Shown: piece by piece, positions 1 to 64,000 of the stretch
Layout of the letters: every line of letters starts with the position of its first letter
Numbering within the stretch: the first letter of the stretch is position 1
From: Humisphaera borealis
GTDB lineage: Bacteria > Planctomycetota > Phycisphaerae > Tepidisphaerales > Tepidisphaeraceae
DNA length: 64,000 bases
Assembly: GCF_015169395.1 (NCBI RefSeq)
Contig: NZ_CP063458.1
Span: forward strand, 5,270,001 to 5,334,000
Direction of reading: 5' to 3'
Made by a program: the position numbers and the translations under genes
The notes under the pieces: model-generated
Told to the model about the DNA's origin: nothing
Database searches by the model: none
What the model saw: the letters and a program-made list of their open reading frames with translations, nothing else

Positions 1-1
1 G

Positions 2-79
2 TTCACCCGCCGCAGCGATGCCTTGGCCGCCGAGACTGACTGGCTCGGCCGGAACTGGCTCACACCTTCGCACACCTGA
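2..79 (+). CDS. C-terminal tail of a gene that starts outside the window
   Basis: An open frame enters from the left edge and ends at TGA 77-79, giving about 25 residues with a charged start (FTRRSD) and a tryptophan-containing end (LGRNWLTPSHT). The composition fits a protein C-terminus, and the next gene follows in the same direction after 62 bases. It is too short to assign to a family and could be a chance open frame. Confidence 0.3.
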   Translation, partial: FTRRSDALAAETDWLGRNWLTPSHT

Positions 80-141
80 CAGGGGACATTCCCATCCTCT
101 GTCTCGACTTCCTCTTCACCCTCTCAAGAAAGGACTCACCT

Positions 142-1182
142 ATGACCATGACCACGATTAACCCTCAAGACTCCACCGACCTCGATAGCGACCTTCCCGA
201 TATCGCCACGATCACACCGACACCGCCGTCCCCTGTTTGGGAACGCCTAGGCGTCGACATCAGCCGCGCCCGTACCGCGGTCGACGCCCTGAAGGCTGCC
301 GGGCTCGACTGGCAGGTGGAACAGTGGCCCGTGCAGGCGACTGACCCGCAGAGCTGGAAGACCACTCCGCTGCCTGATCACCTCGCCAACGTCAGGTCCG
401 ACACTCGTAACTTGCTTGGGGTCGTCGGCAAGACGTATCGCGTGTTCGAGAACCGACAGTTGTTCGAGTTCCTGGGCGCCCTGGTCGCCGACCGGCTGGT
501 CTCGTTCCATTCCGCCGGCTGCCTGCGTGGCGGCCGGCGGGTTTGGGCACTGTGCCAGTTGCCTCGCGTGTACCAGGCCGCCCCCGATGACACGGTTAAG
601 CCCTTCCTGCTCGTGACCAACACGCATGACGGCGACGGCCCACTTCAGATGGTGCCTGCCACCGTGCGGGATGTTTGTGCCAACGCGTTCAATCTGCCCT
701 TAGACGTCGGCGGAAGCGGCAGCCGGGGCCTGACGATCCGGCATCACGCTGGGCTCACGCAGAGCTTAGCTGAGGCCCGGCGGAACCTCCGTGCCATCGC
801 CGCCCGGTTCGAGCAGTTCGAATCCGAGCTGGCGACGCTGGCGGCGACGCCGCTGTCGCGCTGGCAGGTTGGTGAGTACTTCGCATCGGTACTCGCTGCC
901 GCCGATGGCAGTGGCGATCAGCCGACTGACAGCCGAGACCGCCTACTGACCCGCCTGCAGGAGAACTTCGACGGGCCGACCAACACGATTCCGGGCATCG
1001 CCGGCACGGCTTGGGCGGCGTTCAACGCGGTGGGCGAGTGGGCCGACAGCCAGCGCTCATTCCGGGGCCGCGACGACCTGGCCCGTGCCGAGGCGCGGCT
1101 CGACGCGATCTGGTTCGGGAGCTCCCACCGACTGAAGCAGGCTGCATACCGCTCCGCCCTGGGTTTGGCGGGCCTGAACTGA
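142..1182 (+). CDS. DUF932 domain protein (phage/plasmid-type)
   Basis: The 346-residue product matches the DUF932 family, found on phages, plasmids and integrative elements. Recognisable parts are the LLGVVGKTYRVFEN segment, the middle VTNTHDGDGPLQMVPATVRDVCANAF segment (split here: VTNTHDG, then RDVCANAF), the IRHHAG stretch, and a C-terminal part with IPGIAGTAWAAFNAVGEW. Length is close to the family norm. AAAGGA lies about 8 bases before ATG 142; a second in-frame ATG at 148 is possible. The biochemical role of the family is not established; it often sits with replication or recombination genes of mobile elements. Its position on the 3' side of tRNA-Asn supports an element origin. Confidence 0.85.
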   Translation: MTMTTINPQDSTDLDSDLPDIATITPTPPSPVWERLGVDISRARTAVDALKAAGLDWQVEQWPVQATDPQSWKTTPLPDHLANVRSDTRNLLGVVGKTYRVFENRQLFEFLGALVADRLVSFHSAGCLRGGRRVWALCQLPRVYQAAPDDTVKPFLLVTNTHDGDGPLQMVPATVRDVCANAFNLPLDVGGSGSRGLTIRHHAGLTQSLAEARRNLRAIAARFEQFESELATLAATPLSRWQVGEYFASVLAAADGSGDQPTDSRDRLLTRLQENFDGPTNTIPGIAGTAWAAFNAVGEWADSQRSFRGRDDLARAEARLDAIWFGSSHRLKQAAYRSALGLAGLN

Positions 1183-1246
1183 ACTCAGCTGAACCGGACC
1201 GGGTCTTCCGATCTCGTTCAGAAGTCTTGTTAAGCAAGGAGGTCAG

Positions 1247-1312
1247 ATGAAAGAGACGATCGCATTCTGGCTGCTGCTGACGCTCGTCGTATTGCTGCTC
1301 TTGACCGGGTGA
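1247..1312 (+). CDS. 21-residue single-span membrane peptide
   Basis: A perfect AAGGAGG (1236-1242) stands four bases before ATG 1247, and the frame ends at TGA 1312. The peptide begins MKETIAFW and is then almost all Leu, Val and Thr, ending LLTG, so it is one transmembrane helix with a charged N-terminus. The ribosome binding site is stronger than that of most genes in the window, which argues for real translation. It lies between DUF932 and DUF4230 in the same direction. It might be a small regulator of a membrane protein, a toxin-like peptide, or a leader; nothing here decides. Coding status rests on the ribosome site and hydrophobic pattern only. Confidence 0.5.
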   Translation: MKETIAFWLLLTLVVLLLLTG

Positions 1313-1390
1313 CCGGTCGAAGCAACGACGACGACCGAAGGGCGTGCCTGCCGACTTCCGGCGGGCACGCCCTCTTTTCATGGAGGACTT

Positions 1391-1999
1391 ATGTGGAGCA
1401 GATGTATATGGATTCTTGCGCTGGGCCTGTCCCTGGCGCTCACCGGCTGGGGCGTCATCGGCCTGTATACCCACAGACCATCCGGGTCAGGCAGTCAGCC
1501 GCCGCCATTCACCAACCATCACGTCGGTGTGTCAATCGCGGACCTGCAGGAACTGGCCGAGCTGACGATCCTGAAAGTCGACTTGGCCGACGTCCAAGAG
1601 ACGACCCTGACCGGCAACACCGGCACAGCCAGAGCAACGCTGCTCATCGCCGGCGATGCCCGCATCGGCACCGACCTGGCCAAGGCCAAGATCATCAAGT
1701 GCGACGAGGCAACCCGGACGCTGGTGCTGCAGCTGCCGCTGCCGGTCGTCCAGTCGGTCCGACTCGATCACGCCCGCACCCGGCTGACATCCATCCGCCG
1801 AACGGGATTATGGCGGCTGATGCCGTCAGAGGAGACCCGAACGGACCTGGTCAACGCGGCGTTCGCCGAGGCCCAGCGGCAACTGGAGAAGGCGGCGGGG
1901 CGGTTGGAGTTACGGGAGAAAGCCCAAGCAAAGGCTGAGGCGATACTGCGGGATCACTTGAAAGTGGCACATTGGGATCTGGGCGTGGACTGGCGGTAG
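1391..1999 (+). CDS. DUF4230 domain membrane-anchored protein
   Basis: The 202-residue protein has an N-terminal membrane anchor (CIWILALGLSLALTGWGVIGL, residues about 4-25; shown only as location) followed by an exposed domain. The pattern fits DUF4230: an early 'ELAELTILKV' strand, an ATLLIAGDARIGTDLAKAKI segment, an LQLPLPVVQSVRLD segment, and a C-terminal helix of the type AEAQRQLEKAA. GGAGG at 1382-1386 sets the start at ATG 1391. The family function is unknown; the fold is predicted to sit outside the cytoplasmic membrane. It is the last gene before the iterons and tRNA-Asn. Confidence 0.7.
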   Translation: MWSRCIWILALGLSLALTGWGVIGLYTHRPSGSGSQPPPFTNHHVGVSIADLQELAELTILKVDLADVQETTLTGNTGTARATLLIAGDARIGTDLAKAKIIKCDEATRTLVLQLPLPVVQSVRLDHARTRLTSIRRTGLWRLMPSEETRTDLVNAAFAEAQRQLEKAAGRLELREKAQAKAEAILRDHLKVAHWDLGVDWR

Positions 2000-2007
2000 G
2001 AGCCGCC

Positions 2008-2037
2008 TTGCTACCGGTTTGCTACCCATTTGCTACC
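2008..2037 (+). repeat. Three TTGCTACC direct repeats at 11-bp spacing
   Basis: TTGCTACC occurs at 2008, 2019 and 2030, exactly one helical turn apart, just after the DUF4230 stop codon. Such phased iterons are typical of binding sites for a recombinase, an excisionase or a replication/partition protein. They lie about 140 bases from the 3' end of tRNA-Asn, so an attachment-site arm is a reasonable reading. Confidence 0.6.
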
Positions 2038-2149
2038 GCAGCTACGCCGTTCTATGCCGCGAGGTGCCGCGCCGTGCCGGCCCCGAAACACCTAGTGGTT
2101 CCCTTCAAAGGCCTTGAAACCAAGGCTTTTGATGACGAAACCCAATGAA

Positions 2150-2179
2150 AAAGGCCCACCCGAACTGGGTGGGCCTTTA
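2150..2179 (-). terminator. Intrinsic terminator after tRNA-Asn
   Basis: AAAGGCCCACC pairs with GGTGGGCCTTT around a 7-base loop. Read on the minus strand the stem is followed by a T-run, and it begins directly after the tRNA 3' end. Confidence 0.8.
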
Positions 2180-2180
2180 G

Positions 2181-2252
2181 CTCCGCGAGTAGGACTCGAA
2201 CCTACAACCAGCCGGTTAACAGCCGGCTGCTCTACCATTGAGCTATCGCGGA
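2181..2252 (-). tRNA. tRNA-Asn (GTT)
   Basis: Minus-strand cloverleaf. The acceptor pairs TCCGCGA with TCGCGGA, discriminator G. The D-stem pairs GCTC with GAGC. The anticodon stem GCCGG/CCGGC encloses CTGTTAA, with anticodon GTT. The T-arm is GTAGG-TTCGAGT-CCTAC. CCA is not encoded. The 3' end faces the element-like region at 1-2160, the usual arrangement for tRNA-targeted integration. Confidence 0.95.
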
Positions 2253-2396
2253 ATCGACCGCCTCGCCTCTCGGCGACGCGGGTTGGGTAATGTATCCCGG
2301 CGGCGGGTGATGTCAAGTGGGCGGTGCCACATGCCGCTCGACTCTTGCGAGTGTAACTGGTGCTCTTGAAATGACTTTTCTACCTGCCGACACGCA

Positions 2397-2427
2397 AAAG
2401 CCCACGGACGGCGGTCCGTGGGCTTTT
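2397..2427 (-). terminator. Terminator of the odhA-odhB transcript
   Basis: GCCCACGGAC and GTCCGTGGGC-type arms form a perfect hairpin with a 3-base loop, flanked by AAAA on one side and TTTT on the other, so it can work in both directions. It lies about 40 bases beyond the end of odhB. A hairpin with nearly the same arms ends the Dabb lipoprotein gene at 45153. Confidence 0.85.
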
Positions 2428-2465
2428 CTGATTTCGGGGGGTCTGGCGCGATCTCTCTGCTGGTC

Positions 2466-3797
2466 CTAGATCTCCAGCATCAGCCTTGCCGGGTCTTCCA
2501 GGTACTGCTTCAGGCGCACCAGGAAGCTGACCGATTCCTTGCCATCCACCAGACGATGATCGTAGCTGAGGGCGATGTACATCATCGGCCGGATCTCCAC
2601 CTTGCCGTCGACGGCGATCGGGCGCTGCTGGATCGCGTGCATGCCGAGGATGGCGCTCTGCGGCGGATTGAGAATTGGCGTGCTCAGCAGGCTGCCAAAG
2701 ACGCCGCCGTTGGTGATGCTGAAGGTGCCGCCGGTCAGCTCCTGGATGCTCAACTTGCCGTCGCGAACAGAGTTGGCCAGCCGCTTGATCTCACTCTCGA
2801 TCTTGGCAAAGCCCATCTGGTCGGCGTTCCGCAGCACGGGGACGGCCAAGCCGCGCTCCGTGCTGACGGCAATGCCCAGGTGCACATAGTTGTGGTAGAT
2901 GATGTCTTCGCCTTCGATGCTGGCGTTGACGCGGGGGAACTCCTTCAACGCGAGCGTGACGGCCTTGCCGAAGAAGCTCATGAAACCCAGGCCTATGCCG
3001 TGGACTTCCTGGAAGCGCTCCTTGAACTTGCCGCGAAGGGCCATGATCTGGCTCATGTCCACCTCGTTGAAGGTGGTCAGGATGGCAGCGGTCTGCTGGG
3101 CCTGGACGAGGGTCTGGGCGATGCGCTTGCGGATCTTGCTCATCGGCACGCGCTTCAGACCGTTGTCGTCGTAGCCGCCGACCGATTCGTCGGTCGATGC
3201 CGGCAGCGGGCGCGAGCCTGGGGCGGGCGTGGCGGGCGAGGGCTTGGCCTCGGGCTTCGCCGCCGGCGCGGGGGCGGGAGCCGCCGCGGGCTTGGCTTCC
3301 ATGTGCCGGATGACGTCTTCCTTGATGATCTTTCCGCCGGGGCCGGTCGGGGCGATCGCGGCGGCGTCGAGGTTGTTCTCGTCGACCAGCCGTCGAACGG
3401 ACGGACGCAGGTCCGGCGCGGCGGCGGCGGGGGCGTCTGCCGACGACGAAGCCGCCGCTGACGGAATACCCGGCGACGGATTGGCCGACGCGGTCGGGCC
3501 GGTGGATTTGGTTTCGGCGGGCTTGGCTTCAGGTGCCTTGGCGGCCGGCTTTGCGCCGGCTCCAGCCTCGTCCAGCATCGCGATCACGTCGCCGACCTTC
3601 ACCGTGTCGCCGGGCTTGGCCTTGGTCGTCAGCACGCCGGCGGCGGGGGCGTTCAGCTCGGCGTTGGCCTTGTCGGTTTCGAGCTCGGCGATCACTTCAT
3701 CTTTTGCGACGCGATCGCCGTCGTTCTTGGTCCAGCGGAGCAGGACGGCCTGGCTGACAGACTCGCCCATCGGGGGAACTGGTACTGAGGTTGGCAT
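2466..3797 (-). CDS. sucB: Dihydrolipoyllysine succinyltransferase, E2 of 2-oxoglutarate dehydrogenase
   Basis: This 443-residue protein transfers the succinyl group from lipoamide to CoA in the TCA cycle. Residues 1-77 form one lipoyl domain with the lipoylated lysine in ETDKA (K43). An Ala/Pro/Lys-rich linker follows, then a peripheral subunit-binding domain ([13 protein letters not shown] ... [11 protein letters not shown]), a second Ala/Pro linker, and the acyltransferase core from about residue 215 with the catalytic SYDHRLVDG near the end. GTFSITNGG and the IEGEDI stretch favour the succinyl over the acetyl type, as does the upstream E1 gene. No clear ribosome site precedes ATG 3797. 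Neither E3 nor succinyl-CoA synthetase is in the window. Confidence 0.95.
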
Positions 3798-3912
3798 GTG
3801 GAGTGGGGGTTGGTAGTTGAAGCGAACCGGTTCTGCGCCGGTATCAGATCATCGGTCAGGTAATTGTGTCGTTTTCGCCGCGCGGGGCAACTGCGACAAG
3901 CAGAGACGAAGA

Positions 3913-3979
3913 GACTGAGAGGGCGAACGCCCGCGACACGGGTTGAAGATCCGTGTCACAGACGCTTGCCCTCTCAGTC
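3913..3979 (-). other. Nested hairpins between odhA and odhB
   Basis: GACTGAGAGGGC (3913) pairs with GCCCTCTCAGTC (3968), and inside it GACACGG (3935) pairs with CCGTGTC (3951). No T-run follows on either strand, so this is not a standard terminator. It sits within the 198-base gap between the E1 and E2 genes and could stabilise or attenuate the transcript. Confidence 0.5.
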
Positions 3980-3995
3980 AGCACGACTTTGGCAA

Positions 3996-6944
3996 TCACA
4001 TCATCTGCTGCGTCACCGGGCTGCTGGCCATCGCCTGCAGGCGGGCCGGGGGCGAAGCCGGCTGCGCTGCCGGGGCCGCGGCGGCGGCCGCCTGAACGGG
4101 GGTAGCCGGCGCCTTGGGGGCGATCTCAAGCGCCTGCTGGATGAGTTCCAGTTCCTCGTTGCCGTGGACCTTGGTCGATCCGGTGGCCGGGCTGGCGGAT
4201 TCCTCGCGGCCCACGTAGTGCAGCGTCGCAGGGTCAGGCAGCAGTTCACGCAGCCGCGGCTCCATGTAGCTCCAGGCACCCTTGTTTTTGGGCTCTTCCT
4301 GAACCCAGGTGACATCGCGGGCGTTGCGATACTTCGCCAGTACCGCCTGGATTTCCTTCTTGGGGAACGGGTAAAGCTGTTCGACCCGAACCAGCGCCGT
4401 GTCCTTGATGCCTTCCTTCTCGCGCGCTTCCGACAGCGTGTAGAAGACCTTGCCGCTGCAGAACAGCACGCGGCGCACCTTTTCGCGGTCGAGTGCGACC
4501 GGATCGTCGATCACCAGTTGCATCACGCCGTCGGTGAACTCTTCGATCTTCGAGGTCGCGATCTCTGCCCGCAGCAAGCTCTTGGGCATCATCAGCACCA
4601 GGGGCTTGCGGAACTTGCGATGGATCTGCCGGCGAAGCAGGTGGAAGACCTGCGCCGGATTGCTCGGCACCGCGACCTGAATGTTGTTCTCGGCGCAGAG
4701 CGACAGGAACCGCTCCAGGTAGGCATTGGAGTGTTCGGGGCCCTGGCCTTCAAAGCCGTGCGGCAGCATCATCACCAGGCCGTTCATAAGCTGCCACTTG
4801 CTTTCGGCGGCGGAGATGAACTGGTCGATGATCGGCTGCGTTCCATTGACGAAGTCGCCGAACTGGGCCTCCCAGATGACGAGGTTGCGCGGGTCGGCCG
4901 AGGCGAAGCCGTACTCGAAGCCGAGCACAGCCATCTCCGACAGCATGGAGTTCTGGATCGTCAGGTGCGTCTTCTGATCGGGCACCATGAAGTTGAGCGG
5001 GGTGTACGGCTCGCCGGTTTCCTGATCGAACAGGACGGCCTGGCGATGACTGAACGTGCCGCGCTGAACGTCCTGACCGGTGAAGCGGATTGGCGTGCCT
5101 TCCAGCAGAAGGCTGCCCATGGCGAGCATCTCGCCGCAGCCCCAGTCGATGCCCTTGCCGGCCTTGACGGCGTCGAGCCGCTTCTTCATCAGCTCGGCGA
5201 GCTTCGGGTGGGGGTTGAAGATCGCGGGGAACTTATTGATCCCCTCGGCGACCTTCGCCAGCACATCGCGGGTGACCTTGGTGTTGGCCGACCAGTCGGT
5301 CGGGATGCGGACCATCGTCTTCCACAGCGGGTTAAATGTGGCCGACTTCTGCCGCGGGCGAACCTCTTCGGCGAGCTTCAGCGACGATTCAAGCCGCTCG
5401 CGTGCCACCGACTTCATGTCGTCGAGCACCTTCTGGTCGGCGTAGCTGTCGGCGACGAGTTTCTGGCTGTAAAGCTGCCGCGTCGTCTTGTGATCGCGGA
5501 TCTGCTTGTACATCTTCGGCTGCGTGAACATCGGCTCGTCGGTCTCGTTGTGGCCCCAGCGGCGGTAGCACCACAGGTCGATGAACACGTCACACTTGAA
5601 CTTCTGCCGGAACGCGATCGCGAGCTTGCCCGCCCAGACGACCGCTTCGGGATCGTCGCCGTTCACGTGGAAGATCGGCGCCTGGATCATCTTGGCGACG
5701 TCGGTCGGGTAGGGTGTGAACCGGCCTTCGTGCGGCGGCGTGGTGAAACCGATCTGGTTGTTGACGATCACGTGGATCGTGCCGCCGGTGCGCCAGAAGG
5801 GCAGTTCAGACAGGTTCAGCGTCTCGAAAACGATGCCCTGGCCGGTGAAGGCGGCGTCGCCGTGGAGGAGGATCGGGACGACCTTGCTGTGGTCCTTGTC
5901 GCCGCGAATCTTCTGCTTGCAGCGGACGATGCCCTCGACGACCGGGTTGACCAGTTCCAGATGGCTCGGGTTGGGGCTAAGGCTCAGGTGGACGTTCTTG
6001 CCGTTGGAAACCGAGCGGTCGTTGGCATAGCCCAGGTGATACTTGACGTCGCCGTCGCCTTCCCAGGCCTGCTGCACATTAGTGTACTTGAACTCGCTGA
6101 GGATGACTTCGTACGGCTTGTTCAGCACGTGAGCGAGCACACTCAGCCGGCCGCGGTGGGGCATGCCGAAACAGACTTCCTCGGCTCCGACGGTCGCGCC
6201 TTCGTCAACGATCGTGTTGAGCAGCGGAATGAGCGATTCAGCCCCTTCGAGGCTGAAGGTCTTGGCACCCTTGAACTTCAACCGCAGGAACTGCTCGAAC
6301 TCTTCGGCGGCCAGCACCTGAAACAAAACCGCCCGAGCCTGCTCTTGCGACAGTTTCGGGCGATTGAGGACCGGCTCCATCTGTTGCGCAAGCCACTCGC
6401 GTTGCGCCTTGTCGGAGATGTTCTGGAATTCGACGCCGATCTGGCGGCAATAGGTGGCCTGGAGCTTCGCAAGAAGATCGCGCAACGTGCCATCGATCGG
6501 CCCGAGGAACCCGCCGGAACCGACGGTACGGTTCAGATCGGCTTCCGAGATATTGAACTGGGACAGTTCCAGGAGCTGATGGCTGGTACGGTTGTGCCCG
6601 AGGGGATCGATGTTGCCGACGAGGTGACCGAGTTCGCGGTAGGCGTGCACCAGTTTGTGGACGCCGATGGTGAGCTGGGGCATCGGGCCGGTGAACTCCG
6701 GGAGGGGTTCATGGGCCGACATCTCCGAGGCGATTCGGATGGTGGCGTCCTGGGTTCCTGTGGCGACTTTTCCATTGCCGTTGTTGGCATGGAAGTAGCC
6801 GGCGGGCATCGGTGCGCCGCTGTCCATCGCGGCGAACGTCTGCTGCCACGATTCATCGACCGAGCGGGGATCGCGCAGGTATTGCTCGTAAACTCGATCG
6901 ACGTACTCAGGGTTTACACGGGTGACAAAATCTAAACGGTCCAT
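3996..6944 (-). CDS. sucA: 2-oxoglutarate dehydrogenase E1 component
   Basis: The 982-residue protein is the thiamine-diphosphate E1 subunit that decarboxylates 2-oxoglutarate and passes the succinyl group to the E2 lipoyl domain. The N-terminus has the conserved Y-x-x-YL-DP-SVD-SW pattern used to bind E2. GMPHRGRLSVLAHVLNK, GDGDVKYHLGY and the thiamine-binding GDAAFTGQGIV...NNQIGF region follow, and the C-terminal transketolase-like half carries VQRGTFSHRQAV and LPHGFEGQGPEHSNAYLERF (the last quoted only as location, near residue 760). Length fits the family (about 930-990). A GGAG lies roughly 11 bases before ATG 6944. The C-terminus has an extra Ala/Pro-rich tail. It is followed by odhB on the same strand. 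Confidence 0.96.
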   Translation of the reverse strand: MDRLDFVTRVNPEYVDRVYEQYLRDPRSVDESWQQTFAAMDSGAPMPAGYFHANNGNGKVATGTQDATIRIASEMSAHEPLPEFTGPMPQLTIGVHKLVHAYRELGHLVGNIDPLGHNRTSHQLLELSQFNISEADLNRTVGSGGFLGPIDGTLRDLLAKLQATYCRQIGVEFQNISDKAQREWLAQQMEPVLNRPKLSQEQARAVLFQVLAAEEFEQFLRLKFKGAKTFSLEGAESLIPLLNTIVDEGATVGAEEVCFGMPHRGRLSVLAHVLNKPYEVILSEFKYTNVQQAWEGDGDVKYHLGYANDRSVSNGKNVHLSLSPNPSHLELVNPVVEGIVRCKQKIRGDKDHSKVVPILLHGDAAFTGQGIVFETLNLSELPFWRTGGTIHVIVNNQIGFTTPPHEGRFTPYPTDVAKMIQAPIFHVNGDDPEAVVWAGKLAIAFRQKFKCDVFIDLWCYRRWGHNETDEPMFTQPKMYKQIRDHKTTRQLYSQKLVADSYADQKVLDDMKSVARERLESSLKLAEEVRPRQKSATFNPLWKTMVRIPTDWSANTKVTRDVLAKVAEGINKFPAIFNPHPKLAELMKKRLDAVKAGKGIDWGCGEMLAMGSLLLEGTPIRFTGQDVQRGTFSHRQAVLFDQETGEPYTPLNFMVPDQKTHLTIQNSMLSEMAVLGFEYGFASADPRNLVIWEAQFGDFVNGTQPIIDQFISAAESKWQLMNGLVMMLPHGFEGQGPEHSNAYLERFLSLCAENNIQVAVPSNPAQVFHLLRRQIHRKFRKPLVLMMPKSLLRAEIATSKIEEFTDGVMQLVIDDPVALDREKVRRVLFCSGKVFYTLSEAREKEGIKDTALVRVEQLYPFPKKEIQAVLAKYRNARDVTWVQEEPKNKGAWSYMEPRLRELLPDPATLHYVGREESASPATGSTKVHGNEELELIQQALEIAPKAPATPVQAAAAAAPAAQPASPPARLQAMASSPVTQQMM

Positions 6945-7966
6945 CGACTAGCGCTCCATCGGGCCACCGAGTAACGCCGCGGGGCCCCGCGGTCGCTCGG
7001 TGTGTTCCCGAATGTTAGGCGGACTGCCGCCTCGGTCGCATCGATTTTACAGAGAACGGACGATGAAGCCCTATCGTCCGACCGCGAGAGCGTTCCTTTA
7101 CATCACGCCGCTCGCCAATCGTCTGAGTTCGCCTTGCAAAATCCGGTTGTTTAGATGTCCCGATGTGATCGAACCACATCCGGGTCGTCTACCGACCAAA
7201 CTTCAACTGCAGGACCGCACCTCTGTGCCGATGAACGATCGGCTCTGACTTTCTGAAGTTCCTCGTTTCCTGCAGAAAGTCATTTCGGCAAAGGTGCCGT
7301 CTTGCCCGAGGCAAGCCATCTTCGATTGCTGCGCACCGATCACAACCGATGCCGCATCCATCCGGCCTTGCCGCGAACCCCAAACGGGGTCGGCAAGGCA
7401 CTGTTCCTCACGTTTCCAGTTCCACCATATCGACTTAGTCGCGCGCGAAAAAACAGTTGCGATGGCGCGACGCCGGCCGACTTGTCCTGTGACCAGTCTA
7501 CCGTCATACCTGCACACCTGCCAATTCGTGGTCGCAGGAGTTGCGGCGTCGGACGCATCGCATTCCAGAGCACAGACGGTTTCGCATCAATCGGCTATGG
7601 CGATAAGCCGTGCCTGCCCGAAGCGGGGGACGACGTATTGGCACATCAGCCCGTCGCGTTTTGTGGGGAACGGGCCGCTGTACAACCGACCTCGCTCGCG
7701 CAGTTTTTCCGAGCGGCAGGAAGCCTGTCTCTTAAGTGTCTGCCAAGCATTGAATTGCGACACGGCGGTTCGCCGTGGCCGCGTCGCCAGTGTGAAAAGC
7801 GCGAAATGTTATCGCCCGTGGACATAGCAGGCACTGCCATTGCAAGAGGGTTTCCCGTCGCAGGTTGTTATGGGCCTTCCAGCGCTCGATGCGACCCATT
7901 GGAGCGGAAACATGAATTGCTTCCGCTCGAATGAAAATGAACTTTCCTCACAGAAAGGTTTCTGCC
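6945..7966. other. Gene-free 1-kb interval
   Basis: I see no supportable gene here. Open frames on both strands overlap each other and lack family features or ribosome sites. It must hold the odhA promoter (minus) and that of the KGG gene (plus). One small palindrome, CGGACGAT-8 bases-ATCGTCCG, lies at 7057-7080, about 115 bases upstream of odhA, and could be an operator. Confidence 0.6.
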
Positions 7967-8344
7967 ATGGAAACGACACAGCAAACTGATTCGTCCGGCC
8001 GAGTTGAACCCGCACGTGGTTTCGCGTCGATGGCCGACGATCGCCAGCGCGAAATCGCCCGCAAGGGGGGCCGCGCGGCCCACGCCAAGGGGACGGCCCA
8101 CGAGTTCACGACCGACGAGGCCCGCGCCGCCGGCCAGAAGGGTGGTCAGCGCGTCAGTGCCAATCGCGAGCACATGTCTCGCATCGGCCGTATCGGCGGG
8201 AAGAAGTCGGCCGGCCGGCGACAGGAGATGCGCGACCAGAACAAAATCGGCGACGCGAGTGACCGTCGTCCCGGTCAGACCGAGGCGTCGGACGAGACCA
8301 CCCGACAGCCCGGCGACGCCGAAAGCAGCGAGACACAGCGATAG
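7967..8344 (+). CDS. KGG-repeat stress protein (con-10/GsiB-like)
   Basis: The 125-residue product is hydrophilic and carries three glycine-rich repeats: GFASMADDRQREIARKGGRA, HEFTTDEARAAGQKGGQ and SANREHMSRIGRIGGKK. This is the KGG repeat of stress-induced proteins such as GsiB and con-10, thought to be intrinsically disordered protectants. AAAGG at 7954-7958 supports ATG 7967; an in-frame ATG at 7931 lacks such a site. The C-terminal 35 residues are a charged, disordered tail. It stands alone after a long non-coding interval. Induction by stress is inferred from the family only. Confidence 0.8.
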   Translation: METTQQTDSSGRVEPARGFASMADDRQREIARKGGRAAHAKGTAHEFTTDEARAAGQKGGQRVSANREHMSRIGRIGGKKSAGRRQEMRDQNKIGDASDRRPGQTEASDETTRQPGDAESSETQR

Positions 8345-8620
8345 TCCATGCGAGCCAGCATCGAAGTGAAGGCCCGGCAAAGCCGAGCTCGATCCGTTGT
8401 GCCCTGCGGCGAATATCCGCCGGGCGCACCGGTTCGGACTCGGCCTGCCGGGCCTCTTGATTGGTCTAGCGCGAAGCTCTTCTTTACCGACCGTTTCAAG
8501 TCCTTCGGCCTAGTTAGCGCCCTTCCCGCCTCGGTTCTGCCGGTTAGACTGACGTGCCGTACGTTAACGCGCACGCAATGGGTCCCGTTCACAATCGCGG
8601 TCACCCGCGAGGGAGGAATC

Positions 8621-10789
8621 ATGTCATCTCGTCCGCTCGTTCGGAATCGTTCTCTCGTGGTCTCGCTTTCCTTACTGCTGGTCGCCAGCCTGGCGACCGC
8701 CGTTCGTGCCCAGCCGCTGGCCGACCGTGTGCCGGCCGACACGCTGATTTACGTCGGTTGGCTGGGCTACGACGCCAAGTCACCCGGGTTTGCCGGCTCG
8801 CACCTTGAAGCGGTCATGCAAGCCGCCGAGTTCAAGAAGCTCGTGGACGAGACCCTTCCCGGCCTGCTCGCCAAGGTCGCGAAGAAGGACGCCAACGCCG
8901 ATCAGGTCATCACGCTCGCCAAGCCGATCGTGATGCCGATGCTCAAGCACCCGACGGCGATTTTTGTCGCCAAGCCGGTGCTGGCCAAGAACCAGCAGCC
9001 GATGCCCAAGGGAGGCATCATCTGCCAGGCCGGCCCTGACGCCGAGGCGATGAACGCGCAGATCCAGAAGCTGCTCGCCGACGGTCCGCCGGACCTCCAG
9101 CAGATGGTGAAGCTCTCCCGCCAGGGAGACACCGTCGCCGTCACGATCGGCTACGAAGCGGGCCTGCCCGCCGGCGGCGGTTTGTCGGCCTCGGCGGCGT
9201 TCAAGTCGATCGAAGCGCACACGGTCAAGAACAGCTCGCTGATGGTTTACGTCGACGTCGAGGCTTTGACCGCGACAGTCGAGCAGGCGATCGATCTTTA
9301 CGCCGAAGCCGAAGAACCCCGCGCCTACTGGCCGAAGATTCGCGACGCGATCGGCCTGAAGAGCGTCAAGCGGTTCGTCTGGTCGAGTGGGTTTGACGGC
9401 AAAGAGTGGATGGACCACCTGTTCCTGTCGGCCCCCGAGCCGCGCACCGGCCTGGTTGCACTCGCCGACCCGACGCCCGTCTCGGAAGCGGCTCTCAAGA
9501 GCATTCCGATGACCGCCACCCTCGCCGGCGCCAGCAAGTTTGATGTCGCCAAGCTGATCGCCGGGGTGAAGAAGGCGGTCGTCGAAGTCGAGCCGGGGAT
9601 GGCCCGGGAGATCGAGCGCGCCTTCGGTGAGGCCTCCAAGGCGATCGGCATGGATATCGAGAAGGACCTGCTCGCGACGCTCGGCGACGAATGGGTTTAC
9701 TACGTCGACCCGATGACCGGCGGCCGCGGGCTTGGCGGCATCGTCATGCTCAACCGCCTGAAGGACGCGGCCAAGGCCGAGGCGGCGTTTGGCAAACTCG
9801 AAACGCTCGTCAATGACGAGCTGAAGAAAAACATTCGCGAGGAAGACGTCGAGATCAAGTTCCGCACCACCAAGTCCGGCGGCACCACGATCCATTATCT
9901 CGGCACGCCACTGGTGTCGCCCGCCTGGGCGATCAAGGACGGGCATCTCCTGATCGGCCTGTTCCCGCAGATGGTCGCCGGGGCGGCGGACCAGATCGGC
10001 GCGACCAAGTCGATTCTCGATAACCCGTCCTTCCAAGCTGTCCGCACCCGGCTGGGCGTGGCGAACGCCTCCGAGGTGGTCTTCATGGATCTCCCCAAGA
10101 CCGCGCCCGACAGCTACGCCACGTGGGTGGCGATCAGCCGGCTGGTGAACTTCTCGGATGTGCTTGGCGTTCCGGCACCCGCGATGCTGCTGCCGCCGCT
10201 CAACAAGCTCATGCCCCACCTGACGCCCGCCGGCTCGGTCACCTGGACCGACAAGGACGGCATTCACGTCAAAGCGATCAGCTCGTTCCCCGGGGCGACC
10301 ATCTTGGCGAGCGATCCGCTCGGCGGCATGCAGATGATGGCCCCGATGATGATGGGCGTGGCGATGCCCGCCATGCAGAAGGCACGCGAACAAGCGGGCA
10401 ACGTAAAAAGCATGAGCAACCTCCGGCAGATCGCCCTTGCGGCGATCATCTACGCGAATGAGAAGAACGGTGCGCTTCCGAACTCGATGGCCGAACTCGT
10501 CGTGGCAGGCGACCTCTCCTCTGACGTCCTGATCAGCCCGTCGTCCGGGAAGCTTTCGCCGAAGTTCGATGACAAGAAAGAGCTGGGCCGCTGGGCCGAG
10601 GAAAACGCCGACTACATCTGGGTCGGCAAGGGCCTCAACGTCAACAAGGCAGGCCCGGACGTGGTCATCGCCCACGAGCGCCTCGGCATGTCGCCCAACG
10701 GCCGCGTGAACGTCGCGTTCGCCGATGGGCATGTCGAGCAGATGTTCGAAGACGACCTGGCCGACCGGCTGAAGAAGGCGCAGAAGTAA
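8621..10789 (+). CDS. Large exported protein with prepilin-like C-terminal segment
   Basis: GGGAGGAAT directly precedes ATG 8621, so the open frame upstream is not used. Residues 1-28 form a signal peptide ending VRAQP. The body begins RVPADTLIYVGWLG, the opening typical of DUF3352-like exported proteins that start by describing a 'PADT' strand, and continues through alternating strands and helices. The last 150 residues resemble the tail of planctomycete DUF1559-type pseudopilins: AMQKAREQAGNVKSMSNLRQIALA, then YANEKNGALP and VNVAFADGHVEQMF. The usual N-terminal prepilin methylation motif is absent. The 722-residue protein is probably periplasmic. Function unknown. Confidence 0.75.
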   Translation: MSSRPLVRNRSLVVSLSLLLVASLATAVRAQPLADRVPADTLIYVGWLGYDAKSPGFAGSHLEAVMQAAEFKKLVDETLPGLLAKVAKKDANADQVITLAKPIVMPMLKHPTAIFVAKPVLAKNQQPMPKGGIICQAGPDAEAMNAQIQKLLADGPPDLQQMVKLSRQGDTVAVTIGYEAGLPAGGGLSASAAFKSIEAHTVKNSSLMVYVDVEALTATVEQAIDLYAEAEEPRAYWPKIRDAIGLKSVKRFVWSSGFDGKEWMDHLFLSAPEPRTGLVALADPTPVSEAALKSIPMTATLAGASKFDVAKLIAGVKKAVVEVEPGMAREIERAFGEASKAIGMDIEKDLLATLGDEWVYYVDPMTGGRGLGGIVMLNRLKDAAKAEAAFGKLETLVNDELKKNIREEDVEIKFRTTKSGGTTIHYLGTPLVSPAWAIKDGHLLIGLFPQMVAGAADQIGATKSILDNPSFQAVRTRLGVANASEVVFMDLPKTAPDSYATWVAISRLVNFSDVLGVPAPAMLLPPLNKLMPHLTPAGSVTWTDKDGIHVKAISSFPGATILASDPLGGMQMMAPMMMGVAMPAMQKAREQAGNVKSMSNLRQIALAAIIYANEKNGALPNSMAELVVAGDLSSDVLISPSSGKLSPKFDDKKELGRWAEENADYIWVGKGLNVNKAGPDVVIAHERLGMSPNGRVNVAFADGHVEQMFEDDLADRLKKAQK

Positions 10790-10816
10790 CCGACCTGGCC
10801 AGCGCAGATCGAAGAG

Positions 10817-10878
10817 AACCGCAGATTTCGCAGATTTCGCAGATTAAAATGCGAACCTGCGGGATCTGCGGTTTTTTT
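10817..10878 (+). terminator. Terminator built from CGCAGATTT repeats
   Basis: AACCGCAGAT (10817) pairs with ATCTGCGGTT (10864), and seven T residues follow. The loop holds repeated CGCAGATTT units. It ends the transcript of the gene at 8621. A related repeat sits at 48719-48776. Confidence 0.75.
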
Positions 10879-10899
10879 CGTTCGGTGTGACGTGCCCCC

Positions 10900-10927
10900 G
10901 ATTAGCGGTCGGACCGCAGGTCCACGC
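10900..10927 (-). repeat. Diverged copy of the GACCGCTAA repeat
   Basis: On the minus strand this reads GCGTGGACCTGCGGTCCG then ACCGCTAATCG, a variant of the repeat found at 13936, 13984, 25909, 26023 and 39280. It encodes the last residues (DLRSDR) and the TAA stop of the GtrA gene. Confidence 0.65.
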
Positions 10928-11372
10928 TTGCTTCGCTTTTCGGTTTCGCGAACACCCAGTGCCACATCGGCAAACTGAAGAGCATGTACACCCCGAACGC
11001 CGCGATAAGGCGTGCCCAGCGGTAGTCGATGCCCGCCGCTTCGCGGAGCAGGTTGTAGACGACGGCGTTGAGCAGCAGCGTCAGCGCTTCGACGAGCAGG
11101 AACCGCCAGACCTGCCGTCCGAACGCGCCGCGGTCGCCGTGGGTGTGGGCCTTGAACGCGAAACGCTGGTTGCCAAAGAACTGCACGACAATCCCCGCCA
11201 CACAAGCCGGGATGATCGCCCAGCGCTCGGCCATCCCCAGCCAGACCGCCAGCAGGAGCACGCCGTAATCGACGATCGAGGCGACAATGCCGACGATCGC
11301 GGACGCGGTGAGGACGGAGGCGAAGCGGTTGTGCGTCTCTGCCTTCACTGATGTGGCGTGTTGATCGCTCAT
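10902..11372 (-). CDS. GtrA family membrane protein
   Basis: The 156-residue protein has four predicted membrane helices and the GtrA hallmarks: an early ASIVDYGVLLLAVW helix, GNQRFAFK between helices 2 and 3, and NAVVYNLLRE in helix 3. GtrA proteins are thought to move undecaprenyl-linked sugars or support cell-surface glycosylation. It is not next to a glycosyltransferase here. The C-terminal residues DLRSDR come from a dispersed repeat, so the native end has been replaced or extended. It starts about 24 bases from a 33-bp inverted repeat. Confidence 0.88.
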   Translation of the reverse strand: MSDQHATSVKAETHNRFASVLTASAIVGIVASIVDYGVLLLAVWLGMAERWAIIPACVAGIVVQFFGNQRFAFKAHTHGDRGAFGRQVWRFLLVEALTLLLNAVVYNLLREAAGIDYRWARLIAAFGVYMLFSLPMWHWVFAKPKSEASVDLRSDR

Positions 11373-11395
11373 TGTCTCTCTGGATGATCGGATAA

Positions 11396-11483
11396 CGCCG
11401 GTGTCTGAGGTACTCCGAAGACCCGGATGCTTCGCTTTCCCGCTGCAAGAATCCGGGTCTTCGGAGTACCTCAGACACCGGCG
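11396..11483. repeat. 33-bp inverted repeat, GGTACTCCGAAGACCCGG family
   Basis: Arms 11396-11429 and 11451-11483 are complementary, with a 21-base loop. The core GGTACTCCG-xx-GACCCG recurs in the inverted repeat at 51843-51929. It lies between divergent genes, so it is not simply a terminator. Confidence 0.85.
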
Positions 11484-11649
11484 TGAATCCGTCGTGCCCG
11501 ATTCGTGTTCGCGTAAGCATTAGCATCAGACCGACGAGCCGCTAAAGTACTTCGAGAATGTTTGGATCGGCATGTACGAGCGTTGCTTGGCGCTGAGACG
11601 CTCGGCCAGACGACCTCGCAGGTTTTTACCCGATTCTGAACCCTTGCGG

Positions 11650-12000
11650 ATGAATGCCTTGATGGACAGACAGCGGCAGATTTGTCAGAAGTACAAGTCG
11701 GAGTTTATGGCTGCGCCGCTGGATCTAAAGGTTGGGATTTCCCGGAGCGTGCGAGATGGCGTCTTGCCGATCCACGGATTGCGCATCCGCCCCGCTCATG
11801 GTACGACTGGATGGTTTGTCTGGGCGGGTGGCGAGATGTTGCAAGCACCAGATTTCTTCGTGCCGCTTCACGTGGAGCATTTGCAAGAATGGTGTCCGAT
11901 CATCATTCCGTTTCTCGGACTTGCACCGGGTTGGCGATTTCTGATTGCAGACGGCCACGAGGACGTTTGGTTTGACGGGGAACTTTTGTCGGAGTCTTGA
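11650..12000 (+). CDS. Imm33-like domain protein
   Basis: The 116-residue product from ATG 11650 has the pattern of a family annotated as Imm33-like: VGISRSV, GLRIRPAHGTTGWFVWAGGE (20 residues), DFFVPLHVEHLQEWCP, and LGLAPGWRFLIADG followed by EDVWFD. Members are linked in silico to immunity against polymorphic toxins, but many occur singly. No toxin gene is adjacent. The stop is three bases before endonuclease IV, so the two are probably cotranscribed. The upstream in-frame ATG at 11572 adds Arg-rich residues without family likeness and is not preferred. The family name is from memory and moderately sure. Confidence 0.6.
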   Translation: MNALMDRQRQICQKYKSEFMAAPLDLKVGISRSVRDGVLPIHGLRIRPAHGTTGWFVWAGGEMLQAPDFFVPLHVEHLQEWCPIIIPFLGLAPGWRFLIADGHEDVWFDGELLSES

Positions 12001-12003
12001 CGG

Positions 12004-12861
12004 ATGTTTGGATCCCACCTCTCCATCGCCGGCGGCATGCACAAGGCGTTACTCGCCGCCGAGACGCTCGGCATGTCCACCGTTCAGGTCTTCACCAAGA
12101 ACCAGGCCCAATGGGCCACGCCGCCGCTTGCCGATGACGTCGTCGCGAACTGGGCATCCCACCGCGATCGGCTGAAGTTCGCCCAGACCGTCAGCCACGA
12201 CAGCTACCTGATTAACCTCGCGTCGCAGGATGACGCGCTCTGGAACAAGAGCATCGACACCTTCCAGGAAGAGCTTCGGCGGTGCTTGGTGCTCGGCATT
12301 CCTTACCTCGTCACGCATCCCGGCGCGCATCTGGGTGCGGGGGAAGACGTCGGGCTCATTCGCGTCGCCAAGGCGCTCGACATCGTCCACAGCCGCATCA
12401 AGCCCGGCGGGGTGACGACGTGCCTGGAGATCACCGCCGGGCAGGGGAGCTCGCTCGGCTACAAGCTCGAGCACCTGGCGACAATCATCGAAAAAGTGAA
12501 GACCCCCGATCGCCTGGCGGTCTGTCTCGATACGGCTCACCTCTTCGCCGCCGGCTACGACTTCCGCGGCCGTAAGTATGCCGCGTTCATGAAAGAGCTC
12601 GACAAGACCATCGGCATCGACCGCGTGAAGGTCTGGCATCTCAACGACAGCAAGAAAGACCTCGGCAGCCGGGTCGATCGTCACGAGCACATCGGCATCG
12701 GCAAGATCGGGCTGGACGGGTTCAAGCCGATCGTCCGCGACAAGGCGTTTGCGAACGTGCCGAAAATCCTCGAGACGGCGAAGGAAAAACACGAGAGCGG
12801 AAGGGACTGGGACGCGGTGAACCTCGAAGTATTGCAGGGTCTGATGAAGTCTTCCGGTTAG
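12004..12861 (+). CDS. nfo: Deoxyribonuclease IV (AP endonuclease)
   Basis: The 285-residue protein is an EndoIV TIM-barrel enzyme that cleaves DNA 5' to abasic sites in base-excision repair, using three zinc ions. Visible family features are the opening GSHLSIAGGMHKAL, VFTKNQAQW, HDSYLINLAS, VTHPGAHLGAGE, CLEITAGQGSSLG, CLDTAHLFAAGYD, VWHLNDSKKDLGSRVDRHEHIG (positions about 215-236, containing zinc ligands) and GKIGLDGF. Length is typical. The gene starts 3 bases after the Imm33-like stop. Its TAG stop lies inside the left arm of a palindromic repeat. Confidence 0.95.
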   Translation: MFGSHLSIAGGMHKALLAAETLGMSTVQVFTKNQAQWATPPLADDVVANWASHRDRLKFAQTVSHDSYLINLASQDDALWNKSIDTFQEELRRCLVLGIPYLVTHPGAHLGAGEDVGLIRVAKALDIVHSRIKPGGVTTCLEITAGQGSSLGYKLEHLATIIEKVKTPDRLAVCLDTAHLFAAGYDFRGRKYAAFMKELDKTIGIDRVKVWHLNDSKKDLGSRVDRHEHIGIGKIGLDGFKPIVRDKAFANVPKILETAKEKHESGRDWDAVNLEVLQGLMKSSG

Positions 12862-12963
12862 CCGCGACCCGAAGGGAGCGCGGGGACCCCAGTGCGTGTC
12901 GATCAACGCGGGGACCTTCATCGCGGGTCACGGGCCGCGCTCCCCTTCGGGTCGCGGCTAACC
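12856..12963. repeat. Long palindrome with GCGACCCGAAGGGAGCG arms
   Basis: Arms 12856-12883 and 12935-12963 are almost fully complementary (one base difference), with a loop of about 50 bases. It separates convergent genes, so a bidirectional terminator is likely. The nfo stop codon TAG lies in the left arm. Confidence 0.85.
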
Positions 12964-12977
12964 TTGCGCGAAACCGT

Positions 12978-13832
12978 CTACACCATCGCAAACAGCGCCT
13001 GCGTCCCTTCATTGCCTCGACCTTCGGCTCCCGCGCGATCGAACAATTCCGTCACCCGCTGGAGCGCCTGCAAATCCAGCCCCAATTCCTTCGTCGCCTC
13101 GGCGACCAGGCGCAGGTCCTTCTGCTGCAGCTTGATCATGAACCCGGGCGCGAAATCACCGGTGATCATGCGCGGGCCAAGGTTCGTGAGCTGCCATGAG
13201 CCCGCCGCGCCGCCGCCTACCGCTTGAATCGTCTTGGGCAGGTCCAGGCCGGCCTTCTTGGCGAACGTCAGCGCCTCGCAGACGGCCAGGTTGGTCACGC
13301 TCACCAGGATCTGGTTCACCAGCTTGGTGAGTTGCCCCGTTCCAATGCCGCCGCAGTGGGTGATCGTTTTGCCCATGTGCCGCAACAGCGGCTCGGCGGT
13401 TGCGAAAGCCGCCGCGTCGCCGCCGACCATGATCGACAGGGTGGCGTTCTTCGCGCCGATGTCGCCGCCGCTGACGGGAGCATCGAGCAGCGTCGTGCCG
13501 CGCTCGACCAGTTTCGCGGCCATCTCGCGGGTGGCGCTGGGGGAGATCGTCGAATGATCGACGACGATCAGGCCCGCGCGGGCCGATTCGATCACGCCAC
13601 CCTTGCCGAGCAGGACCGACTCGACATCAGGCGTATCCGGGACGCAGGTGAAGACGACGCTGGCGTCCTTCGCCGCGGCGGCGGGGGAGTCGGCCCAGGT
13701 CGCCCCCTTGGCCAGCAGAGGCTCGACCCTCGATTTCGTGCGCGACGTGACCGTCACCCGATGCCCGGCGGCCAGCAGATGCCCGGCCATCGGCAGGCCC
13801 ATGATTCCAGTTCCAATGAATGCGAGGTTCAT
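12978..13832 (-). CDS. 3-hydroxyisobutyrate dehydrogenase family reductase
   Basis: The 284-residue protein is an NAD(P)-dependent beta-hydroxyacid dehydrogenase. The dinucleotide site is FIGTGIMGLPMAGHLL at the N-terminus, the substrate loop is DAPVSGGDIGAKNATLSIMVGG, and the catalytic lysine is in KLVNQ of GTGQLTKLVNQ. The C-terminal helical domain ends with DLRLVAEATKELGLDLQ. R after the Rossmann strand (TSRTKSR) suggests NADP preference. Substrate could be 3-hydroxyisobutyrate, tartronate semialdehyde or glyoxylate-type acids; sequence alone does not decide. It is a single gene with repeats on both sides. Confidence 0.88.
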   Translation of the reverse strand: MNLAFIGTGIMGLPMAGHLLAAGHRVTVTSRTKSRVEPLLAKGATWADSPAAAAKDASVVFTCVPDTPDVESVLLGKGGVIESARAGLIVVDHSTISPSATREMAAKLVERGTTLLDAPVSGGDIGAKNATLSIMVGGDAAAFATAEPLLRHMGKTITHCGGIGTGQLTKLVNQILVSVTNLAVCEALTFAKKAGLDLPKTIQAVGGGAAGSWQLTNLGPRMITGDFAPGFMIKLQQKDLRLVAEATKELGLDLQALQRVTELFDRAGAEGRGNEGTQALFAMV

Positions 13833-13935
13833 ATCGCAATGACAATGGGTTTTAGAGCGCAGGTCAACGCAGGGACGTGAGGGGATCGTGGAAATACGAG
13901 GAATTAAGCCGAGTGAGCAGGTCGAGGGATTAAGC

Positions 13936-14013
13936 CGATTAGCGGTCGCACCGCAGGTGCACTCTGTTCGGCAGGGGAATGAAAGAGTGCACCTGCGGTG
14001 CGACCGCTAATCG
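13936..14013. repeat. 30-bp inverted repeat, GTGCGACCGCTAA family
   Basis: Arms 13936-13965 and 13984-14013 are perfectly complementary around an 18-base loop. Each arm alone is one unit of the repeat also found at 10900, 25909, 26023 and 39280. Here two units face each other just downstream of the kinase gene, where they could end its transcript. Confidence 0.9.
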
Positions 14014-14034
14014 CCAGAGCCCGCCAAGTCCGTC

Positions 14035-15360
14035 TTACTTGCTGGCCAGAATCCCGATCAGGATCAGGTTCACCAGCACCGACACCCCCGCGACGATCGC
14101 GATCACCACCGCGATCGGCTCCTTCCACAGGTTCACTCTCGCCGGCACCGGCGGGAGGATATCGACCGTCTTGCCGGTCGCTTCCAGTGCGGCCAGGTCG
14201 TCGTCGCTTGCCTGTCGGCGGGCGAACTGCGGCTGATGGCCGGCGCGCACGGCACGCAGGTCGGCGAGCATTTCTTCCATGCTGCCGTAGCGGTCCTCGC
14301 GGCGCTTGGCCATCGATACTTCGATGATCTCGCCGATGCCGCTCGACAACGCCGTGTTGATATGGTCCGGCGGCGTCAGCGGGGCCTTGAGGTGCATGTG
14401 CATCACCGCCGCGGGCGTGTCGGCCTCGAAAGGCGGACGGCCGGTCAGCAGGTGGTACATCGTCGCGCCCAGCGAATAGATGTCGGCGCGGTGATCGATA
14501 TCGACATCGCCACGGATCTGCTCCGGGCTGATGTAATACGGCGTGCCGTACGCCTTGCCGGCTTCGCTCTCGGCGGCTTCCTTGTCGTCCTGGGCGCGCG
14601 CCAGACCCATGTCGGTCAGCTTCGCCACACCTTCGGGCGTCATCAGGATGTTCTTGGGCTTCACGTCGCGGTGAATCAAATTGCGCTGGTGCGAGTGGGC
14701 CAGGGCGTCGGCCATCATGATCATGATGTCCAACCCCTCTTCCTCGGAGAACTTGTGCCCGTCGCCGTGCGGCGGGGGGACCATCATGTCGTAGAGCGTC
14801 TTGCCCTCGATCATCTCCATAACGAAGTAGTGATACCCCTTGGGCGACGAACCGACGTCGATCGCCTGCACGATATTGTTATGGCTCAGCCGGGCGGCGG
14901 CGCGTCCTTCCTTATAAAACCGTTCGACGAACTCGACATTCTCGCTCATCTTCTTCGGCAGCACCTTCACGGCGACGATGCGATCAAGCGAGGTCTGCCG
15001 GGCCTTATAAACGGTCGCCATCGCGCCCTTGCCCAGGCGGGAGATCAACTGGTATCCGGGGATCTGGCTGTTGTCGCGGTCTTCGAGCTGGCCCTTGATT
15101 CGGCGGGCCTGCGTGACAGTGATAAAGCTGTTCTCGACCAGCAGGTCGGCCAGGCTGCGCTGGTTGGGGTCGGACGACTGCTTCTGCTGCTCGCGACAGT
15201 GACTGACTTCCTGCTGGGTCACCAGGCCGCTCTCGACCACCAGCCTTGCGACCTCGGAATCGAGCGAAGGGGCGATCTGCCCCGATATCGATCCGCCAGA
15301 CTGCGACAGACCCGGGGCGGCAGACAAATCCACGCGAGATGATCGATCGGTTTGCGACAT
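14035..15360 (-). CDS. Ser/Thr protein kinase with C-terminal membrane anchor
   Basis: The 441-residue protein has a Hanks-type kinase domain from about 103 to 370: glycine loop RLGKGAMATVYKA, catalytic lysine K132 in VAVKVL, HRDVKPKN at 230-237, and D250 in a DMG variant of the usual DFG. GTPYYISPEQ and the DIYSLGATMYHLLTGRPPF segment complete the core. Residues 35-95 (ESGLVTQQEVSHC ... LLVENSFITVTQARRI) resemble the accessory domain seen at the N-terminus of GspE-like and planctomycete kinase proteins. Residues about 417-438 form one membrane helix at the very C-terminus, so the kinase is held on the cytoplasmic face. Substrates are unknown. Confidence 0.92.
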   Translation of the reverse strand: MSQTDRSSRVDLSAAPGLSQSGGSISGQIAPSLDSEVARLVVESGLVTQQEVSHCREQQKQSSDPNQRSLADLLVENSFITVTQARRIKGQLEDRDNSQIPGYQLISRLGKGAMATVYKARQTSLDRIVAVKVLPKKMSENVEFVERFYKEGRAAARLSHNNIVQAIDVGSSPKGYHYFVMEMIEGKTLYDMMVPPPHGDGHKFSEEEGLDIMIMMADALAHSHQRNLIHRDVKPKNILMTPEGVAKLTDMGLARAQDDKEAAESEAGKAYGTPYYISPEQIRGDVDIDHRADIYSLGATMYHLLTGRPPFEADTPAAVMHMHLKAPLTPPDHINTALSSGIGEIIEVSMAKRREDRYGSMEEMLADLRAVRAGHQPQFARRQASDDDLAALEATGKTVDILPPVPARVNLWKEPIAVVIAIVAGVSVLVNLILIGILASK

Positions 15361-15677
15361 GGCTGCTCAACTCACTGCCGTGGCACGCGTCGGGAAGCGC
15401 CACAAGCTGCGTAACAACAAAGAGCATGACACAGGCGAAAGGGCGCGGCAACCGGATAACAAAATCTGCACCCAAGCACCGATATGACAAGGACCTGTAT
15501 CGGATTGTGTCGATCCGGGTCCTCAGTCCGAAATGTTAGGCGGAGCGACCGCCAGGAGCGACAGGAACGTGCAGAAACTAGGCGCGTCGCAACAGCCTGT
15601 CAAGACGAGAAAACGGGTTGCACCGGTCTTAACGACATCGTCCGACGAACCAGACGAACGGCAAGACGCCGGATGGA

Positions 15678-15764
15678 TCACCACGGAGGACATCATGAGG
15701 CCTCGGGCCTCACACCGAGATGATGAAAAGTGAAGCCGATACACAACAGGCCCGAAGGGCCGAG
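15678..15764 (+). repeat. Left part of a composite repeat, cut by IS3
   Basis: These 87 bases, starting TCACCACGGAG and ending GGGCCGAG, match 19755-19841 with only a few differences. The rest of the repeat continues on the far side of the IS3 element at 16999. Confidence 0.85.
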
Positions 15765-15801
15765 AGGTGGCCTTCCCCACGTTTGGTGGGCGCGGGTTGG
15801 G

Positions 15802-16662
15802 TTAACTGCGGCTCGCCTCGAACGATTCGGGGCTCTGATAGCCTAACGTGCTATGCAGCCGCTTTCGATTGTAGAACACCTCGATGTACTCAAAGATCGA
15901 CTGCCGGGCCTCCGCCCGCGTCGCATACCTCGTCCCTTCCATCAGCTCGCTCTTGAGCGTGCTCCAGAAGCTCTCCATCGTCGCATTGTCCCAGCACTCG
16001 CCCGGATCGCTCATGCTCACCACCATCCCGTGCGATTGTAACAAATGCTGGTAGTCCTCCGACGCGTACTGTACTCCTCGGTCGCTATGGTGCAGCAGGC
16101 CCTTGCAAGGCTGCCGCTGCGCGATCGCCATCTGCAACGCCTCGGCCACCAGCTCCGTACGCATGTGCTGCGTCATCGACCAGCCGACGATCTTCCGCGA
16201 GTACAGATCCAGCACGCCCGCCAGGTAAAGCCAGCCCTCAGCGGTTTCGACGTAGGTGATGTCCGCCACCCACTTGCGGTCCGGACCCTCGGCGGCGAAC
16301 TGCCGGTCCAGTACGTTCGTCGCCACCGGCTGCCCGTGCCCGCTGTCGGTCGTACGCGGCACGAAACGACGCCGACCTTTGGCTCGGATCTGCGCCTGCT
16401 TCATGATGGCAGCGACCGTGTTCTCACACACGCTTTGACCCTCGCTTTTGAGCACCTGGTAGATCCGCGGGCTGCCGTACACCTGGCGGTTGGCCTCGTG
16501 CACGTCGCGGATCCGCACGAGCAGTTCCTGACGCCGACGCTGTCGCTCGCTGTCGGCACGACACCTCCAGGCGTAGAAGCCCGAGCGCGTGACCGACAAC
16601 ACCCGGCAACACGCTGCCAGCGGATAGTCGTCGAGCGTGCTGGCAATGAAGGCGAACCTCAC
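15802..16662 (-). CDS. IS3 transposase OrfB (DDE integrase domain)
   Basis: The 286-residue OrfB carries the HTH_21 segment (RIRDVHEANRQVYGSPRIY) and an rve integrase core. The catalytic triad is D in WVADITYVET, D in HHSDRGVQY and E in MESFWSTLKSELM with the DDE(35)E spacing expected. It overlaps the end of orfA by four bases and is probably made mainly as an OrfAB fusion by frameshifting. Confidence 0.95.
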   Translation of the reverse strand: MRFAFIASTLDDYPLAACCRVLSVTRSGFYAWRCRADSERQRRRQELLVRIRDVHEANRQVYGSPRIYQVLKSEGQSVCENTVAAIMKQAQIRAKGRRRFVPRTTDSGHGQPVATNVLDRQFAAEGPDRKWVADITYVETAEGWLYLAGVLDLYSRKIVGWSMTQHMRTELVAEALQMAIAQRQPCKGLLHHSDRGVQYASEDYQHLLQSHGMVVSMSDPGECWDNATMESFWSTLKSELMEGTRYATRAEARQSIFEYIEVFYNRKRLHSTLGYQSPESFEASRS

Positions 16663-16934
16663 TCCTGCTGGCTGGCAAAGAACGCCGTCGCTTTTTTTAG
16701 GATCTCACGCTCCATTCGCAAACGCGCGTTTTCGGTGCGCAGCTGCTGCAGCTCTTTGGCCATCGCCGCCGGCGAGGCCGAGTCGGGATCGGCCGTGTAC
16801 TTCTCGATCCATTCGCGGATGCACTTGGGATCGACGCCGAGGTCCTTAGCCGCCTGCATTACCGATCGGCCCTGCTGGTGCACCAGCTTGACGGCACCCA
16901 GCTTGAACTCACGAGTGAACTTCCTACGACGCAT
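16659..16934 (-). CDS. IS3 transposase OrfA (HTH)
   Basis: The 91-residue OrfA begins MRRRKFTREFKLGAVKLV, a helix-turn-helix for binding the element ends, followed by a leucine-zipper-like coiled coil (AMAKELQQLRTENARLRMER, residues about 59-78). Near its end, on the minus strand, the A7G run (16691-16698) in a CTAAAAAAAGCG context is a classical slippery site for -1 frameshifting into orfB. Confidence 0.93.
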   Translation of the reverse strand: MRRRKFTREFKLGAVKLVHQQGRSVMQAAKDLGVDPKCIREWIEKYTADPDSASPAAMAKELQQLRTENARLRMEREILKKATAFFASQQE

Positions 16935-16998
16935 GGCCAGCTCCTTCGGCAGGAGGGTATCCTGCCCAGTGAGCGCCCACCAAACGTGGGGAAGGCCA

Positions 16999-17220
16999 AT
17001 TCTATAGCCCAGGGCAACGCCCTGGGTACCGGCACCGAGTTTTTCGCAAAGGCCTGAAACGCCGGGATATCGAACGGTGTATTGCGGCCCTTCAGGCCTT
17101 GTCCGAGTGTTTCCAATGTCCCAGGGCGTTGCCCTGGGCTATAGGATTGCGGCCCGTTGGGCCTGAGAACCCGGCCGTCGAACGCTGTTTTCGGAGCAGG
17201 CACCGAGACACGGAAGGTAA
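16999..17220 (+). repeat. Right part of the composite repeat
   Basis: This continues the repeat interrupted by IS3 and matches 19842-20060 with roughly a dozen differences by eye. It is itself palindromic: CTATAGCCCAGGGC near its left end faces GCCCTGGGCTATAG near 17140. The right end (CACCGAGACACGG) has an inverted partner at 17333-17360 (CCGTGTCGCCGTGCC). Confidence 0.85.
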
Positions 17221-17360
17221 CCCGAGTCGGGCGTTCGGTACCGTGATTCGGAGTTATGGTCAGATCATTGTCATCAAGAGCCGTCTGAACGGTGGACGGA
17301 TTGTCACTTCGGCAACTTTACCGCAGGCCGAGTTACCCTCCGTGTCGCCGTGCCTTGTAT

Positions 17361-17592
17361 GTTGGATTCCGTACCGTCTGATGGTTCAATGCCGCATGCC
17401 GCTTCGCGGGCTTCGAAGCGTAGCGAGAAGCCCGCGAAGCGGCGGCGGACGACAGATCGTTCGTGCCCAGACGCCGTCATGGACGTCGTCACGGAGCCTG
17501 ATCGTCGTTCGTCGCGTGCGACTAACCCGAACAGCCGACTGAACCCGTCGCCCCGGCGGCGGAGTTCGTATTCGCAAGGCAGGGAAGCCACC
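17361..17592 (+). ncRNA. Candidate IS110 bridge RNA region with a 17-bp hairpin
   Basis: These 230 non-coding bases lie between the composite repeat and the IS110 transposase. GCCGCTTCGCGGGCTTC (17398-17414) pairs perfectly with its complement at 17427-17443 around a 12-base loop. IS110-group elements encode a structured bridge RNA in the non-coding end upstream of the transposase that pairs with donor and target DNA. Position and structure fit, but I cannot fold the RNA or find the element ends, so the call is an inference. Confidence 0.35.
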
Positions 17593-18585
17593 ATGCAGCA
17601 CGAAGCCAACAGCAACGCCGTTCCGTCCGCCGCGGTGTCCGATGTCTCGTTGCCGGTCGCCGGCATCGACGTCGCCAAGGATCAGCTCGACGTCTTCATT
17701 GATGTCGTCGCCCAGCGGCTGCGAGTCAGCAACAACGACGAGGGGGTCGCACGCCTCGTCGCCACGCTGCGTCAGCACAAGGTTCGCCTGGTTGTCCTGG
17801 AGTCCACCGGCCGGTACCACCGCGCCGCGGCCGCCGCGTTGCTTCAGGCCGGCGTCAACGTCTCGGTCGTCAACCCCAAGAACGTCCGCGCCTTCGCCGT
17901 CGCCGACGGCAGGCTCGAGAAGACCGACGCGATCGACGCCCAGGTCATCGCCTCGTTCGGACGGGCGCTCAACCCGCGGATTACCGCCAAAACGCCGGAG
18001 AAACAGACGGTTCTGGCCGACCTGGTCTCCCGGCGTCGCGGCCTGGTGCAGGTCCGGGTCGCCGAACGCAACCGCGGCCAGGGACAACTGCCCACGCTGG
18101 CGGCCACCCAGTCCACGAAGCTGCTGCGGCTGGTCAACCAGCAGATCGAGGATCTGGACCGCGCGATCGCCAAGCTGATCGAAGGCGACGACGACTGGCA
18201 CAATACGTCGAAGATCATCGACTCGGTGCCCGGCATCGGGCCCGAAACGGCTAACCAGCTGGTCTCCAGCCTGCCGGAGCTGGGTAAACTCAACCGCCAG
18301 GAGATCGCCAAGCTCGTCGGCCTGGCGCCGCTCAACTGCGACTCGGGCACGCAACGCGGCCAGCGGCATATCCGCGGGGGGCGGGATCACGTTCGAAACT
18401 GCCTGTACATGGCGACGTTCAATGCCCGGCAACGCTGCGACAAGTTCCGGCGTTTCTTCGATGGTCTTGTCGGGCGTGGCAAGCATTACCAAGTCGCGAT
18501 GACCGCCTGCATGCGTAAGCTGCTGGTCATCCTGAACGAGATGGTGAAGAACAAGACCCATTGGGACTCGAAGTTCGCGTCATAA
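17593..18585 (+). CDS. IS110-family transposase
   Basis: The 330-residue product from ATG 17593 (AGGGAAG about 6 bases upstream) has the two IS110 domains. The N-terminal DEDD domain (DEDD_Tnp_IS110) starts VAGIDVAKDQLDVF, with the ESTGRYHRAAA and KTDAIDAQVIASF segments carrying further acidic residues. The C-terminal transposase_20 domain has SVPGIGPETANQLVSSLPELG (residues about 213-233), KLVGLAPLN and the conserved serine-containing stretch near CDSGTQRGQRHI. IS110 enzymes lack terminal inverted repeats and are guided by a bridge RNA. The upstream frame read-through to 17350 is non-coding. The exact element ends cannot be set from this sequence. Confidence 0.93.
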   Translation: MQHEANSNAVPSAAVSDVSLPVAGIDVAKDQLDVFIDVVAQRLRVSNNDEGVARLVATLRQHKVRLVVLESTGRYHRAAAAALLQAGVNVSVVNPKNVRAFAVADGRLEKTDAIDAQVIASFGRALNPRITAKTPEKQTVLADLVSRRRGLVQVRVAERNRGQGQLPTLAATQSTKLLRLVNQQIEDLDRAIAKLIEGDDDWHNTSKIIDSVPGIGPETANQLVSSLPELGKLNRQEIAKLVGLAPLNCDSGTQRGQRHIRGGRDHVRNCLYMATFNARQRCDKFRRFFDGLVGRGKHYQVAMTACMRKLLVILNEMVKNKTHWDSKFAS

Positions 18586-18759
18586 CTTTTCTGGAGCGTT
18601 CACTTGAAAAAGCACACAGCCGCTCCGTGGTGCTCTTCTCTTCGGCCGTGCTTGTCGTCTGATGCTTCTCGCTCATCCCGCCCGCTTCTGATTTGACTTC
18701 CGGGCCGGTTCTGGCGCACAATATTCGGCCCGCTGAGCAGCGTCTCGGCGGTGATTGTC

Positions 18760-18833
18760 GGTGGCCGTAGCTCAGTTGGTAGAGCGCCAGGTTGTGGTCC
18801 TGGACGTCGCGGGTTCAAATCCCGTCGGTCACC
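18760..18833 (+). tRNA. tRNA-His (GTG)
   Basis: G-1 at 18760, acceptor GTGGCCG/CGGTCAC, D-stem GCTC/GAGC, anticodon stem CCAGG/CCTGG around TTGTGGT with anticodon GTG, and T-arm CGGGTTCAAATCCCG. C73 follows; CCA is not encoded. The extra G at -1 opposite C73 is the identity mark of bacterial tRNA-His. The gene lies 106 bases before hisF. Confidence 0.95.
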
Positions 18834-18845
18834 CGTTAAGCAGGC

Positions 18846-18905
18846 AAGAGGCACGAAGGCACGAAGGCACGAAGGAATTGGCTTTCCTGTGTGCCTTCGT
18901 GCCAT
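18846..18905 (+). repeat. GGCACGAAGG tandem units with inverted partner
   Basis: Three tandem GCACGAAG units face GTGCCTTCGTGCC, giving a hairpin between tRNA-His and hisF. A related imperfect hairpin lies at 40094-40222. It may end or process the tRNA transcript. Confidence 0.7.
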
Positions 18906-18939
18906 TTGCATTGGTGCCTTTGCCGTTGGAGCCATCCCC

Positions 18940-19716
18940 TTGCTTACCAAGCGCATCATCCCCTGCCTCGACGTCGACAAGGGCCGTGTCGTGAAGGGCG
19001 TCAAATTTTTTGACCATGTCGATGCCGGCGATCCGGTCGCACAGGCCAAGCGCTATCAGGACCAGGGCGCCGACGAGCTGGTGTTCTACGACATCTCCGC
19101 CAGCCACGAGGGGCGGCAGATCATGGCCGACCTCGTCTCGAAGGTGGTCGAAGAGTGCTTCATGCCGCTCTGCGTGGGCGGCGGGGTGCGGACGCTGGAC
19201 GACGCCACCCGATTGATCCAGGCCGGCGCGGAGAAAGTCAGCATCAACTCGGCCGCGGTGAAGACGCCCAACCTGCTGGCGGAGGTGGCCCGCAAGTTCG
19301 GCCGGTGCGCGACGGTGCTGGGCCTGGATGCCAACCGCGTGAAAGACGCCGTCACCGGGCAGGAGCGGTGGGAAGTCTTCGTCAACGGCGGCCGAACGCC
19401 CACGGGGATTGACGTGCTCGAATGGAGCAAGCGGGCTGAGGCGCTGGGCGCCGGTGAGATCGTACTGAACGTGATGAACGCCGACGGCACCACCGCCGGC
19501 TATGACCTGGAGATGACCGCAGCGGTCAGCGAAGCGGTGAAGATTCCCGTAGTCGCCAGCGGCGGGGCGGGAAGCCCGCAGCACATGCTGACGGTGCTAA
19601 CCGAAGGCAAAGCCGACGCCGCCCTGGCCGCGAGCATCTTCCACTTCAACAAGTACACCGTAGGGCAGGTGAAGACCTACCTGGCGGACAACGGCGTCGC
19701 GGTGCGGGTGGTCTGA
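18940..19716 (+). CDS. hisF: Imidazole glycerol phosphate synthase cyclase subunit
   Basis: HisF forms imidazole glycerol phosphate and AICAR from PRFAR and ammonia in histidine synthesis. The 258-residue (beta/alpha)8 barrel starts at TTG 18940, which places catalytic D11 in IIPCLDVD exactly at residue 11; GGAG lies about 9 bases upstream. The second catalytic Asp is in VLGLDAN. Phosphate-binding motifs are VGGGVRT and ASGGAGS. Earlier in-frame codons run into tRNA-His and are not coding. HisH and other his genes are not in the window. The neighbouring tRNA-His may be cotranscribed. Confidence 0.96.
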   Translation: MLTKRIIPCLDVDKGRVVKGVKFFDHVDAGDPVAQAKRYQDQGADELVFYDISASHEGRQIMADLVSKVVEECFMPLCVGGGVRTLDDATRLIQAGAEKVSINSAAVKTPNLLAEVARKFGRCATVLGLDANRVKDAVTGQERWEVFVNGGRTPTGIDVLEWSKRAEALGAGEIVLNVMNADGTTAGYDLEMTAAVSEAVKIPVVASGGAGSPQHMLTVLTEGKADAALAASIFHFNKYTVGQVKTYLADNGVAVRVV

Positions 19717-19754
19717 CCGGGAACGCCGAGCTCAAGCTCGGCCGGGCGGCAGAC

Positions 19755-20060
19755 TCACCACGGAGTTCATTTTGAGGCCTCGGGCCTCATACCGAGATGA
19801 TGAAAAGTGACGCCGATACACAACAGGCCCGAAGCGCCGAGATTCTATAGCCCAGGGCAACGCCCTGGGTATCGGCACCGAGTTTTTCGCAAGGCCTGAA
19901 AGGCCGGGATATCGAACGGTGTATTGCGGCCCTTCAGGCCTTGTCCGAGTGTTTCCAATGTCCCAGGGCGTTGCCCTGGGCGATAGGATTGCGGCCCGTC
20001 GGGCCTGCGCACCCGGACGTCAAACGCTGTTCTCGGAGCAGGCACGGAGACACGGAGGGT
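19755..20060 (+). repeat. Uninterrupted composite repeat, about 306 bp
   Basis: It matches 15678-15764 plus 16999-17220 with the IS3 element missing, so it is the empty-site reference. It includes two facing CCCAGGGC...GCCCTGGG hairpins. Its right end (GGCACGGAGACACGGAGGG) has an inverted partner at 20169-20195 (CCTCCGTGTCTCCGTGCC). It lies after hisF. Confidence 0.88.
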
Positions 20061-20372
20061 TGCCGGGCGACCCACGATGCCCGCGCGATGAGCAGGCTGC
20101 TGGTTTTCAGTCCCTGAATCTTCCCAGACCCCTGCCATACGAGATAAAGCGCTGAGGATTCAAGCGATCCTCCGTGTCTCCGTGCCTCCGTGGTGGGTCT
20201 TCTCCGGCCCCGTAGTGCGCCTCGCCTTTTTCGCCGCAAGTCATACAATTGCCACGTCGTCGATTCGAGGAACCGGCTGATCGCGGGCGAACCAGCCCCC
20301 AGCCGTTGGCGGATACTGTTGTTGCATGATCGCTTGGGTCATTCCCCCGGCGAAGCTGCGCAGGTCACCGCC

Positions 20373-20912
20373 ATGGACGCTTGGGAAGAACTTCCACCAC
20401 ACGAATACGACCGCGCCTGGGGCCTGTTCACGGCCACCTTCCGGTTCCGACCCTCCATCCATAAACAGGACTGGCCGGGCATCGTCGAACCCGTGTCGTC
20501 AACGACCTACGACATCTCCGAAGCGTACGAGCACGACGACCCCTGGCTCCGTCCCATCCGGGGGACCGTCAATCAAAGCTTTCTGACCTACTTCCGCACC
20601 ATCGTCCCGCCCGGCGGATGGTTCTACGCCATGGACTGGCATGTCGGCTGGCGGTTCTATCCGCACCGCGATTTCGATTCCCGCGACGTTCGCGCCTGGG
20701 GCGTCAGTGTGCTGCCTCACGGCGACTACACCGTTTTCCTCACGCCTGATCTTCGCGACGGGCTGTTCGGTCATCCGTGGGAGGGCTCGGTCTGCATCTT
20801 CGGGCAGACGTTGCCGGGCCTGGTGAAAGCCAATCCGCCGGCGTTGTTCAACAAGCCCGTTCGGCGGGACGGCATGTCCTTTCCGACCACGGGCGAGCGC
20901 GGTCTGCCCTGA
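20373..20912 (+). CDS. DUF2716 family protein
   Basis: The 179-residue product from ATG 20373 has the DUF2716 pattern: WEELPPHEYDRAWGLFTATF at the start, FRPSIHKQDWPGI, FYAMDWHVGWRFYPH in the centre, and SVLPHGDYTVFLTPDLRDG (19 residues) followed by FGHPWEGSVCIFGQTL. Length is typical. The function is unknown and no close partner gene is present. The longer frame starting at 20190 runs through repeat DNA and is not preferred. The ribosome site is weak (AGGT about 10 bases upstream). Confidence 0.8.
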   Translation: MDAWEELPPHEYDRAWGLFTATFRFRPSIHKQDWPGIVEPVSSTTYDISEAYEHDDPWLRPIRGTVNQSFLTYFRTIVPPGGWFYAMDWHVGWRFYPHRDFDSRDVRAWGVSVLPHGDYTVFLTPDLRDGLFGHPWEGSVCIFGQTLPGLVKANPPALFNKPVRRDGMSFPTTGERGLP

Positions 20913-20957
20913 GCTCAGAAACGAAGACAGACACCACACCTCAAGGGACACCACGCC

Positions 20958-21191
20958 TCACTCTTTTTCGTTCTCGCCCTCGCGCTCCGGCGACAGCACC
21001 ATGTGCCAGTGGTCGGGCAGCAGGCACCAAGCGTAGAGGTTTGACCGGGTATCGCACGAAGGTGCGTCGGCGAGGATATGGCAGAACGCGTCGTAGTCGG
21101 CGTCTTTGACAAAGAGTTTGTGCCGTCCGTCGCCGCGATTCAGGACATGGTAGAATCCCCCGGCGGCGATGGAGCGGGCGGTGCGTGGCAT
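20958..21191 (-). pseudogene. Truncated REP-associated tyrosine transposase (RAYT)
   Basis: The 77-residue frame begins MPRTARSIAAGGFYHVLNRG and reaches the HUH motif LPDHWHMVLSPE, the N-terminal third of a Y1/RAYT transposase (normally about 200-230 residues). It then ends EGENEKE, so the catalytic tyrosine region is lost. The sequence at its end (AAGGGACACCACGCC then TCACTCTTTTT) resembles the GGGACATCACTCTTTTT flank of the group II introns, suggesting REP-type sequence on both sides of the fragment. Confidence 0.75.
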
Positions 21192-21259
21192 GACCGCCGA
21201 AGGTAGCCAGGAGGGCAGGCGAGAGGCGAGGGTCAACAAAAAAGAGTGATGTCCCCTTT

Positions 21260-21975
21260 GTGTGCAAGGAGAAGCTGTATCTGAGATGAGAGTAGGCCCC
21301 TCGCAGTCGAGCGACAGGGCTTGGCTGCAAACCGGCTCAAGCTGCGGTGATAAAGAGTCATCGTGGTGAGCGTTGAGCGAAAAGGCGCGGCAGGACCGCG
21401 TCAGGTAGAGTCCATGAAGGCGAACGCAAGTGAACCGCTGATGAAGGGTCGTAACCATCCCAGACGGCGTCAAAACCGGGGCCTTAAAGGGAGTCCCGGG
21501 AGCAGTGTCGGCGGAGACCTGTTTGCGACCGACACGACGTCCGGCCTTAAGGCGGCGCGAGCATGGATTGGGCTCAGATACGGAACCTTGGAACCTGTCG
21601 CTTCGATGTAAAGGGAAAAGGCGCAAGCGGAGACCCCGCGAGGCTGAAAGTACCGACGTGGGAGGCTTTGCCTCCCCGAGGGAGGTTGCACCTCCCGTTG
21701 CGAGGCACAGGGGCGGAATGATCCGTAGTAGCGAAGATCGGCCGTAACCGGCCGGGACGGCCAGAGGGCGCGCATTAATGCGTCGCCTGGCGGCGCGAAG
21801 GGATCGTGTCATCCAGTTCTTGTTCAACGAGTCAACCGCGGGCGACCGCGGGAAGAACTCATGGCCGAGGACAAACCGGTGTGGTGAGGCCGGGGATGGT
21901 TGGAGCCGGATGAGTCGAGAGGCTCACGTCCGGTTTTGGGAGAGCGGGAGGGTGCGAATCCCTCCCGCCACTCAC
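21260..21975 (+). mobile_element. ORF-less group II intron, copy 1
   Basis: The 5' end is GTGTG (21260), the group II consensus. A domain I signature is GGCGAACGCAAGTGAACCG followed by GATGAAGGGTCGTAACC. Domain V is at 21902-21936: GAGCCGGATGAGTCGAGAGG then CTCACGTCCGGTTT, matching the AGC triad, the bulge and the GAGA tetraloop. Domain VI is the GCGGGAGGG-TGCGAAT-CCCTCCCGC hairpin. The 3' end is only approximate (21971-21979). There is no reverse transcriptase frame in about 716 bases, so mobility needs a protein in trans. AAAGGGA at 21486 could pair as EBS1 with TCCCCTTT of the 5' exon. Confidence 0.85.
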
Positions 21976-22427
21976 CTCTCCCTCGCTTACCCGGCTGGGC
22001 TGACGGTGACAATCCCGCTCGCGCCCAAGCCGGTCTCCAGCACCCGGTTGCCGAAGAAAATCACTGACGCGGCATGGGTCGAGGTAACCGTCGACCTTCG
22101 GCCCGGGGTCGTCGCGTTCCTCGACAAGCACCTGAAGATCAAGCGGTCAGAGCCGCCCGTCACCCAGCCCGCCAGCCGAAGCGGCGTATCCCCGCCATAA
22201 GCGAAGTCCCACGCGACCGGCTCACACTTATTAGACCAGGCACTGCGGGCATCATGCTAACAAACAGATAACGGTTTGCCGTCAGGCAAAAACTGGCACT
22301 ATTGGCGTCGAAAACACTTGAGCCCGATGGTAATGTGGCGAGCTCAAGGGCGTTTGGATTCCAGAATCGCCGATTTCCGACCTGACGGTAAGCCGTTGCA
22401 CAAACAGTTCTATTCATCTGGACCAGC

Positions 22428-24416
22428 ATGACTGACGACGCTTCGCCGAGAAACTCGCCCCAGCCTGCAACCGGCGTGCAGCGAAAGTGGCTCGGCGCCA
22501 CCTGGATCGGGATCCCCGTTCACTGCTTTATCGTCCTGTTCTTCCTCGAACAGTGCAGCCGCGCCAAACCAGCCCATTTTTTCCGGTTCCTTGCCGCTAA
22601 TCCTGGCTATTTCTGTCTCAATTACCTTCTCATCCTGTTCTTCACGTGGTTCTGCATCGCGGTGACGGGCCGGCTCCTGGCCGGGCTCGGGCTGGCGCTG
22701 CTCCCGCTGATGCTGATCGGCGTGATCAACCGGCTCAAACAGGATTTCCTGTTCGACCCGTTCTTTCCCAGCGATCTTCGGATGATCGACGACTTCTGGG
22801 CCGTCGGGATCAACTTCGTCAAGGGTTGGCAGGTGCTTCTGGTGCCGCTGGCACTGTCAATGCCCTTGGCCGGATGGTGGTTCGACCGGCGGATGCGCCA
22901 TCCAACGCTGGGATGGCGGCGGCGCGCGGCGATCGGAATCGCCTGCGGCCTGCCTTTGGCGACGCTGATCTTGAGCCCGGGAACCCCGCTGGCGAAAATC
23001 ACGCGCGAGCTCGGCATCCCGGCACGCGTTGAATTATCGCGCGCTGCCTACCGCGAGGCCGGACTGCTGCTGGGCTTCACCCTGAACCTCAAGACCGACG
23101 GCCAGCGGCTGGTCCCGCCAGAGGAGTACAGCCGGCAGTCCATCGAAAAACTCACCGGCGAGCTGATGCACGACATCCAGCCCCGGGCCAATGCAGCCAC
23201 CGCTCCCAGCGGCGACGACATGAAGCGAATCGCCCGGAACCTGGTGGGCGGAAGTCCGTCGATCAATGCCGCAAGCATCGCGCGCCCGCCGCACGTCATC
23301 ATCCTCCACTTGGAATCCCTATTCCGGATCCAGGACGTGCCCCAATTCACGCTCTCGCGAAACCCCACGCCGAACATCGAGAAGCTCTGGCGCGATTCCG
23401 GCTCGATCCGGACGCTGACGGCCAAGTACGGCGGCGGATCCATCTTCTCAGAGTTCGAGGCGACGACGGCGTTCTCGACGTCGCTCTTCCCCGACCCGTT
23501 CAACCTGCCGTATCAGCTTGTGCTGCCCAAGGGCAGACCCGTTCCGACGCTGGCATGGCTTTTCCGCGCCCACGGCTACCGCAGTGCCGCGATCGCGCCG
23601 TATGCCCGCCGGCTGTTCCAGGTGGACAAGCTCTACCCCCTGCTGGGATATGAACAGCACATCTCCCGCGAGGATTTTTCGCCCTCCGACTATGACGACG
23701 CATACATCGCCGACCGCGCGACCGTCGATCGCCTGCTGACGCTGCTCAAGGGTGCCGACAAGCCGATGTTCGTCTTCACCGCGACGATGGGCAGCCACGG
23801 GCCGTACGTCAGCAGCGGAAAGAGCATGACCGACGTCACGATCATGAACCCGCCGAACCGCTCCGGCGACGCGCAACTCGACGGCTACGTCCGCGCGATT
23901 GCGCGGCTCGACCTGTCGATCAAGACGCTGTTCGAAGGGCTCGGCAAACTCGATCGGCCGGTTGTCGTGCTGGGGTATGGCGACCATCTGCCCGGGATCC
24001 CGGAGTTGCAGAAGACGCTGCTGCCTGGGGAGAACGACCCCGTTGCGTCAAAAAAGGCACGCATGTTCACGACGGTGGCCTTCCTGTGGGCCAGCGATGG
24101 AAAGGCCGCGAGCGACCTGCCTGACCAGTCCCAGCGAAGCGTCGCGCTGCTCGTGCCGGCGCTGCTGCGGCGGTGCGGGATTCGCCACCCGTTCTACACC
24201 GAATTCCTGGAGAGCGTGGCGCAGGCCTGCCCGGGAATCGGGGTGGATCTCTACATCGGCCCCGACGGGCAGGCATCGTTCAAGCCCCCGCCGGGCGCGA
24301 CGGAGCGACTCGAAACGCTCCGGACGATCGAATATGACATCTTCTTCGGCAGCCAGTTCTGCGCGCCGTCGCTTTTCCCGGAGTTTACGAGCATGACGAC
24401 AGAACCCTTCAAGTAA
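22428..24416 (+). CDS. LTA-synthase-like sulfatase family membrane protein
   Basis: The 662-residue protein has an N-terminal membrane part (helices at about 25-45, 62-82, 84-102, 135-152 and 168-183) and a C-terminal alkaline-phosphatase-fold domain from about residue 288. Metal and catalytic motifs are HVIILHLES (E296), the nucleophile loop YGGGSIFSEFE with Ser338 where LtaS has Thr, FTATMGSHGPY, and GYGDHLP. Relatives transfer glycerol phosphate or phosphoethanolamine to surface glycans or lipids; OpgB-like proteins share the GGG[ST] loop. The substrate is unknown. It is alone between two inverted group II introns, 450 bases from one and 80 from the other. Confidence 0.85.
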   Translation: MTDDASPRNSPQPATGVQRKWLGATWIGIPVHCFIVLFFLEQCSRAKPAHFFRFLAANPGYFCLNYLLILFFTWFCIAVTGRLLAGLGLALLPLMLIGVINRLKQDFLFDPFFPSDLRMIDDFWAVGINFVKGWQVLLVPLALSMPLAGWWFDRRMRHPTLGWRRRAAIGIACGLPLATLILSPGTPLAKITRELGIPARVELSRAAYREAGLLLGFTLNLKTDGQRLVPPEEYSRQSIEKLTGELMHDIQPRANAATAPSGDDMKRIARNLVGGSPSINAASIARPPHVIILHLESLFRIQDVPQFTLSRNPTPNIEKLWRDSGSIRTLTAKYGGGSIFSEFEATTAFSTSLFPDPFNLPYQLVLPKGRPVPTLAWLFRAHGYRSAAIAPYARRLFQVDKLYPLLGYEQHISREDFSPSDYDDAYIADRATVDRLLTLLKGADKPMFVFTATMGSHGPYVSSGKSMTDVTIMNPPNRSGDAQLDGYVRAIARLDLSIKTLFEGLGKLDRPVVVLGYGDHLPGIPELQKTLLPGENDPVASKKARMFTTVAFLWASDGKAASDLPDQSQRSVALLVPALLRRCGIRHPFYTEFLESVAQACPGIGVDLYIGPDGQASFKPPPGATERLETLRTIEYDIFFGSQFCAPSLFPEFTSMTTEPFK

Positions 24417-24494
24417 TTTACTTACGCCTATAGCTCCTCCCGCTGAAAGCGGCGACAATTTGGGAAATCAAAGGACGAAGAAAAGGACGAAGAG

Positions 24495-25210
24495 GTGAGT
24501 GGCGGGAGGGATTCGCACCCTCCCGCTCTCCCAAAACCGGACGTGAGCCTCTCGACTCATCCGGCTCCAACCATCCCCGGCCTCACCACACCGGTTTGTC
24601 CTCGGCCATGAGTTCTTCCCGCGGTCGCCCGCGGTTGACTCGTTGAACAAGAACTGGATGACACGATCCCTTCGCGCCGCCAGGCGACGCATTAATGCGC
24701 GCCCTCTGGCCGTCCCGGCCGGTTACGGCCGATCTTCGCTACTACGGATCATTCCGCCCCTGTGCCTCGCAACGGGAGGTGCAACCTCCCTCGGGGAGGC
24801 AAAGCCTCCCACGTCGGTACTTTCAGCCTCGCGGGGTCTCCGCTTGCGCCTTTTCCCTTTACATCGAAGCGACAGGTTCCAAGGTTCCGTATCTGAGCCC
24901 AATCCATGCTCGCGCCGCCTTAAGGCCGGACGTCGTGTCGGTCGCAAACAGGTCTCCGCCGACACTGCTCCCGGGACTCCCTTTAAGGCCCCGGTTTTGA
25001 CGCCGTCTGGGATGGTTACGACCCTTCATCAGCGGTTCACTTGCGTTCGCCTTCATGGACTCTACCTGACGCGGTCCTGCCGCGCCTTTTCGCTCAACGC
25101 TCACCACGATGACTCTTTATCACCGCAGCTTGAGCCGGTTTGCAGCCAAGCCCTGTCGCTCGACTGCGAGGGGCCTACTCTCATCTCAGATACAGCTTCT
25201 CCTTGCACAC
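24495..25210 (-). mobile_element. ORF-less group II intron, copy 2, inverted
   Basis: This is copy 1 in reverse. Conceptual translations across 24491-25231 and 21239-21979 are identical, so the shared 741 bases are nearly or fully identical. The intron 5' end is at 25210 (GTGTG on the minus strand). The shared stretch continues 21 bases into the 5' flank (AAAAAGAGTGATGTCCCCTTT, positions 25211-25231) and a few bases into the 3' flank, then the surroundings differ. This suggests two insertions into the same target motif. Confidence 0.85.
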
Positions 25211-25908
25211 AAAGGGGACATCACTCTTTTTCGGGTCCCGCTGGTCCTCGGGCCGGCGTTCCCAAGGGTCGGTCCGTCGTCCCAAGATCCTCTACCTTGC
25301 CTGGCAGCGGCGTACCGCAACCCATGGCACCCCAAAAACACGCAAGTGCCGACTTCCTGCGCTGCATCCCAGCCCTGTGGTTTCCACGGATTCTACTTGC
25401 AAATCGGATACCCGCGACTTAACATATACCGTACTGATTGCCTGCCCGGGTCGGACGCCTTCGGGGGTTCGGCCGGGGTGGGCTTGTGCTGCCTGGTGCC
25501 TGGTCGTCGCGGGTGTGATCCGTCGTCGGACGGGGTGTCGGACCGGGTGGCGCGTGGCGGAATGACATGGTACTGTCGGCGGGTCGTGTGGCCCGCCCTC
25601 TTGGTGGCATTGGGGTGTTGACTCGGACGGTCCGGCGGCGCGGATGACTTCTCGTCAGGAGCCGTGCACGAAGTAAGCGGTCGTGGGGCATAGTGTCGCG
25701 CCGTTGGCGTGAGATGCACTGTCGCGCCGTTCCCGCTTATTTCGTGCGCGGCTCTTTCGGAACGTCATGCGCGCTAACGGAGCGGGCCGAGTGGTCTTGT
25801 TTCGGGAGGTGGGAGGTAGACGCGGGAAGCCGACGGTCGCCTTGGGTTCGTTTGGCGGCGTGCGGTTGGCTTGGGTTCGTTCGGCAGAATGTCAGAGTCG
25901 TTCGGGAA

Positions 25909-25934
25909 GAGTGCACCTGCGGTGCGACCGCTAA
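25909..25934 (+). repeat. GTGCGACCGCTAA family repeat
   Basis: One full unit reading GAGTGCACCTGC then GGTGCGACCGCTAA. Confidence 0.85.
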
Positions 25935-26022
25935 ACAGGTACCGACGGTTTTGCTGGGTTCGATTGGCGGATCCGCGGCTGGCTTGGGTTCGTTTGGCGG
26001 AATGTGAGAGTCGCCTGGGAAG

Positions 26023-26047
26023 CGTGCACCTGCGGTGCGACCGCTAA
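26023..26047 (+). repeat. GTGCGACCGCTAA family repeat
   Basis: A second unit in the same orientation, 114 bases after the previous one, also followed by ACAGGT. Confidence 0.85.
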
Positions 26048-26380
26048 ACAGGTGCGGACTGTTGCGCTGGGTTCGTTCGGCGGATGGGCCTGTGGCGTGG
26101 GCCTGTACGCATGCCCGTGCCTTTTGGCGTCCGACGCTCACGGGCAAGCGTACTTGCCCATGCCACGGGGCAACGGCGTTTCGTCTGGCGAAGTCGGCTT
26201 GGGTTCGTTTGGCACTGTCGGCTTGGGTTCGTTTGGCGTTCGTGTGCGGCGGCGGCAGGGTGAGTGCGACCGGCCGGCGGATAGGAGGTTCGGCATGATC
26301 TGGCGGTTCGGGCGATTTGGGCAATCTCTGAGCCTTGAAAGAGCCCTGACGGAGCGGCAGAACCCATGGCGTGGGCAGGG

Positions 26381-26450
26381 CGACGGCTTTGTTGCGACGG
26401 CCCTGTGGCGACGGCTCTGTGGCAGCGGCTCTGTTGCGACGGCTCTGTCG
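26381..26450 (+). repeat. Five tandem 14-bp units
   Basis: The units are variants of CGACGGCTCTGTTG, five in a row with no gap, 70 bases in all. The unit length is not a multiple of three and no gene spans it. Confidence 0.8.
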
Positions 26451-26821
26451 CCCCTTCAGGGCTCGATCCTGGTGAATCGCCAACCCAGGGCTCGTCCCGG
26501 CAGTGCCGGGCCAGCGCCCTGGGCTAAGGTTCTGGCGCCTGTTCGAGGCTCAAAAGACGCGACCCGACGTCGGGTCTGGGTCACTGCGATTCCCGAAAAG
26601 TTCGCTTTAACGTACCGTTAACGGGACGCCCGCCGGGTTCGTTTGGCACAATCAAAGCCACCGGCGGCGAGGCTGCCCGGCGGCGGGAGAGGGCGTGACC
26701 CTTTTTCCGGGCGGTATGGAACTAACGATGTTCGTGCAGCGGAAATGCAGGCTGAAGCCCGCACCACAATGGCCGCCCGGAAAACGGCCACACCCGCCGC
26801 AGAAGCCGCTCAAGAGTTTTC

Positions 26822-26851
26822 TTGACAGGCCCCCGTTGCGGCATCTATCTT
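26822..26851 (+). promoter_or_regulatory. Sigma-70-type promoter for the HEAT-repeat gene
   Basis: TTGACA (26822-26827) and TATCTT (26846-26851) are 18 bases apart. The predicted start lies about 240 bases before ATG 27095, leaving a long 5' leader with no recognised structure. Confidence 0.5.
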
Positions 26852-27094
26852 GCTCTTGGCGAAAAGCCTTAGTTGATCAATGCTTGTGAGCGATTGGCGG
26901 CGGCTGGTCTGGACGGACTCGGCGGAGAGTTGCGGTTCCCCGACCGGGCGGCACGTGCGGAAGTAATCCCACCCCGATAGAGCCGCTGCGGACGGGTTGT
27001 TGAGTTGGTGCCGACGTTCGACCTTCCGTGGACCTTATTAGTAGTGATGATCCGCCCGTCCACGACCCTCCTTCGAATCATTGGAGCAGTTCCC

Positions 27095-29395
27095 ATGAAG
27101 TGCCTGCAGCAGAAGTTGTCCGGGCTTGCCCTGGCCGTCTCGATCGTCGGGTCGTTCGCCTCGAACGTGGTCGCGCAGGCACCGGCCGACCCGGCCGCGC
27201 CCGCTGCTCCGGCAGCACCGGCGGCACCCGCAGCTGCACCCGCCGCGCCCTCGGCCGGCACCGCAGATGCCGACCTGGTGCAGAACGTCGAAAACCTTCT
27301 CCACTACTACCTGATCGGTAACTACACGCTGGCGGCAACCGAGGCGACCAACCTGGTGGCCCGCCCCGACGACATCGTCCTGGTCCGCACCGCCGAACGC
27401 ATGGCGCAGGACCGCGGCATCCCGCTCGACACCCTGCTGGCGAAGTTCCGCGACCAGGCCGAGTTGAAGGACGTCACCGCGCAGCTCGTCGATAAGCTCA
27501 ACAAGATCCGCATGGCCCATGTGCGTGACCCTCAGGTCATCGCACAGAACATCGACAAGCTCAGCGGCAACCAGCGCGAACGGGACAACGGCCTGCTCGG
27601 CCTGCAGCAGGCCGGCGAGATCGCCGTGCCGCTGATGCTCGACCGGCTGCGCGACAACGCCAAGGCCAACCAGCACGCGACGATCCTGAACGCGATGGCG
27701 AACCTGCGTGGCGGTGGGGTGGTGGCACCCCTGATCGCCGCGACCGACATGAAGGACCCGGGCCTGCTGGCGAAGATCGCCGACGTGCTGATGGAACTTC
27801 AGTACAACGAGGTGATCCCGTACCTGGTGGCGAAGGTCGAAGACCCCAATTCGCCGGCGGCGCTGAAGGCGTCGATCTCGGCGGCACTGGCACGCAAGGG
27901 CATCAACGTCAAGACCGTTCGCGCCGGCGACCTGTTCTACGAACTGGCCGAGAAGTACTACTACAACCTGGCCGCGATCCGGCCCGACCCCCGCGAGCCC
28001 AAGGCCCGCGTCTGGTTCTGGGATGACGCCGGCGGCCTGGTTCATCGCGACGCGCCCCCCGCGATCTTCGCCGACATCATGGCGATCCGCACCGCGGAAC
28101 TGGCGATGAAGCACGGCTCGACCGGCGATGCCGTCAGCCTGTGGCTTGCGGCCAACAACAAGCGCGAAGTCGAAGCCCCGCAGGGCGAAGTCGGTTATCC
28201 GTACGCGGACCTGACGGCCCATTACTGGAACGTCCGCATCGGTGCACAGCACCTCAATGCCGTCATCCGCCGGTCGATGAACGACGGCGACGGACACACC
28301 TCGATCGATCCGACGCAGCGGTCGGTGCACACGCTGATCACGCTGAAGGCGATCAAGTCGATGGCGGAGATCACCGGCCAGAGCAACATGGCCGGCACCC
28401 AGCTGATCGACGCGATGCGTTACCCCGATCGCACGGTGCGGTACGAGGCGGCGCTTGCACTGGCGGCAGGTCTTCCGCAGCGTCCGTTCCCGGGCCAGGA
28501 GCGTGTCATCGTGCTGCTGGGTGAGGCGTTGGCGCAGACCGGCACGCCCGGCGTGCTGGTGTTTGCCAATCAGCCGACCGATGTGCAGAAGATCGGCACG
28601 GCACTGAAGGACAAGTTCCGGACGGCCGGCGGCACCAACGCGGCACAGGTGATCGCGGAATCGGCCACGCTGCCGTCGATCGACGCGATCCTGGTCGCCG
28701 AAGACGTCAACCCGGATGAGCTTCGCAAGCTGTTTGCGATCGCATCGGACAGCGCCCGGCTGGATCACTCGGCGAAGGTCGTGATGGTCGCGGGCAAGGG
28801 CAGCCCCTGGTTCCGCGCGGCACTGAGCGATCAGCGGCTGTCGGCAACGACCGCGACGACCGACGCACCGGACCTGCTGGTTGAAGCGATCAACGCCGGC
28901 AAGAAGCGGGCCGGCGGTGTTCCGGTGGATGACGCAACGGCGATGGAATACGCGGTCCGATCGGCCGCGGTGATGAACAAGCTCGCCATCAGCCGGGGCC
29001 AGGTGCTGGACATCCTGGCGATCGAGCCGACCCTGCTGTCTTCGCTGGGCGATTCCCGCGTGGAACTGGCCAAGGCGGCGGCACAGGTCGTCGGCCTGCT
29101 GGATTCGAGCAAGGCTCAGTCGGCGTTGTGCGACAAGGCGATCGACGAAAAGACGGCAGATGACGTCAAGATCCCGATGTACAAGGCGCTGGCGGCGAAT
29201 GTGAAGTTCTTCGGCGGACGCCTGGACGAGACGCGGATCGACACGCTTCGCAAGTCGGCATCGAACGAGAAGACGCCGGACGTGAAGTCGGCCGCCGCCG
29301 AGGCGCTGGGCGCGCTGAACATGACGACCGAGCAGGTCAAGCCGCTGATCTTGGATCGGCCGGGCTTTAACCCGGTCGCGGCACCGGCACAGTAA
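27095..29395 (+). CDS. Exported HEAT-repeat protein
   Basis: The 766-residue protein starts at ATG 27095, with GGAG about 8 bases upstream. A signal peptide (SGLALAVSIVGSFASNVVAQ, residues 8-27) precedes an Ala/Pro-rich linker of APAAP units. The body is helical repeat sequence in the HEAT style, for example VPLMLDRLRDNAKANQHATILNAMANLRGGGVVAPLI (residues about 182-218, shown by ends) and the C-terminal DVKSAAAEALGALNM. The N-terminal DADLVQNVENLLHYYLIGNY module is common in planctomycete exported proteins. It probably acts in the periplasm as a scaffold; no enzyme motif is seen. A terminator follows. Confidence 0.8.
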   Translation: MKCLQQKLSGLALAVSIVGSFASNVVAQAPADPAAPAAPAAPAAPAAAPAAPSAGTADADLVQNVENLLHYYLIGNYTLAATEATNLVARPDDIVLVRTAERMAQDRGIPLDTLLAKFRDQAELKDVTAQLVDKLNKIRMAHVRDPQVIAQNIDKLSGNQRERDNGLLGLQQAGEIAVPLMLDRLRDNAKANQHATILNAMANLRGGGVVAPLIAATDMKDPGLLAKIADVLMELQYNEVIPYLVAKVEDPNSPAALKASISAALARKGINVKTVRAGDLFYELAEKYYYNLAAIRPDPREPKARVWFWDDAGGLVHRDAPPAIFADIMAIRTAELAMKHGSTGDAVSLWLAANNKREVEAPQGEVGYPYADLTAHYWNVRIGAQHLNAVIRRSMNDGDGHTSIDPTQRSVHTLITLKAIKSMAEITGQSNMAGTQLIDAMRYPDRTVRYEAALALAAGLPQRPFPGQERVIVLLGEALAQTGTPGVLVFANQPTDVQKIGTALKDKFRTAGGTNAAQVIAESATLPSIDAILVAEDVNPDELRKLFAIASDSARLDHSAKVVMVAGKGSPWFRAALSDQRLSATTATTDAPDLLVEAINAGKKRAGGVPVDDATAMEYAVRSAAVMNKLAISRGQVLDILAIEPTLLSSLGDSRVELAKAAAQVVGLLDSSKAQSALCDKAIDEKTADDVKIPMYKALAANVKFFGGRLDETRIDTLRKSASNEKTPDVKSAAAEALGALNMTTEQVKPLILDRPGFNPVAAPAQ

Positions 29396-29431
29396 TGGTT
29401 GTTGTTCGCTGACGACGATCTTGCAGACTCA

Positions 29432-29468
29432 TCCAAGCCCAGGGACGACCATCCCTGGGCTTGGCGTT
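29432..29468 (+). terminator. Terminator after the HEAT-repeat gene
   Basis: CCAAGCCCAGGGA and TCCCTGGGCTTGG pair perfectly around CGACCA, followed by CGTTTC. Confidence 0.75.
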
Positions 29469-29591
29469 TCATCAATGAATGGCGGGGTCATGCGTCCGGC
29501 TCACATCGCTCGCAGGTTTCGGTGCGCAGACAAATGCCTGAGAATGTCCTGTTCCGCTGATATAGCGTTTTAACTAGACTGTGACTCGGCC

Positions 29592-31052
29592 ATGACGCGT
29601 GCGACCGCCGGCACCGATTCCGCCCCAGACACTGTCCTTCCGGAGACGTTCGCGTCGCGGAAGGTCGACGGTCTGAGCACGGCGTCGCCGTCATCGGGGC
29701 CGCTGTCGAATCAGGAGAATGGCGTTCTTCGGCCGCTGGTACTGCTGTCGCTCCCGATCCTGGCAGAGAACATCCTGCACATGCTGGTGGGGCTGACGGA
29801 CACCTATCTGGCCGGACACCTGGAGACCGAGGCATCGGCCGCGACGGCGGCGGTGGGGACTGTCGCTTACATCCTCTGGTTTGTGAACCTCATCGCGATG
29901 GCGATCGCCACCGGTGCGACGGCGATCGTCTCGCGGGCGGTCGGTGCCCGGCATCGGTCGCTCGCGAGCAGCGTGACCGGCCAATCGGTGACGGCGAGCC
30001 TCCTGCTGGGGACGATCGCCGCGATCTTGTTCGCGATCTTCGCCGGGCCGCTGTCTGACTTGACGCAGCTCAAGGGGATGGCGCACGACTACTCCCGCTA
30101 CTACTTCCAGATCCTCTCCATCTCGCTACCTTTCAGCTTGGTGACGGTGGCCGCGGGGGCGGTGCTGCGGGGCGCGGGGGACACCCTGTCGCCGGCGATC
30201 GCGATGGTGGTCGTGGACCTGGTCAACATCTTCCTTAGCCTCGTGCTTTCGCGCGGTTACCTGGGGTTCCCGGAGTTGGGGTTCAAAGGAATCGCGATCG
30301 GCACGGTCGTGGCGTATGTGATCGGCGGGGTCATCCTGCTGGCGGTGCTTGCCCGCGGCACGCGCGTCAGGCTGTACCGCCACCGATTGAGACCGCATTG
30401 GTCCACACTCCGCCGACTGATCCGGATCGGACTGCCCAACGGCGTGGAAGGGGGACTGACCTGGAGTGCCAACTTCGTCGTCCTGCGGACGATCAACCAG
30501 TTCGATGCGACCAACGTCAGCGCGGCGGCCCACATCGTCACCATTCGGGTGGAGAGTCTCAGCTTTATGATCGGCCTGGCGATCGCGACGGCGACGGCGA
30601 CGCTTGTCGGCCAGAGCCTGGGACAGAAGAACCCCGCGCGCGCCGTGCGAGTGACTTGGACCGCCGCCTGGTTGGCGATTGCCGTCATGGTCTGCTGGGC
30701 GTTCGGATTCTTCTTTGCCGGACGTCATCTGGCGATGCTGATGACATCGGATCCGGCTGCGGTCGATCTGGCGGCGCGGTGCCTGGCGATCACGGCGTTT
30801 TCGCAGGTCGGATTTGCCGCCACGCTCGTCTTTGCCGGCGCCCTGCGCGGCGCCGGCGATACCGTCGCCGTCATGCTGATCAACATTGTTAGTCAACTCG
30901 GGCTTCGGCTGATCGGCGTGCTGGTGCTGGTGAAGGGCTTTCACTACGGGCTGGAAGCGGTGTGGGTCGTGCTTGCGATCGAACTGACGCTCCGCGGCGC
31001 TGCGATCACCGGGCGGTTCATCCATGGCGGGTGGAAGCACGTGAAGGTGTGA
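29592..31052 (+). CDS. MATE family efflux transporter
   Basis: The 486-residue protein has twelve predicted helices in two homologous halves. The N-half shows LSLPILAENILHMLVGLTDTYLAGH (location about 55-80) and GATAIVSRAVGARH; the C-half repeats this as IGLPNGVEGGLTWSANFVVL and ATATATLVGQSLGQKNP. VTVAAGAVLRGAGDT and TLVFAGALRGAGDTVAVM are the paired 'RGxGDT' motifs of NorM-like MATE proteins. These exchange Na+ or H+ for drugs or metabolites. The 45-residue N-terminal extension is polar. It is followed by a small membrane protein 13 bases later. Confidence 0.92.
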   Translation: MTRATAGTDSAPDTVLPETFASRKVDGLSTASPSSGPLSNQENGVLRPLVLLSLPILAENILHMLVGLTDTYLAGHLETEASAATAAVGTVAYILWFVNLIAMAIATGATAIVSRAVGARHRSLASSVTGQSVTASLLLGTIAAILFAIFAGPLSDLTQLKGMAHDYSRYYFQILSISLPFSLVTVAAGAVLRGAGDTLSPAIAMVVVDLVNIFLSLVLSRGYLGFPELGFKGIAIGTVVAYVIGGVILLAVLARGTRVRLYRHRLRPHWSTLRRLIRIGLPNGVEGGLTWSANFVVLRTINQFDATNVSAAAHIVTIRVESLSFMIGLAIATATATLVGQSLGQKNPARAVRVTWTAAWLAIAVMVCWAFGFFFAGRHLAMLMTSDPAAVDLAARCLAITAFSQVGFAATLVFAGALRGAGDTVAVMLINIVSQLGLRLIGVLVLVKGFHYGLEAVWVVLAIELTLRGAAITGRFIHGGWKHVKV

Positions 31053-31065
31053 TCGGTAGAAATGG

Positions 31066-31362
31066 ATGAGTGATCCGCCCAGGCCCATCCTCGACTACAA
31101 CCGGGAAGCTCCGGTAGAGCGGCCGAGGACTTCAGCGGTCATGTTCGCAGCGATGTTGGGTGTCGGACCGCTCGTCTGTTGGTCGACCAAGGCTCACGAG
31201 TCGTACTGGGGCTTGGCCTTTGGCGGTTGCATTCTCGGACTGCTGATGGGCGTTCTCGCGTTCTTTACGCCATATTGGGACCGTCGAATTGCCTTCGTGG
31301 CAATTGTTGCCAACCTGCTGGCGATCATCGTGCCTGTCGCGGTATTTCTCGTCTCTCGCTGA
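31066..31362 (+). CDS. Small hypothetical membrane protein
   Basis: The 98-residue frame starts 13 bases after the MATE stop. It has a polar N-terminus (MSDPPRPILDYNREAP) and three hydrophobic spans (about 27-42, 48-68, 76-96). I do not recognise a family. Position and hydrophobic pattern suggest a real membrane protein cotranscribed with MATE. It converges with the anti-sigma gene. Confidence 0.6.
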   Translation: MSDPPRPILDYNREAPVERPRTSAVMFAAMLGVGPLVCWSTKAHESYWGLAFGGCILGLLMGVLAFFTPYWDRRIAFVAIVANLLAIIVPVAVFLVSR

Positions 31363-31378
31363 GACGCCACCGAGCGGT

Positions 31379-32170
31379 CTAGATTGCCTTCGACAGCAGC
31401 TTTACGTTCGACGGCGACGCCGAACCTTGCGGAGGCTCGACGCTCACCGCTGCGCCGGCAACCGCTTTGACGTTCGACGGAATGTCTGCCGTGATGACCG
31501 CACGGCCTGTGGCATCGACCATGAACACCGGCGCGGGGACCGGGTTGCCGCCCCCCTCGGGCATCAGCCAGAGTTGGTACGTCTTACCTGGTGGCGGCGG
31601 GACAAGACTGTAGATGTAGACCTTCACCTGCCGACGCGTCGGATCGACGATCACGCGGCCGTATTCCTGTGTGCCGGCGTCGGTAGGCTTCAGGACCGTC
31701 AGCTTCGTGTCGGCCGATCCGAAAACATCCTGTGTCTCGCCAAGCTGCCTTTCGCGCTCGGCCAGCTTAGCCTGCAAACGAGCGACCTGCGTCGATCGCT
31801 CCTGCAGTGCAACGTACATCAGGCCGCCTCCGATCAGTATCGCCGCTACCGCCGCCGCGACAGCAAGCCGCAGGGGTGGCCAGGCGGCTCGCGCCGGCGC
31901 GGGAGATGCGGCCCCCGTCATCCGGGGGCTCGAGAAGTGCTGACGACGGTCTGGTAGCGACGAAAGTACGCTTGATTTGAGCGATGCCGGTGGCGCGACC
32001 GGTTCGACCGTGGCACTGAGCCGGGCCAGAATCTCGTCGGCCTCGGCGAGTGCCGCGGCCAGCCTGGGATCGCCCTCCGCCAGACGCGCGCGCACCGCCT
32101 GTTCCTCCGGCCCTTCGAGGGCGCCGGCGGCATAGGCGAGCATGAGGTCTAGTCGATCCCGGTCGTTCAT
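31379..32170 (-). CDS. Anti-sigma factor, RskA-type
   Basis: The 263-residue protein has a cytoplasmic N-terminal anti-sigma domain (LDLMLAYAAGALEGPEEQAVRARLAEGDP), one membrane helix at about 100-120 (LRLAVAAAVAAILIGGGLMYVAL), a short coiled coil and a C-terminal RskA domain recognisable by GKTYQLWLMPEGG and the strand-rich VFMVDATGRAVITADIP. It should hold the partner ECF sigma factor inactive at the membrane until a signal triggers proteolysis. It overlaps the sigma gene by four bases (ATGA), the usual arrangement of such pairs. The N-terminal domain lacks the HxxxCxxC zinc motif. Confidence 0.9.
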   Translation of the reverse strand: MNDRDRLDLMLAYAAGALEGPEEQAVRARLAEGDPRLAAALAEADEILARLSATVEPVAPPASLKSSVLSSLPDRRQHFSSPRMTGAASPAPARAAWPPLRLAVAAAVAAILIGGGLMYVALQERSTQVARLQAKLAERERQLGETQDVFGSADTKLTVLKPTDAGTQEYGRVIVDPTRRQVKVYIYSLVPPPPGKTYQLWLMPEGGGNPVPAPVFMVDATGRAVITADIPSNVKAVAGAAVSVEPPQGSASPSNVKLLSKAI

Positions 32171-32868
32171 GGGCGTTGCCCGGTCTCCTGCGGGTCAGAA
32201 TACGATTGAAGGCCGTCGCGCAAACGGCCGAGCCCCTGGCGAATCCAGGTTTTGACTGTGCCGAGCGGACGATTCAGTTGATCGGCAATTTCACTGTGGC
32301 TCAAGCCGTCGAAAAAGGACAGTTCGATCGCGGTTCGCTGGGCCGAGTCGAGCCGGTTCATGGCACGCCGGACAGCCGCCGCCTGTTCCTCGAACAGCAC
32401 CCCCGACAGCGGAGACGGCGACGCACCCGACGGGGTGTCGGCGTCGGAGGCATCGACCGGGCGGGATCGGGCAGGGTCAGTGTCCGGCCTTGCGGTTCGG
32501 CGGCGTCTGCGGTCGATCGCCCGGCTGCGGGTCAATGTCGTCAGATAGGTCGCGACGCAGCCCCGATCCGGATCGTACCGATCGGCCCGGTCCCACACCT
32601 CAAAGAACAGGTCCGCCAGCGTTTCCTCGGCCTCGGCTCGGTTGCCGAGCATCCGAAGCAGCAGCCCGAACAGCCGCGGGGCGTAACGATCGTACAACGC
32701 GCCCATCGCGTCGCGGTCACCCGCCGAGACGGCGCGCATGAGCCGCGCATCGATCAACGGATCGACCGCTGCGGATTCAGGCGGAGATGTCGATGTGTGC
32801 TCTCCCACGCGTGCCGCATCGTAGCGGCGGATTGCTGTGGCGACGACGGGCAAAAAACCTCGCGCCAA
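32167..32868 (-). CDS. ECF RNA polymerase sigma factor, SigK-like
   Basis: The 233-residue protein shows sigma region 2 (LYDRYAPRLFGLLLRMLGNRAEAEETLADLFFEVW..A, residues about 58-94) and region 4 (AQRTAIELSFFDGLSHSEIADQLNRPLGTVKTWIRQGLGRLR, about 176-217). The acidic/Ser-rich linker between them is long (DTDPARSRPVDASDADTPSG). Pairing with an RskA-type anti-sigma factor places it in the SigK/SigL-like ECF group. The first 30 residues may be an overextension. The target regulon cannot be read here. Confidence 0.92.
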   Translation of the reverse strand: MARGFLPVVATAIRRYDAARVGEHTSTSPPESAAVDPLIDARLMRAVSAGDRDAMGALYDRYAPRLFGLLLRMLGNRAEAEETLADLFFEVWDRADRYDPDRGCVATYLTTLTRSRAIDRRRRRTARPDTDPARSRPVDASDADTPSGASPSPLSGVLFEEQAAAVRRAMNRLDSAQRTAIELSFFDGLSHSEIADQLNRPLGTVKTWIRQGLGRLRDGLQSYSDPQETGQRP

Positions 32869-32947
32869 CGCGATTCTATACGTGGCAAAGCGAAGAATGG
32901 ATGTGGGCAGAATCGGCGCAACAGAACCCGATCACGCCGGCCTGCAC

Positions 32948-33889
32948 TCAGGCCGCGACGGTCAATTCGTCGTCCAGGTCTGAATCGGTCGGGCGCGACG
33001 AGGTAGACTGCTGCCTGGGGAACTTGCCGAGTTTCTTCAGAACCGCGTGCTTGGCGAACAACGCCAGGTAGTGCGTGTTGGTCACGAAGTACCGCTTCCA
33101 GAGCCGCTTGGGTTCCTTGGTCAGACGGTAGAGCCACTCGAGGCCGCGCTTCTGCATCCAGGCGGGAGCGGTCTCTTTGACGCCGGCGTGGAAATCGAAC
33201 GCCGCCCCGACGCAAAGCTGCACCGCCTTAATGCTGTGCCGGTGGGCGTGGGCGAAGTTCTCCTGCTTCGGAGCGCCGATTCCGATAAACAGCAGCCCCG
33301 CGCCGCTGTCGTTGATCCGCTTGATCGCCGCCGCGTCCTCTTCGGGGGTCAACGGACGGAACGGCGGGCTTTCGGCACCGGCGATGACCAGCTTGGGGAA
33401 CATCGCATGCAGGTTCTCGCAGAGTTTCGCGATCACCGCATCGGTCGCGCCGAACAGGTAGATGCTCACCCCACGCTCAGCCGCAGCCTGGCACAGACGG
33501 CGGGTCAGTTCCGGGCCGTAAACGCGGTCGGTCAGGCCGGCATCGTGAAAGTAGTTCATCGCCCAGCGGACCGGCTGACCATCCGGCGCGACCAAGTCGA
33601 AATCGTTCATGCGGGCGCGGAACGCTTCGTCGCCCGCCGCCATCGCCAGGATGTGATTGGCGGCAAACGCGGTGATTGCCGGCTGACGGGCCTTGGCGGC
33701 GTTGATGCAGACGTCGACGACATCGTCGTAAGTGGTTGGCGTCATCATGACGCCGTTGAACAGCTCGACCTTGGCGGGGAACCGGACCGGCGTAACGGCC
33801 GGCGCGGCGGCATGAGAGGTCGAAACTTCGGCGCGAGCTCGGAACGTAACCGAGGAACTCTTCACTTCAGCAGTCAGCGTTGTCATCAT
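32948..33889 (-). CDS. WecG/TagA/CpsF family glycosyltransferase
   Basis: The 313-residue protein belongs to the GT26 family, which transfers ManNAc(A) or related sugars to lipid-linked intermediates in surface polysaccharide synthesis. Motifs are FAANHILAM, APDGQPVRWAMNYF, GPELTRRLCQAA, IYLFGATDAVIAKL, LFIGIGAPKQENFAHAH and VGAAFDFHAG, then RGLEWLYRLTKEPKRLWKRY. The first 45 residues are a disordered extension. It lies 217 bases after a sugar-phosphate transferase gene on the same strand, so the two probably act in one exopolysaccharide pathway. Confidence 0.92.
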   Translation of the reverse strand: MMTTLTAEVKSSSVTFRARAEVSTSHAAAPAVTPVRFPAKVELFNGVMMTPTTYDDVVDVCINAAKARQPAITAFAANHILAMAAGDEAFRARMNDFDLVAPDGQPVRWAMNYFHDAGLTDRVYGPELTRRLCQAAAERGVSIYLFGATDAVIAKLCENLHAMFPKLVIAGAESPPFRPLTPEEDAAAIKRINDSGAGLLFIGIGAPKQENFAHAHRHSIKAVQLCVGAAFDFHAGVKETAPAWMQKRGLEWLYRLTKEPKRLWKRYFVTNTHYLALFAKHAVLKKLGKFPRQQSTSSRPTDSDLDDELTVAA

Positions 33890-34106
33890 TCACCCACGGG
33901 ACACGAATGCGTCGCCCCGGCGTGTGGACACAGCGCCTCGGACCTCGCTCCGTGCTTCTTCCCTAAAGAACATCCTCGGCACCCACCGGCAGCCGCTTCC
34001 CGGCCGGCGATGAGTGCCGCTGCGTCCCGAAAACAGGGGGACGGCGTCGAGGGGTCACCCAACCCCTCGACGCAACATACAATTCAAACGTCTGGTTTGC
34101 CGGTGG

Positions 34107-35492
34107 TTATCGGGCACCGCGGCGCAACAGCACCGCCGGTACCGTCTTGAACAGAATCGCCAGGTCATGGAAGATAGTCCGGCGACGCATGTAGGCGACG
34201 TCCATCCGCACCCATTCCGCGAAGCTGACCTTGCTCCGACCGGTGATCTGCCAGATGCAGGTCAGACCCGGTGTGACGTCGAGCCGGCGCTGCTGCCAGG
34301 TCTCGGCGGCGTCCTGTTCGTCCAGCGGCAGGGGACGCGGACCGACCAGCGACATGTCGCCTTTGACGACGTTGAACAGCTGCGGCAGCTCGTCGATGCT
34401 GGTCTTGCGGAGGATTGCACCGACCCGCGTGATGCGCGGATCGCGAGCCATCTTGAACGCCGGTCCGTCCTGTTCGCTGAACTGGCGCAGGGCCTTCTTC
34501 TTGGCCTCGGCGTCGTTGCACATCGTGCGGAACTTGTAGATCGTGAAGGGCCGACCACCCAAGCCGGCGCGTTTCTGCTTGAAGATCACGGGGCCCTTGC
34601 TCGTGAGCTTGATCATCGCCGCGGCCACCAGCAGCAGCGGGGACAGCATCGTGATCATGCCCAGCGCGCAGAACAGGTCGAGCGATCGCTTCCAGATCGG
34701 CATCGGGCGCACGAGCAGGTCCTGGATCGGCTTAACCTCGTGACCCACGTTCGCGCCATCGGTTCGCGGGGCGGTCCCCAGTGCGCCAAGCGTGCGCGGA
34801 TCTTTCGCCGGGGCGGCGCGAAGCAGTTCGGCGATCGCCGACGGGGCCTCCATGACCGCGACACCACCGCCGGCGTGGCGGTTCAGTGGTGCAGGGTCGT
34901 CATGCCGCTGCTTGCCGTTACCTTTATGGCCGTTGTGATGGTGACCGTTGTGCGCGGCGTCTTCGCCGACGAGATCGCCAAGCCCCAGGCGGTCGGTTCG
35001 CAGATCGGTCCGCGCCCTGGCGGCCGGTTCGTGGCGTCCGCCGGGGCCCTTGCCACCGGGGCGGTCGTTGTCGTCATCGTCGTTGTCGCCGTCGATCCAG
35101 TCGAAGGGAAAGCTGTAGACCACCGCGATCGGGCGGGGACCCTTCCGGGCGACCATGTCGCACGCTGAGTCGGCGAAGATCTGCGCCCCCTGGCTCGACG
35201 TATCGGGCAGAACGGCGCAGAGGTGGTCGGCGTCAAACCAGCCGACTTCGTCGGTCACCCGCACCCGCCGAAGCAGCGTGAGGGCCAGGCGCTTTTCATT
35301 CAATCCGAGGCGACCGCCTCGCTTGACCCTGAACAAAACGAGCGAGAAATGGAGCCCGTTGCGTTCGGCGCGGGCGACTTCACGCGTGATCAATCGCTCG
35401 ATCTGCTCTGACGTCGGCAGGCTTTCGAGCGTTCGCCACAGCGTGCGGGACAGCGATCGCCGCTTGGTCAATCGATCCGATACGGACTTCAT
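34107..35492 (-). CDS. Bacterial sugar transferase with degenerate GGDEF-like N-domain
   Basis: The 461-residue protein starts at ATG 35492, with AGGGAAGG about 5 bases upstream. Residues 267-461 are a polyisoprenyl-phosphate sugar-1-phosphate transferase: KRSLDLFCALGMI, FKQKRAGLGGRPFTIYKFRTM, a KTSIDELPQLFNVVKGDMSLVGPRP catalytic region (location about 375-400) and DVTPGLTCIWQITGRS. It primes exopolysaccharide synthesis on undecaprenyl phosphate. Residues 27-130 resemble a GGDEF domain that lost its signature (EQIERLITREVARAERNG, FSLVLFRVKRGG, ADHLCAVLPDTS). The linker is acidic, then His/Gly/Asn-rich (HNGHHHNGHKGNG). One membrane helix spans about 272-292. Confidence 0.88.
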   Translation of the reverse strand: MKSVSDRLTKRRSLSRTLWRTLESLPTSEQIERLITREVARAERNGLHFSLVLFRVKRGGRLGLNEKRLALTLLRRVRVTDEVGWFDADHLCAVLPDTSSQGAQIFADSACDMVARKGPRPIAVVYSFPFDWIDGDNDDDDNDRPGGKGPGGRHEPAARARTDLRTDRLGLGDLVGEDAAHNGHHHNGHKGNGKQRHDDPAPLNRHAGGGVAVMEAPSAIAELLRAAPAKDPRTLGALGTAPRTDGANVGHEVKPIQDLLVRPMPIWKRSLDLFCALGMITMLSPLLLVAAAMIKLTSKGPVIFKQKRAGLGGRPFTIYKFRTMCNDAEAKKKALRQFSEQDGPAFKMARDPRITRVGAILRKTSIDELPQLFNVVKGDMSLVGPRPLPLDEQDAAETWQQRRLDVTPGLTCIWQITGRSKVSFAEWVRMDVAYMRRRTIFHDLAILFKTVPAVLLRRGAR

Positions 35493-36349
35493 AAGGCCTT
35501 CCCTCTTGGTAAGCCTGAAACGCACGCAACGCCCGACCGAGTCGGGACGCCACTGCCTTTCAGTCTCATCGTTCAATACACAGCGAGAACGCACGCCTCG
35601 ACCAAAACCGGCCGGGGACGCGTCGTTCCAGACACCCGTACCAAAGCCGCACCCACGCGGCCGAACTGGCACGAGATTTCAGAACACACTGACGCCAGTA
35701 AGCGCCGGTGTGACCCGATCGATGTCTCCGGCGCTCGGGCACGCTCGAACATCGGCAAGTTGCGTCAAGCACTCAACCCGGCGGATGGAGACTCCTGCAA
35801 TCGACCCTTTTCACACAGGGGCGAGGCACAAGGAGCCCACCGGGACTAGGAAAAACGGACGCGTGGAACACACGCCCGCGTCGCCCTCGCACCCAGCTTA
35901 GAAAAGCCGCGAGGGGTCGCCTTTGCGACAACCGGTGTTTACCACACGGGTGTCACACCATTCCAGAGCATTATTCAACTTCTTTCACGCGTCGGCCTTG
36001 GTACAACGGCACAACACGTCAGGCTGCCGCTCCCCTGCGAAATCGATGCCAATCCGCGGTACGGCTACCTTTCCCTAGGGGGCATTGTCGAGTCGTGCGG
36101 TCTGAACCGGTTTTGCCGAGTCGCGTGCCTCCACGGACGCCAGATAATCGGCAAGGTCTACCCATTCTAGCGCCGACGCTTTAGCAGGAACGGCGTGGAC
36201 TGTGAGCGACAAAACGCCCATCGCATAGTTTTCAGTCATCCACATCTCACGACGAACCGCGACTTGGAAATTGGGAGGTTTGGGACAGCCAGGGCAACTT
36301 CGCCGATTGTAGGGTTTGCAGCGACCATTCGTCGTCTTATCGGGTGGGG
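35493..36349. other. 860-base interval without a supportable gene
   Basis: It must carry the promoter of the sugar transferase gene. The small minus-strand frame at 36075-36365 lacks a ribosome site and family likeness and overlaps the next gene end. I see no strong hairpin or repeat. Confidence 0.55.
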
Positions 36350-37432
36350 TCAACCCGCCATCCATTCACCTATGTGCGCCCCGACGAACGCGTCATCGCT
36401 GAGGTGCGGGTAGGCGGCAACGACGCGGTCGATCTCTTCCCTTTGCCCCACTCCCAGACCCTCGCGCTCGTCGAGACACCAGACCCCGGCGAGTAGTCCC
36501 TGGCGGCGGAGCACTTCGTGAATGCCGGCGATACAACCGGCAAAGCCGTTGGCCGCATCGAAGAACGCCGAGTTGCAGTCGGTCACTTCGACATTACGGG
36601 CAAGCAGCGATTGCCCCGTCACCGCTGCCTCACCTGCCGGAGCGACCACCGCCTGGTGGCAATCGTTCAGCAGTTCCACGGCTCGCCGCGTCCAGCAGGC
36701 CCAGTGACCCAGAAGTCCTCCCACGATCCGTCGTTCGACTGTTCGCCCGTTCGTACGGAATCGGTAGGGGGTCAACAGGTCGATCACGATGTTGTCGTCG
36801 TTGCCGGTGTACAGGGCGATGTCGTCGCGGCCGGCATCGACGACGGCGCGGACGACATCGATCGTCTGATACCGATTGAACGGCGCGATCTTGATCGCAA
36901 CGACCCCTGGTATCTCGGCGAACCTTCTCCAGAACGAATAACCCAGCGGCCGTCCGCCCGCCGCCGTCTGAAGATGGAACCCGACGATAGGCAGAATCTC
37001 GGCGACGCTCCGGCAGTGCCGGATCAGTTCGTCATCGCTGGCGCCCGCAAAGGCCGACAGGCTCAGCAGTACCGCGTGGTACCCGAGGTCGCGCGAAAGT
37101 GATGCCTCGCCGACGGCTTGAGCCGTCTTACCGACGACCCCGGCGATGCGTACGAGCGGAGCCTCGCCGGTAACAACCCGTCGGAGGTCTCCCCGGGACA
37201 TCTCCTCTGCTGCAATGGTGAGGACCGGCTTGTAGAGGCCGATTGCAGGATCGCGAATCACAAACTGCGTGGTATGGACGCCCACGGCCATTCCGCCAGC
37301 CCCGGCGGCAATGTAATACCGGGCTAATGCCCGCTGGCGTCGTTCGTCTAACTGACGAGCGGCGTTCAGCGCAAGTGGATGGGCCGGGATGACAATCCCG
37401 CGTTTCAGCGCAGCCAGTGCGGCAGGGTGCAT
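36350..37432 (-). CDS. Dihydrodipicolinate synthase family protein
   Basis: The 360-residue product has the class I aldolase barrel of the DapA/NAL family. The opening LKRGIVIPAHPLALN, GAGGMAVGVHTTQF (where the usual G[ST]TGE loop is replaced by TTQ), and the Schiff-base lysine in GVVAIKIAPFNRYQT are visible. Tyr in LPIVGFHLQ would normally be YN(VI)P; it is changed here. So it is probably not a true DapA but a pyruvate- or other keto-acid lyase, or an uncharacterised subfamily, and it is longer than usual (about 290-310). It is divergent from the next gene. Confidence 0.75.
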   Translation of the reverse strand: MHPAALAALKRGIVIPAHPLALNAARQLDERRQRALARYYIAAGAGGMAVGVHTTQFVIRDPAIGLYKPVLTIAAEEMSRGDLRRVVTGEAPLVRIAGVVGKTAQAVGEASLSRDLGYHAVLLSLSAFAGASDDELIRHCRSVAEILPIVGFHLQTAAGGRPLGYSFWRRFAEIPGVVAIKIAPFNRYQTIDVVRAVVDAGRDDIALYTGNDDNIVIDLLTPYRFRTNGRTVERRIVGGLLGHWACWTRRAVELLNDCHQAVVAPAGEAAVTGQSLLARNVEVTDCNSAFFDAANGFAGCIAGIHEVLRRQGLLAGVWCLDEREGLGVGQREEIDRVVAAYPHLSDDAFVGAHIGEWMAG

Positions 37433-37533
37433 ATCGCGCTATGATCCGCTGTGTCGGCACGTCACTCAACGCGCGGCTGGTGCAGACCGCCGCGCCGTCG
37501 TTGCTCCTGGTGTCGCAGAACCTGTCGGTGTCT

Positions 37534-39249
37534 ATGCCCCAGCCGCGGCGAAACCTCACGCCCGAAGGCATCCGCGTGGTCTTTGCGGTGTGGGCCCTTG
37601 CCCTTGTGCTGGCAACGGCATTGGCGTTCGCGGCGGGACTGCTCCAGTACTGGCGCATCGATCGAGCAATGTGCCTCGCCGCCGCCGACCGCCAGCTCGA
37701 CGACCTCAACGAACGTATCGTCCCCCTCTTTGACCGGCGGCAGTCCGTCATTGAAAGTGAACTTCTCAACGGCAAGCCGTTCGTCGGCGACGCCGCGTAC
37801 TCCAGCGGCGCTGCCGAACCATTCGCCGAGCCCGAGGCCCGTGGCCTGTTCCGGTTCGCCGCGCCGCCGGGTCCGGCCACGCAGACCGGGGTGACGTCGG
37901 TCGTCCGGGGCCGGGTTGACGCTGCCGACATCTCGCCGCAGTTTGCCGGCTGGACTCTGCGGCTCAAGTTCGTCAACGGCCGGCTGGCGGGCGCTTCGGC
38001 GCATAACCCGACGCGCGCCGAATTGATCCGACCGATCTCCGGCGGTCGCCCGATACAACGGGCCGCTGAGTGGATGGTGGTCATCAGTGGCGCGATTGCG
38101 ATTCTGTGCCTGATCGCTGCCGGGCCGGTGGGAGATCGCTGGCGGCGGCAGGTGGCTGCAACAGGGCTGGCGGCCGGTGTACTGGTCGTCGTCGCGGCAT
38201 GCCTGCACACGTCCCCTTCGAGCAGGCCCGCGCTCCATCAGCCTTCGACCCTTGCCGCCTGGGCCTTGGTGTTGTCGGCGCTGGGACTCTCGGCAGTTGC
38301 GCCAGCCCGGCGTCGCTCGGCGAGCGACCGTCCGCGCTGCCCCTGCGGCTACGATCTGACCGGCAACGTCAGCGGGATCTGCCCCGAGTGTGGCCGACCG
38401 ACTGCCCGCGGACGCATCGACCGCTGGGGCGAACATGCCAGTGCAATTGACCGCGTCACAACCGCTCCCGAGCGGTTTACCGGCGACTACCTACCCGGCG
38501 GTCTGATCGAAACCAAGCCCCTCGATCGGACTGCTCAACCGTCCCCGCGACATGGCTGGCCGGCGCAATTCGCGGCGGCGTTGGCCGGAGCGACTTTCGC
38601 GTGCTACCGTTTCCGTATGACCGATGCGCGGGATATAGAAGGCCATCCGGGAGCCGCGGCGGACAACCCACCGATCGAGCCGACAGCGATTGACCAGAGC
38701 GGGAACTTTGTCTGTCCGAGTTGCGGGAAGTCGTTCAGCCCCGCTCTGGAGACCGCCGGCAGCGACGGCCTGATCGCCTGCCCGGCGTGCGGTTATCAAT
38801 CCAGCTACGCCAGCGACGTAAGCGATGCCGACCGGGAGCTCGCACTGCGGATGGAAGTCGAGCAGCGCACCCGGGAGGCACATCTGAACGATATCCGGGT
38901 CAAGCAGATCCTCACCGAACGGCGGTCGCTGTTTCGCATGCGGAGCTACTTCGTCGCGTTGGCCGTCACGGCTGCCGTCGCTGCCGGACAACTCGGCATC
39001 TGGAGCTACGGCCGCCTGATGCGAGGTGGCGTTGACCTGTTTGTGATCGGCTACCTTGCGGCGATACTGGGGCTCGCGGTTGCGGCCGCTGTGTGCATGC
39101 GCCAGATTCGCCGATACAACGCCGAACTCGCCACGCCCATGCAGACGGAGGATCTGCCGTCGCCGGATTTCTCGACGCTTTCCGACGGCAGCCAGCGACT
39201 GAATAGCGTCGCCGACAATCTGGCGAGGCTGTACGAGCGGCCTAAGTAA
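37534..39249 (+). CDS. Membrane protein with two zinc ribbons (possible fusion of two genes)
   Basis: From ATG 37534 the frame gives 571 residues. The first half has a membrane helix near the start (VVFAVWALALVLATALAFAAG, location only), a soluble part, two more helices (about 185-200 and 215-255) and a zinc ribbon CPCGYDLTGN...CPEC, typical of planctomycetes. The second half begins around an internal ATG at 38617 and has another ribbon (CPSCGKSF ... CPACGYQ), a charged helix and two helices (about 470-490 and 495-520). Residues between read like translated promoter DNA, so two genes fused by loss of a stop, or two starts in one frame, are possible. An earlier ATG at 37441 would nearly touch the divergent gene. 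Confidence 0.65.
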   Translation: MPQPRRNLTPEGIRVVFAVWALALVLATALAFAAGLLQYWRIDRAMCLAAADRQLDDLNERIVPLFDRRQSVIESELLNGKPFVGDAAYSSGAAEPFAEPEARGLFRFAAPPGPATQTGVTSVVRGRVDAADISPQFAGWTLRLKFVNGRLAGASAHNPTRAELIRPISGGRPIQRAAEWMVVISGAIAILCLIAAGPVGDRWRRQVAATGLAAGVLVVVAACLHTSPSSRPALHQPSTLAAWALVLSALGLSAVAPARRRSASDRPRCPCGYDLTGNVSGICPECGRPTARGRIDRWGEHASAIDRVTTAPERFTGDYLPGGLIETKPLDRTAQPSPRHGWPAQFAAALAGATFACYRFRMTDARDIEGHPGAAADNPPIEPTAIDQSGNFVCPSCGKSFSPALETAGSDGLIACPACGYQSSYASDVSDADRELALRMEVEQRTREAHLNDIRVKQILTERRSLFRMRSYFVALAVTAAVAAGQLGIWSYGRLMRGGVDLFVIGYLAAILGLAVAAAVCMRQIRRYNAELATPMQTEDLPSPDFSTLSDGSQRLNSVADNLARLYERPK

Positions 39250-39279
39250 TGTGGGAGTTGATTGAACGAGGCGTGACCA

Positions 39280-39306
39280 GAGTGCACCTGCGGTGCGACC
39301 GCTAAT
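39280..39306 (+). repeat. GTGCGACCGCTAA family repeat
   Basis: One unit (AGAGTGCACCTGC then GGTGCGACCGCTAATC) between the convergent zinc-ribbon and cytochrome genes. Confidence 0.88.
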
Positions 39307-39331
39307 CAAGCGACGTAGCCCCTTGCCCGTG

Positions 39332-39901
39332 TTACTGATTTTTCAGCGTCGTCAGGTACTCCAGCAGATCCACGAGGTCTTGCTGTGATATCGCCGCGTT
39401 CAGCCCCTCCGGCATGATCGAGATCGGTTGTTGCTTCTTGGTGACGATCTGGTCCTTCTGCACGTCGATGTACTTGCCGTCGATGTCCTTCAGCGACAAC
39501 ACGTCGTCCGTTTCGCTCGTCAGCAGACCGGTGTAGACCTCCCCGTCCTTGGTCTTGACGAACCAGTTCTCGAACCCCATCAGGATCGCGTTCGACGGAT
39601 AGACGATGGAGTCGAGCAGTTGAACACGGGACAGCTTCTCGCCGATGGTTGTCAGCGGGGGGCCAATCTCGCCCCCCTCGTCGCCGATCTGATGGCAGCG
39701 GAGGCAATTGACGGTTTTCTCGTCACGGTAGATGGCCGCGCCGCGCTTGGCGTCGCCCTTCATCGCGGCGAGTTTTTCCAGGGTCGGGAGGACCTTGCCG
39801 TCTTTGTCTTTCGGTGCCGGCGGCACCTCGGCCGGGCGGGTCGCCTGGGCGATGGCAATTCCGGCGAACGCGAAAACGATGATTACGAAGAGTGCTCTCA
39901 T
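39332..39901 (-). CDS. Exported haem-binding cytochrome c domain protein
   Basis: The 189-residue protein has a signal peptide (residues 1-20, ending AIAQA) and one c-type haem site CLRCH (C66, C69, H70) followed by GPPLTTIGEKLSRVQLLDSIVYPS. The C-terminal part (TGLLTSETDDVLSLKDIDGK, IMPEGLNAAISQQDLVDLLEYL) is the haem-binding domain usually found at the end of PVC-type membrane dehydrogenases (TIGR02603-like). It lies 408 bases downstream of the matching dehydrogenase on the same strand and should take its electrons. Confidence 0.88.
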   Translation of the reverse strand: MRALFVIIVFAFAGIAIAQATRPAEVPPAPKDKDGKVLPTLEKLAAMKGDAKRGAAIYRDEKTVNCLRCHQIGDEGGEIGPPLTTIGEKLSRVQLLDSIVYPSNAILMGFENWFVKTKDGEVYTGLLTSETDDVLSLKDIDGKYIDVQKDQIVTKKQQPISIMPEGLNAAISQQDLVDLLEYLTTLKNQ

Positions 39902-40093
39902 ACGGTGTTGACTGCGACGTCAATTGGAATCGTACGCTCAAGGCCTGGCGCAATGTTCAACAGCAAAGTTGCAATGGGCTGGCGCGCGATGCCGGTAAGT
40001 AGGATCAACTTCTTTCGACTTAAGAACCCCGAACCGAGCACGACTCGCGCAGCCGACTGATGCGCAACTCGAATCGTTCCTGAACTCGTTTTC

Positions 40094-40272
40094 AACACGA
40101 AGGCACGAATTCACGAAAAACTCGAAGAAACATCTGGTCCCTGAAACATCCGCCAAAGATAGCTCAAGACTCGCATTCTCTTCGTGGCCTTCGTGACTTC
40201 GTGCCCTTCGTGTTGAAATCGAACTTCAGGCATTGGGTGGCACGGGCAAGCAATTGCGCCTGCCCATGCCAC
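40094..40272. repeat. ACGAAGGCACGAA hairpin and GGCACGGGCA hairpin
   Basis: TTCAACACGAAGGCACGAA (40091-40109) faces TTCGTGCCCTTCGTGTTGAA (40197-40216) in an imperfect hairpin. Directly after it, GTGGCACGGGCA (40237) faces TGCCCATGCCAC (40261) with one mismatch. Both types recur elsewhere (18846; 26141). They fill the gap between the dehydrogenase and cytochrome genes. Confidence 0.65.
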
Positions 40273-40309
40273 GCCAAATCACGCTACTGCCGACGACGAA
40301 AAGATGCCG

Positions 40310-42325
40310 TTACTTCGCCGACGCGGTCTTGTCGGTCGGGTCGGGCTTCTTCATCCGCCAGGTCAGCTTCTCGGTCAACGCCGTCTCTGACGCCTTGCTG
40401 CTCTTGGCCCAGGCTTCGAGGAAGTCCTTCTCCTTGCCGATGGCGCCGATGCCAATTGCTTCGAGGTACCAGCGGTCTTTGCCGTCGTAGCGTTCGGCGA
40501 GCTTCACCAGGACGGGGATCGCCTTGGCCGCCGGCTCGTAGTTCATCGCGACGGCGACTTCGCGGAGCAGGCCCATCGATTCATCGCCCGCGAGCGAAGT
40601 GCCCAGCGTCGGGATGTCCATGCCGATCTGTCGAGCCGCGCGGAACGCGGTGATGCGAATGTTCTCGTCCTTGTCCTTCAGCGCGACCTCTACGTGCTTC
40701 TTGCCGTCGGCAGTCTTGGAGAGCAGCCAAAGGGCGCGGGCCCGCAGGTAGGGCTTGGTCTCGGACTTGTACATGTCGTCGAGCGCCTTGTTCGCGTCGG
40801 CACCGCCGGCGGCGAGCTTGGTGTACGCCAGGTACCGGACGGCGAAGTTCGGCGACTTCAGGGCGGCAATCTGACCGGCGACAGTGTCGAAATCGTTTTT
40901 GACGACAGCCGGCTTGTTCCCCTTGGGGGCCAGGCGGTAGATGCGGCCGCGAAGGTCGTTCACGCTGCTGGGGTTCTTGTCGCCTTCCTTCTTGTCCTGC
41001 ATGTTATGACCGCCGACGCCGGGGTCGTACCAGTCGGCGACGAACACCGCGCCATCGGGGGCGACGGTCACATCGGCCGGGCGGAACCACTTGTCTTCGC
41101 CCTTGATCAACTCGATCGGGATCGCCTTGTAACCAGCACCCTTGTCGGTCGCGCCGTCGAGGGCTTTGCCGTTGGTCATCAGGCCGGTTGGGGCCGATGA
41201 GCTGGGGCTGGGGATGTAGGCCCGGATGACATTCGGGCCGGCGTCGGCGTGGATGACCGCGCCGCGGAACTGCTCGGGCAGAAGTTCGCCTTCATAGATC
41301 GTGATGCCCGTCGGCGAGCCGCCGCCGGTGTTGAGCATGTTCGGGACGATACCGGGCCACCGCTGGTGCCAGTGGGCTTCCTGCTTACTCTGGTCGGGGA
41401 ATGCCGCCGAGTCGCGCTTCCAGTCGAAACCCTTCGGTCCCTTGTAGCCGAAGTTGCCGCCTTCCATGACAAAGTTGATGCGAACGGCCTGGTTGCCGTC
41501 GTCGTCGTTATCCGACTGCCAGACCGTGCCGAAGCTGTCGACCGTCAGTTCGTAGTTGTTGCGGAAGTTGAAGCCGAGCGACTTGAAAGTCTTGAACGAC
41601 AGGTCACAGCTGAACCCCATGCCGTCGGTGTAGCCTTGCTGGCCCTTCTCCTTTTCCTTCCCGCGGAACATCTTGGCCTTGCCGCCGATCTCGGAGCCGA
41701 GGGCGTCAACGATCGGCTTGCCGTCGGCACCTTTGACGACGTCTCTCAGGCCGTCATTGCCCGAGTTGAAGTAGAAGCGGCCGTCGGGGCCGAAGATGCC
41801 GGAATGAACGCCGTGGTCGTGATCGACGCCGGTAAAGCCGGTGAGCACGATTTCCGGTTCGCCGGTCGGCTTGTCGCCGGAGGCGTCGATCGTGAAGACC
41901 ATGACGTTGGGCGACTGGGCGACGACGACCTTATTGCCCATGACGCTGATGCCCAGCGGGGCCTGGATCTTCTTGCTTTGGTAGAAGACGGTCTGCTTGT
42001 CGGCCTTGCCGTCGTGGTCGGTGTCTTCCAGGATCAGGATGCGGTCGCCTTCGGGGCGCAGGTATCCCCAGGGCTTGAAGGTCGAGCGATAGTTGGCGCC
42101 TTCCAGCACCCAGACGCGACCCTTCTCGTCGATGTCCATGTTCGTGGGGTTCACGAGCATGGGTTCGTTCGCCCAGAGCGTGACTTCAAGTCCCTCCGGG
42201 ACCTTCAGACTCTTGAGCGTGGCGTCGGGGGCCATCTGTGCGATCGACGGTGTGGCCAAGAACGCCGCCAGGGCCAGCGATGCGCCGGCGGTCAGTCGGC
42301 CGATGAGAGAACGGCTGCGCGTCAT
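40310..42325 (-). CDS. PVC-type membrane-bound dehydrogenase (beta-propeller) without haem domain
   Basis: ATG 42325 follows a GGAG by about 8 bases; the product is 671 residues with a signal peptide (LTAGASLALAAFLATPSIAQ, residues 11-30). The family pattern (TIGR02604-like, quinoprotein/sorbosone dehydrogenase fold) is clear: VPEGLEVTLWANEP, NPTNMDIDEKGRVWVLEGANYR, DRILILEDTDHDGKAD, GVDHDHGVHSGIFGPDG, DLSFKTFKSLGFNFRNNYE, GVFVADWYDPGVGGHNM and DLRGRIYRLAP. The C-terminal 170 residues are HEAT-like. Many relatives carry a fused cytochrome c domain; here it is a separate downstream gene. Substrate unknown, probably a polyol or sugar. Confidence 0.88.
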   Translation of the reverse strand: MTRSRSLIGRLTAGASLALAAFLATPSIAQMAPDATLKSLKVPEGLEVTLWANEPMLVNPTNMDIDEKGRVWVLEGANYRSTFKPWGYLRPEGDRILILEDTDHDGKADKQTVFYQSKKIQAPLGISVMGNKVVVAQSPNVMVFTIDASGDKPTGEPEIVLTGFTGVDHDHGVHSGIFGPDGRFYFNSGNDGLRDVVKGADGKPIVDALGSEIGGKAKMFRGKEKEKGQQGYTDGMGFSCDLSFKTFKSLGFNFRNNYELTVDSFGTVWQSDNDDDGNQAVRINFVMEGGNFGYKGPKGFDWKRDSAAFPDQSKQEAHWHQRWPGIVPNMLNTGGGSPTGITIYEGELLPEQFRGAVIHADAGPNVIRAYIPSPSSSAPTGLMTNGKALDGATDKGAGYKAIPIELIKGEDKWFRPADVTVAPDGAVFVADWYDPGVGGHNMQDKKEGDKNPSSVNDLRGRIYRLAPKGNKPAVVKNDFDTVAGQIAALKSPNFAVRYLAYTKLAAGGADANKALDDMYKSETKPYLRARALWLLSKTADGKKHVEVALKDKDENIRITAFRAARQIGMDIPTLGTSLAGDESMGLLREVAVAMNYEPAAKAIPVLVKLAERYDGKDRWYLEAIGIGAIGKEKDFLEAWAKSSKASETALTEKLTWRMKKPDPTDKTASAK

Positions 42326-42473
42326 TTCCAGTCTCCGGGAGAAGTTTAGAGGGAACACGGACATCGCGTCCGGGTCACTGGAATTGTAACCGATCGAACC
42401 CGAAGGTGTTGAAGAGGAATTGGTCGGGTGGCGACCGTTTTGTCCCGTCCACCCGGTTTGCGGAGGGCGACGA

Positions 42474-43685
42474 TCACGCCGTGCAGGCAACCGCGTAGGA
42501 CGTCTGCTGTTCGCGGAGGTCGGTCACCACCTGAACGATCTTGTCGGCGACGTAGTCCACCTGTTCGATGGTCGTGCTGCGTCCGACACTCAGGCGGATG
42601 GATTGGGCCGCAAGCTGCGCGTCGATCCCCATCGCCCGCAGAACGTGGCTTGCTTCGACGCCGGCGGAGTTGCAGGCCGATCCAGTGGAGAGGGCGACGT
42701 CGTCGAGGGCGGCGACCAGCTTGTCGCCGCGAATGCCGGCAAACGACAGGTTACAGACATTGGGCAGCCGGCCGGCAGGATCGCCGTTGATCGCCACGCC
42801 GCCCGCCTGCTGGATCGTTTGTTCGAGCCTGTCACGGAGGGAGGCTGTTCGCGCTGTTTCGTCGGACAGGTGTTCGCGGCAGATATCGGCGGCGACACCG
42901 AGGCCGACGATACCCGGGACGTTGAGCGTTCCCGACCGGAACCCGCGTTCGTGCCCGCCGCCATGGAATTGCGGCACCAGCCGAACGTGCGGATCGCGTC
43001 GTCGAACGAACAGCGCGCCGACGCCCTTGGGGCCATAAAACTTATGGGCGCTGAGGCTCAGGAGATCGACCGGGTCCGCCGCAAGGTCAATGAGCACCTT
43101 GCCGACGGCCTGCGTGGCGTCGGTGTGCAGCAGCACGCCGTGCTCGCGGCAGATCGCCCCGACTTCTCGAATCGGCAGGAGGGTGCCGGTTTCGTTGTTG
43201 GCCCACATCAGCGACACCAGCACGGTATCGGGCCGAATCGCGTCCTTCACGTCGCCGGGCCTGACGCGGCCCTGTCGATCGACCGGTAGAACCGTCAGTT
43301 CGTAGCCTTGGTGGTCGCGCAGGTACTGGCAGGTTTCCAACACCGCTTTGTGCTCGGTCACCTGGGTGATCAGGTGCTTGCCTTTGCCGGTCGAGGCTGC
43401 CGCCGCGCCCTTGATCGCGAGGTTGTTGGCTTCGGTCGCGCCGCTGGTGAAGACGATCTCGCGCGCCCCGGTGCGGGCGTCCTGCTCGACGCCAAGCAAT
43501 GCCGCGACCTGGTTTCTCGCCCTGAGCACTGCCGCGGCAGCTTCCTGACCGAACGCGTGCGACGAGCTGGCGGCGTTACCGAAGACCTCGGTGAAGTAGG
43601 GCCGCATCGCCTCGAACACGCGCTCATCGACAGGGGTCGTGGCACAGTGATCGAGATAGATGGGACGTTTGACACCGAAAGGCAC
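42474..43685 (-). CDS. Cysteine desulfurase (IscS/NifS)
   Basis: The 403-residue class V aminotransferase-fold enzyme takes sulfur from cysteine for Fe-S clusters and tRNA thiolation. Motifs are YLDHCATTPVDERVFEAM, FTSGATEANNLAIKG, the histidine of QVTEHKAVLE, MWANNETGTLLPI, HTDATQAVG, PLP lysine K215 in SLSAHKFYGPKG and persulfide Cys338 in STGSACNSAG. The last motif has Asn where Thr or Ser is common. The mobile loop length suggests IscS/NifS group I. No iscU or other Fe-S gene is adjacent. Confidence 0.93.
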   Translation of the reverse strand: MPFGVKRPIYLDHCATTPVDERVFEAMRPYFTEVFGNAASSSHAFGQEAAAAVLRARNQVAALLGVEQDARTGAREIVFTSGATEANNLAIKGAAAASTGKGKHLITQVTEHKAVLETCQYLRDHQGYELTVLPVDRQGRVRPGDVKDAIRPDTVLVSLMWANNETGTLLPIREVGAICREHGVLLHTDATQAVGKVLIDLAADPVDLLSLSAHKFYGPKGVGALFVRRRDPHVRLVPQFHGGGHERGFRSGTLNVPGIVGLGVAADICREHLSDETARTASLRDRLEQTIQQAGGVAINGDPAGRLPNVCNLSFAGIRGDKLVAALDDVALSTGSACNSAGVEASHVLRAMGIDAQLAAQSIRLSVGRSTTIEQVDYVADKIVQVVTDLREQQTSYAVACTA

Positions 43686-43835
43686 GACGCAACTCCTTTA
43701 ACCTTGGGGGCTCTTGGAACCTCAAATCGAGCGGATAAGCATCCCGATTATCGCGACAGTTTCAAGAGCGCAAGGCCTTTGTTTTCAATATGATACGCAC
43801 CGAAATGCCCGACTCAACCTAGGGGATTGGTGGAC

Positions 43836-43876
43836 ATTCCCGGGCTTCGAACCCGGCTCCAAACCGCCACGGCGTA
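43836..43876 (-). other. tRNA-like 3' half with T-arm and CCA
   Basis: On the minus strand CCGGG-TTCGAAG-CCCGG is a proper T-arm and is followed by GAATGTCCACCA. Counting from the T-stem gives eight bases, A and CCA, one more than a normal acceptor. I could not find D- and anticodon arms upstream, so it is not called as a tRNA gene. It may be a remnant. Confidence 0.3.
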
Positions 43877-44073
43877 TCCACCTATCAATCGAGCAGGCGA
43901 TTCGGAACCATCTGTCAGAACGCCAGTTGCTTCATAGACGGCGGACTGGAGCGGCAGGTTCAACGGTCAACTTCTCGGAGAATGCCGTGCGTGCCCTGTC
44001 TTGTGGGCTCTGGCTCGGGACTATGATAGCGCGGCGTCAGATCGCGGCCCGCACGGACACCCGGAGTACGATC

Positions 44074-44430
44074 ATGAAATCCCATTTCGCTTTACTGCTC
44101 GCAATGTCACTCGTTCTGGGAGCAACCACAATGTCTCATGCAAAAGACACAGGTACGAAAGACGACGGCGGGAGCATTGAAGTCGAAATGGTCGGCGTTA
44201 TCCGCACCGGCGTGATGGCGATCGGCGGGGAGTCCACCGGGACCACCATCGCCGCACTCGGCTTCACGTGGGAACTCGACCTCGGTGCGGACGAGAACAA
44301 TCTCAAGTTCGCCAAACAGTGGGACGGCAAGGAAGTCGTTGTAAAGGGCACGGTGACGGTGAAGCAGGGCGTCGAACGCGGCCGCCGGGTGATTGTCGTG
44401 GTGAAGAAGCTGCTGCCACTGACCAAGTAA
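44074..44430 (+). CDS. Small exported hypothetical protein
   Basis: ATG 44074 has GGAG about 8 bases upstream. The 118-residue product has a signal peptide (SHFALLLAMSLVLGATTMSHA, location 3-23) and a beta-rich body (VEMVGVIRTGVMAIGGESTG, then KEVVVKGTVTVKQGVERGRRVIVVVKKL with the second part in shorter form). The strand pattern resembles an OB-like exported domain. I do not recognise a named family. It is followed by a lipoprotein gene 78 bases later. Confidence 0.7.
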   Translation: MKSHFALLLAMSLVLGATTMSHAKDTGTKDDGGSIEVEMVGVIRTGVMAIGGESTGTTIAALGFTWELDLGADENNLKFAKQWDGKEVVVKGTVTVKQGVERGRRVIVVVKKLLPLTK

Positions 44431-44508
44431 AATTCTTCGCACGCGCTCGAAATCGTTACCGATGAGCCAGGTGCATTTACTTCGCGGACCGCGTACAACT
44501 TTTCAACC

Positions 44509-45114
44509 ATGAATCGCATGCCAGGAATGCAACGTTTTGTTTCCGCTTCAGTTCTCGCCGTGCTGACTGTTTCGCTGCTGCTGGCCGGCTGTGGCGAAGT
44601 GAAGTCCACGCCGGTGACCCCCGGCTATCTGCGGGAAGGGCCGGCGATCGCGCAGGCACGCGAGCGACGGCAGGGCGATCAGCAGCGGATTGCCGAAGAA
44701 AGGGCCGACGCCCAGCAACGGCAGATCGCGGCGGCGACACAGGCCGCCGTCGCCCAGGCGACCGCTGCCCAGACACGACCGATCGCCACGCCTGCCGCCA
44801 GGTCCGGCCAGATCAGTCATGTCGTGGTCATGTGGCTCAAGAAGCCCGGCGATGCTGCCGCCCGCAAGAAGCTGCTCGACTTGGGGGAGACCTTCAAGAC
44901 GATCCCCGGCGTGCTCGATGTGACCGGCGGCGAAGTCGTGAAGTCGGACCGCGCGGTGGTCGATTCGAGCTACGACATCGCGTTTGTCGTCACCTTCAAA
45001 GACGCCGAAGGGCTTAAAGGATACGGACCGCACCCGGTTCACCAGAAGGCGGTGGAGGAAGTGGTGAAGCCGAACGTGGAGCGATACATCGTGTACGACT
45101 TCGTGACGCCGTAA
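44509..45114 (+). CDS. Lipoprotein with Dabb (stress-responsive A/B barrel) domain
   Basis: The 201-residue protein has a lipoprotein signal with lipobox LLAGC (Cys28), then a coiled-coil/disordered linker rich in Gln, Ala and Arg, and a C-terminal Dabb domain: ISHVVVMWLKKPGD, FKTIPGVLDVTGGE, VVDSSYDIAFVVTFKDAEGLKGYGPHPVH and PNVERYIVYDF. Dabb domains are ferredoxin-like dimers with varied roles. It is expected at the inner leaflet of a periplasmic-facing membrane. A terminator follows. Confidence 0.85.
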   Translation: MNRMPGMQRFVSASVLAVLTVSLLLAGCGEVKSTPVTPGYLREGPAIAQARERRQGDQQRIAEERADAQQRQIAAATQAAVAQATAAQTRPIATPAARSGQISHVVVMWLKKPGDAAARKKLLDLGETFKTIPGVLDVTGGEVVKSDRAVVDSSYDIAFVVTFKDAEGLKGYGPHPVHQKAVEEVVKPNVERYIVYDFVTP

Positions 45115-45152
45115 CGGTCGAGAGGTCGGGCTCAGAGCGTTCAAAGAAATGT

Positions 45153-45181
45153 GCCCACGGACAGGTGTCCGTGGGCGTTTT
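45153..45181 (+). terminator. Intrinsic terminator
   Basis: GCCCACGGAC and GTCCGTGGGC pair perfectly around AGGT and are followed by GTTTT. Confidence 0.9.
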
Positions 45182-45238
45182 CGTATGCTCTCGGGTTGCT
45201 GTTTCCCGCGTCGATTGAACCGATGTCGCGACGAACGC

Positions 45239-45655
45239 TCACGCCTTGGGTGCCGACGCTCCCAGCACCTTCTCGGCGGTCGCGATCAGCTTGTCCATCT
45301 TGAACGGCTTGTTGAGGTACTCGCTGACACCCAAGCTCTCGGCATACATCTTGTGCCGGCCGCCTTGGTTGCCGGTCACCATGATGACGAACGGCGGGCT
45401 GTTGCGCGGGCGCTTGGCTTTGACCTTTTCCTGCTGGATCTTCTCCAGCACGAGAAACCCGCTGCGGCCGGGCAGCATCATGTCGAGCACGATCAGGTCG
45501 GGGTTGGTCTGTTCGTTGAGCTCGACGGCTTTGTTCCCGTTATTGGTCGTTTCGACAATTGCCCCGGTCGGCTCGAACGCCGCCTGCATGCTGGTGAGGA
45601 TGTCCTGGTCGTCGTCAACGAGCAGGATGCGTTTATCTTTGAGAGTTTCGCTCAT
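45239..45655 (-). CDS. Single-domain response regulator (receiver)
   Basis: The 138-residue protein from ATG 45655 is a CheY-like receiver: acidic pair in LLVDDDQDIL, phosphoacceptor D58 in DLIVLDMMLPGRSG, VTGN (Thr switch), and the conserved lysine in EYLNKPFKMDKL. A loop of about 15 residues (KVKAKRPRNSPPF) is longer than in CheY. There is no output domain, so it works through partner proteins. No histidine kinase is in the window. Confidence 0.92.
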   Translation of the reverse strand: MSETLKDKRILLVDDDQDILTSMQAAFEPTGAIVETTNNGNKAVELNEQTNPDLIVLDMMLPGRSGFLVLEKIQQEKVKAKRPRNSPPFVIMVTGNQGGRHKMYAESLGVSEYLNKPFKMDKLIATAEKVLGASAPKA

Positions 45656-45823
45656 AACAGTGTCCCGGTGGGAGGAAGCCCGTGCGTGGTCGGCAAGTGT
45701 ATTGTACGCCTCATTTCCATGGACAGGCACGAAAAGTCAAGGCGGAAGGTCCGAGGTCCGATAAAGGATGGTGATCGATCAGAGTCGAGGCGCGTCCGAA
45801 ACGGCTCCCGGAGGGCAGACTTG

Positions 45824-46771
45824 GTGATTTCCCTTGAAAGCCACATTCATCTGGCCGGGGCCGCCGTCGAACGGCCCCCTTCGCGCACCGAACTGGAAGC
45901 GCCGATCGTCGTCCTCGACAGCGGGCTGGGCGGCCTGACCGTCGCTCGCGCGCTCCGCCGCGAGATGCCCGCCGAGCAGATCGTCTATTTCGGCGACACC
46001 GCGCGGCTGCCGTACGGATCGAAATCCCCGGCCACGGTTCGCCAGTACGTCACCCAGATCATCAACTATCTTCTGCCCCTGCGGCCGAAGCACGTGGTCA
46101 TGGCCTGCAATACCGCGACGGCGCTGGCGTTGTCGGCGGCGGTTGAGGCGTTTCCGGGGATTCCGATCTCCGGCGTGATCGAACCGGGGGCGCGAGCTGC
46201 CGTCGCGGCGGCCGGAGCCAAGAAGCAGCCGATCATCGGCGTTCTCGCGACCGATGCCACCGTCCGATCCGGCGCTTACGAACGGGCGATCCTCCGCCGA
46301 CGCCAACTGGCAAGAATTCTGATTCGTCCGACACCCTTGCTGGCTCCCATGGTCGAAGAAGGGCGAAGCTGCAACGACCCGCTCGTGAAGCTGGCACTGG
46401 AACAGTACCTCAAGCCGATGGTCGAGCGCGGGCTGGACGTGCTGCTGCTGGGCTGCACGCATTACCCGATTCTGCGGGCCGCGATCGAGCAGGTTGCCGG
46501 GCCCAAGGTCCTGGTGATTGACTCGGCACAGCAGTCCGCCCAAGATGTCGCCCGCCGACTGCGGAACGCCGGCATGGCTCGTGCACCGCGACGGTCGGCG
46601 GAGAAGGCGGCTGTCGGGTCGATGCGCTGCTACGTCAGCGACGACCCTGACCGTTTCCGGCTCCTGGCAGGGCGCTTCCTGGGTGAAGCGATCGAACCGC
46701 CCACGCTCGTTGACCCCGAGACCCTGTACCGACAGGTGTCAGCGCCGATGAGGCTGCGGCCGGCCGTCTGA
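45824..46771 (+). CDS. murI: Glutamate racemase
   Basis: MurI makes D-glutamate for peptidoglycan. The 315-residue product has VVLDSGLGGLTVARAL (acidic D32), YFGDTARLPYGSKS, first catalytic cysteine C95 in MACNTATA, and the second in LLLGCTHYPIL. GGAGGG at 45810 serves GTG 45824 (TTG 45821 is equally placed); the upstream frame runs through the divergent receiver gene and is not coding. The first 24 residues are an extension. Presence agrees with planctomycetes having peptidoglycan. Confidence 0.93.
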   Translation: MISLESHIHLAGAAVERPPSRTELEAPIVVLDSGLGGLTVARALRREMPAEQIVYFGDTARLPYGSKSPATVRQYVTQIINYLLPLRPKHVVMACNTATALALSAAVEAFPGIPISGVIEPGARAAVAAAGAKKQPIIGVLATDATVRSGAYERAILRRRQLARILIRPTPLLAPMVEEGRSCNDPLVKLALEQYLKPMVERGLDVLLLGCTHYPILRAAIEQVAGPKVLVIDSAQQSAQDVARRLRNAGMARAPRRSAEKAAVGSMRCYVSDDPDRFRLLAGRFLGEAIEPPTLVDPETLYRQVSAPMRLRPAV

Positions 46772-46824
46772 ACGAAGCCCTGCTTCACGGACGAACGCAG
46801 TGGCATGTTTGCAACAGGACAGGG

Positions 46825-47628
46825 ATGACCTTACAGCTTTCGCAATCGCGCACTACGCTCCTCACCCTTTCGCTGATCTGGGCTGTCATGCCGGGATGCT
46901 CCAGCAGCAGTGAGCGCCTAATCGACCCGGCGACGGAAATCGGCACCTCCGAGCGACAGCGAGAATGGGGCCGCACATTGGCCCAGCCGCTGGGCTTCCT
47001 CGAAGCGCCGTTCGTTAAGTCAGGACACATCTTTGAAGACGTCTCCGACGCGATCTCATCGGCACCGACACGATACGCCCTGATGATGGAAGACCCGGCG
47101 TCGCCGGACGCGCGCAGAACCGGGCTGTCAGAGATGGTCGAGCGGCCGTTCGGCGGCAAGCCGCCTTACACCACTCGTTACGCACAGATTGCCGTCGAGC
47201 AGGACGCGACGGGTAAGAAGTCTGACTACCTGTTGAGGGCATCGGCGATCCGCGGATTGAATCGGTCGCGCGAGCCGGGCCACACCCCGTTGTTCATCAA
47301 GGCACTTTCGGACGAAAATGACTGGGTTCGCCTCGAGGCGGTCAAGGCGCTCAATCGCCTGCCGGACGAATCGGCGATCCCGGCACTCCTGGCCGTGCTG
47401 ACCAAGCCGGACGAAAACAAGGACATCCGAATCGCCGCCGCCGAAGCCCTCCAGCACTACAAGAAGCTGGACGTGGCGCGCGTGCTCGTCGGACTGCTGG
47501 GCGATCGCGAGTTCGGCTTGGCGTGGCAATCTCACAAGAGCCTGACCCGCCTTACCGGGAAAGACCTGGGCTACGATGATAAGGCCTGGCTCTCCTATCT
47601 GACCGGCGCGGAAAAGCCGCTGGGCTGA
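46825..47628 (+). CDS. HEAT-repeat lipoprotein
   Basis: The 267-residue protein has a lipoprotein signal ending AVMPGC (Cys25). The C-terminal half has HEAT/PBS-lyase-type repeats: LLRASAIRGLNRSREPGHTPLF, WVRLEAVKALNRLPDESAIPALLAVL (about 165-190) and DIRIAAAEALQHYKKLDVA. The N-terminal part (GRTLAQPLGFLEAPF) is unassigned. It is likely a periplasmic scaffold. It lies 53 bases after murI in the same direction. Confidence 0.8.
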   Translation: MTLQLSQSRTTLLTLSLIWAVMPGCSSSSERLIDPATEIGTSERQREWGRTLAQPLGFLEAPFVKSGHIFEDVSDAISSAPTRYALMMEDPASPDARRTGLSEMVERPFGGKPPYTTRYAQIAVEQDATGKKSDYLLRASAIRGLNRSREPGHTPLFIKALSDENDWVRLEAVKALNRLPDESAIPALLAVLTKPDENKDIRIAAAEALQHYKKLDVARVLVGLLGDREFGLAWQSHKSLTRLTGKDLGYDDKAWLSYLTGAEKPLG

Positions 47629-47734
47629 TCGCAATGGAATGACTTCCATCGAAGGCCGAAGGGGCGACGCATTCCGCCGGCAGATCACGCCGCCCGTGCT
47701 TAACCCCCGTGTTTGCCGTGGTACATTGGTTTCA

Positions 47735-48577
47735 ATGAACCACTCAAAGCTCAACGGCCTGTGGATGTTCATCGCCCTGGTAGCCGGTGTCACGTCGCTT
47801 CGGGCGGCTGAACCCGAGGCACTTGTGACCATCGGGAAGGGGACGCTTCCGATCATCCTGTCGTCGCCGCACGGCGGACGCACCGCGATCCCGGATACGC
47901 CACCCCGCAAGGGCGAAGGAATCCAGAAGTTCGTCGCCGTCCGCGACGATAACACCGCCGAACTGACAGAGAAGCTCGCCGACGCGATCGAGAAGCAGTT
48001 GGGCGGTCGGCCGTACGTGGTGATCGCGCGGTTCGAGCGCAAGTTTGCCGACCCCAACCGCGTCGCCGCCGACGCCTACGAGCACCCCAACGCTAAGACG
48101 CACTACGACGCCTATCACAAGGCAATCAAGGATGCGGCGGCCGAAGTAAAAGCCAAGTGGGGCCGCGGCCTGCTTCTGGATATCCACGGGCAGGCAGTCA
48201 CGCCGGACGGCATCTACCGCGGTACCCGGGACGGCAAGGCCGTGGCCGAGCTGTTAAAGCGAGAGGGGGAGGCCGCAGTCGTCGGCCCGAAGAGCCTGTT
48301 CGGCCTGCTGGGTGCCGCGGGCTATCCCATACTGCCCGAGAAGCCGCCAACCGGAATTGGCACCGAAGCGCGATACAACGGCGGCTACATCGTCGACGCC
48401 TACGGCAGCCACCAGGGCACCGCGATCGACGCCATTCAGATGGAGTTCGGGGGAAAGCTGCGGGCAAAAGACCGGCTCGACAAGACCGCGGCGGATGTTG
48501 CCAAGGCGGTCGCCGAGTTTTCGACGAAGTACCTGCCCCGGTTGGGCGACGCGACAGAAAAGAAAACGTCGAAGTAG
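47735..48577 (+). CDS. N-formylglutamate amidohydrolase family exported protein
   Basis: The 280-residue product starts at ATG 47735 with a signal peptide (MNHSKLNGLWMFIALVAG, then AAEP). The family core shows ILSSPHGGRTAIPDTP, FVAVRDDNTAELTEKLADAI, VIARFERKFADPNR, and the zinc-site LLLDIHGQAVTPDGIYRGTR, followed by GGYIVDAYGSHQGTAIDAIQMEFGGKLR (location about 220-247). Cytoplasmic relatives release glutamate from N-formylglutamate; an exported copy probably acts on another substrate such as a peptidoglycan-related amide. That last point is inference. Confidence 0.8.
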   Translation: MNHSKLNGLWMFIALVAGVTSLRAAEPEALVTIGKGTLPIILSSPHGGRTAIPDTPPRKGEGIQKFVAVRDDNTAELTEKLADAIEKQLGGRPYVVIARFERKFADPNRVAADAYEHPNAKTHYDAYHKAIKDAAAEVKAKWGRGLLLDIHGQAVTPDGIYRGTRDGKAVAELLKREGEAAVVGPKSLFGLLGAAGYPILPEKPPTGIGTEARYNGGYIVDAYGSHQGTAIDAIQMEFGGKLRAKDRLDKTAADVAKAVAEFSTKYLPRLGDATEKKTSK

Positions 48578-48718
48578 CTGCCGATGACCGCACGCATGCT
48601 GGAGATGCAGGACCACCACGCAGGAACCAGAGAACACGAAGAAATCACGGAGAATTTGCCCGACTGAGATCGGCGCGATCTGTAATCCGAACGAATCGAT
48701 CAAAATCGTTCATGACGC

Positions 48719-48776
48719 TCCGCAGATTCGGCAGATTTCATAGAAGACAATCTGCGAGATCTGCGCAATCTGCGGT
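48719..48776. repeat. CGCAGATT repeat with inverted arms
   Basis: CCGCAGATT at 48719 faces AATCTGCGG at 48768, with CTGCGAGATCTGCG between. It is related to the terminator at 10817, but no T-run follows here. Confidence 0.65.
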
Positions 48777-48866
48777 TTCATCCTCTTGGTGTGAGGATCA
48801 CGGTGTCATGATGAACTCCGTGGTGAGTATCCCCGGACAGGCGCAACAGCATTTCGAACACTCTGG

Positions 48867-49532
48867 TCAAGTCTTGGGTTCCGGAGCGGTGGGGTAGCCA
48901 ATCTTCTGAAGCTCGTCGATGAGCGAACCCCAGTCGGTGTTGGGATTCAGCGCGCGGGCCATCTCCTCGGTCATCGGCCGATGCATATAGATCCGCCGGA
49001 CTTCGATGAAAGGGATCTCGATCTCGTAATACTGTTCGGCCCAGCGGGTGTACGAGACGGGATCGCCGTCGAGGACGGTCATGAGATGTTCCGAGCCGTC
49101 GGGGTCCGGGCCGGAGGGGAACTGGACACGACCGCGATACCAGCTCTTGTCCTGGCGTTGCCGCCAGACGCAGAAGGTCGCACGCGGGCCGCCCAGCCGC
49201 GGGTCATGAAGGATTTCGCCCAATGCCGGCGGAACGGCATCGAGAACGCCCGGCCAGGCCGCGCCGCGTTCGTGAACGGTTTCTGCCATCGCCGAATCGG
49301 GAACGTACCCTTTGAGAATGGCACCGGCCGGGGAGAAAAGCAGAAACCATTCGTCCCCCATCTCGTCGCGCATGGAAGCGAGCTGCTGGTTCGCGTCCCA
49401 GCTGCGCTGGTAGGTGTAGTATCGGAATTCCCACTCCGGCGAGAGGACGGCATCCAGCGTTGCGACGGCCTGGCAGACGCGGCGCAGTGGTTCGATGTCG
49501 GGAAGGATGTGAAGCGAACGGGTGGAAATCAT
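48867..49532 (-). CDS. Hypothetical protein, possible conserved planctomycete family
   Basis: The 221-residue product from ATG 49532 (GAGGG about 6 bases upstream) has no signal peptide. It reads as a globular alpha/beta protein rich in Trp and Tyr (RYYTYQRSWDANQQLASMRD, DEWFLLFSPAGAILKGY, FCVWRQRQDKSWYRG, YYEIEIPFIEVRRIYMHRPM). I do not recognise the family. The many aromatic and charged residues and normal codon phase support coding. An upstream start adding seven residues is possible. Confidence 0.7.
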   Translation of the reverse strand: MISTRSLHILPDIEPLRRVCQAVATLDAVLSPEWEFRYYTYQRSWDANQQLASMRDEMGDEWFLLFSPAGAILKGYVPDSAMAETVHERGAAWPGVLDAVPPALGEILHDPRLGGPRATFCVWRQRQDKSWYRGRVQFPSGPDPDGSEHLMTVLDGDPVSYTRWAEQYYEIEIPFIEVRRIYMHRPMTEEMARALNPNTDWGSLIDELQKIGYPTAPEPKT

Positions 49533-49712
49533 GGACGCCCTCATCCTCGTCATCCGTAGACGCGGTGTGCGAGTCGGATTGAACGAAACTCAGAGGGCAA
49601 ACGCAAGGGACGTGCGGGTTCTCCCCGGAACCCGGGTGTAGCCTGCTGTGGAGCCGGCTCTCAAGCCGCATCGCCAAAAGTTCTGCAAGGTCCCTCCAAA
49701 CCCCACGAGCGG

Positions 49713-50246
49713 TCAGTCCTGAAGGCTCGGCGTCCCCGCGTCGAGCGTTCGCGTCATCCGCCACAGGCGCGCATCTTTGCCGACGGCCTTTCCCGGCTTT
49801 CGGTCCGCGAACGCATAGCCCATGCGGCGATAGAACCGGATTGCGCGAATGTTCTGCGGCGAGACGTCGAGTTCGATCGTCCGCGCTTCCCAGGCCCGGA
49901 AGTAGACCTCCGCATACTGGTGAATGAGATTGCCGTACCCACGGCCGCGCACGTCGGGCGAGACGTAGAACAAGCTCACATAACCGGTGGGCATGCCATA
50001 AGGCACCTGCAACTCGAGCTGGCCGATGAATCGCTCCCCGCGAAATGCGAGAACGAAACCCTCGGGATAAATCTGCACCGACTCGGTAAGCCAACGGAGG
50101 TAAGACTCACGCCCCTCGTACTTGCAATCCCGGCCGAAACTGGCCAGGCAGGCGTCGTAGTGATTGGCGGCACAAAGATCGGCGTCCCTGGCGGGATCGA
50201 TGGTGCGATACGTCAACGGCGGGATGCGGTGGACCACGAGCGACAA
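49713..50246 (-). CDS. GNAT family N-acetyltransferase
   Basis: The 177-residue protein shows the acetyl-CoA site VSPDVRGRGYGNLIHQY (R/QxxGxG/A variant), the preceding strand TGYVSLFYV, and the late IELDVSPQNIRAIRFYRRMGYAF motif. The substrate is unknown. The gene stands alone, divergent from cmk. Confidence 0.9.
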   Translation of the reverse strand: MSLVVHRIPPLTYRTIDPARDADLCAANHYDACLASFGRDCKYEGRESYLRWLTESVQIYPEGFVLAFRGERFIGQLELQVPYGMPTGYVSLFYVSPDVRGRGYGNLIHQYAEVYFRAWEARTIELDVSPQNIRAIRFYRRMGYAFADRKPGKAVGKDARLWRMTRTLDAGTPSLQD

Positions 50247-50358
50247 AGATCGCGCGCAGTCGAGACGGACGCAAGGCGTCAGCGCGTCTTAACGCAGACA
50301 AATCTTACGCCGTCCCGCGCTCGTTAAAGTTGCCCGTCGCCACTACAATCCCGATCGC

Positions 50359-51045
50359 ATGATCATCACGATCGACGGTCCGGCAGGAACCGGCAAATCG
50401 ACCGTCGCCCAGACCATCGCCGAGCGATTGGGCTTCGACTTCCTCGACACCGGCGCGATGTATCGCGCGATCGGGCTTGAGGCGCTGCGCCGTCAGGCCG
50501 ATTTGGAAAACCACCGTGAACTGGCGTTTATCGCCAGGCACGCGGGTATCGAGTTCGACTGGGGGCACCGCCCGCCAATCGTACTGCTCAAGGGAGAGCC
50601 CGTCGGGCACCTGCTTCGCGGGGCCGAGGCGACCCGCGCGGCGTCGTTCGTCGCGGTCGTCCCGGAGATCAGGGACATCCTCGTCCGCGAACAGCAACGC
50701 ATCGGTCGAAACCGGCCGAACCTGGTGACCGAAGGGCGAGACCAGGGCACGGTTGTGTTTCCAGAGGCGGGGTTAAAGTTCTTCCTGGATGCGACTGCGG
50801 CCGAGCGCGCCAGGCGACGGGTCGCGCAGCTTCGGGCGCGGGGTGAGATCGTGGACTACCAGGAAATCCTGGCACAAATCGAAGAGCGCGACACCCGCGA
50901 CCGCAGTCGAAAGGTCGCCCCCATGAAACCCGCCGACGACGCCCGTGTCATCGATACCACGGCGCTGACCCAGCAACAGGTCGTAGAACTCATTATTTCG
51001 GCGGCCCAGGGGCATCAGTCCGAAGCAAAGGCCTCTCGCGGATGA
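50359..51045 (+). CDS. cmk: Cytidylate kinase
   Basis: The 228-residue protein phosphorylates CMP and dCMP. P-loop GPAGTGKST is at residues 7-15, the CMP site is FDFLDTGAMYRAIGLEAL, and the conserved TEGRDQGTVVFPEAGLKFFLDA (location about 121-142; usually GRDIGT) and RRRVAQLR LID region follow. Its stop overlaps the start of plsC by four bases (ATGA), an arrangement also seen elsewhere between cmk and acyltransferase genes. Confidence 0.95.
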   Translation: MIITIDGPAGTGKSTVAQTIAERLGFDFLDTGAMYRAIGLEALRRQADLENHRELAFIARHAGIEFDWGHRPPIVLLKGEPVGHLLRGAEATRAASFVAVVPEIRDILVREQQRIGRNRPNLVTEGRDQGTVVFPEAGLKFFLDATAAERARRRVAQLRARGEIVDYQEILAQIEERDTRDRSRKVAPMKPADDARVIDTTALTQQQVVELIISAAQGHQSEAKASRG

Positions 51046-51797
51046 GCAATCCATCGATCCCGGTCCCTCCGCTCCCGCCCGGACGCGTATTCCATGTGGA
51101 AGGCAAGACGCCATTCCGCGTGGCACACGTGTTAAGCCGGATTGTGTTCACGACGCTCTTTGATTTGAAGGTCTACGGTGCCGAAACGTTTCCACCGAGC
51201 GGCGGCGTACTGGTCGTTTCCAATCACCAGAGCCATCTCGACCCGGTCATTCTCGGCGTGGCGATTCCCCGGAGCCTCAGCTATTTCGCCAAGAGCGAAC
51301 TCTTCGAGATGCACCCGCTGTTCACCCGACTGATCGAGTCGCTCGGCGCATTTCCCGTTCGGCAAACCGGATCGGCCGCCGGCGCGATCAAGGAGACGAT
51401 CGACCGCCTGCAGTCCGGCGGCGCGCTGAACATCTACCCCGAAGGGTCTCGCTGCACCGACGGCGAAATCCATCCGTTCGAGAAAGGGGCCGCGCTGATC
51501 ATCCGCAAGGCGAAGGTGCCGGTGGTGCCGGTGGCGATTCACGGCTCTTTCGAGAGTTTTCCGCCGGGAACGATGTTGCCCAAGCCGCATCCGATCCGAG
51601 TCATGTTCGGACCGCCAATGACGCACCTGCACGAACTGAAGGGGGAGGAGATCACTAAAGTGATGCAGGAGCGCGTCACAGGCTTGTACGCCTGGCTTCG
51701 CGGACAGGATCCGATCTATCGCGAACGCGCCGAATGGGCGGTGCAACGAAGGCTTGTGGAACGTGCGGAGAAGCGGCGGCGGAAGATGAAGCATTGA
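51042..51797 (+). CDS. plsC: 1-acyl-sn-glycerol-3-phosphate acyltransferase
   Basis: The 251-residue protein makes phosphatidic acid from lysophosphatidic acid at the inner membrane. The catalytic HX4D motif is NHQSHLDP; FPVRQTGSAAGAI, NIYPEGSRCTDGEIHPFEKGAA and VPVVPVAIHGSFE are the further family blocks. A hydrophobic segment near residues 25-40 may touch the membrane. It is translationally coupled to cmk. The next gene converges, with a palindrome between. Confidence 0.9.
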   Translation: MSNPSIPVPPLPPGRVFHVEGKTPFRVAHVLSRIVFTTLFDLKVYGAETFPPSGGVLVVSNHQSHLDPVILGVAIPRSLSYFAKSELFEMHPLFTRLIESLGAFPVRQTGSAAGAIKETIDRLQSGGALNIYPEGSRCTDGEIHPFEKGAALIIRKAKVPVVPVAIHGSFESFPPGTMLPKPHPIRVMFGPPMTHLHELKGEEITKVMQERVTGLYAWLRGQDPIYRERAEWAVQRRLVERAEKRRRKMKH

Positions 51798-51842
51798 ATT
51801 GCGCCTACTTCAATACTGTTTCTGCAAAAGACTTCGCGAACT

Positions 51843-51929
51843 GGTGCCACGGGTCGCCGGTACTCCGGAGACCCGTGCATCGGCCTGAGTCGCACACGGG
51901 TCTGCGGAGTACCGCCGACCCGTGGCACC
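51843..51929. repeat. Inverted repeat, GGTACTCCG family, copy 2
   Basis: Arms 51843-51877 and 51892-51929 pair with a few mismatches. The core GGTACTCCGGAGACCCG matches the repeat at 11396. It lies between convergent genes and may terminate both. Confidence 0.85.
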
Positions 51930-51956
51930 GGCGCCTGGAGCTGTTTCCAGCATCAG

Positions 51957-53468
51957 TCACTTTGCGGTCGGCCTGGTCGCCGGCTTCATCGACGGCTTGC
52001 TGGTGGGCTCTACCCGCACGGTCACGCCGATGTCCACGATCCCCGTGTAGTAACGCCAGCCGCGCCCCAGGAACAACTGGTCTGCCAGTAGTTCATCGAT
52101 CGACTGCACCACCGCGCCTGCCGCCCGCGGCCGGCCGTTGATGGTCACGGTGATCGGCTGCTTGATGTCGATCATCTGGTCGTTGACGTAAAGCCGGAGC
52201 GAATCGACGTTCGTCGCCTTGATGTCGATCTTCTGCCCGGTGATCGTCGCCTCGGCTTTCACGGGGTTATCGAAATAGGTGAACGTGCCCGAGCCGTACC
52301 GGAGGACGGCTTTATGTTCTTCGCCGGGATCGATCGCCTGATACACCTGCAACCAGTCGTTGCGGTTGAACATCGTGTCCGGCCGGTTCGATTGCAGAGC
52401 GACCGACTTGGGATAAAGCTCGCGGACGCGCGCCCGCATTTTCTGGTACGCCCGCTCGGCAGTCGCTGCGTCGGGGGCGTGACCGATTCCCTTGGTCTCG
52501 TCGTATTCCACGTCAACCTTCTGAATGCGCATCGCTTTGACGATGCCGCGCGACGCCTCGACCTTCACGACGGTGTCGTCGGCGTCGTGCCAGACGACGG
52601 GTAGCACGTTTTTCAGGTTGATGATGCGAATCCGTTGCCACGACTGGCTCGCGCCGCCGGCCAGGGGGTTGATCGCGGCGAAGTAGGTCGTGTAGTGCAG
52701 CGCCAGATTCCACGCCGCGTGGGCCGACATGTTGTGACCGACGATGTAAACCCGCGCCGGATCGACATTCGCCCGCGAAGCCACGTGCTGCATCGGAAGC
52801 AGCACGGCGTTGCTGCCGGCGTAACTCGGGCCCCACAGTTCGTCGAGATTGAGCAGCGGCATCACCACGATCGCGTCGGGATGGGCCGCCTGTTCCTCGG
52901 CGATCCACTTCTTGTAGACGTCGGTCACCTGCTCGGCCGTCAGCGGCGGGTTGACGAGAAACGCGTGCGCGGTCGGCAGTTTCAGCACCAGCGGCCATGA
53001 TTTGGTGCGGTCGTACGCCTTCGGAAGACCGAAGAAATAGTGCGTCGGATAGATGCCAGTCTTCTGGTTGACGTAGTAGATGCCGCCGCCGTCGAGCGCG
53101 GGCCAGAACATTCGAATGCGGCAAAGCCGGCCGACGATGACGGGATCGACCTCCATCGCGGTGATCTGCTTTGCGACCGCTTTGCGGTCGGCCATGGTGG
53201 CGGCTTCGAAGTAGCGTTCGATCAGTTCATGAGCGGCGTGGTAACGGTCGGCGTCCTGAGGGCGGAAGCGGTCGCCAAGCTCTTTCTGATAAAGCTGGAC
53301 GAGGGCTTCTTTCGGGATTGGCGGCCAGGCGGGGCGGGTGGTGGGCGGCGGCTCGACCGGCGGAGGCACAGCCACCGACGGTCGCGACGCCGGCGCGGCG
53401 ATCAACCCGCTGACAAACGCCGTTAACAGCAATCCTGCGCCCAACTTCGCCCGGAACCGTGACAGCAT
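51957..53468 (-). CDS. Exported alpha/beta-hydrolase-fold protein lacking the nucleophile serine
   Basis: The 503-residue protein starts at ATG 53468 (GGAGGG 5-10 bases upstream) with a signal peptide (LGAGLLLTAFVSGLIAAPAS, residues 9-28). Residues about 150-370 are the esterase/dienelactone-hydrolase fold: FGLPKAYDRTKSWPLVLKLP, VYIVGHNMSAHAAWNLALHY and LPVVWHDADDTVV, KGIGHAPD. In relatives the elbow is GHSMGGH; here it is GHNMSAH, so N246 replaces the serine, while Asp and His remain. It is either a binding protein or uses S248 in an unusual geometry. The C-terminal 130 residues are a beta domain. Confidence 0.8.
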   Translation of the reverse strand: MLSRFRAKLGAGLLLTAFVSGLIAAPASRPSVAVPPPVEPPPTTRPAWPPIPKEALVQLYQKELGDRFRPQDADRYHAAHELIERYFEAATMADRKAVAKQITAMEVDPVIVGRLCRIRMFWPALDGGGIYYVNQKTGIYPTHYFFGLPKAYDRTKSWPLVLKLPTAHAFLVNPPLTAEQVTDVYKKWIAEEQAAHPDAIVVMPLLNLDELWGPSYAGSNAVLLPMQHVASRANVDPARVYIVGHNMSAHAAWNLALHYTTYFAAINPLAGGASQSWQRIRIINLKNVLPVVWHDADDTVVKVEASRGIVKAMRIQKVDVEYDETKGIGHAPDAATAERAYQKMRARVRELYPKSVALQSNRPDTMFNRNDWLQVYQAIDPGEEHKAVLRYGSGTFTYFDNPVKAEATITGQKIDIKATNVDSLRLYVNDQMIDIKQPITVTINGRPRAAGAVVQSIDELLADQLFLGRGWRYYTGIVDIGVTVRVEPTSKPSMKPATRPTAK

Positions 53469-53528
53469 AACGACCCTCCGTGAGCAACCGCCGCCTCGTT
53501 CAAGTCGATTCTTACCACGCGGATGCAG

Positions 53529-53567
53529 AGACACGGAGGATAAATCGTCGATTTATCCTCCGTGTCT
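53529..53567. repeat. 39-bp near-perfect palindrome
   Basis: AGACACGGAGGATAAATCG and its complement are separated by one base. The ACACGGAGG core is shared with arms near 17200 and 20040. It lies between ppi and the hydrolase gene, both on the minus strand. Confidence 0.85.
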
Positions 53568-53597
53568 TGTCGTCCTCTTCCGGATCGGCGGATGAAC

Positions 53598-54110
53598 TTA
53601 CGCCTCGCGAACGGTGATCTTGTTGATCTGAGCCGGATTATGCGGGCGGTCGTTCCGGTCGCGCGGCAAGCTGACGATCTTGTCGATCACTTCAAGGCCG
53701 CTGGTGGCTTTGCCAAACACGCTGTACTGCCCGTCCAGGTGGGTGCTGGCCTGGTGCATCAGGAAGAACTGCGAGCCGGCGGAGTTAGGGTCGTTGGTCC
53801 GGGCGGCCGACAACACGCCGCGAACGTGCTTCATGTCGTTGAACTCGGCCTTGACCCGGTAGCCAGGGCCGCCGCTGCCGGTGCCGGTGGGGTCGCCGCC
53901 CTGGATCATGAATCCCGGGATCACGCGGTGAAAGATGACGCCGTCGTAGTAGCCGTCCTTCGCGAGGAAGATGAAGCTGTTCACGTGCTGCGGCGCGACC
54001 TTGGGATAAAACTCGACCTCGATGTTGCCGAGCGATGTCTCGATCGTCGCGGTGTAGGTCTTCTTCGGGTCGATCGTCATTTCCGGCGGTTTGCTGTACG
54101 TCTTTGCCAT
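53598..54110 (-). CDS. Cyclophilin-type peptidyl-prolyl isomerase
   Basis: The 170-residue protein has the bacterial cyclophilin core: TSLGNIEVEFYPKVAPQHVNSFIFLAKDGYYDGVIFHRVIPGFMIQGGDPTGTG (residues about 26-79), with the active-site FHR and QGGDP, then SAGSQFFLMHQASTHLDGQYSVFG and VIDKI. No signal peptide is evident, so it is probably cytoplasmic. Confidence 0.94.
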   Translation of the reverse strand: MAKTYSKPPEMTIDPKKTYTATIETSLGNIEVEFYPKVAPQHVNSFIFLAKDGYYDGVIFHRVIPGFMIQGGDPTGTGSGGPGYRVKAEFNDMKHVRGVLSAARTNDPNSAGSQFFLMHQASTHLDGQYSVFGKATSGLEVIDKIVSLPRDRNDRPHNPAQINKITVREA

Positions 54111-54204
54111 GGGCTGGTTCCTTATCTAACAGGGTTATCTGAATGGGTGGGTTTCTCAGGTCATCCGGGGAATGTCAACCGGCAATGTCTTTGTTGCAGC
54201 CGGA

Positions 54205-55701
54205 TCATTCGGCGATGAGCGATCTTAGTTCGGTCACAAAGGCAGCGCCCAGCTCGGCGGCCTGCTCTCGCGTCAGCAGGGCGTCGCGGTAGGTGATGCT
54301 CAGTTGCAGGTCGTCGCCGAGCGATGTGACCGCAAAGACGACCGGCGCCAGCGGGCCCGTTGGCGAGATTCGGCGGTACTTCGCGATCAGGTCGCCAAAC
54401 TCGGCCACCCATGTGCTGGACAGGTTGACGTTCGATACGCCGGCGATCATCGGCGTTTCCTTGCGGAAGAAGCTGTAGAGCTTCGAAGGCTTCACCAGGG
54501 GCCGGGTCGCCATCGCCAGCAGCAGATAACCCACGCTAGACGGCCAGATGCCGCGCTGACGATGCAAATGGTTCTGACGGGCGATACTGGCCAGCAGCTT
54601 GTGCCGGCGCTTGATCTCGTCGGGACGCGAGATCACCTCGGCAAAGCCCAGGAACAGGCCGAATCGGTCGTCGAGGGCGCCACGGGCCAGCGGGCGAAGA
54701 TCGATGATCGAACCGATCGCCAGGTCTGTCCGGGACTTGCGGTGCTGCGTTGGGATTCGCTCGTCGCAGACACGGGTGGCGGCGGTCAGGAACAGGTCGT
54801 GGACCTTGACACCCAGACGCTTGGCCGCTCGCGTCAGCCCGCCGATCAGCCCGGGGGCATCCTGCATGATGACGCGGACGGGGTAGTCGTCCTTTCCCAG
54901 CGTCTTGCACTTGCGGGCCTTGCGATAGCGCATGTGCCGCCGAATCATCGACAGCATGGTCTGCACTGGCTCCATGGGCCCCGGGGACAGCTCGAGCAGC
55001 CCGAGATACCCGATGTTGGCGTGGCGCATCCGTAACGGCTTCCACGCCGCCGGCGGCCGGAACATCCGTTCGAGCCATCGTCGGAGCATGTGCCGGACGG
55101 CGACGCTGTCGGCGACCCAGTGCTGGTAGACGACGCCGAAATGAAACGTTCCGGAACTGGCGTCGGGCAGGATAAACGGTCGGAAGGGGGGCTCGCCGGG
55201 GTCTGAAAACGGGCGGTTGAGCTCGTCGCCTAGATACGTTTCGAGACAGGTTCCGGGCGGTAGAAGCCGGACGGGGAATCGGCTCATTTCGCCGTTCAGC
55301 CCGAAATGCCGGTACGAGATGACCTTGGCCTCGACGCGGCCGAGGTTCATGTCCTCCATCGTCGCCGACCAGGCCGCCGAGGCGGCATCGACGCCGACTG
55401 GGCAACGCAACTCCAATACCTGGGCGGCGTTATACGGATGAACGACTTCCCAGCCGCGGAGCATCCGCTGGAAAGCATTCATGGGGATGGCCCGCGTCGC
55501 GCCAGAGTGTGTCACGCCGGAGTGCGTCACCCCAGGGTGTGTCACCGTAGGGCGCGTTGCCCCATCGGCAGGGGGATTGGTGGTCGGCGTGGACAGTGGT
55601 CCTTCCATAGCAGCGCCGCGCGGGGGGACAAACCTCCCCTGACCGGCACTACCGGCAATCTTGGGAATGGAAACGGGGTTGGCAAGCGGCACGGGTTCCA
55701 T
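54205..55701 (-). CDS. Condensation/wax-ester-synthase-like acyltransferase
   Basis: About 498 residues. The core from about residue 75 looks like a chloramphenicol-acetyltransferase-like fold of the condensation/WES-DGAT type: VVYQHWVADSVAVRHML holds an HxxxD variant of HHxxxDG, and GVKVHDLFLTAATRVCD, DLAIGSIIDLRPLA, LFLGFAEV, AGVSNVNLSS and ITYRDALLTREQAAELGAAF follow in family order. The ATG at 55701 has GGGA about 9 bases upstream and is 18 bases after the preceding stop. The N-terminus holds a THPGV-THSGV-THSGA repeat made by 15-bp tandem units (55501-55560). The substrate is unknown; no carrier protein is nearby. Confidence 0.75.
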   Translation of the reverse strand: MEPVPLANPVSIPKIAGSAGQGRFVPPRGAAMEGPLSTPTTNPPADGATRPTVTHPGVTHSGVTHSGATRAIPMNAFQRMLRGWEVVHPYNAAQVLELRCPVGVDAASAAWSATMEDMNLGRVEAKVISYRHFGLNGEMSRFPVRLLPPGTCLETYLGDELNRPFSDPGEPPFRPFILPDASSGTFHFGVVYQHWVADSVAVRHMLRRWLERMFRPPAAWKPLRMRHANIGYLGLLELSPGPMEPVQTMLSMIRRHMRYRKARKCKTLGKDDYPVRVIMQDAPGLIGGLTRAAKRLGVKVHDLFLTAATRVCDERIPTQHRKSRTDLAIGSIIDLRPLARGALDDRFGLFLGFAEVISRPDEIKRRHKLLASIARQNHLHRQRGIWPSSVGYLLLAMATRPLVKPSKLYSFFRKETPMIAGVSNVNLSSTWVAEFGDLIAKYRRISPTGPLAPVVFAVTSLGDDLQLSITYRDALLTREQAAELGAAFVTELRSLIAE

Positions 55702-55719
55702 CAACAGTTTTCCCGTGCA

Positions 55720-56352
55720 CTAGACCCGACCGTAAGGACGAAGCGATCGCGGCATCAGGCGGCCCACTCTACGCTGATAAGCCTGGTAGTCCGCCCCGTG
55801 CGTCGCCACCAGATGGCGTTCCTCGCGTGCCGACTCCCACAGCAAAAGTGTGATGTGCAGCGTACCGGCGATTAGCATGGCCGGCGTCGGCAGGGCAAGC
55901 ATGGTCGCAATCATCATACCGGCGGACAGCGCATAGATCGGATGGCGGACGTATGCGAACAGTCCTTCGAACACGAGCGACGTTTTCTCGTTCGGGTCGA
56001 TTCCCATTCGCCAGTTCCGCCCCATCTGCTTCCAGCACCGCCGGGTCACCAGCAATCCGCCGACAACCGCGGCGGCGCAGATCCATCCGATTCCGTGGAA
56101 CGAATGCACGGGCGCGAATGCCGTCGGCGGATTCGGCCAGAACGCGGCTGACAGGGGCAGCACCATCCAGAGGACGATGACGGGCGCCCAAAGCAGCCGC
56201 AATAACCGCCCCAGCGGCTCGGGCGGGACGAGGTTGGCCGCCTTTCCCGTCCGCTTCCGCTGTCGGCGGGCCATGTGCAGGACCTGTTGCCAATAGAACG
56301 CAACGGTCCCGCCGATCACGAGCAATGGAATGCTATAGTCCCAGGGAAGCAT
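55720..56352 (-). CDS. Isoprenylcysteine-methyltransferase-like membrane protein
   Basis: The 210-residue product from ATG 56352 has about five membrane helices and the ICMT/PEMT signature at its C-terminus: EKTSLVFEGLFAYVRHPIYALSAGMM and EERHLVATHGADYQAYQRRVGRLMP. These enzymes methylate carboxyl or amino groups of membrane-bound substrates with SAM; bacterial members act on unknown lipids. It lies 18 bases before the acyltransferase gene and should form an operon with it. Start choice is uncertain because no ribosome site is seen. Confidence 0.85.
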   Translation of the reverse strand: MLPWDYSIPLLVIGGTVAFYWQQVLHMARRQRKRTGKAANLVPPEPLGRLLRLLWAPVIVLWMVLPLSAAFWPNPPTAFAPVHSFHGIGWICAAAVVGGLLVTRRCWKQMGRNWRMGIDPNEKTSLVFEGLFAYVRHPIYALSAGMMIATMLALPTPAMLIAGTLHITLLLWESAREERHLVATHGADYQAYQRRVGRLMPRSLRPYGRV

Positions 56353-56570
56353 CAAGCGGTGGAGGGTAGTGGTTGCGCCCGTGGGATTCCAGCGGTCGCG
56401 GATCGATGTACGCTGTTGGGCTAAAACTTGAGCGCCGACCACAACATCGGCGACCTTGTCGTATAGCACTCCACGACGGCCGGTCGATACAGCGGACAGG
56501 CCCTGGCGCACAGCGGTCGCCTAAACGCCGCGGTACCGGCCGACACATAAAGGAGTAACGCACTTCCGCG

Positions 56571-57176
56571 ATGCCTCAACGAATGCGTCAACGAATGACT
56601 CGCTTCAAATCCAACTCGTCTGCTCGCGCCTCTGCGTTCACCCTGGTCGAACTGCTGATCGTCATCGGCATCATCGCTCTGCTGATTGGTATTGCGATGC
56701 CCGCATTCGCCGCGGTCCAGCGGGAAAGCCGAAAGACCGCGTGCAAGAGCAATCTGCGGCAACTGGGGCTGGCGGTTCGCCTTTATACGGATCAGAACAA
56801 AAACAAGTACCCGCGCTCGCCGGCGCTGCCTTCGGTCAACCCATACAATCTACCGACGGTGATGGAGCGCCTGTCTTCATTCATCGCCGTCGGGTTGTCG
56901 CCACAGCAGGTACAGAGCGGGCAGGGCGTGATGGTCATCTTCCGTTGCACGGCCGACGACGTGGTGTTTCCGGTCGAGAAGACCAGCTACTTCTACTACA
57001 ACGAGCTTGGCGAGCGGCCGATCCGCGACACGTTCCTGTTTCAGGTCTACAAGGATATCTCCCGCGTCCCGGTTTTGTGGGATGCCGACAACTACCACGG
57101 CGGCAACCTGCCGTTCAACTGGCTGATGGCCGACGGCAGCGTCGACCACTGGACCGCGCCACAGACCTCGCCGTAG
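56571..57176 (+). CDS. Type II secretion/pilin-like protein (pseudopilin)
   Basis: The 201-residue protein has a basic leader of about 22 residues, then AFTLVELLIVIGIIALLIGIAMPAF (location 22-46), a class III prepilin signal with Ala at -1 rather than Gly, as common in planctomycetes. SNLRQLGLAVRLYTDQNKNKYP and the late FNWLMADGSVDHW are also typical of planctomycete pseudopilins. It is probably assembled at the inner membrane. Its TAG stop lies in a palindrome. Confidence 0.9.
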   Translation: MPQRMRQRMTRFKSNSSARASAFTLVELLIVIGIIALLIGIAMPAFAAVQRESRKTACKSNLRQLGLAVRLYTDQNKNKYPRSPALPSVNPYNLPTVMERLSSFIAVGLSPQQVQSGQGVMVIFRCTADDVVFPVEKTSYFYYNELGERPIRDTFLFQVYKDISRVPVLWDADNYHGGNLPFNWLMADGSVDHWTAPQTSP

Positions 57177-57277
57177 GGTCCGCCTTGGCGGACGCGGACG
57201 CCGCGCGAACCAGGGCGCCGGGCGGATGTGAATGTCCGATGAGCCGCCGCGCTCGCGTCCGCCAAGGCGGACCCTAC
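57173..57277. repeat. 24-bp inverted repeat with GTAGGGTCCGCC arms
   Basis: Arms 57173-57196 and 57254-57277 pair perfectly, with a 57-base loop. The stop codon of the pseudopilin gene (57174-57176) is in the left arm. Confidence 0.9.
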
Positions 57278-57304
57278 AGGCGACTGGCCTCTCGTGGAGC
57301 CGAT

Positions 57305-57949
57305 ATGAAGCGCAGTTGGGTTCGATTCACAGTGTCGTTCGTCGCGGTGGCGTTGCTGGCCGGCGGCATCTACGGCGGGATCCTCTGGGCACGATATCCG
57401 TCGGCACCCGATCCTGCTTCGGGGACCATGACCGAAGCGATCAGTTACATGGCAACCGAGCAGTTCGGCAAGCTCACCAAATCTCACCGCAAGCAGTACA
57501 CCATCGCGATCGCGGAGCGGATGCGGACGATTCCGTTCAAAGACGTCGTCAACCTGATGATGACCGACCAAGCCGGCAAGAAGGCGGCCGCGGCCAATCT
57601 GAAGGACCTGTCCAAGGAAGACATGCAGGAGATCGGCGGGCACTTCATGCAGGTGTTCCTCGACGGTTTCTACACGCAGACGGGAACCGAGCGGCAGGGC
57701 TATTTGATGATGTTTGCATTAGCCGAGAAAGCCGCCCGCAGCGCGGCCTCGACACAGCCCAGCGGCCAGGCCGCCACCCAACCCGCCGGCGGCCGCAAGA
57801 AGTTCGACGAGAATCACCTGCCCACACCCGACCAGTTGGAAAAGGAGATGGCCAAGCTTCTGCAGACGCAGCCACCCAAGACGGTCGCCCAGATGTCACA
57901 GCTTTTCCTGGACATGCGACGGACACGGGAAACGTTGGGGATGAAGTAA
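57305..57949 (+). CDS. Membrane-anchored hypothetical protein
   Basis: ATG 57305 has GGAG about 6 bases upstream; the long frame starting at 56741 is not used. The 214-residue product has one N-terminal membrane helix (FTVSFVAVALLAGGIYGGILW, location 8-28), then a helical soluble part (ISYMATEQFGKLTKSHRKQY, MQEIGGHFMQVFLDGFYTQT) with a low-complexity Ala/Thr/Gln stretch (TQPSGQAATQPAGG). I do not recognise a family. Confidence 0.75.
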   Translation: MKRSWVRFTVSFVAVALLAGGIYGGILWARYPSAPDPASGTMTEAISYMATEQFGKLTKSHRKQYTIAIAERMRTIPFKDVVNLMMTDQAGKKAAAANLKDLSKEDMQEIGGHFMQVFLDGFYTQTGTERQGYLMMFALAEKAARSAASTQPSGQAATQPAGGRKKFDENHLPTPDQLEKEMAKLLQTQPPKTVAQMSQLFLDMRRTRETLGMK

Positions 57950-57965
57950 ATTGTGCGAAGGAACC

Positions 57966-58262
57966 TCAGTTTCGTCCACGCAGCCTGGATACTCGTTGGC
58001 TCGCGTGCAGGACCGCTACAAGCCTGATCTCGCTCTCACCGACGCGAAAGTAGATTTTGTAGGGAAACCGATCCAATAGGGCCTTGTGAAAGTCCCTATA
58101 CTCGATCGGAAAGGAGCTGGGCCTTTCCCTGATTTTGCGGAGGGTCGAACTGAAATCGTCGAGAAACTCACGACCCAACCCCAATCGGCGCTCTTCGTAC
58201 CAGATGATCGCTTGATTCACTTCCAGTTCGGCAACTCGACGAAGCACCAGACGGCGACTCAT
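57966..58262 (-). CDS. RelE/ParE family toxin
   Basis: The 98-residue protein shows the ParE fold pattern: LRRVAELEVNQAIIWYEERRLGLGREFLDDFSS, then ERPSSFPIEYRDFHKALLDRFPYKIYFRV and IRLVAVLHASQRV. Length is typical. It follows the antitoxin with a one-base overlap (TAATG). ParE toxins act on gyrase and RelE on mRNA; the sequence favours ParE. Confidence 0.92.
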   Translation of the reverse strand: MSRRLVLRRVAELEVNQAIIWYEERRLGLGREFLDDFSSTLRKIRERPSSFPIEYRDFHKALLDRFPYKIYFRVGESEIRLVAVLHASQRVSRLRGRN

Positions 58263-58495
58263 TACCGCGCCTTCAGCAAATCCAATGCTCGTGCATGGAC
58301 ATCCTCCCAGTCCGACTCGTCGCCTGGGTGGGCCATAAGATCGTCGTGTCGATCGTCCAGCAGCCGCTTGAGCTCGTCAGACAGAGGGTCGAGCGCTGGA
58401 TCATTGCGAATGCTCTCACGCAGACGGTCGTACAATTCGATACGTTCGTTTGTGGGCAATGCCAGGACGTCATTGATGAGATCGCGCGCGACCAT
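58262..58495 (-). CDS. Antitoxin, addiction-module component family
   Basis: From ATG 58495 the 77-residue product has the TIGR02574-type pattern: INDVLALPTNERIELYDRLRESI, then LSDELKRLLDDRHDDLMAHPGDESDWEDVHARAL. Upstream residues of the longer frame overlap the cyclase gene and are not coding. Its stop overlaps the toxin start, so the proteins are made together. Confidence 0.9.
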   Translation of the reverse strand: MVARDLINDVLALPTNERIELYDRLRESIRNDPALDPLSDELKRLLDDRHDDLMAHPGDESDWEDVHARALDLLKAR

Positions 58496-58585
58496 GGAAG
58501 GACTATACCTCCGATCCGTTTCACTAAGCAAAATGATTCGGCCCCGCTTAAATCGCCAGATCGCATCCCCTATCATGCCGGCCCC

Positions 58586-60442
58586 ATGCCGGTCGATCCG
58601 AACGCGCTGAAGACAACCCTCGACAACGCCACACGCGCCCTTCTTGATGCCCGCGGCCCCCACGGCCACTGGGAAGGCGAACTCTCCAGCAGCGCGCTGT
58701 CGACGGCGACGGCCGTCTTCGCGCTGTCGCAAGTGCTGGAAACGCAGGCCGAACGTGCCGACCCGGCGTTTGTATCCCGGGCAGGGAAACTCATCCGCCA
58801 GGGGCTCGGCTGGCTCGCGCTGAACCAGAACTCCGACGGCGGCTGGGGTGACACGACCCTGTCACTCAGCAACATCAGCACCACATGTCTTTGTTGGGCG
58901 GCATTCGTCGCCGACGAGAACTGGGCCGCCGGCGCTTATGAGAGTACGCTGCGGGCCGTCGAAAAATGGCTCATCCGAACCGTCGGCACGCTCGCCCCCG
59001 ATGCCATCGCCAGCGCCATCGTCAAACGCTACGGCGAAGACCACACGTTCTCCGTACCGATTCTGACCATGTGCGCCATGGCCGGTCGATTGGGGCTGGG
59101 GCCGGCGGCGTGGGACCTTGTGCCGGCGCTCCCGTTCGAACTGGCCGCCTTTCCACAAAGGATGTTCAAGTGGCTGAAATTGCCGGTCGTCAGCTACGCG
59201 CTACCGGCACTGATCGCGATCGGCCAGGTCCGTCACGCCCGTCGGCCCAGCGGGCATTCGGTCCTGCGAACCCTTCGAAATCTGACGCGAAAACGGACGC
59301 TCAAGCTGCTGACGCGCATCCAGCCCACCACTGGCGGATTCCTGGAAGCGACGCCGCTGACGAGTTTCGTCGTGATGAGCCTGGCCGCCGCCGGCAACGC
59401 CGACCACCCAGTGGTCAAAAAGGGCGTCGAGTTCCTGACCGCTTCGGTTCGCGATGACGGAAGCTGGCCGATCGATACGAACCTCGCAACCTGGGTGACA
59501 ACGCTGGCCGTCAACGCGCTGGCGAATCATCCCGAGTTCGACGCCGTCCTTCCCGAATCCGAACGCAAGCCCGTCCGCGACTGGTTGCTCGGTCAGCAAT
59601 ACCGCAAGGAACACCCGTACACTCTTGCCAATCCCGGCGGCTGGGCGTGGACCGACCTTCCCGGCGGCGTTCCCGACGCCGACGACACGCCCGGGGCTCT
59701 GATCGCGCTCAGAAATCTCGGAAGCGTCGATGAGCGCGTCCGGGGATCGGTGGCGGCCGGTCTCAAATGGCTCGCCGGACTTCAGAACCGCGACGGCGGC
59801 ATGCCGACGTTTTGCAAGGGCTGGGGCAAACTCCCCTTTGACAAAAGCAGCACCGACCTGACGGCCCACGCCCTGCGGGCCGGATTCGTGTGGAAGGATC
59901 AGTTTTCATGCGGACTGACCGCCAATGCGGTGGCGTTCCTGGTCCGTGGTCAGCATCGCGACGGCTCCTGGACGCCGCTCTGGTTCGGCAATCAGCACCT
60001 GGCGGTCGAGGAGAACCCGGTCTATGCGACGTCGCGCGTCCTGCTCACCGCCGGTCAATTGCCGGCCGAAGTCGTGACGCGCGCCGTGCAGTGGCTGCTC
60101 GCCGCCCAACACGAAAGCGGTGGATGGGGCGGCGGCCCGAAAATCGCACCTAGCATTGAAGAAACGGCGCTTGCCCTGGAAGCCCTGGCATCGCTCGCAC
60201 TGGATGATGCCCCAGAGGCAACCTTCGCCCGCGGTGATATCGACACCGCGATCGAGCGAGGCGTCTCGTGGCTCATCCAGAACACGCGCGACGGTACGCA
60301 GTTCCCACCGTCGCCGATCGGATTCTATTTCGCGAAGCTCTGGTACTTTGAGAAGCTCTACCCGCTGGTCTGGGTGGTAAGCGCACTCGGCAAGGTCATG
60401 CAAACGTCGAGAAGTGTAGAGGCGAAACGGCGTGGGCTATAG
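58586..60442 (+). CDS. Squalene-hopene cyclase family terpene cyclase
   Basis: The 618-residue protein has the alpha-alpha barrel repeats of the squalene/oxidosqualene cyclase family. The general acid motif is DADD at 364-367 (VPDADDTPG), close to its place in known SHC. QW motifs are QNSDGGWGDT (81-90), DDGSWPIDTNLATW, ANPGGWAWTDLPGG, LQNRDGGMPTF, RDGSWTPLWFGN and ESGGWGGG. Members cyclise squalene to hopanes at the membrane. It is slightly shorter than classical SHC (about 630-680) and lacks neighbouring hpn or squalene-synthase genes, so another triterpene or sesquarterpene product is possible. It is divergent from the toxin-antitoxin pair. Confidence 0.88.
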   Translation: MPVDPNALKTTLDNATRALLDARGPHGHWEGELSSSALSTATAVFALSQVLETQAERADPAFVSRAGKLIRQGLGWLALNQNSDGGWGDTTLSLSNISTTCLCWAAFVADENWAAGAYESTLRAVEKWLIRTVGTLAPDAIASAIVKRYGEDHTFSVPILTMCAMAGRLGLGPAAWDLVPALPFELAAFPQRMFKWLKLPVVSYALPALIAIGQVRHARRPSGHSVLRTLRNLTRKRTLKLLTRIQPTTGGFLEATPLTSFVVMSLAAAGNADHPVVKKGVEFLTASVRDDGSWPIDTNLATWVTTLAVNALANHPEFDAVLPESERKPVRDWLLGQQYRKEHPYTLANPGGWAWTDLPGGVPDADDTPGALIALRNLGSVDERVRGSVAAGLKWLAGLQNRDGGMPTFCKGWGKLPFDKSSTDLTAHALRAGFVWKDQFSCGLTANAVAFLVRGQHRDGSWTPLWFGNQHLAVEENPVYATSRVLLTAGQLPAEVVTRAVQWLLAAQHESGGWGGGPKIAPSIEETALALEALASLALDDAPEATFARGDIDTAIERGVSWLIQNTRDGTQFPPSPIGFYFAKLWYFEKLYPLVWVVSALGKVMQTSRSVEAKRRGL

Positions 60443-60576
60443 TTCTTGCGTCACTTCGATGTGACGGCGATATCGTCGTGGGCGTCCCGGCAAGTCGTGC
60501 CCGGCTGGCAACGTCATAACCCCTTTCACGGTAAGATACGAAGTCGTTGTGAGCATTCTTCACTAACCGAAAAAGC

Positions 60577-63500
60577 ATGATGTCGATTCGCAATTTATTC
60601 GCACTTGCCGTCGGACTCACCTGCACAGCGTCCGCAGTTGCTGCTCCGGGCGCGCCGCTTCAGTTCAACCGTGACATCCGTCCGCTGCTGTCCGATAACT
60701 GCCTCGCATGCCACGGTCCGGATTCTGCGCACCGCAAGGCGTCGCTACGGCTGGACACGCAGGAAGGGCTCTTCGGCAAGCGGGAGGACGGCATTGCCGT
60801 CGTCCCGGGCAAGCCGGCCGAGAGCATCATCTGGTCGCGCATCATTACTACCGATGCCGACGACCTCATGCCGCCGCCCGATTCACACAAGAAGCTGACG
60901 CCAGCCCAGAAGGCGACGATCAAGCGGTGGATCGAAGAGGGCGCTTCGTGGGAGCCGCACTGGTCCTTGAAGGCTCCGGTTCGGCCGGCCGCGCCGGCGG
61001 TGAAAACCGCCAAGTGGGTTCGTAACGCGATCGATGCATTCGTCCTCGCGAAAATGGAAGCCGCCGGGCTGAGCCCGGCCGTCGAGGCCGACCGGCGAAC
61101 GCTCGCCCGTCGCCTGTCGTTCGACCTGATCGGCCTGCCACCGTCACCGGAGGAAGTGGAGGCCTTCGCGACCGATCCTTCTCCCAACGCCTACGAGGCG
61201 TACGTGGATATGCTGCTGGCCAAGCCACAGTGGGGCGAACACCGCGGCCGCTACTGGCTCGATGCCGCCCGCTACGGAGACACCCACGGCATTCACAATG
61301 ATAACTACCGCGAGATGTGGGCCTACCGCGACTGGGTGATAGACGCATTCAACCGCAACCTGCGGTTCGATCAGTTTGTCACCGAGCAGGTCGCCGGCGA
61401 CCTTCTGCCCAATCGCACCCTTGAGACACAGATCGCCAGCGGCTTCCAGCGGTGCAACATCACCACGAGCGAAGGGGGCTCGATCCCCGACGAAGTGCAG
61501 GCGATGTACGACAAGGATCGCGTCGAAACCACCGCCACCGTCTTCCTGGGCCTGACGATGGGCTGCGCGGCATGCCACGACCATAAGTTCGATCCGATCA
61601 GCCAGCGCGACTTCTATTCGATGGCGGCTTTCTTCCGGAACACGACACAGCCGGCAATGGACGGCAACAAGCCGGACACCCCGCCGATCATCGTCGTCCC
61701 GAATGCCGAAGACCGTCCCCGATGGGAGAAGCTCACGCAGACGCTCACCGAGCTGACCGCGGCAAAGAAGACGCGCGAAGGTGAAGCGAACAAACCCTTC
61801 GAGGACTGGCTGAAAGCAGGCGAGCACCGCAAGCTCACCGCGCCGCTGGCCATCACCGACGAGCTGTTCGCCGCCGACTTCGACGAAGGCACCGGCGCCG
61901 CATCAACCGACATCGCCGGAAAGGCCGGCACCCTCGGTTTGCCCGCGGGCGTCAGCTGGAGCGACGGCCAGGCGAAAGGCCAGAAAGCGATTAAGTTTGC
62001 CGACAAGGCGTCGATCGAGCTGTCCGAGGTCAAGATGGAACCCGGGCAGGCGTTTTCGATCGGGGCCTGGGTATTGGTGCCGCCGGAAGAAGGCACGTTC
62101 GTCATCGCCAGCAAAATTGACCCCAAGGCCAAGACGCCGACAACCGGATGGGCGCTGTCCATCGAGACGCGCGTTCCGTCGTTTCGGATATTTGGCAAAG
62201 GCGGCAAGAAGCTCGAGATCCGCGGCAATTCGTCCAGCCGGCCTCAAAGCGGCAAGTGGGTGCACCTGCTCGTTTCCTACGACGGCAGCGGTCACCCCTC
62301 GGGGTTGACGATGCACATCAACGGCAAGCCGGAATTCCCGGACTATTCTGCCGACAGCGCCCCGCTGGCCGGCGTCGCCGACCGCAACGATCAGCCCGTA
62401 CGGCTGGGCACCGATGGCAAGCGATACCTGACCAACGGCGCACTGGCAGACGTCCGAATTTTCGGCCGCAAGCTGCTGGTGGACGAAGCAGCCGCGATCC
62501 AGAAGTGGTCGGCACTGAAGCCGGCCCTGGTCGCGAAGAACGACAAGCTGTCGCCGGCGCAGAAGGCCGACCTCAAGCTCCTTTACCTGGTCCGTCAGGA
62601 CGAGTCGTACCGCGACATCTCGCACCGCATCTCGGTCGCCGAGGCCGGGCAACGCGAGATCAACAAGCGGTCGGCGATCACGCACGTGATGGCCGAGAAG
62701 CCCAACACGCCGGCGATGGCGCGCATCCTGTTCCGCGGGCAGTACGACCAGCCCAAGGACGAAGTCATGGCGATGACGCCTGCGGCGCTGCACCCATACC
62801 CCAAGGATGGTCCGCAGAACCGCCTGGGCCTGGCCCGCTGGATCATCGACCCGGCCAACCCGCTGACCAGCCGTGTGACGGTCAACCGGCTCTGGCAGGA
62901 AGTCTTCGGTACCGGCATCGTCCGGACAAGCGAAGACTTTGGGATCATGGGCGAGAACCCTTCGCACCCCGAGCTGCTCGACTGGCTCGCGGTCGAGTTC
63001 CGGGCACCCGCCGACGGCGCACCCGGCGGGGATTTCAAGAAGTTCTTCAAAATGCTGGTGATGTCTGCGACCTACCGCCAGGCGGCGATCGCAACGCCGG
63101 AGAAGCTCGTGGCCGATCCGCAGAACCGCCTGCTCAGCCGCGGCCCGCGGTTCCGGATGGATGCCGAGGTCCTGCGCGACTTTGCGCTCGCTTCGAGCGG
63201 TCTGCTGGTCAAGAAGATCGGCGGACCGAGCGTCAAGCCGTACCAGCCGCCTGGCGTCTGGGAAGCTGTGGCGATGAAGAGCAGCAACACGCGCGACTAC
63301 AAGGAAGACACCGGCGAAGGCTTGTACCGCCGAAGCATGTACTGGTTCTGGAAGCGATCGGCACCGCCGGCTTCGATGGACTTGATGAACGCACCGACAC
63401 GTGAAGTCTGCACCGTCCGCCGCGAGCGCACCAACACGCCGATGCAGGCGCTGGTCACGATGAACGACCCCCAGTGGGTCGAGGCGGCCCGGCACCTGGC

Positions 63501-63780
63501 CGAGCGGACTTTGAAGGAAGCCGGCAACAGCTTCGACGCCCGGCTCGATTTCGTCACCCAGCGTTTGATTTCACGCAAGTTGTCCGACCGCGAGCGGCAG
63601 ATCTGCCGTACCTCGTTCAACGACTTTGCGGCAACCTACGCCGTCAGCGAAGAGGAAGCCAAAAAGTTGATCGCCACCGGCGCGAGCACGCCCGACGAGA
63701 AGCTCCCACCGGCGGAATTGGCGACCTGGACCATGCTGGCCAGCCAGTTGATGAACCTGGATGAGGCGTTGAATAAGTGA
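60577..63780 (+). CDS. DUF1549/DUF1553 planctomycete cytochrome c protein with LamG-like domain
   Basis: The 1067-residue exported protein has a signal peptide (1-23), then a PSCyt1 domain with CLACH (C42, C45, H46), PSCyt2/DUF1549 ([26 protein letters not shown] ... [13 protein letters not shown] ... [12 protein letters not shown]), a concanavalin-like LamG insert (about 430-640: [32 protein letters not shown]), and PSD1/DUF1553 ([42 protein letters not shown], then [22 protein letters not shown]). Domain order is the family standard. The family is restricted mostly to PVC bacteria and is linked to sugar degradation; partner DUF1501 genes usually follow, but the window ends. The function is unproven. 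Confidence 0.95.
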   Translation: [1067 protein letters not shown]

Positions 63781-63825
63781 ATCGGCATGGCGGCCGGGGG
63801 GTGAGCGGCCGCGCTCCGGCTCGGG

Positions 63826-64000
63826 CTACACGTGCCGCGCGAAGTGCGCGATCTCCGGCTGCGCCACCCTGCGATACTCGGCAAGTGTCATCGTCACACT
63901 TTGATGGTGTGTGCCGGCCTGGAACGTCACGTGGACGTCGGCGGTCAGGCTTTCATCCATCAGCGTCACCATGCCGTAAAGCCTGCCGACAGGTGGCTCC
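63826..64000 (-). CDS. C-terminal part of a gene running off the window
   Basis: A minus-strand frame enters at 63999 and ends with TAG 63826-63828. It gives 57 residues (ending YRRVAQPEIAHFARHV) without interruption, with THHQSVTMTLAEYRR as its most protein-like part. It converges with the DUF1553 gene. No family can be given. Confidence 0.5.
   Translation of the reverse strand, partial: EPPVGRLYGMVTLMDESLTADVHVTFQAGTHHQSVTMTLAEYRRVAQPEIAHFARHV

Follow-up and report, generated by a model that had tools for sequence, protein, structure and literature searches.

Identical ORF-less group II introns in a RAYT-associated repeat of Humisphaera borealis, probably spread in trans by a helper protein missing from the assembled chromosome

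Why does the chromosome of the soil planctomycete Humisphaera borealis carry the same group II intron twice, in opposite orientation and with no reverse transcriptase (RT) gene inside, and how could such an element have moved? Both copies lie in the window analysed here, a stretch of 64,000 nucleotides at 5,270,001-5,334,000 of a single-contig genome of 7,189,892 bp (98.4% estimated completeness). Positions below are those of the window unless a genome position is named.

Two group II introns in an inverted repeat

Positions 21239-21979 match the opposite strand of 24491-25231 as a perfect inverted repeat of 741 nt (100% identity), exactly as the original prediction had described it. The repeat search gave 746 nt; on comparison of the flanks the extra bases are unmatched, and the match stops after TCT. 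Each arm consists of a 717-nt group II intron, identical in the two arms, and 24 nt of target site. Because the copies are 100% identical, they were recently spread or homogenised, in line with the earlier suggestion of recent mobility or gene conversion.

Copy 1 (GTGTG...CCACTCACC) occupies 21260-21976 on the forward strand and copy 2 occupies 24494-25210 on the reverse strand. Rfam covariance models for the conserved D1-D4 core and for D5-D6 match both copies, in the expected places and on the expected strands. RF01999 (D1-D4) scores 106.3 bits (E 6.9e-21, 118/118 positions) at 21288-21406 on the forward strand and 25064-25182 on the reverse strand, and RF00029 (D5-D6) scores 51.9 bits (E 2.7e-07, 77/77 positions) at 21901-21976 and 24494-24569, respectively. 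A pair of inverted, identical, ORF-less group II introns had been proposed from the sequence, together with a domain V bearing an AGC triad and GAGA tetraloop and a domain VI hairpin, and both the models and the fold agree with this. The D5-D6 fold has a z-score of -4.6. The genome-wide RVT_1 search gave no match in the block, as expected of a block said to lack an RT frame. The introns are thus of the protein-less kind that the original prediction took to require an IEP supplied in trans.

Group II introns are marked by a 5′ GUGYG and by a bulged branch-point A that precedes the 3′ end by 7-8 nt. Here the 5′ end is GTGTG at 21260, and folded D6 of copy 1 has an unpaired CA whose A, at 21970, lies 7 nt from the 3′ end (-7). 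The 3′ end is ACC rather than the usual AY, its position being set by empty target sites. Relatives in other genomes share the conserved stretch GTGTG...CACTCACC (nearly all of them) within unrelated flanks. The shared ends, the unrelated flanks and the empty sites together limit the intron to 717 nt and make the other 24 nt target. The block therefore does not begin with GTGTG, as had been stated: 21239-21259 and 21977-21979 belong to the target, and the two sites have these bases in common. The idea that the block is a REP-derived repeat was rejected, as the RAYT-associated repeat is only the 21-nt 5′ flank and the remaining 717 nt are intron. RF00029 found no further intact group II intron, these two being the only D5-D6 matches in the genome at E≤1 (150 of 376 candidates scored).

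A RAYT-associated repeat as the target

Both introns follow the same sequence. The 5′ exon of copy 1 (21239-21259, forward strand) and that of copy 2 (25211-25231, reverse strand) are AAAAAGAGTGATGTCCCCTTT, directly before GTGTG in each case, and its 18-nt core has 15 genome copies within 2 mismatches (reversed control pattern, 0). The 3′ exons begin with TCT (21977-21979 on the forward strand, 24491-24493 on the reverse strand), which is common to both copies and to the empty sites (CCCCTTT^TCTTC). Two such empty copies, at genome positions 162.5 and 164.2 kb, read AAAGAGTGATGTCCCCTTT-TCTTCGTCC without interruption. The junctions of copy 2, CCCCTTT before the intron and TCTTCGTCC after it, match these empty sites in both exons.

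The target motif lies at the ends of RAYT (REP-associated tyrosine transposase) genes, reading outward, at genome positions 4.16 Mb (two intact genes in tandem) and 3.07 Mb (one intact gene) and in the window at 20985-21191. The last is a truncated RAYT on the reverse strand (tblastn 67% identity, residues 7-74), and its outer end is the copy 1 target. An intact RAYT paralogue scores 68 bits against REP_Tyr_transpos, just below the 80-bit cut-off, and lies above the cut-off for Y1_Tnp. In the loci examined, no RAYT gene accompanies the remaining copies of the motif, among them the one at intron copy 2. The position of the motif at RAYT gene ends indicates that the intron homes in the terminal repeat of a RAYT-type element. 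A search of the open-access literature found no paper on group II introns within REP/RAYT repeats, which is weak evidence of absence.

A genome search for further copies, proposed with the original prediction, found two more intron fragments. The one at 4.16 Mb is a 5′ fragment (97% identity, query positions 2-112) behind the same target repeat, with a nearly identical sequence, ending in CCTTA, before the intron start. The one at 6.722 Mb, a 3′ fragment (85% identity), no longer has D5 and is found in antisense orientation where a retron-type RT gene ends. These fragments show that the intron inserted more than once and that decay is under way. The earlier account of the block stands where it concerns the introns, and had overlooked the flanking target repeat and its RAYT link, the two fragments, and the IEP-deletion scar described below. 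The locus at 4.16 Mb (L007 1895-3513; genome 4,158,894-4,160,512) holds tandem RAYT genes that are 91% identical, and between them lie the intron 5′ fragment and inverted copies of the target repeat.

The intron pairs with the end of its 5′ exon. EBS1 (AAAGGG, 21486-21491, forward strand) is the six loop bases after an ACCGGG/ACTGGG stretch, and pairs 6/6 with IBS1 (CCCTTT, 21254-21259), the final hexamer of the 5′ exon. In four relatives whose exons differ in sequence, the aligned position gives 6/6 pairs too, with G-U counted as a pair (GGTGTG/CGCACC, GGTGGT/GCCACC, GGTGCG/CGCACC and TGGATG/CATCCA). Over the five introns 28/30 pairs form at the right offset and at most 17 at any other; the H. 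borealis intron is shifted by one inserted base, and allowing for this shift yields 30/30. This covariation is evidence for exon recognition and points to insertion by reverse splicing. No common position pairs across all five introns as EBS2-IBS2.

Descent from an IEP-bearing form and the history of the copies

Domain IV of the introns retains the start of a protein gene. A deletion scar at 21861-21887 (forward strand) consists of ATGGCCGAGGACAAACCG, the first six IEP codons, followed by GTGTGGTGA, in the frame MAEDKPVW*. The IEP-bearing introns of three related genomes (G092, G348 and G054) were used for comparison. They read AAACCG-TTTTGTATTTCG, the IEP start, where the present introns read ATGGCCGAGGACAAACCG-GTGTGGTGAGGCC and pass straight into the end of domain IV. 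Six IEP codons (ATG onward, MAEDKP) are kept and the remainder is gone. Residual codons at the very place where the relatives begin their IEP show descent from an IEP-bearing form, and on these alignments the introns are deletion derivatives of it. The full form in G054 is ~1.85 kb, and its IEP, a member of the group II RT/maturase family, matches TIGR04416 (420.7 bits) and has RVT_1 and GIIM domains, with no endonuclease domain reported.

A close parallel is G092, a Humisphaera MAG of the same family (JANXVV010000257.1 and other contigs) in which IEP-bearing and ORF-less copies of the intron occur together. In two of its ORF-less copies the cut follows the same IEP codon as in the H. borealis intron, the EBS1 of its IEP-bearing copy is identical to that of the H. 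borealis intron, and D5-D6 are 95-96% identical. In the compared stretch the H. borealis intron is 87.1% identical to both G092 forms. Unlike H. borealis, G092 also has IEP-bearing copies, and a search allowing ≤2 mismatches found no RAYT target repeat in it. An IEP-bearing copy and one ORF-less copy in G092 have 97.7% identity over a stretch of 177 nt, which makes help in trans plausible. A same-genus genome (G151), only 65% complete, gave no match to the intron, the IEP, D5-D6 or the target motif. More distantly, sequences on rhizobial plasmids are ~70% identical to the 5′ half of the intron, and the nearest plasmid IEPs are ~58-59% identical. In G120 (loci L051 and L052), a genome from a different family within the same class, the D4 preceding D5 looks ORF-less, which suggests repeated loss of the IEP.

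If the introns moved with a protein made elsewhere, a matching RT should be present in the genome, as the original prediction expected. The assembly does not bear this out. With the G054 IEP as query, the H. borealis genome yields nothing at E≤1, whereas G092, G054 and G348 each yield IEPs. The GIIM domain is absent from the genome by domain search, and the RVT_1 search returns two proteins, both retron-like and best matched by retron families. RF00029 has 2 matches in this genome versus 14 in G092. For the assembly, these RVT_1, GIIM and IEP searches rule out a resident IEP. A helper would then have been lost, or it may reside on an unassembled replicon; stranding of the introns is probable.

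Together, these observations favour a history that we consider probable: ORF-less introns mobilised in trans retrohomed recently into two RAYT-end repeats, and the helper IEP was lost afterwards. The ancestor would have been an intron with an RT/maturase-type IEP in domain IV. A deletion that began at codon 7 and ended near the stop codon would have removed the IEP and left an RNA-only element, the spliced RNA of which may then have been carried by an IEP made elsewhere. Retrohoming into DNA would have followed the pairing of EBS1 AAAGGG with IBS1 CCCTTT, with landing at CCCCTTT^TCTTC in the RAYT-bordering repeat. Two sites 4 kb apart and in opposite orientation would have been hit so recently that the copies are still identical, and a third event may have left the somewhat diverged 5′ fragment behind the same repeat at 4.16 Mb. 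With the helper now missing from the assembled chromosome, any residual splicing would proceed in introns that are probably immobile.

It is also conceivable, although unlikely, that the helper IEP persists on a plasmid or other unassembled replicon and that the introns still move by the same mechanism. The absence of an IEP rests on one assembly, so such a replicon could carry one. The perfect identity of the copies implies recent movement, G092 keeps its IEP and ORF-less copies together, and in bacteria a possible helper almost always accompanies ORF-less introns in the genome (PMC4424553). Against this, a single 7.19-Mb contig at 98.4% completeness contains neither an IEP nor GIIM, and nothing in the data points to a plasmid.

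A different origin of the identity, which we regard as quite unlikely, is a single retrohoming insertion, with recombination (duplication or gene conversion) producing or homogenising the second copy. The 100% identity does include 24 nt of target, the pre-existing repeats could have guided recombination, and with only two full copies in the genome gene conversion could account for their identity. However, the identity does not extend beyond the intron and its target motif, which is what retrohoming predicts. Both exons of copy 2 match an empty site, and the motif recurs at a third 5′ junction elsewhere.

The introns might instead be protein-independent ribozymes, splicing and persisting without an IEP in the manner of Clostridium tetani C.te.I1. 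Such a reading fits a genome without an IEP and introns in which D5, D6, the D1-D4 core and EBS1 are intact. We consider it very unlikely, since the D4 scar shows descent from an IEP-encoding form, whereas domain 4 of C.te.I1 has no similarity to IEPs (PMC3919590). In addition, the two copies are located in intergenic repeats, where no host gene is evident that would select for splicing. Finally, mobilisation by a host retron-type RT (3.49 or 6.72 Mb) is scarcely credible: these are the only RTs found in the genome and an intron 3′ fragment adjoins the one at 6.72 Mb, but both are best matched by retron families that do not fit a helper and lack GIIM/domain X, and the adjoining fragment has no D5 and is antisense to the RT gene.

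Known systems, the enclosed segment and neighbouring repeats

Mobilisation of ORF-less introns in trans is established in Thermosynechococcus elongatus (PMC2882425). There, the TeI3 introns have a domain IV deletion with IEP remnants, and the small RNA spreads by EBS/IBS-guided retrohoming with a relative's IEP into mostly intergenic sites (PMC2882425); the H. borealis introns appear similar in these respects. Unlike H. borealis, whose assembly contains two full copies but not an IEP, T. elongatus has six potentially active IEPs beside 17 ORF-less copies (PMC2882425). As no helper IEP was found in the genome, we liken the H. borealis introns to TeI3 in how they appear to work and do not count them as helped members today.

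The choice of target resembles that of RmInt2. RmInt1 and RmInt2 of Sinorhizobium meliloti home into mobile elements, and RmInt2 uses the inverted repeats of ISRm17 (PMC5894124). Those introns encode their own class D IEP (PMC5894124), and the target in H. borealis is instead a RAYT/REP-type element. The ends of RAYT elements would thereby join the mobile-element termini that serve as intron homes.

In a 2015 review, C.te.I1 is the sole exception to the presence of a helper in the same genome (PMC4424553). The H. borealis introns share with it a genome without an IEP gene. C.te.I1 carries no trace of an IEP, has additional D5/D6 units behind it and undergoes alternative splicing (PMC3919590), whereas the H. 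borealis introns bear the scar of an IEP deletion and exist as two identical copies that look mobile. They are a candidate second exception, one in which descent from the IEP form is visible. H. borealis seems to represent the stage that follows helper loss, with identical, mobile-looking RNA-only introns in which the scar can still be seen. Its relative G092 retains both the IEP-bearing and the ORF-less form, and the two genomes are a natural pair for testing the reach of an IEP on a foreign ORF-less intron.

The segment between the introns contains a sulfatase-fold, LTA-synthase-like gene (22428-24416, forward strand), which we regard as a passenger outside the intron system. At E≤1e-40 it matches nothing in the other 25 genomes of the family, and it has no match in the genome_contigs collection. 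Without a close relative in the family, there is no outgroup arrangement for comparison. Homologous recombination between the 741-bp perfect inverted repeats could possibly flip the enclosed 2.5 kb. A broader proposal, that the introns outlived their helper as RNA-only elements at RAYT ends, splicing without an IEP or inverting the 2.5-kb segment with its cell-envelope enzyme gene, seems to us rather unlikely.

The two retron-like RTs differ in architecture. One (L008 5567-6580; genome 6,722,566-6,723,579) has 337 aa, and its stop codon lies inside the end of the decayed intron 3′ fragment. The other (L009 4596-6425; genome 3,492,595-3,494,424) has 609 aa; its C-terminal part is a retron-type RT, and no Pfam family matches the long N-terminal part.

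Other repeated and mobile sequences lie near the intron pair. The 15-mer CTTGGGTTCGTTTGG, which reads LGSFG in one frame, is a dispersed repeat with 36 occurrences in the genome (reversed control, 0), and four copies cluster beside intron copy 2 at 25841-26236. An IS110-family transposase gene is located at 17350-18585, a few kb from the introns.
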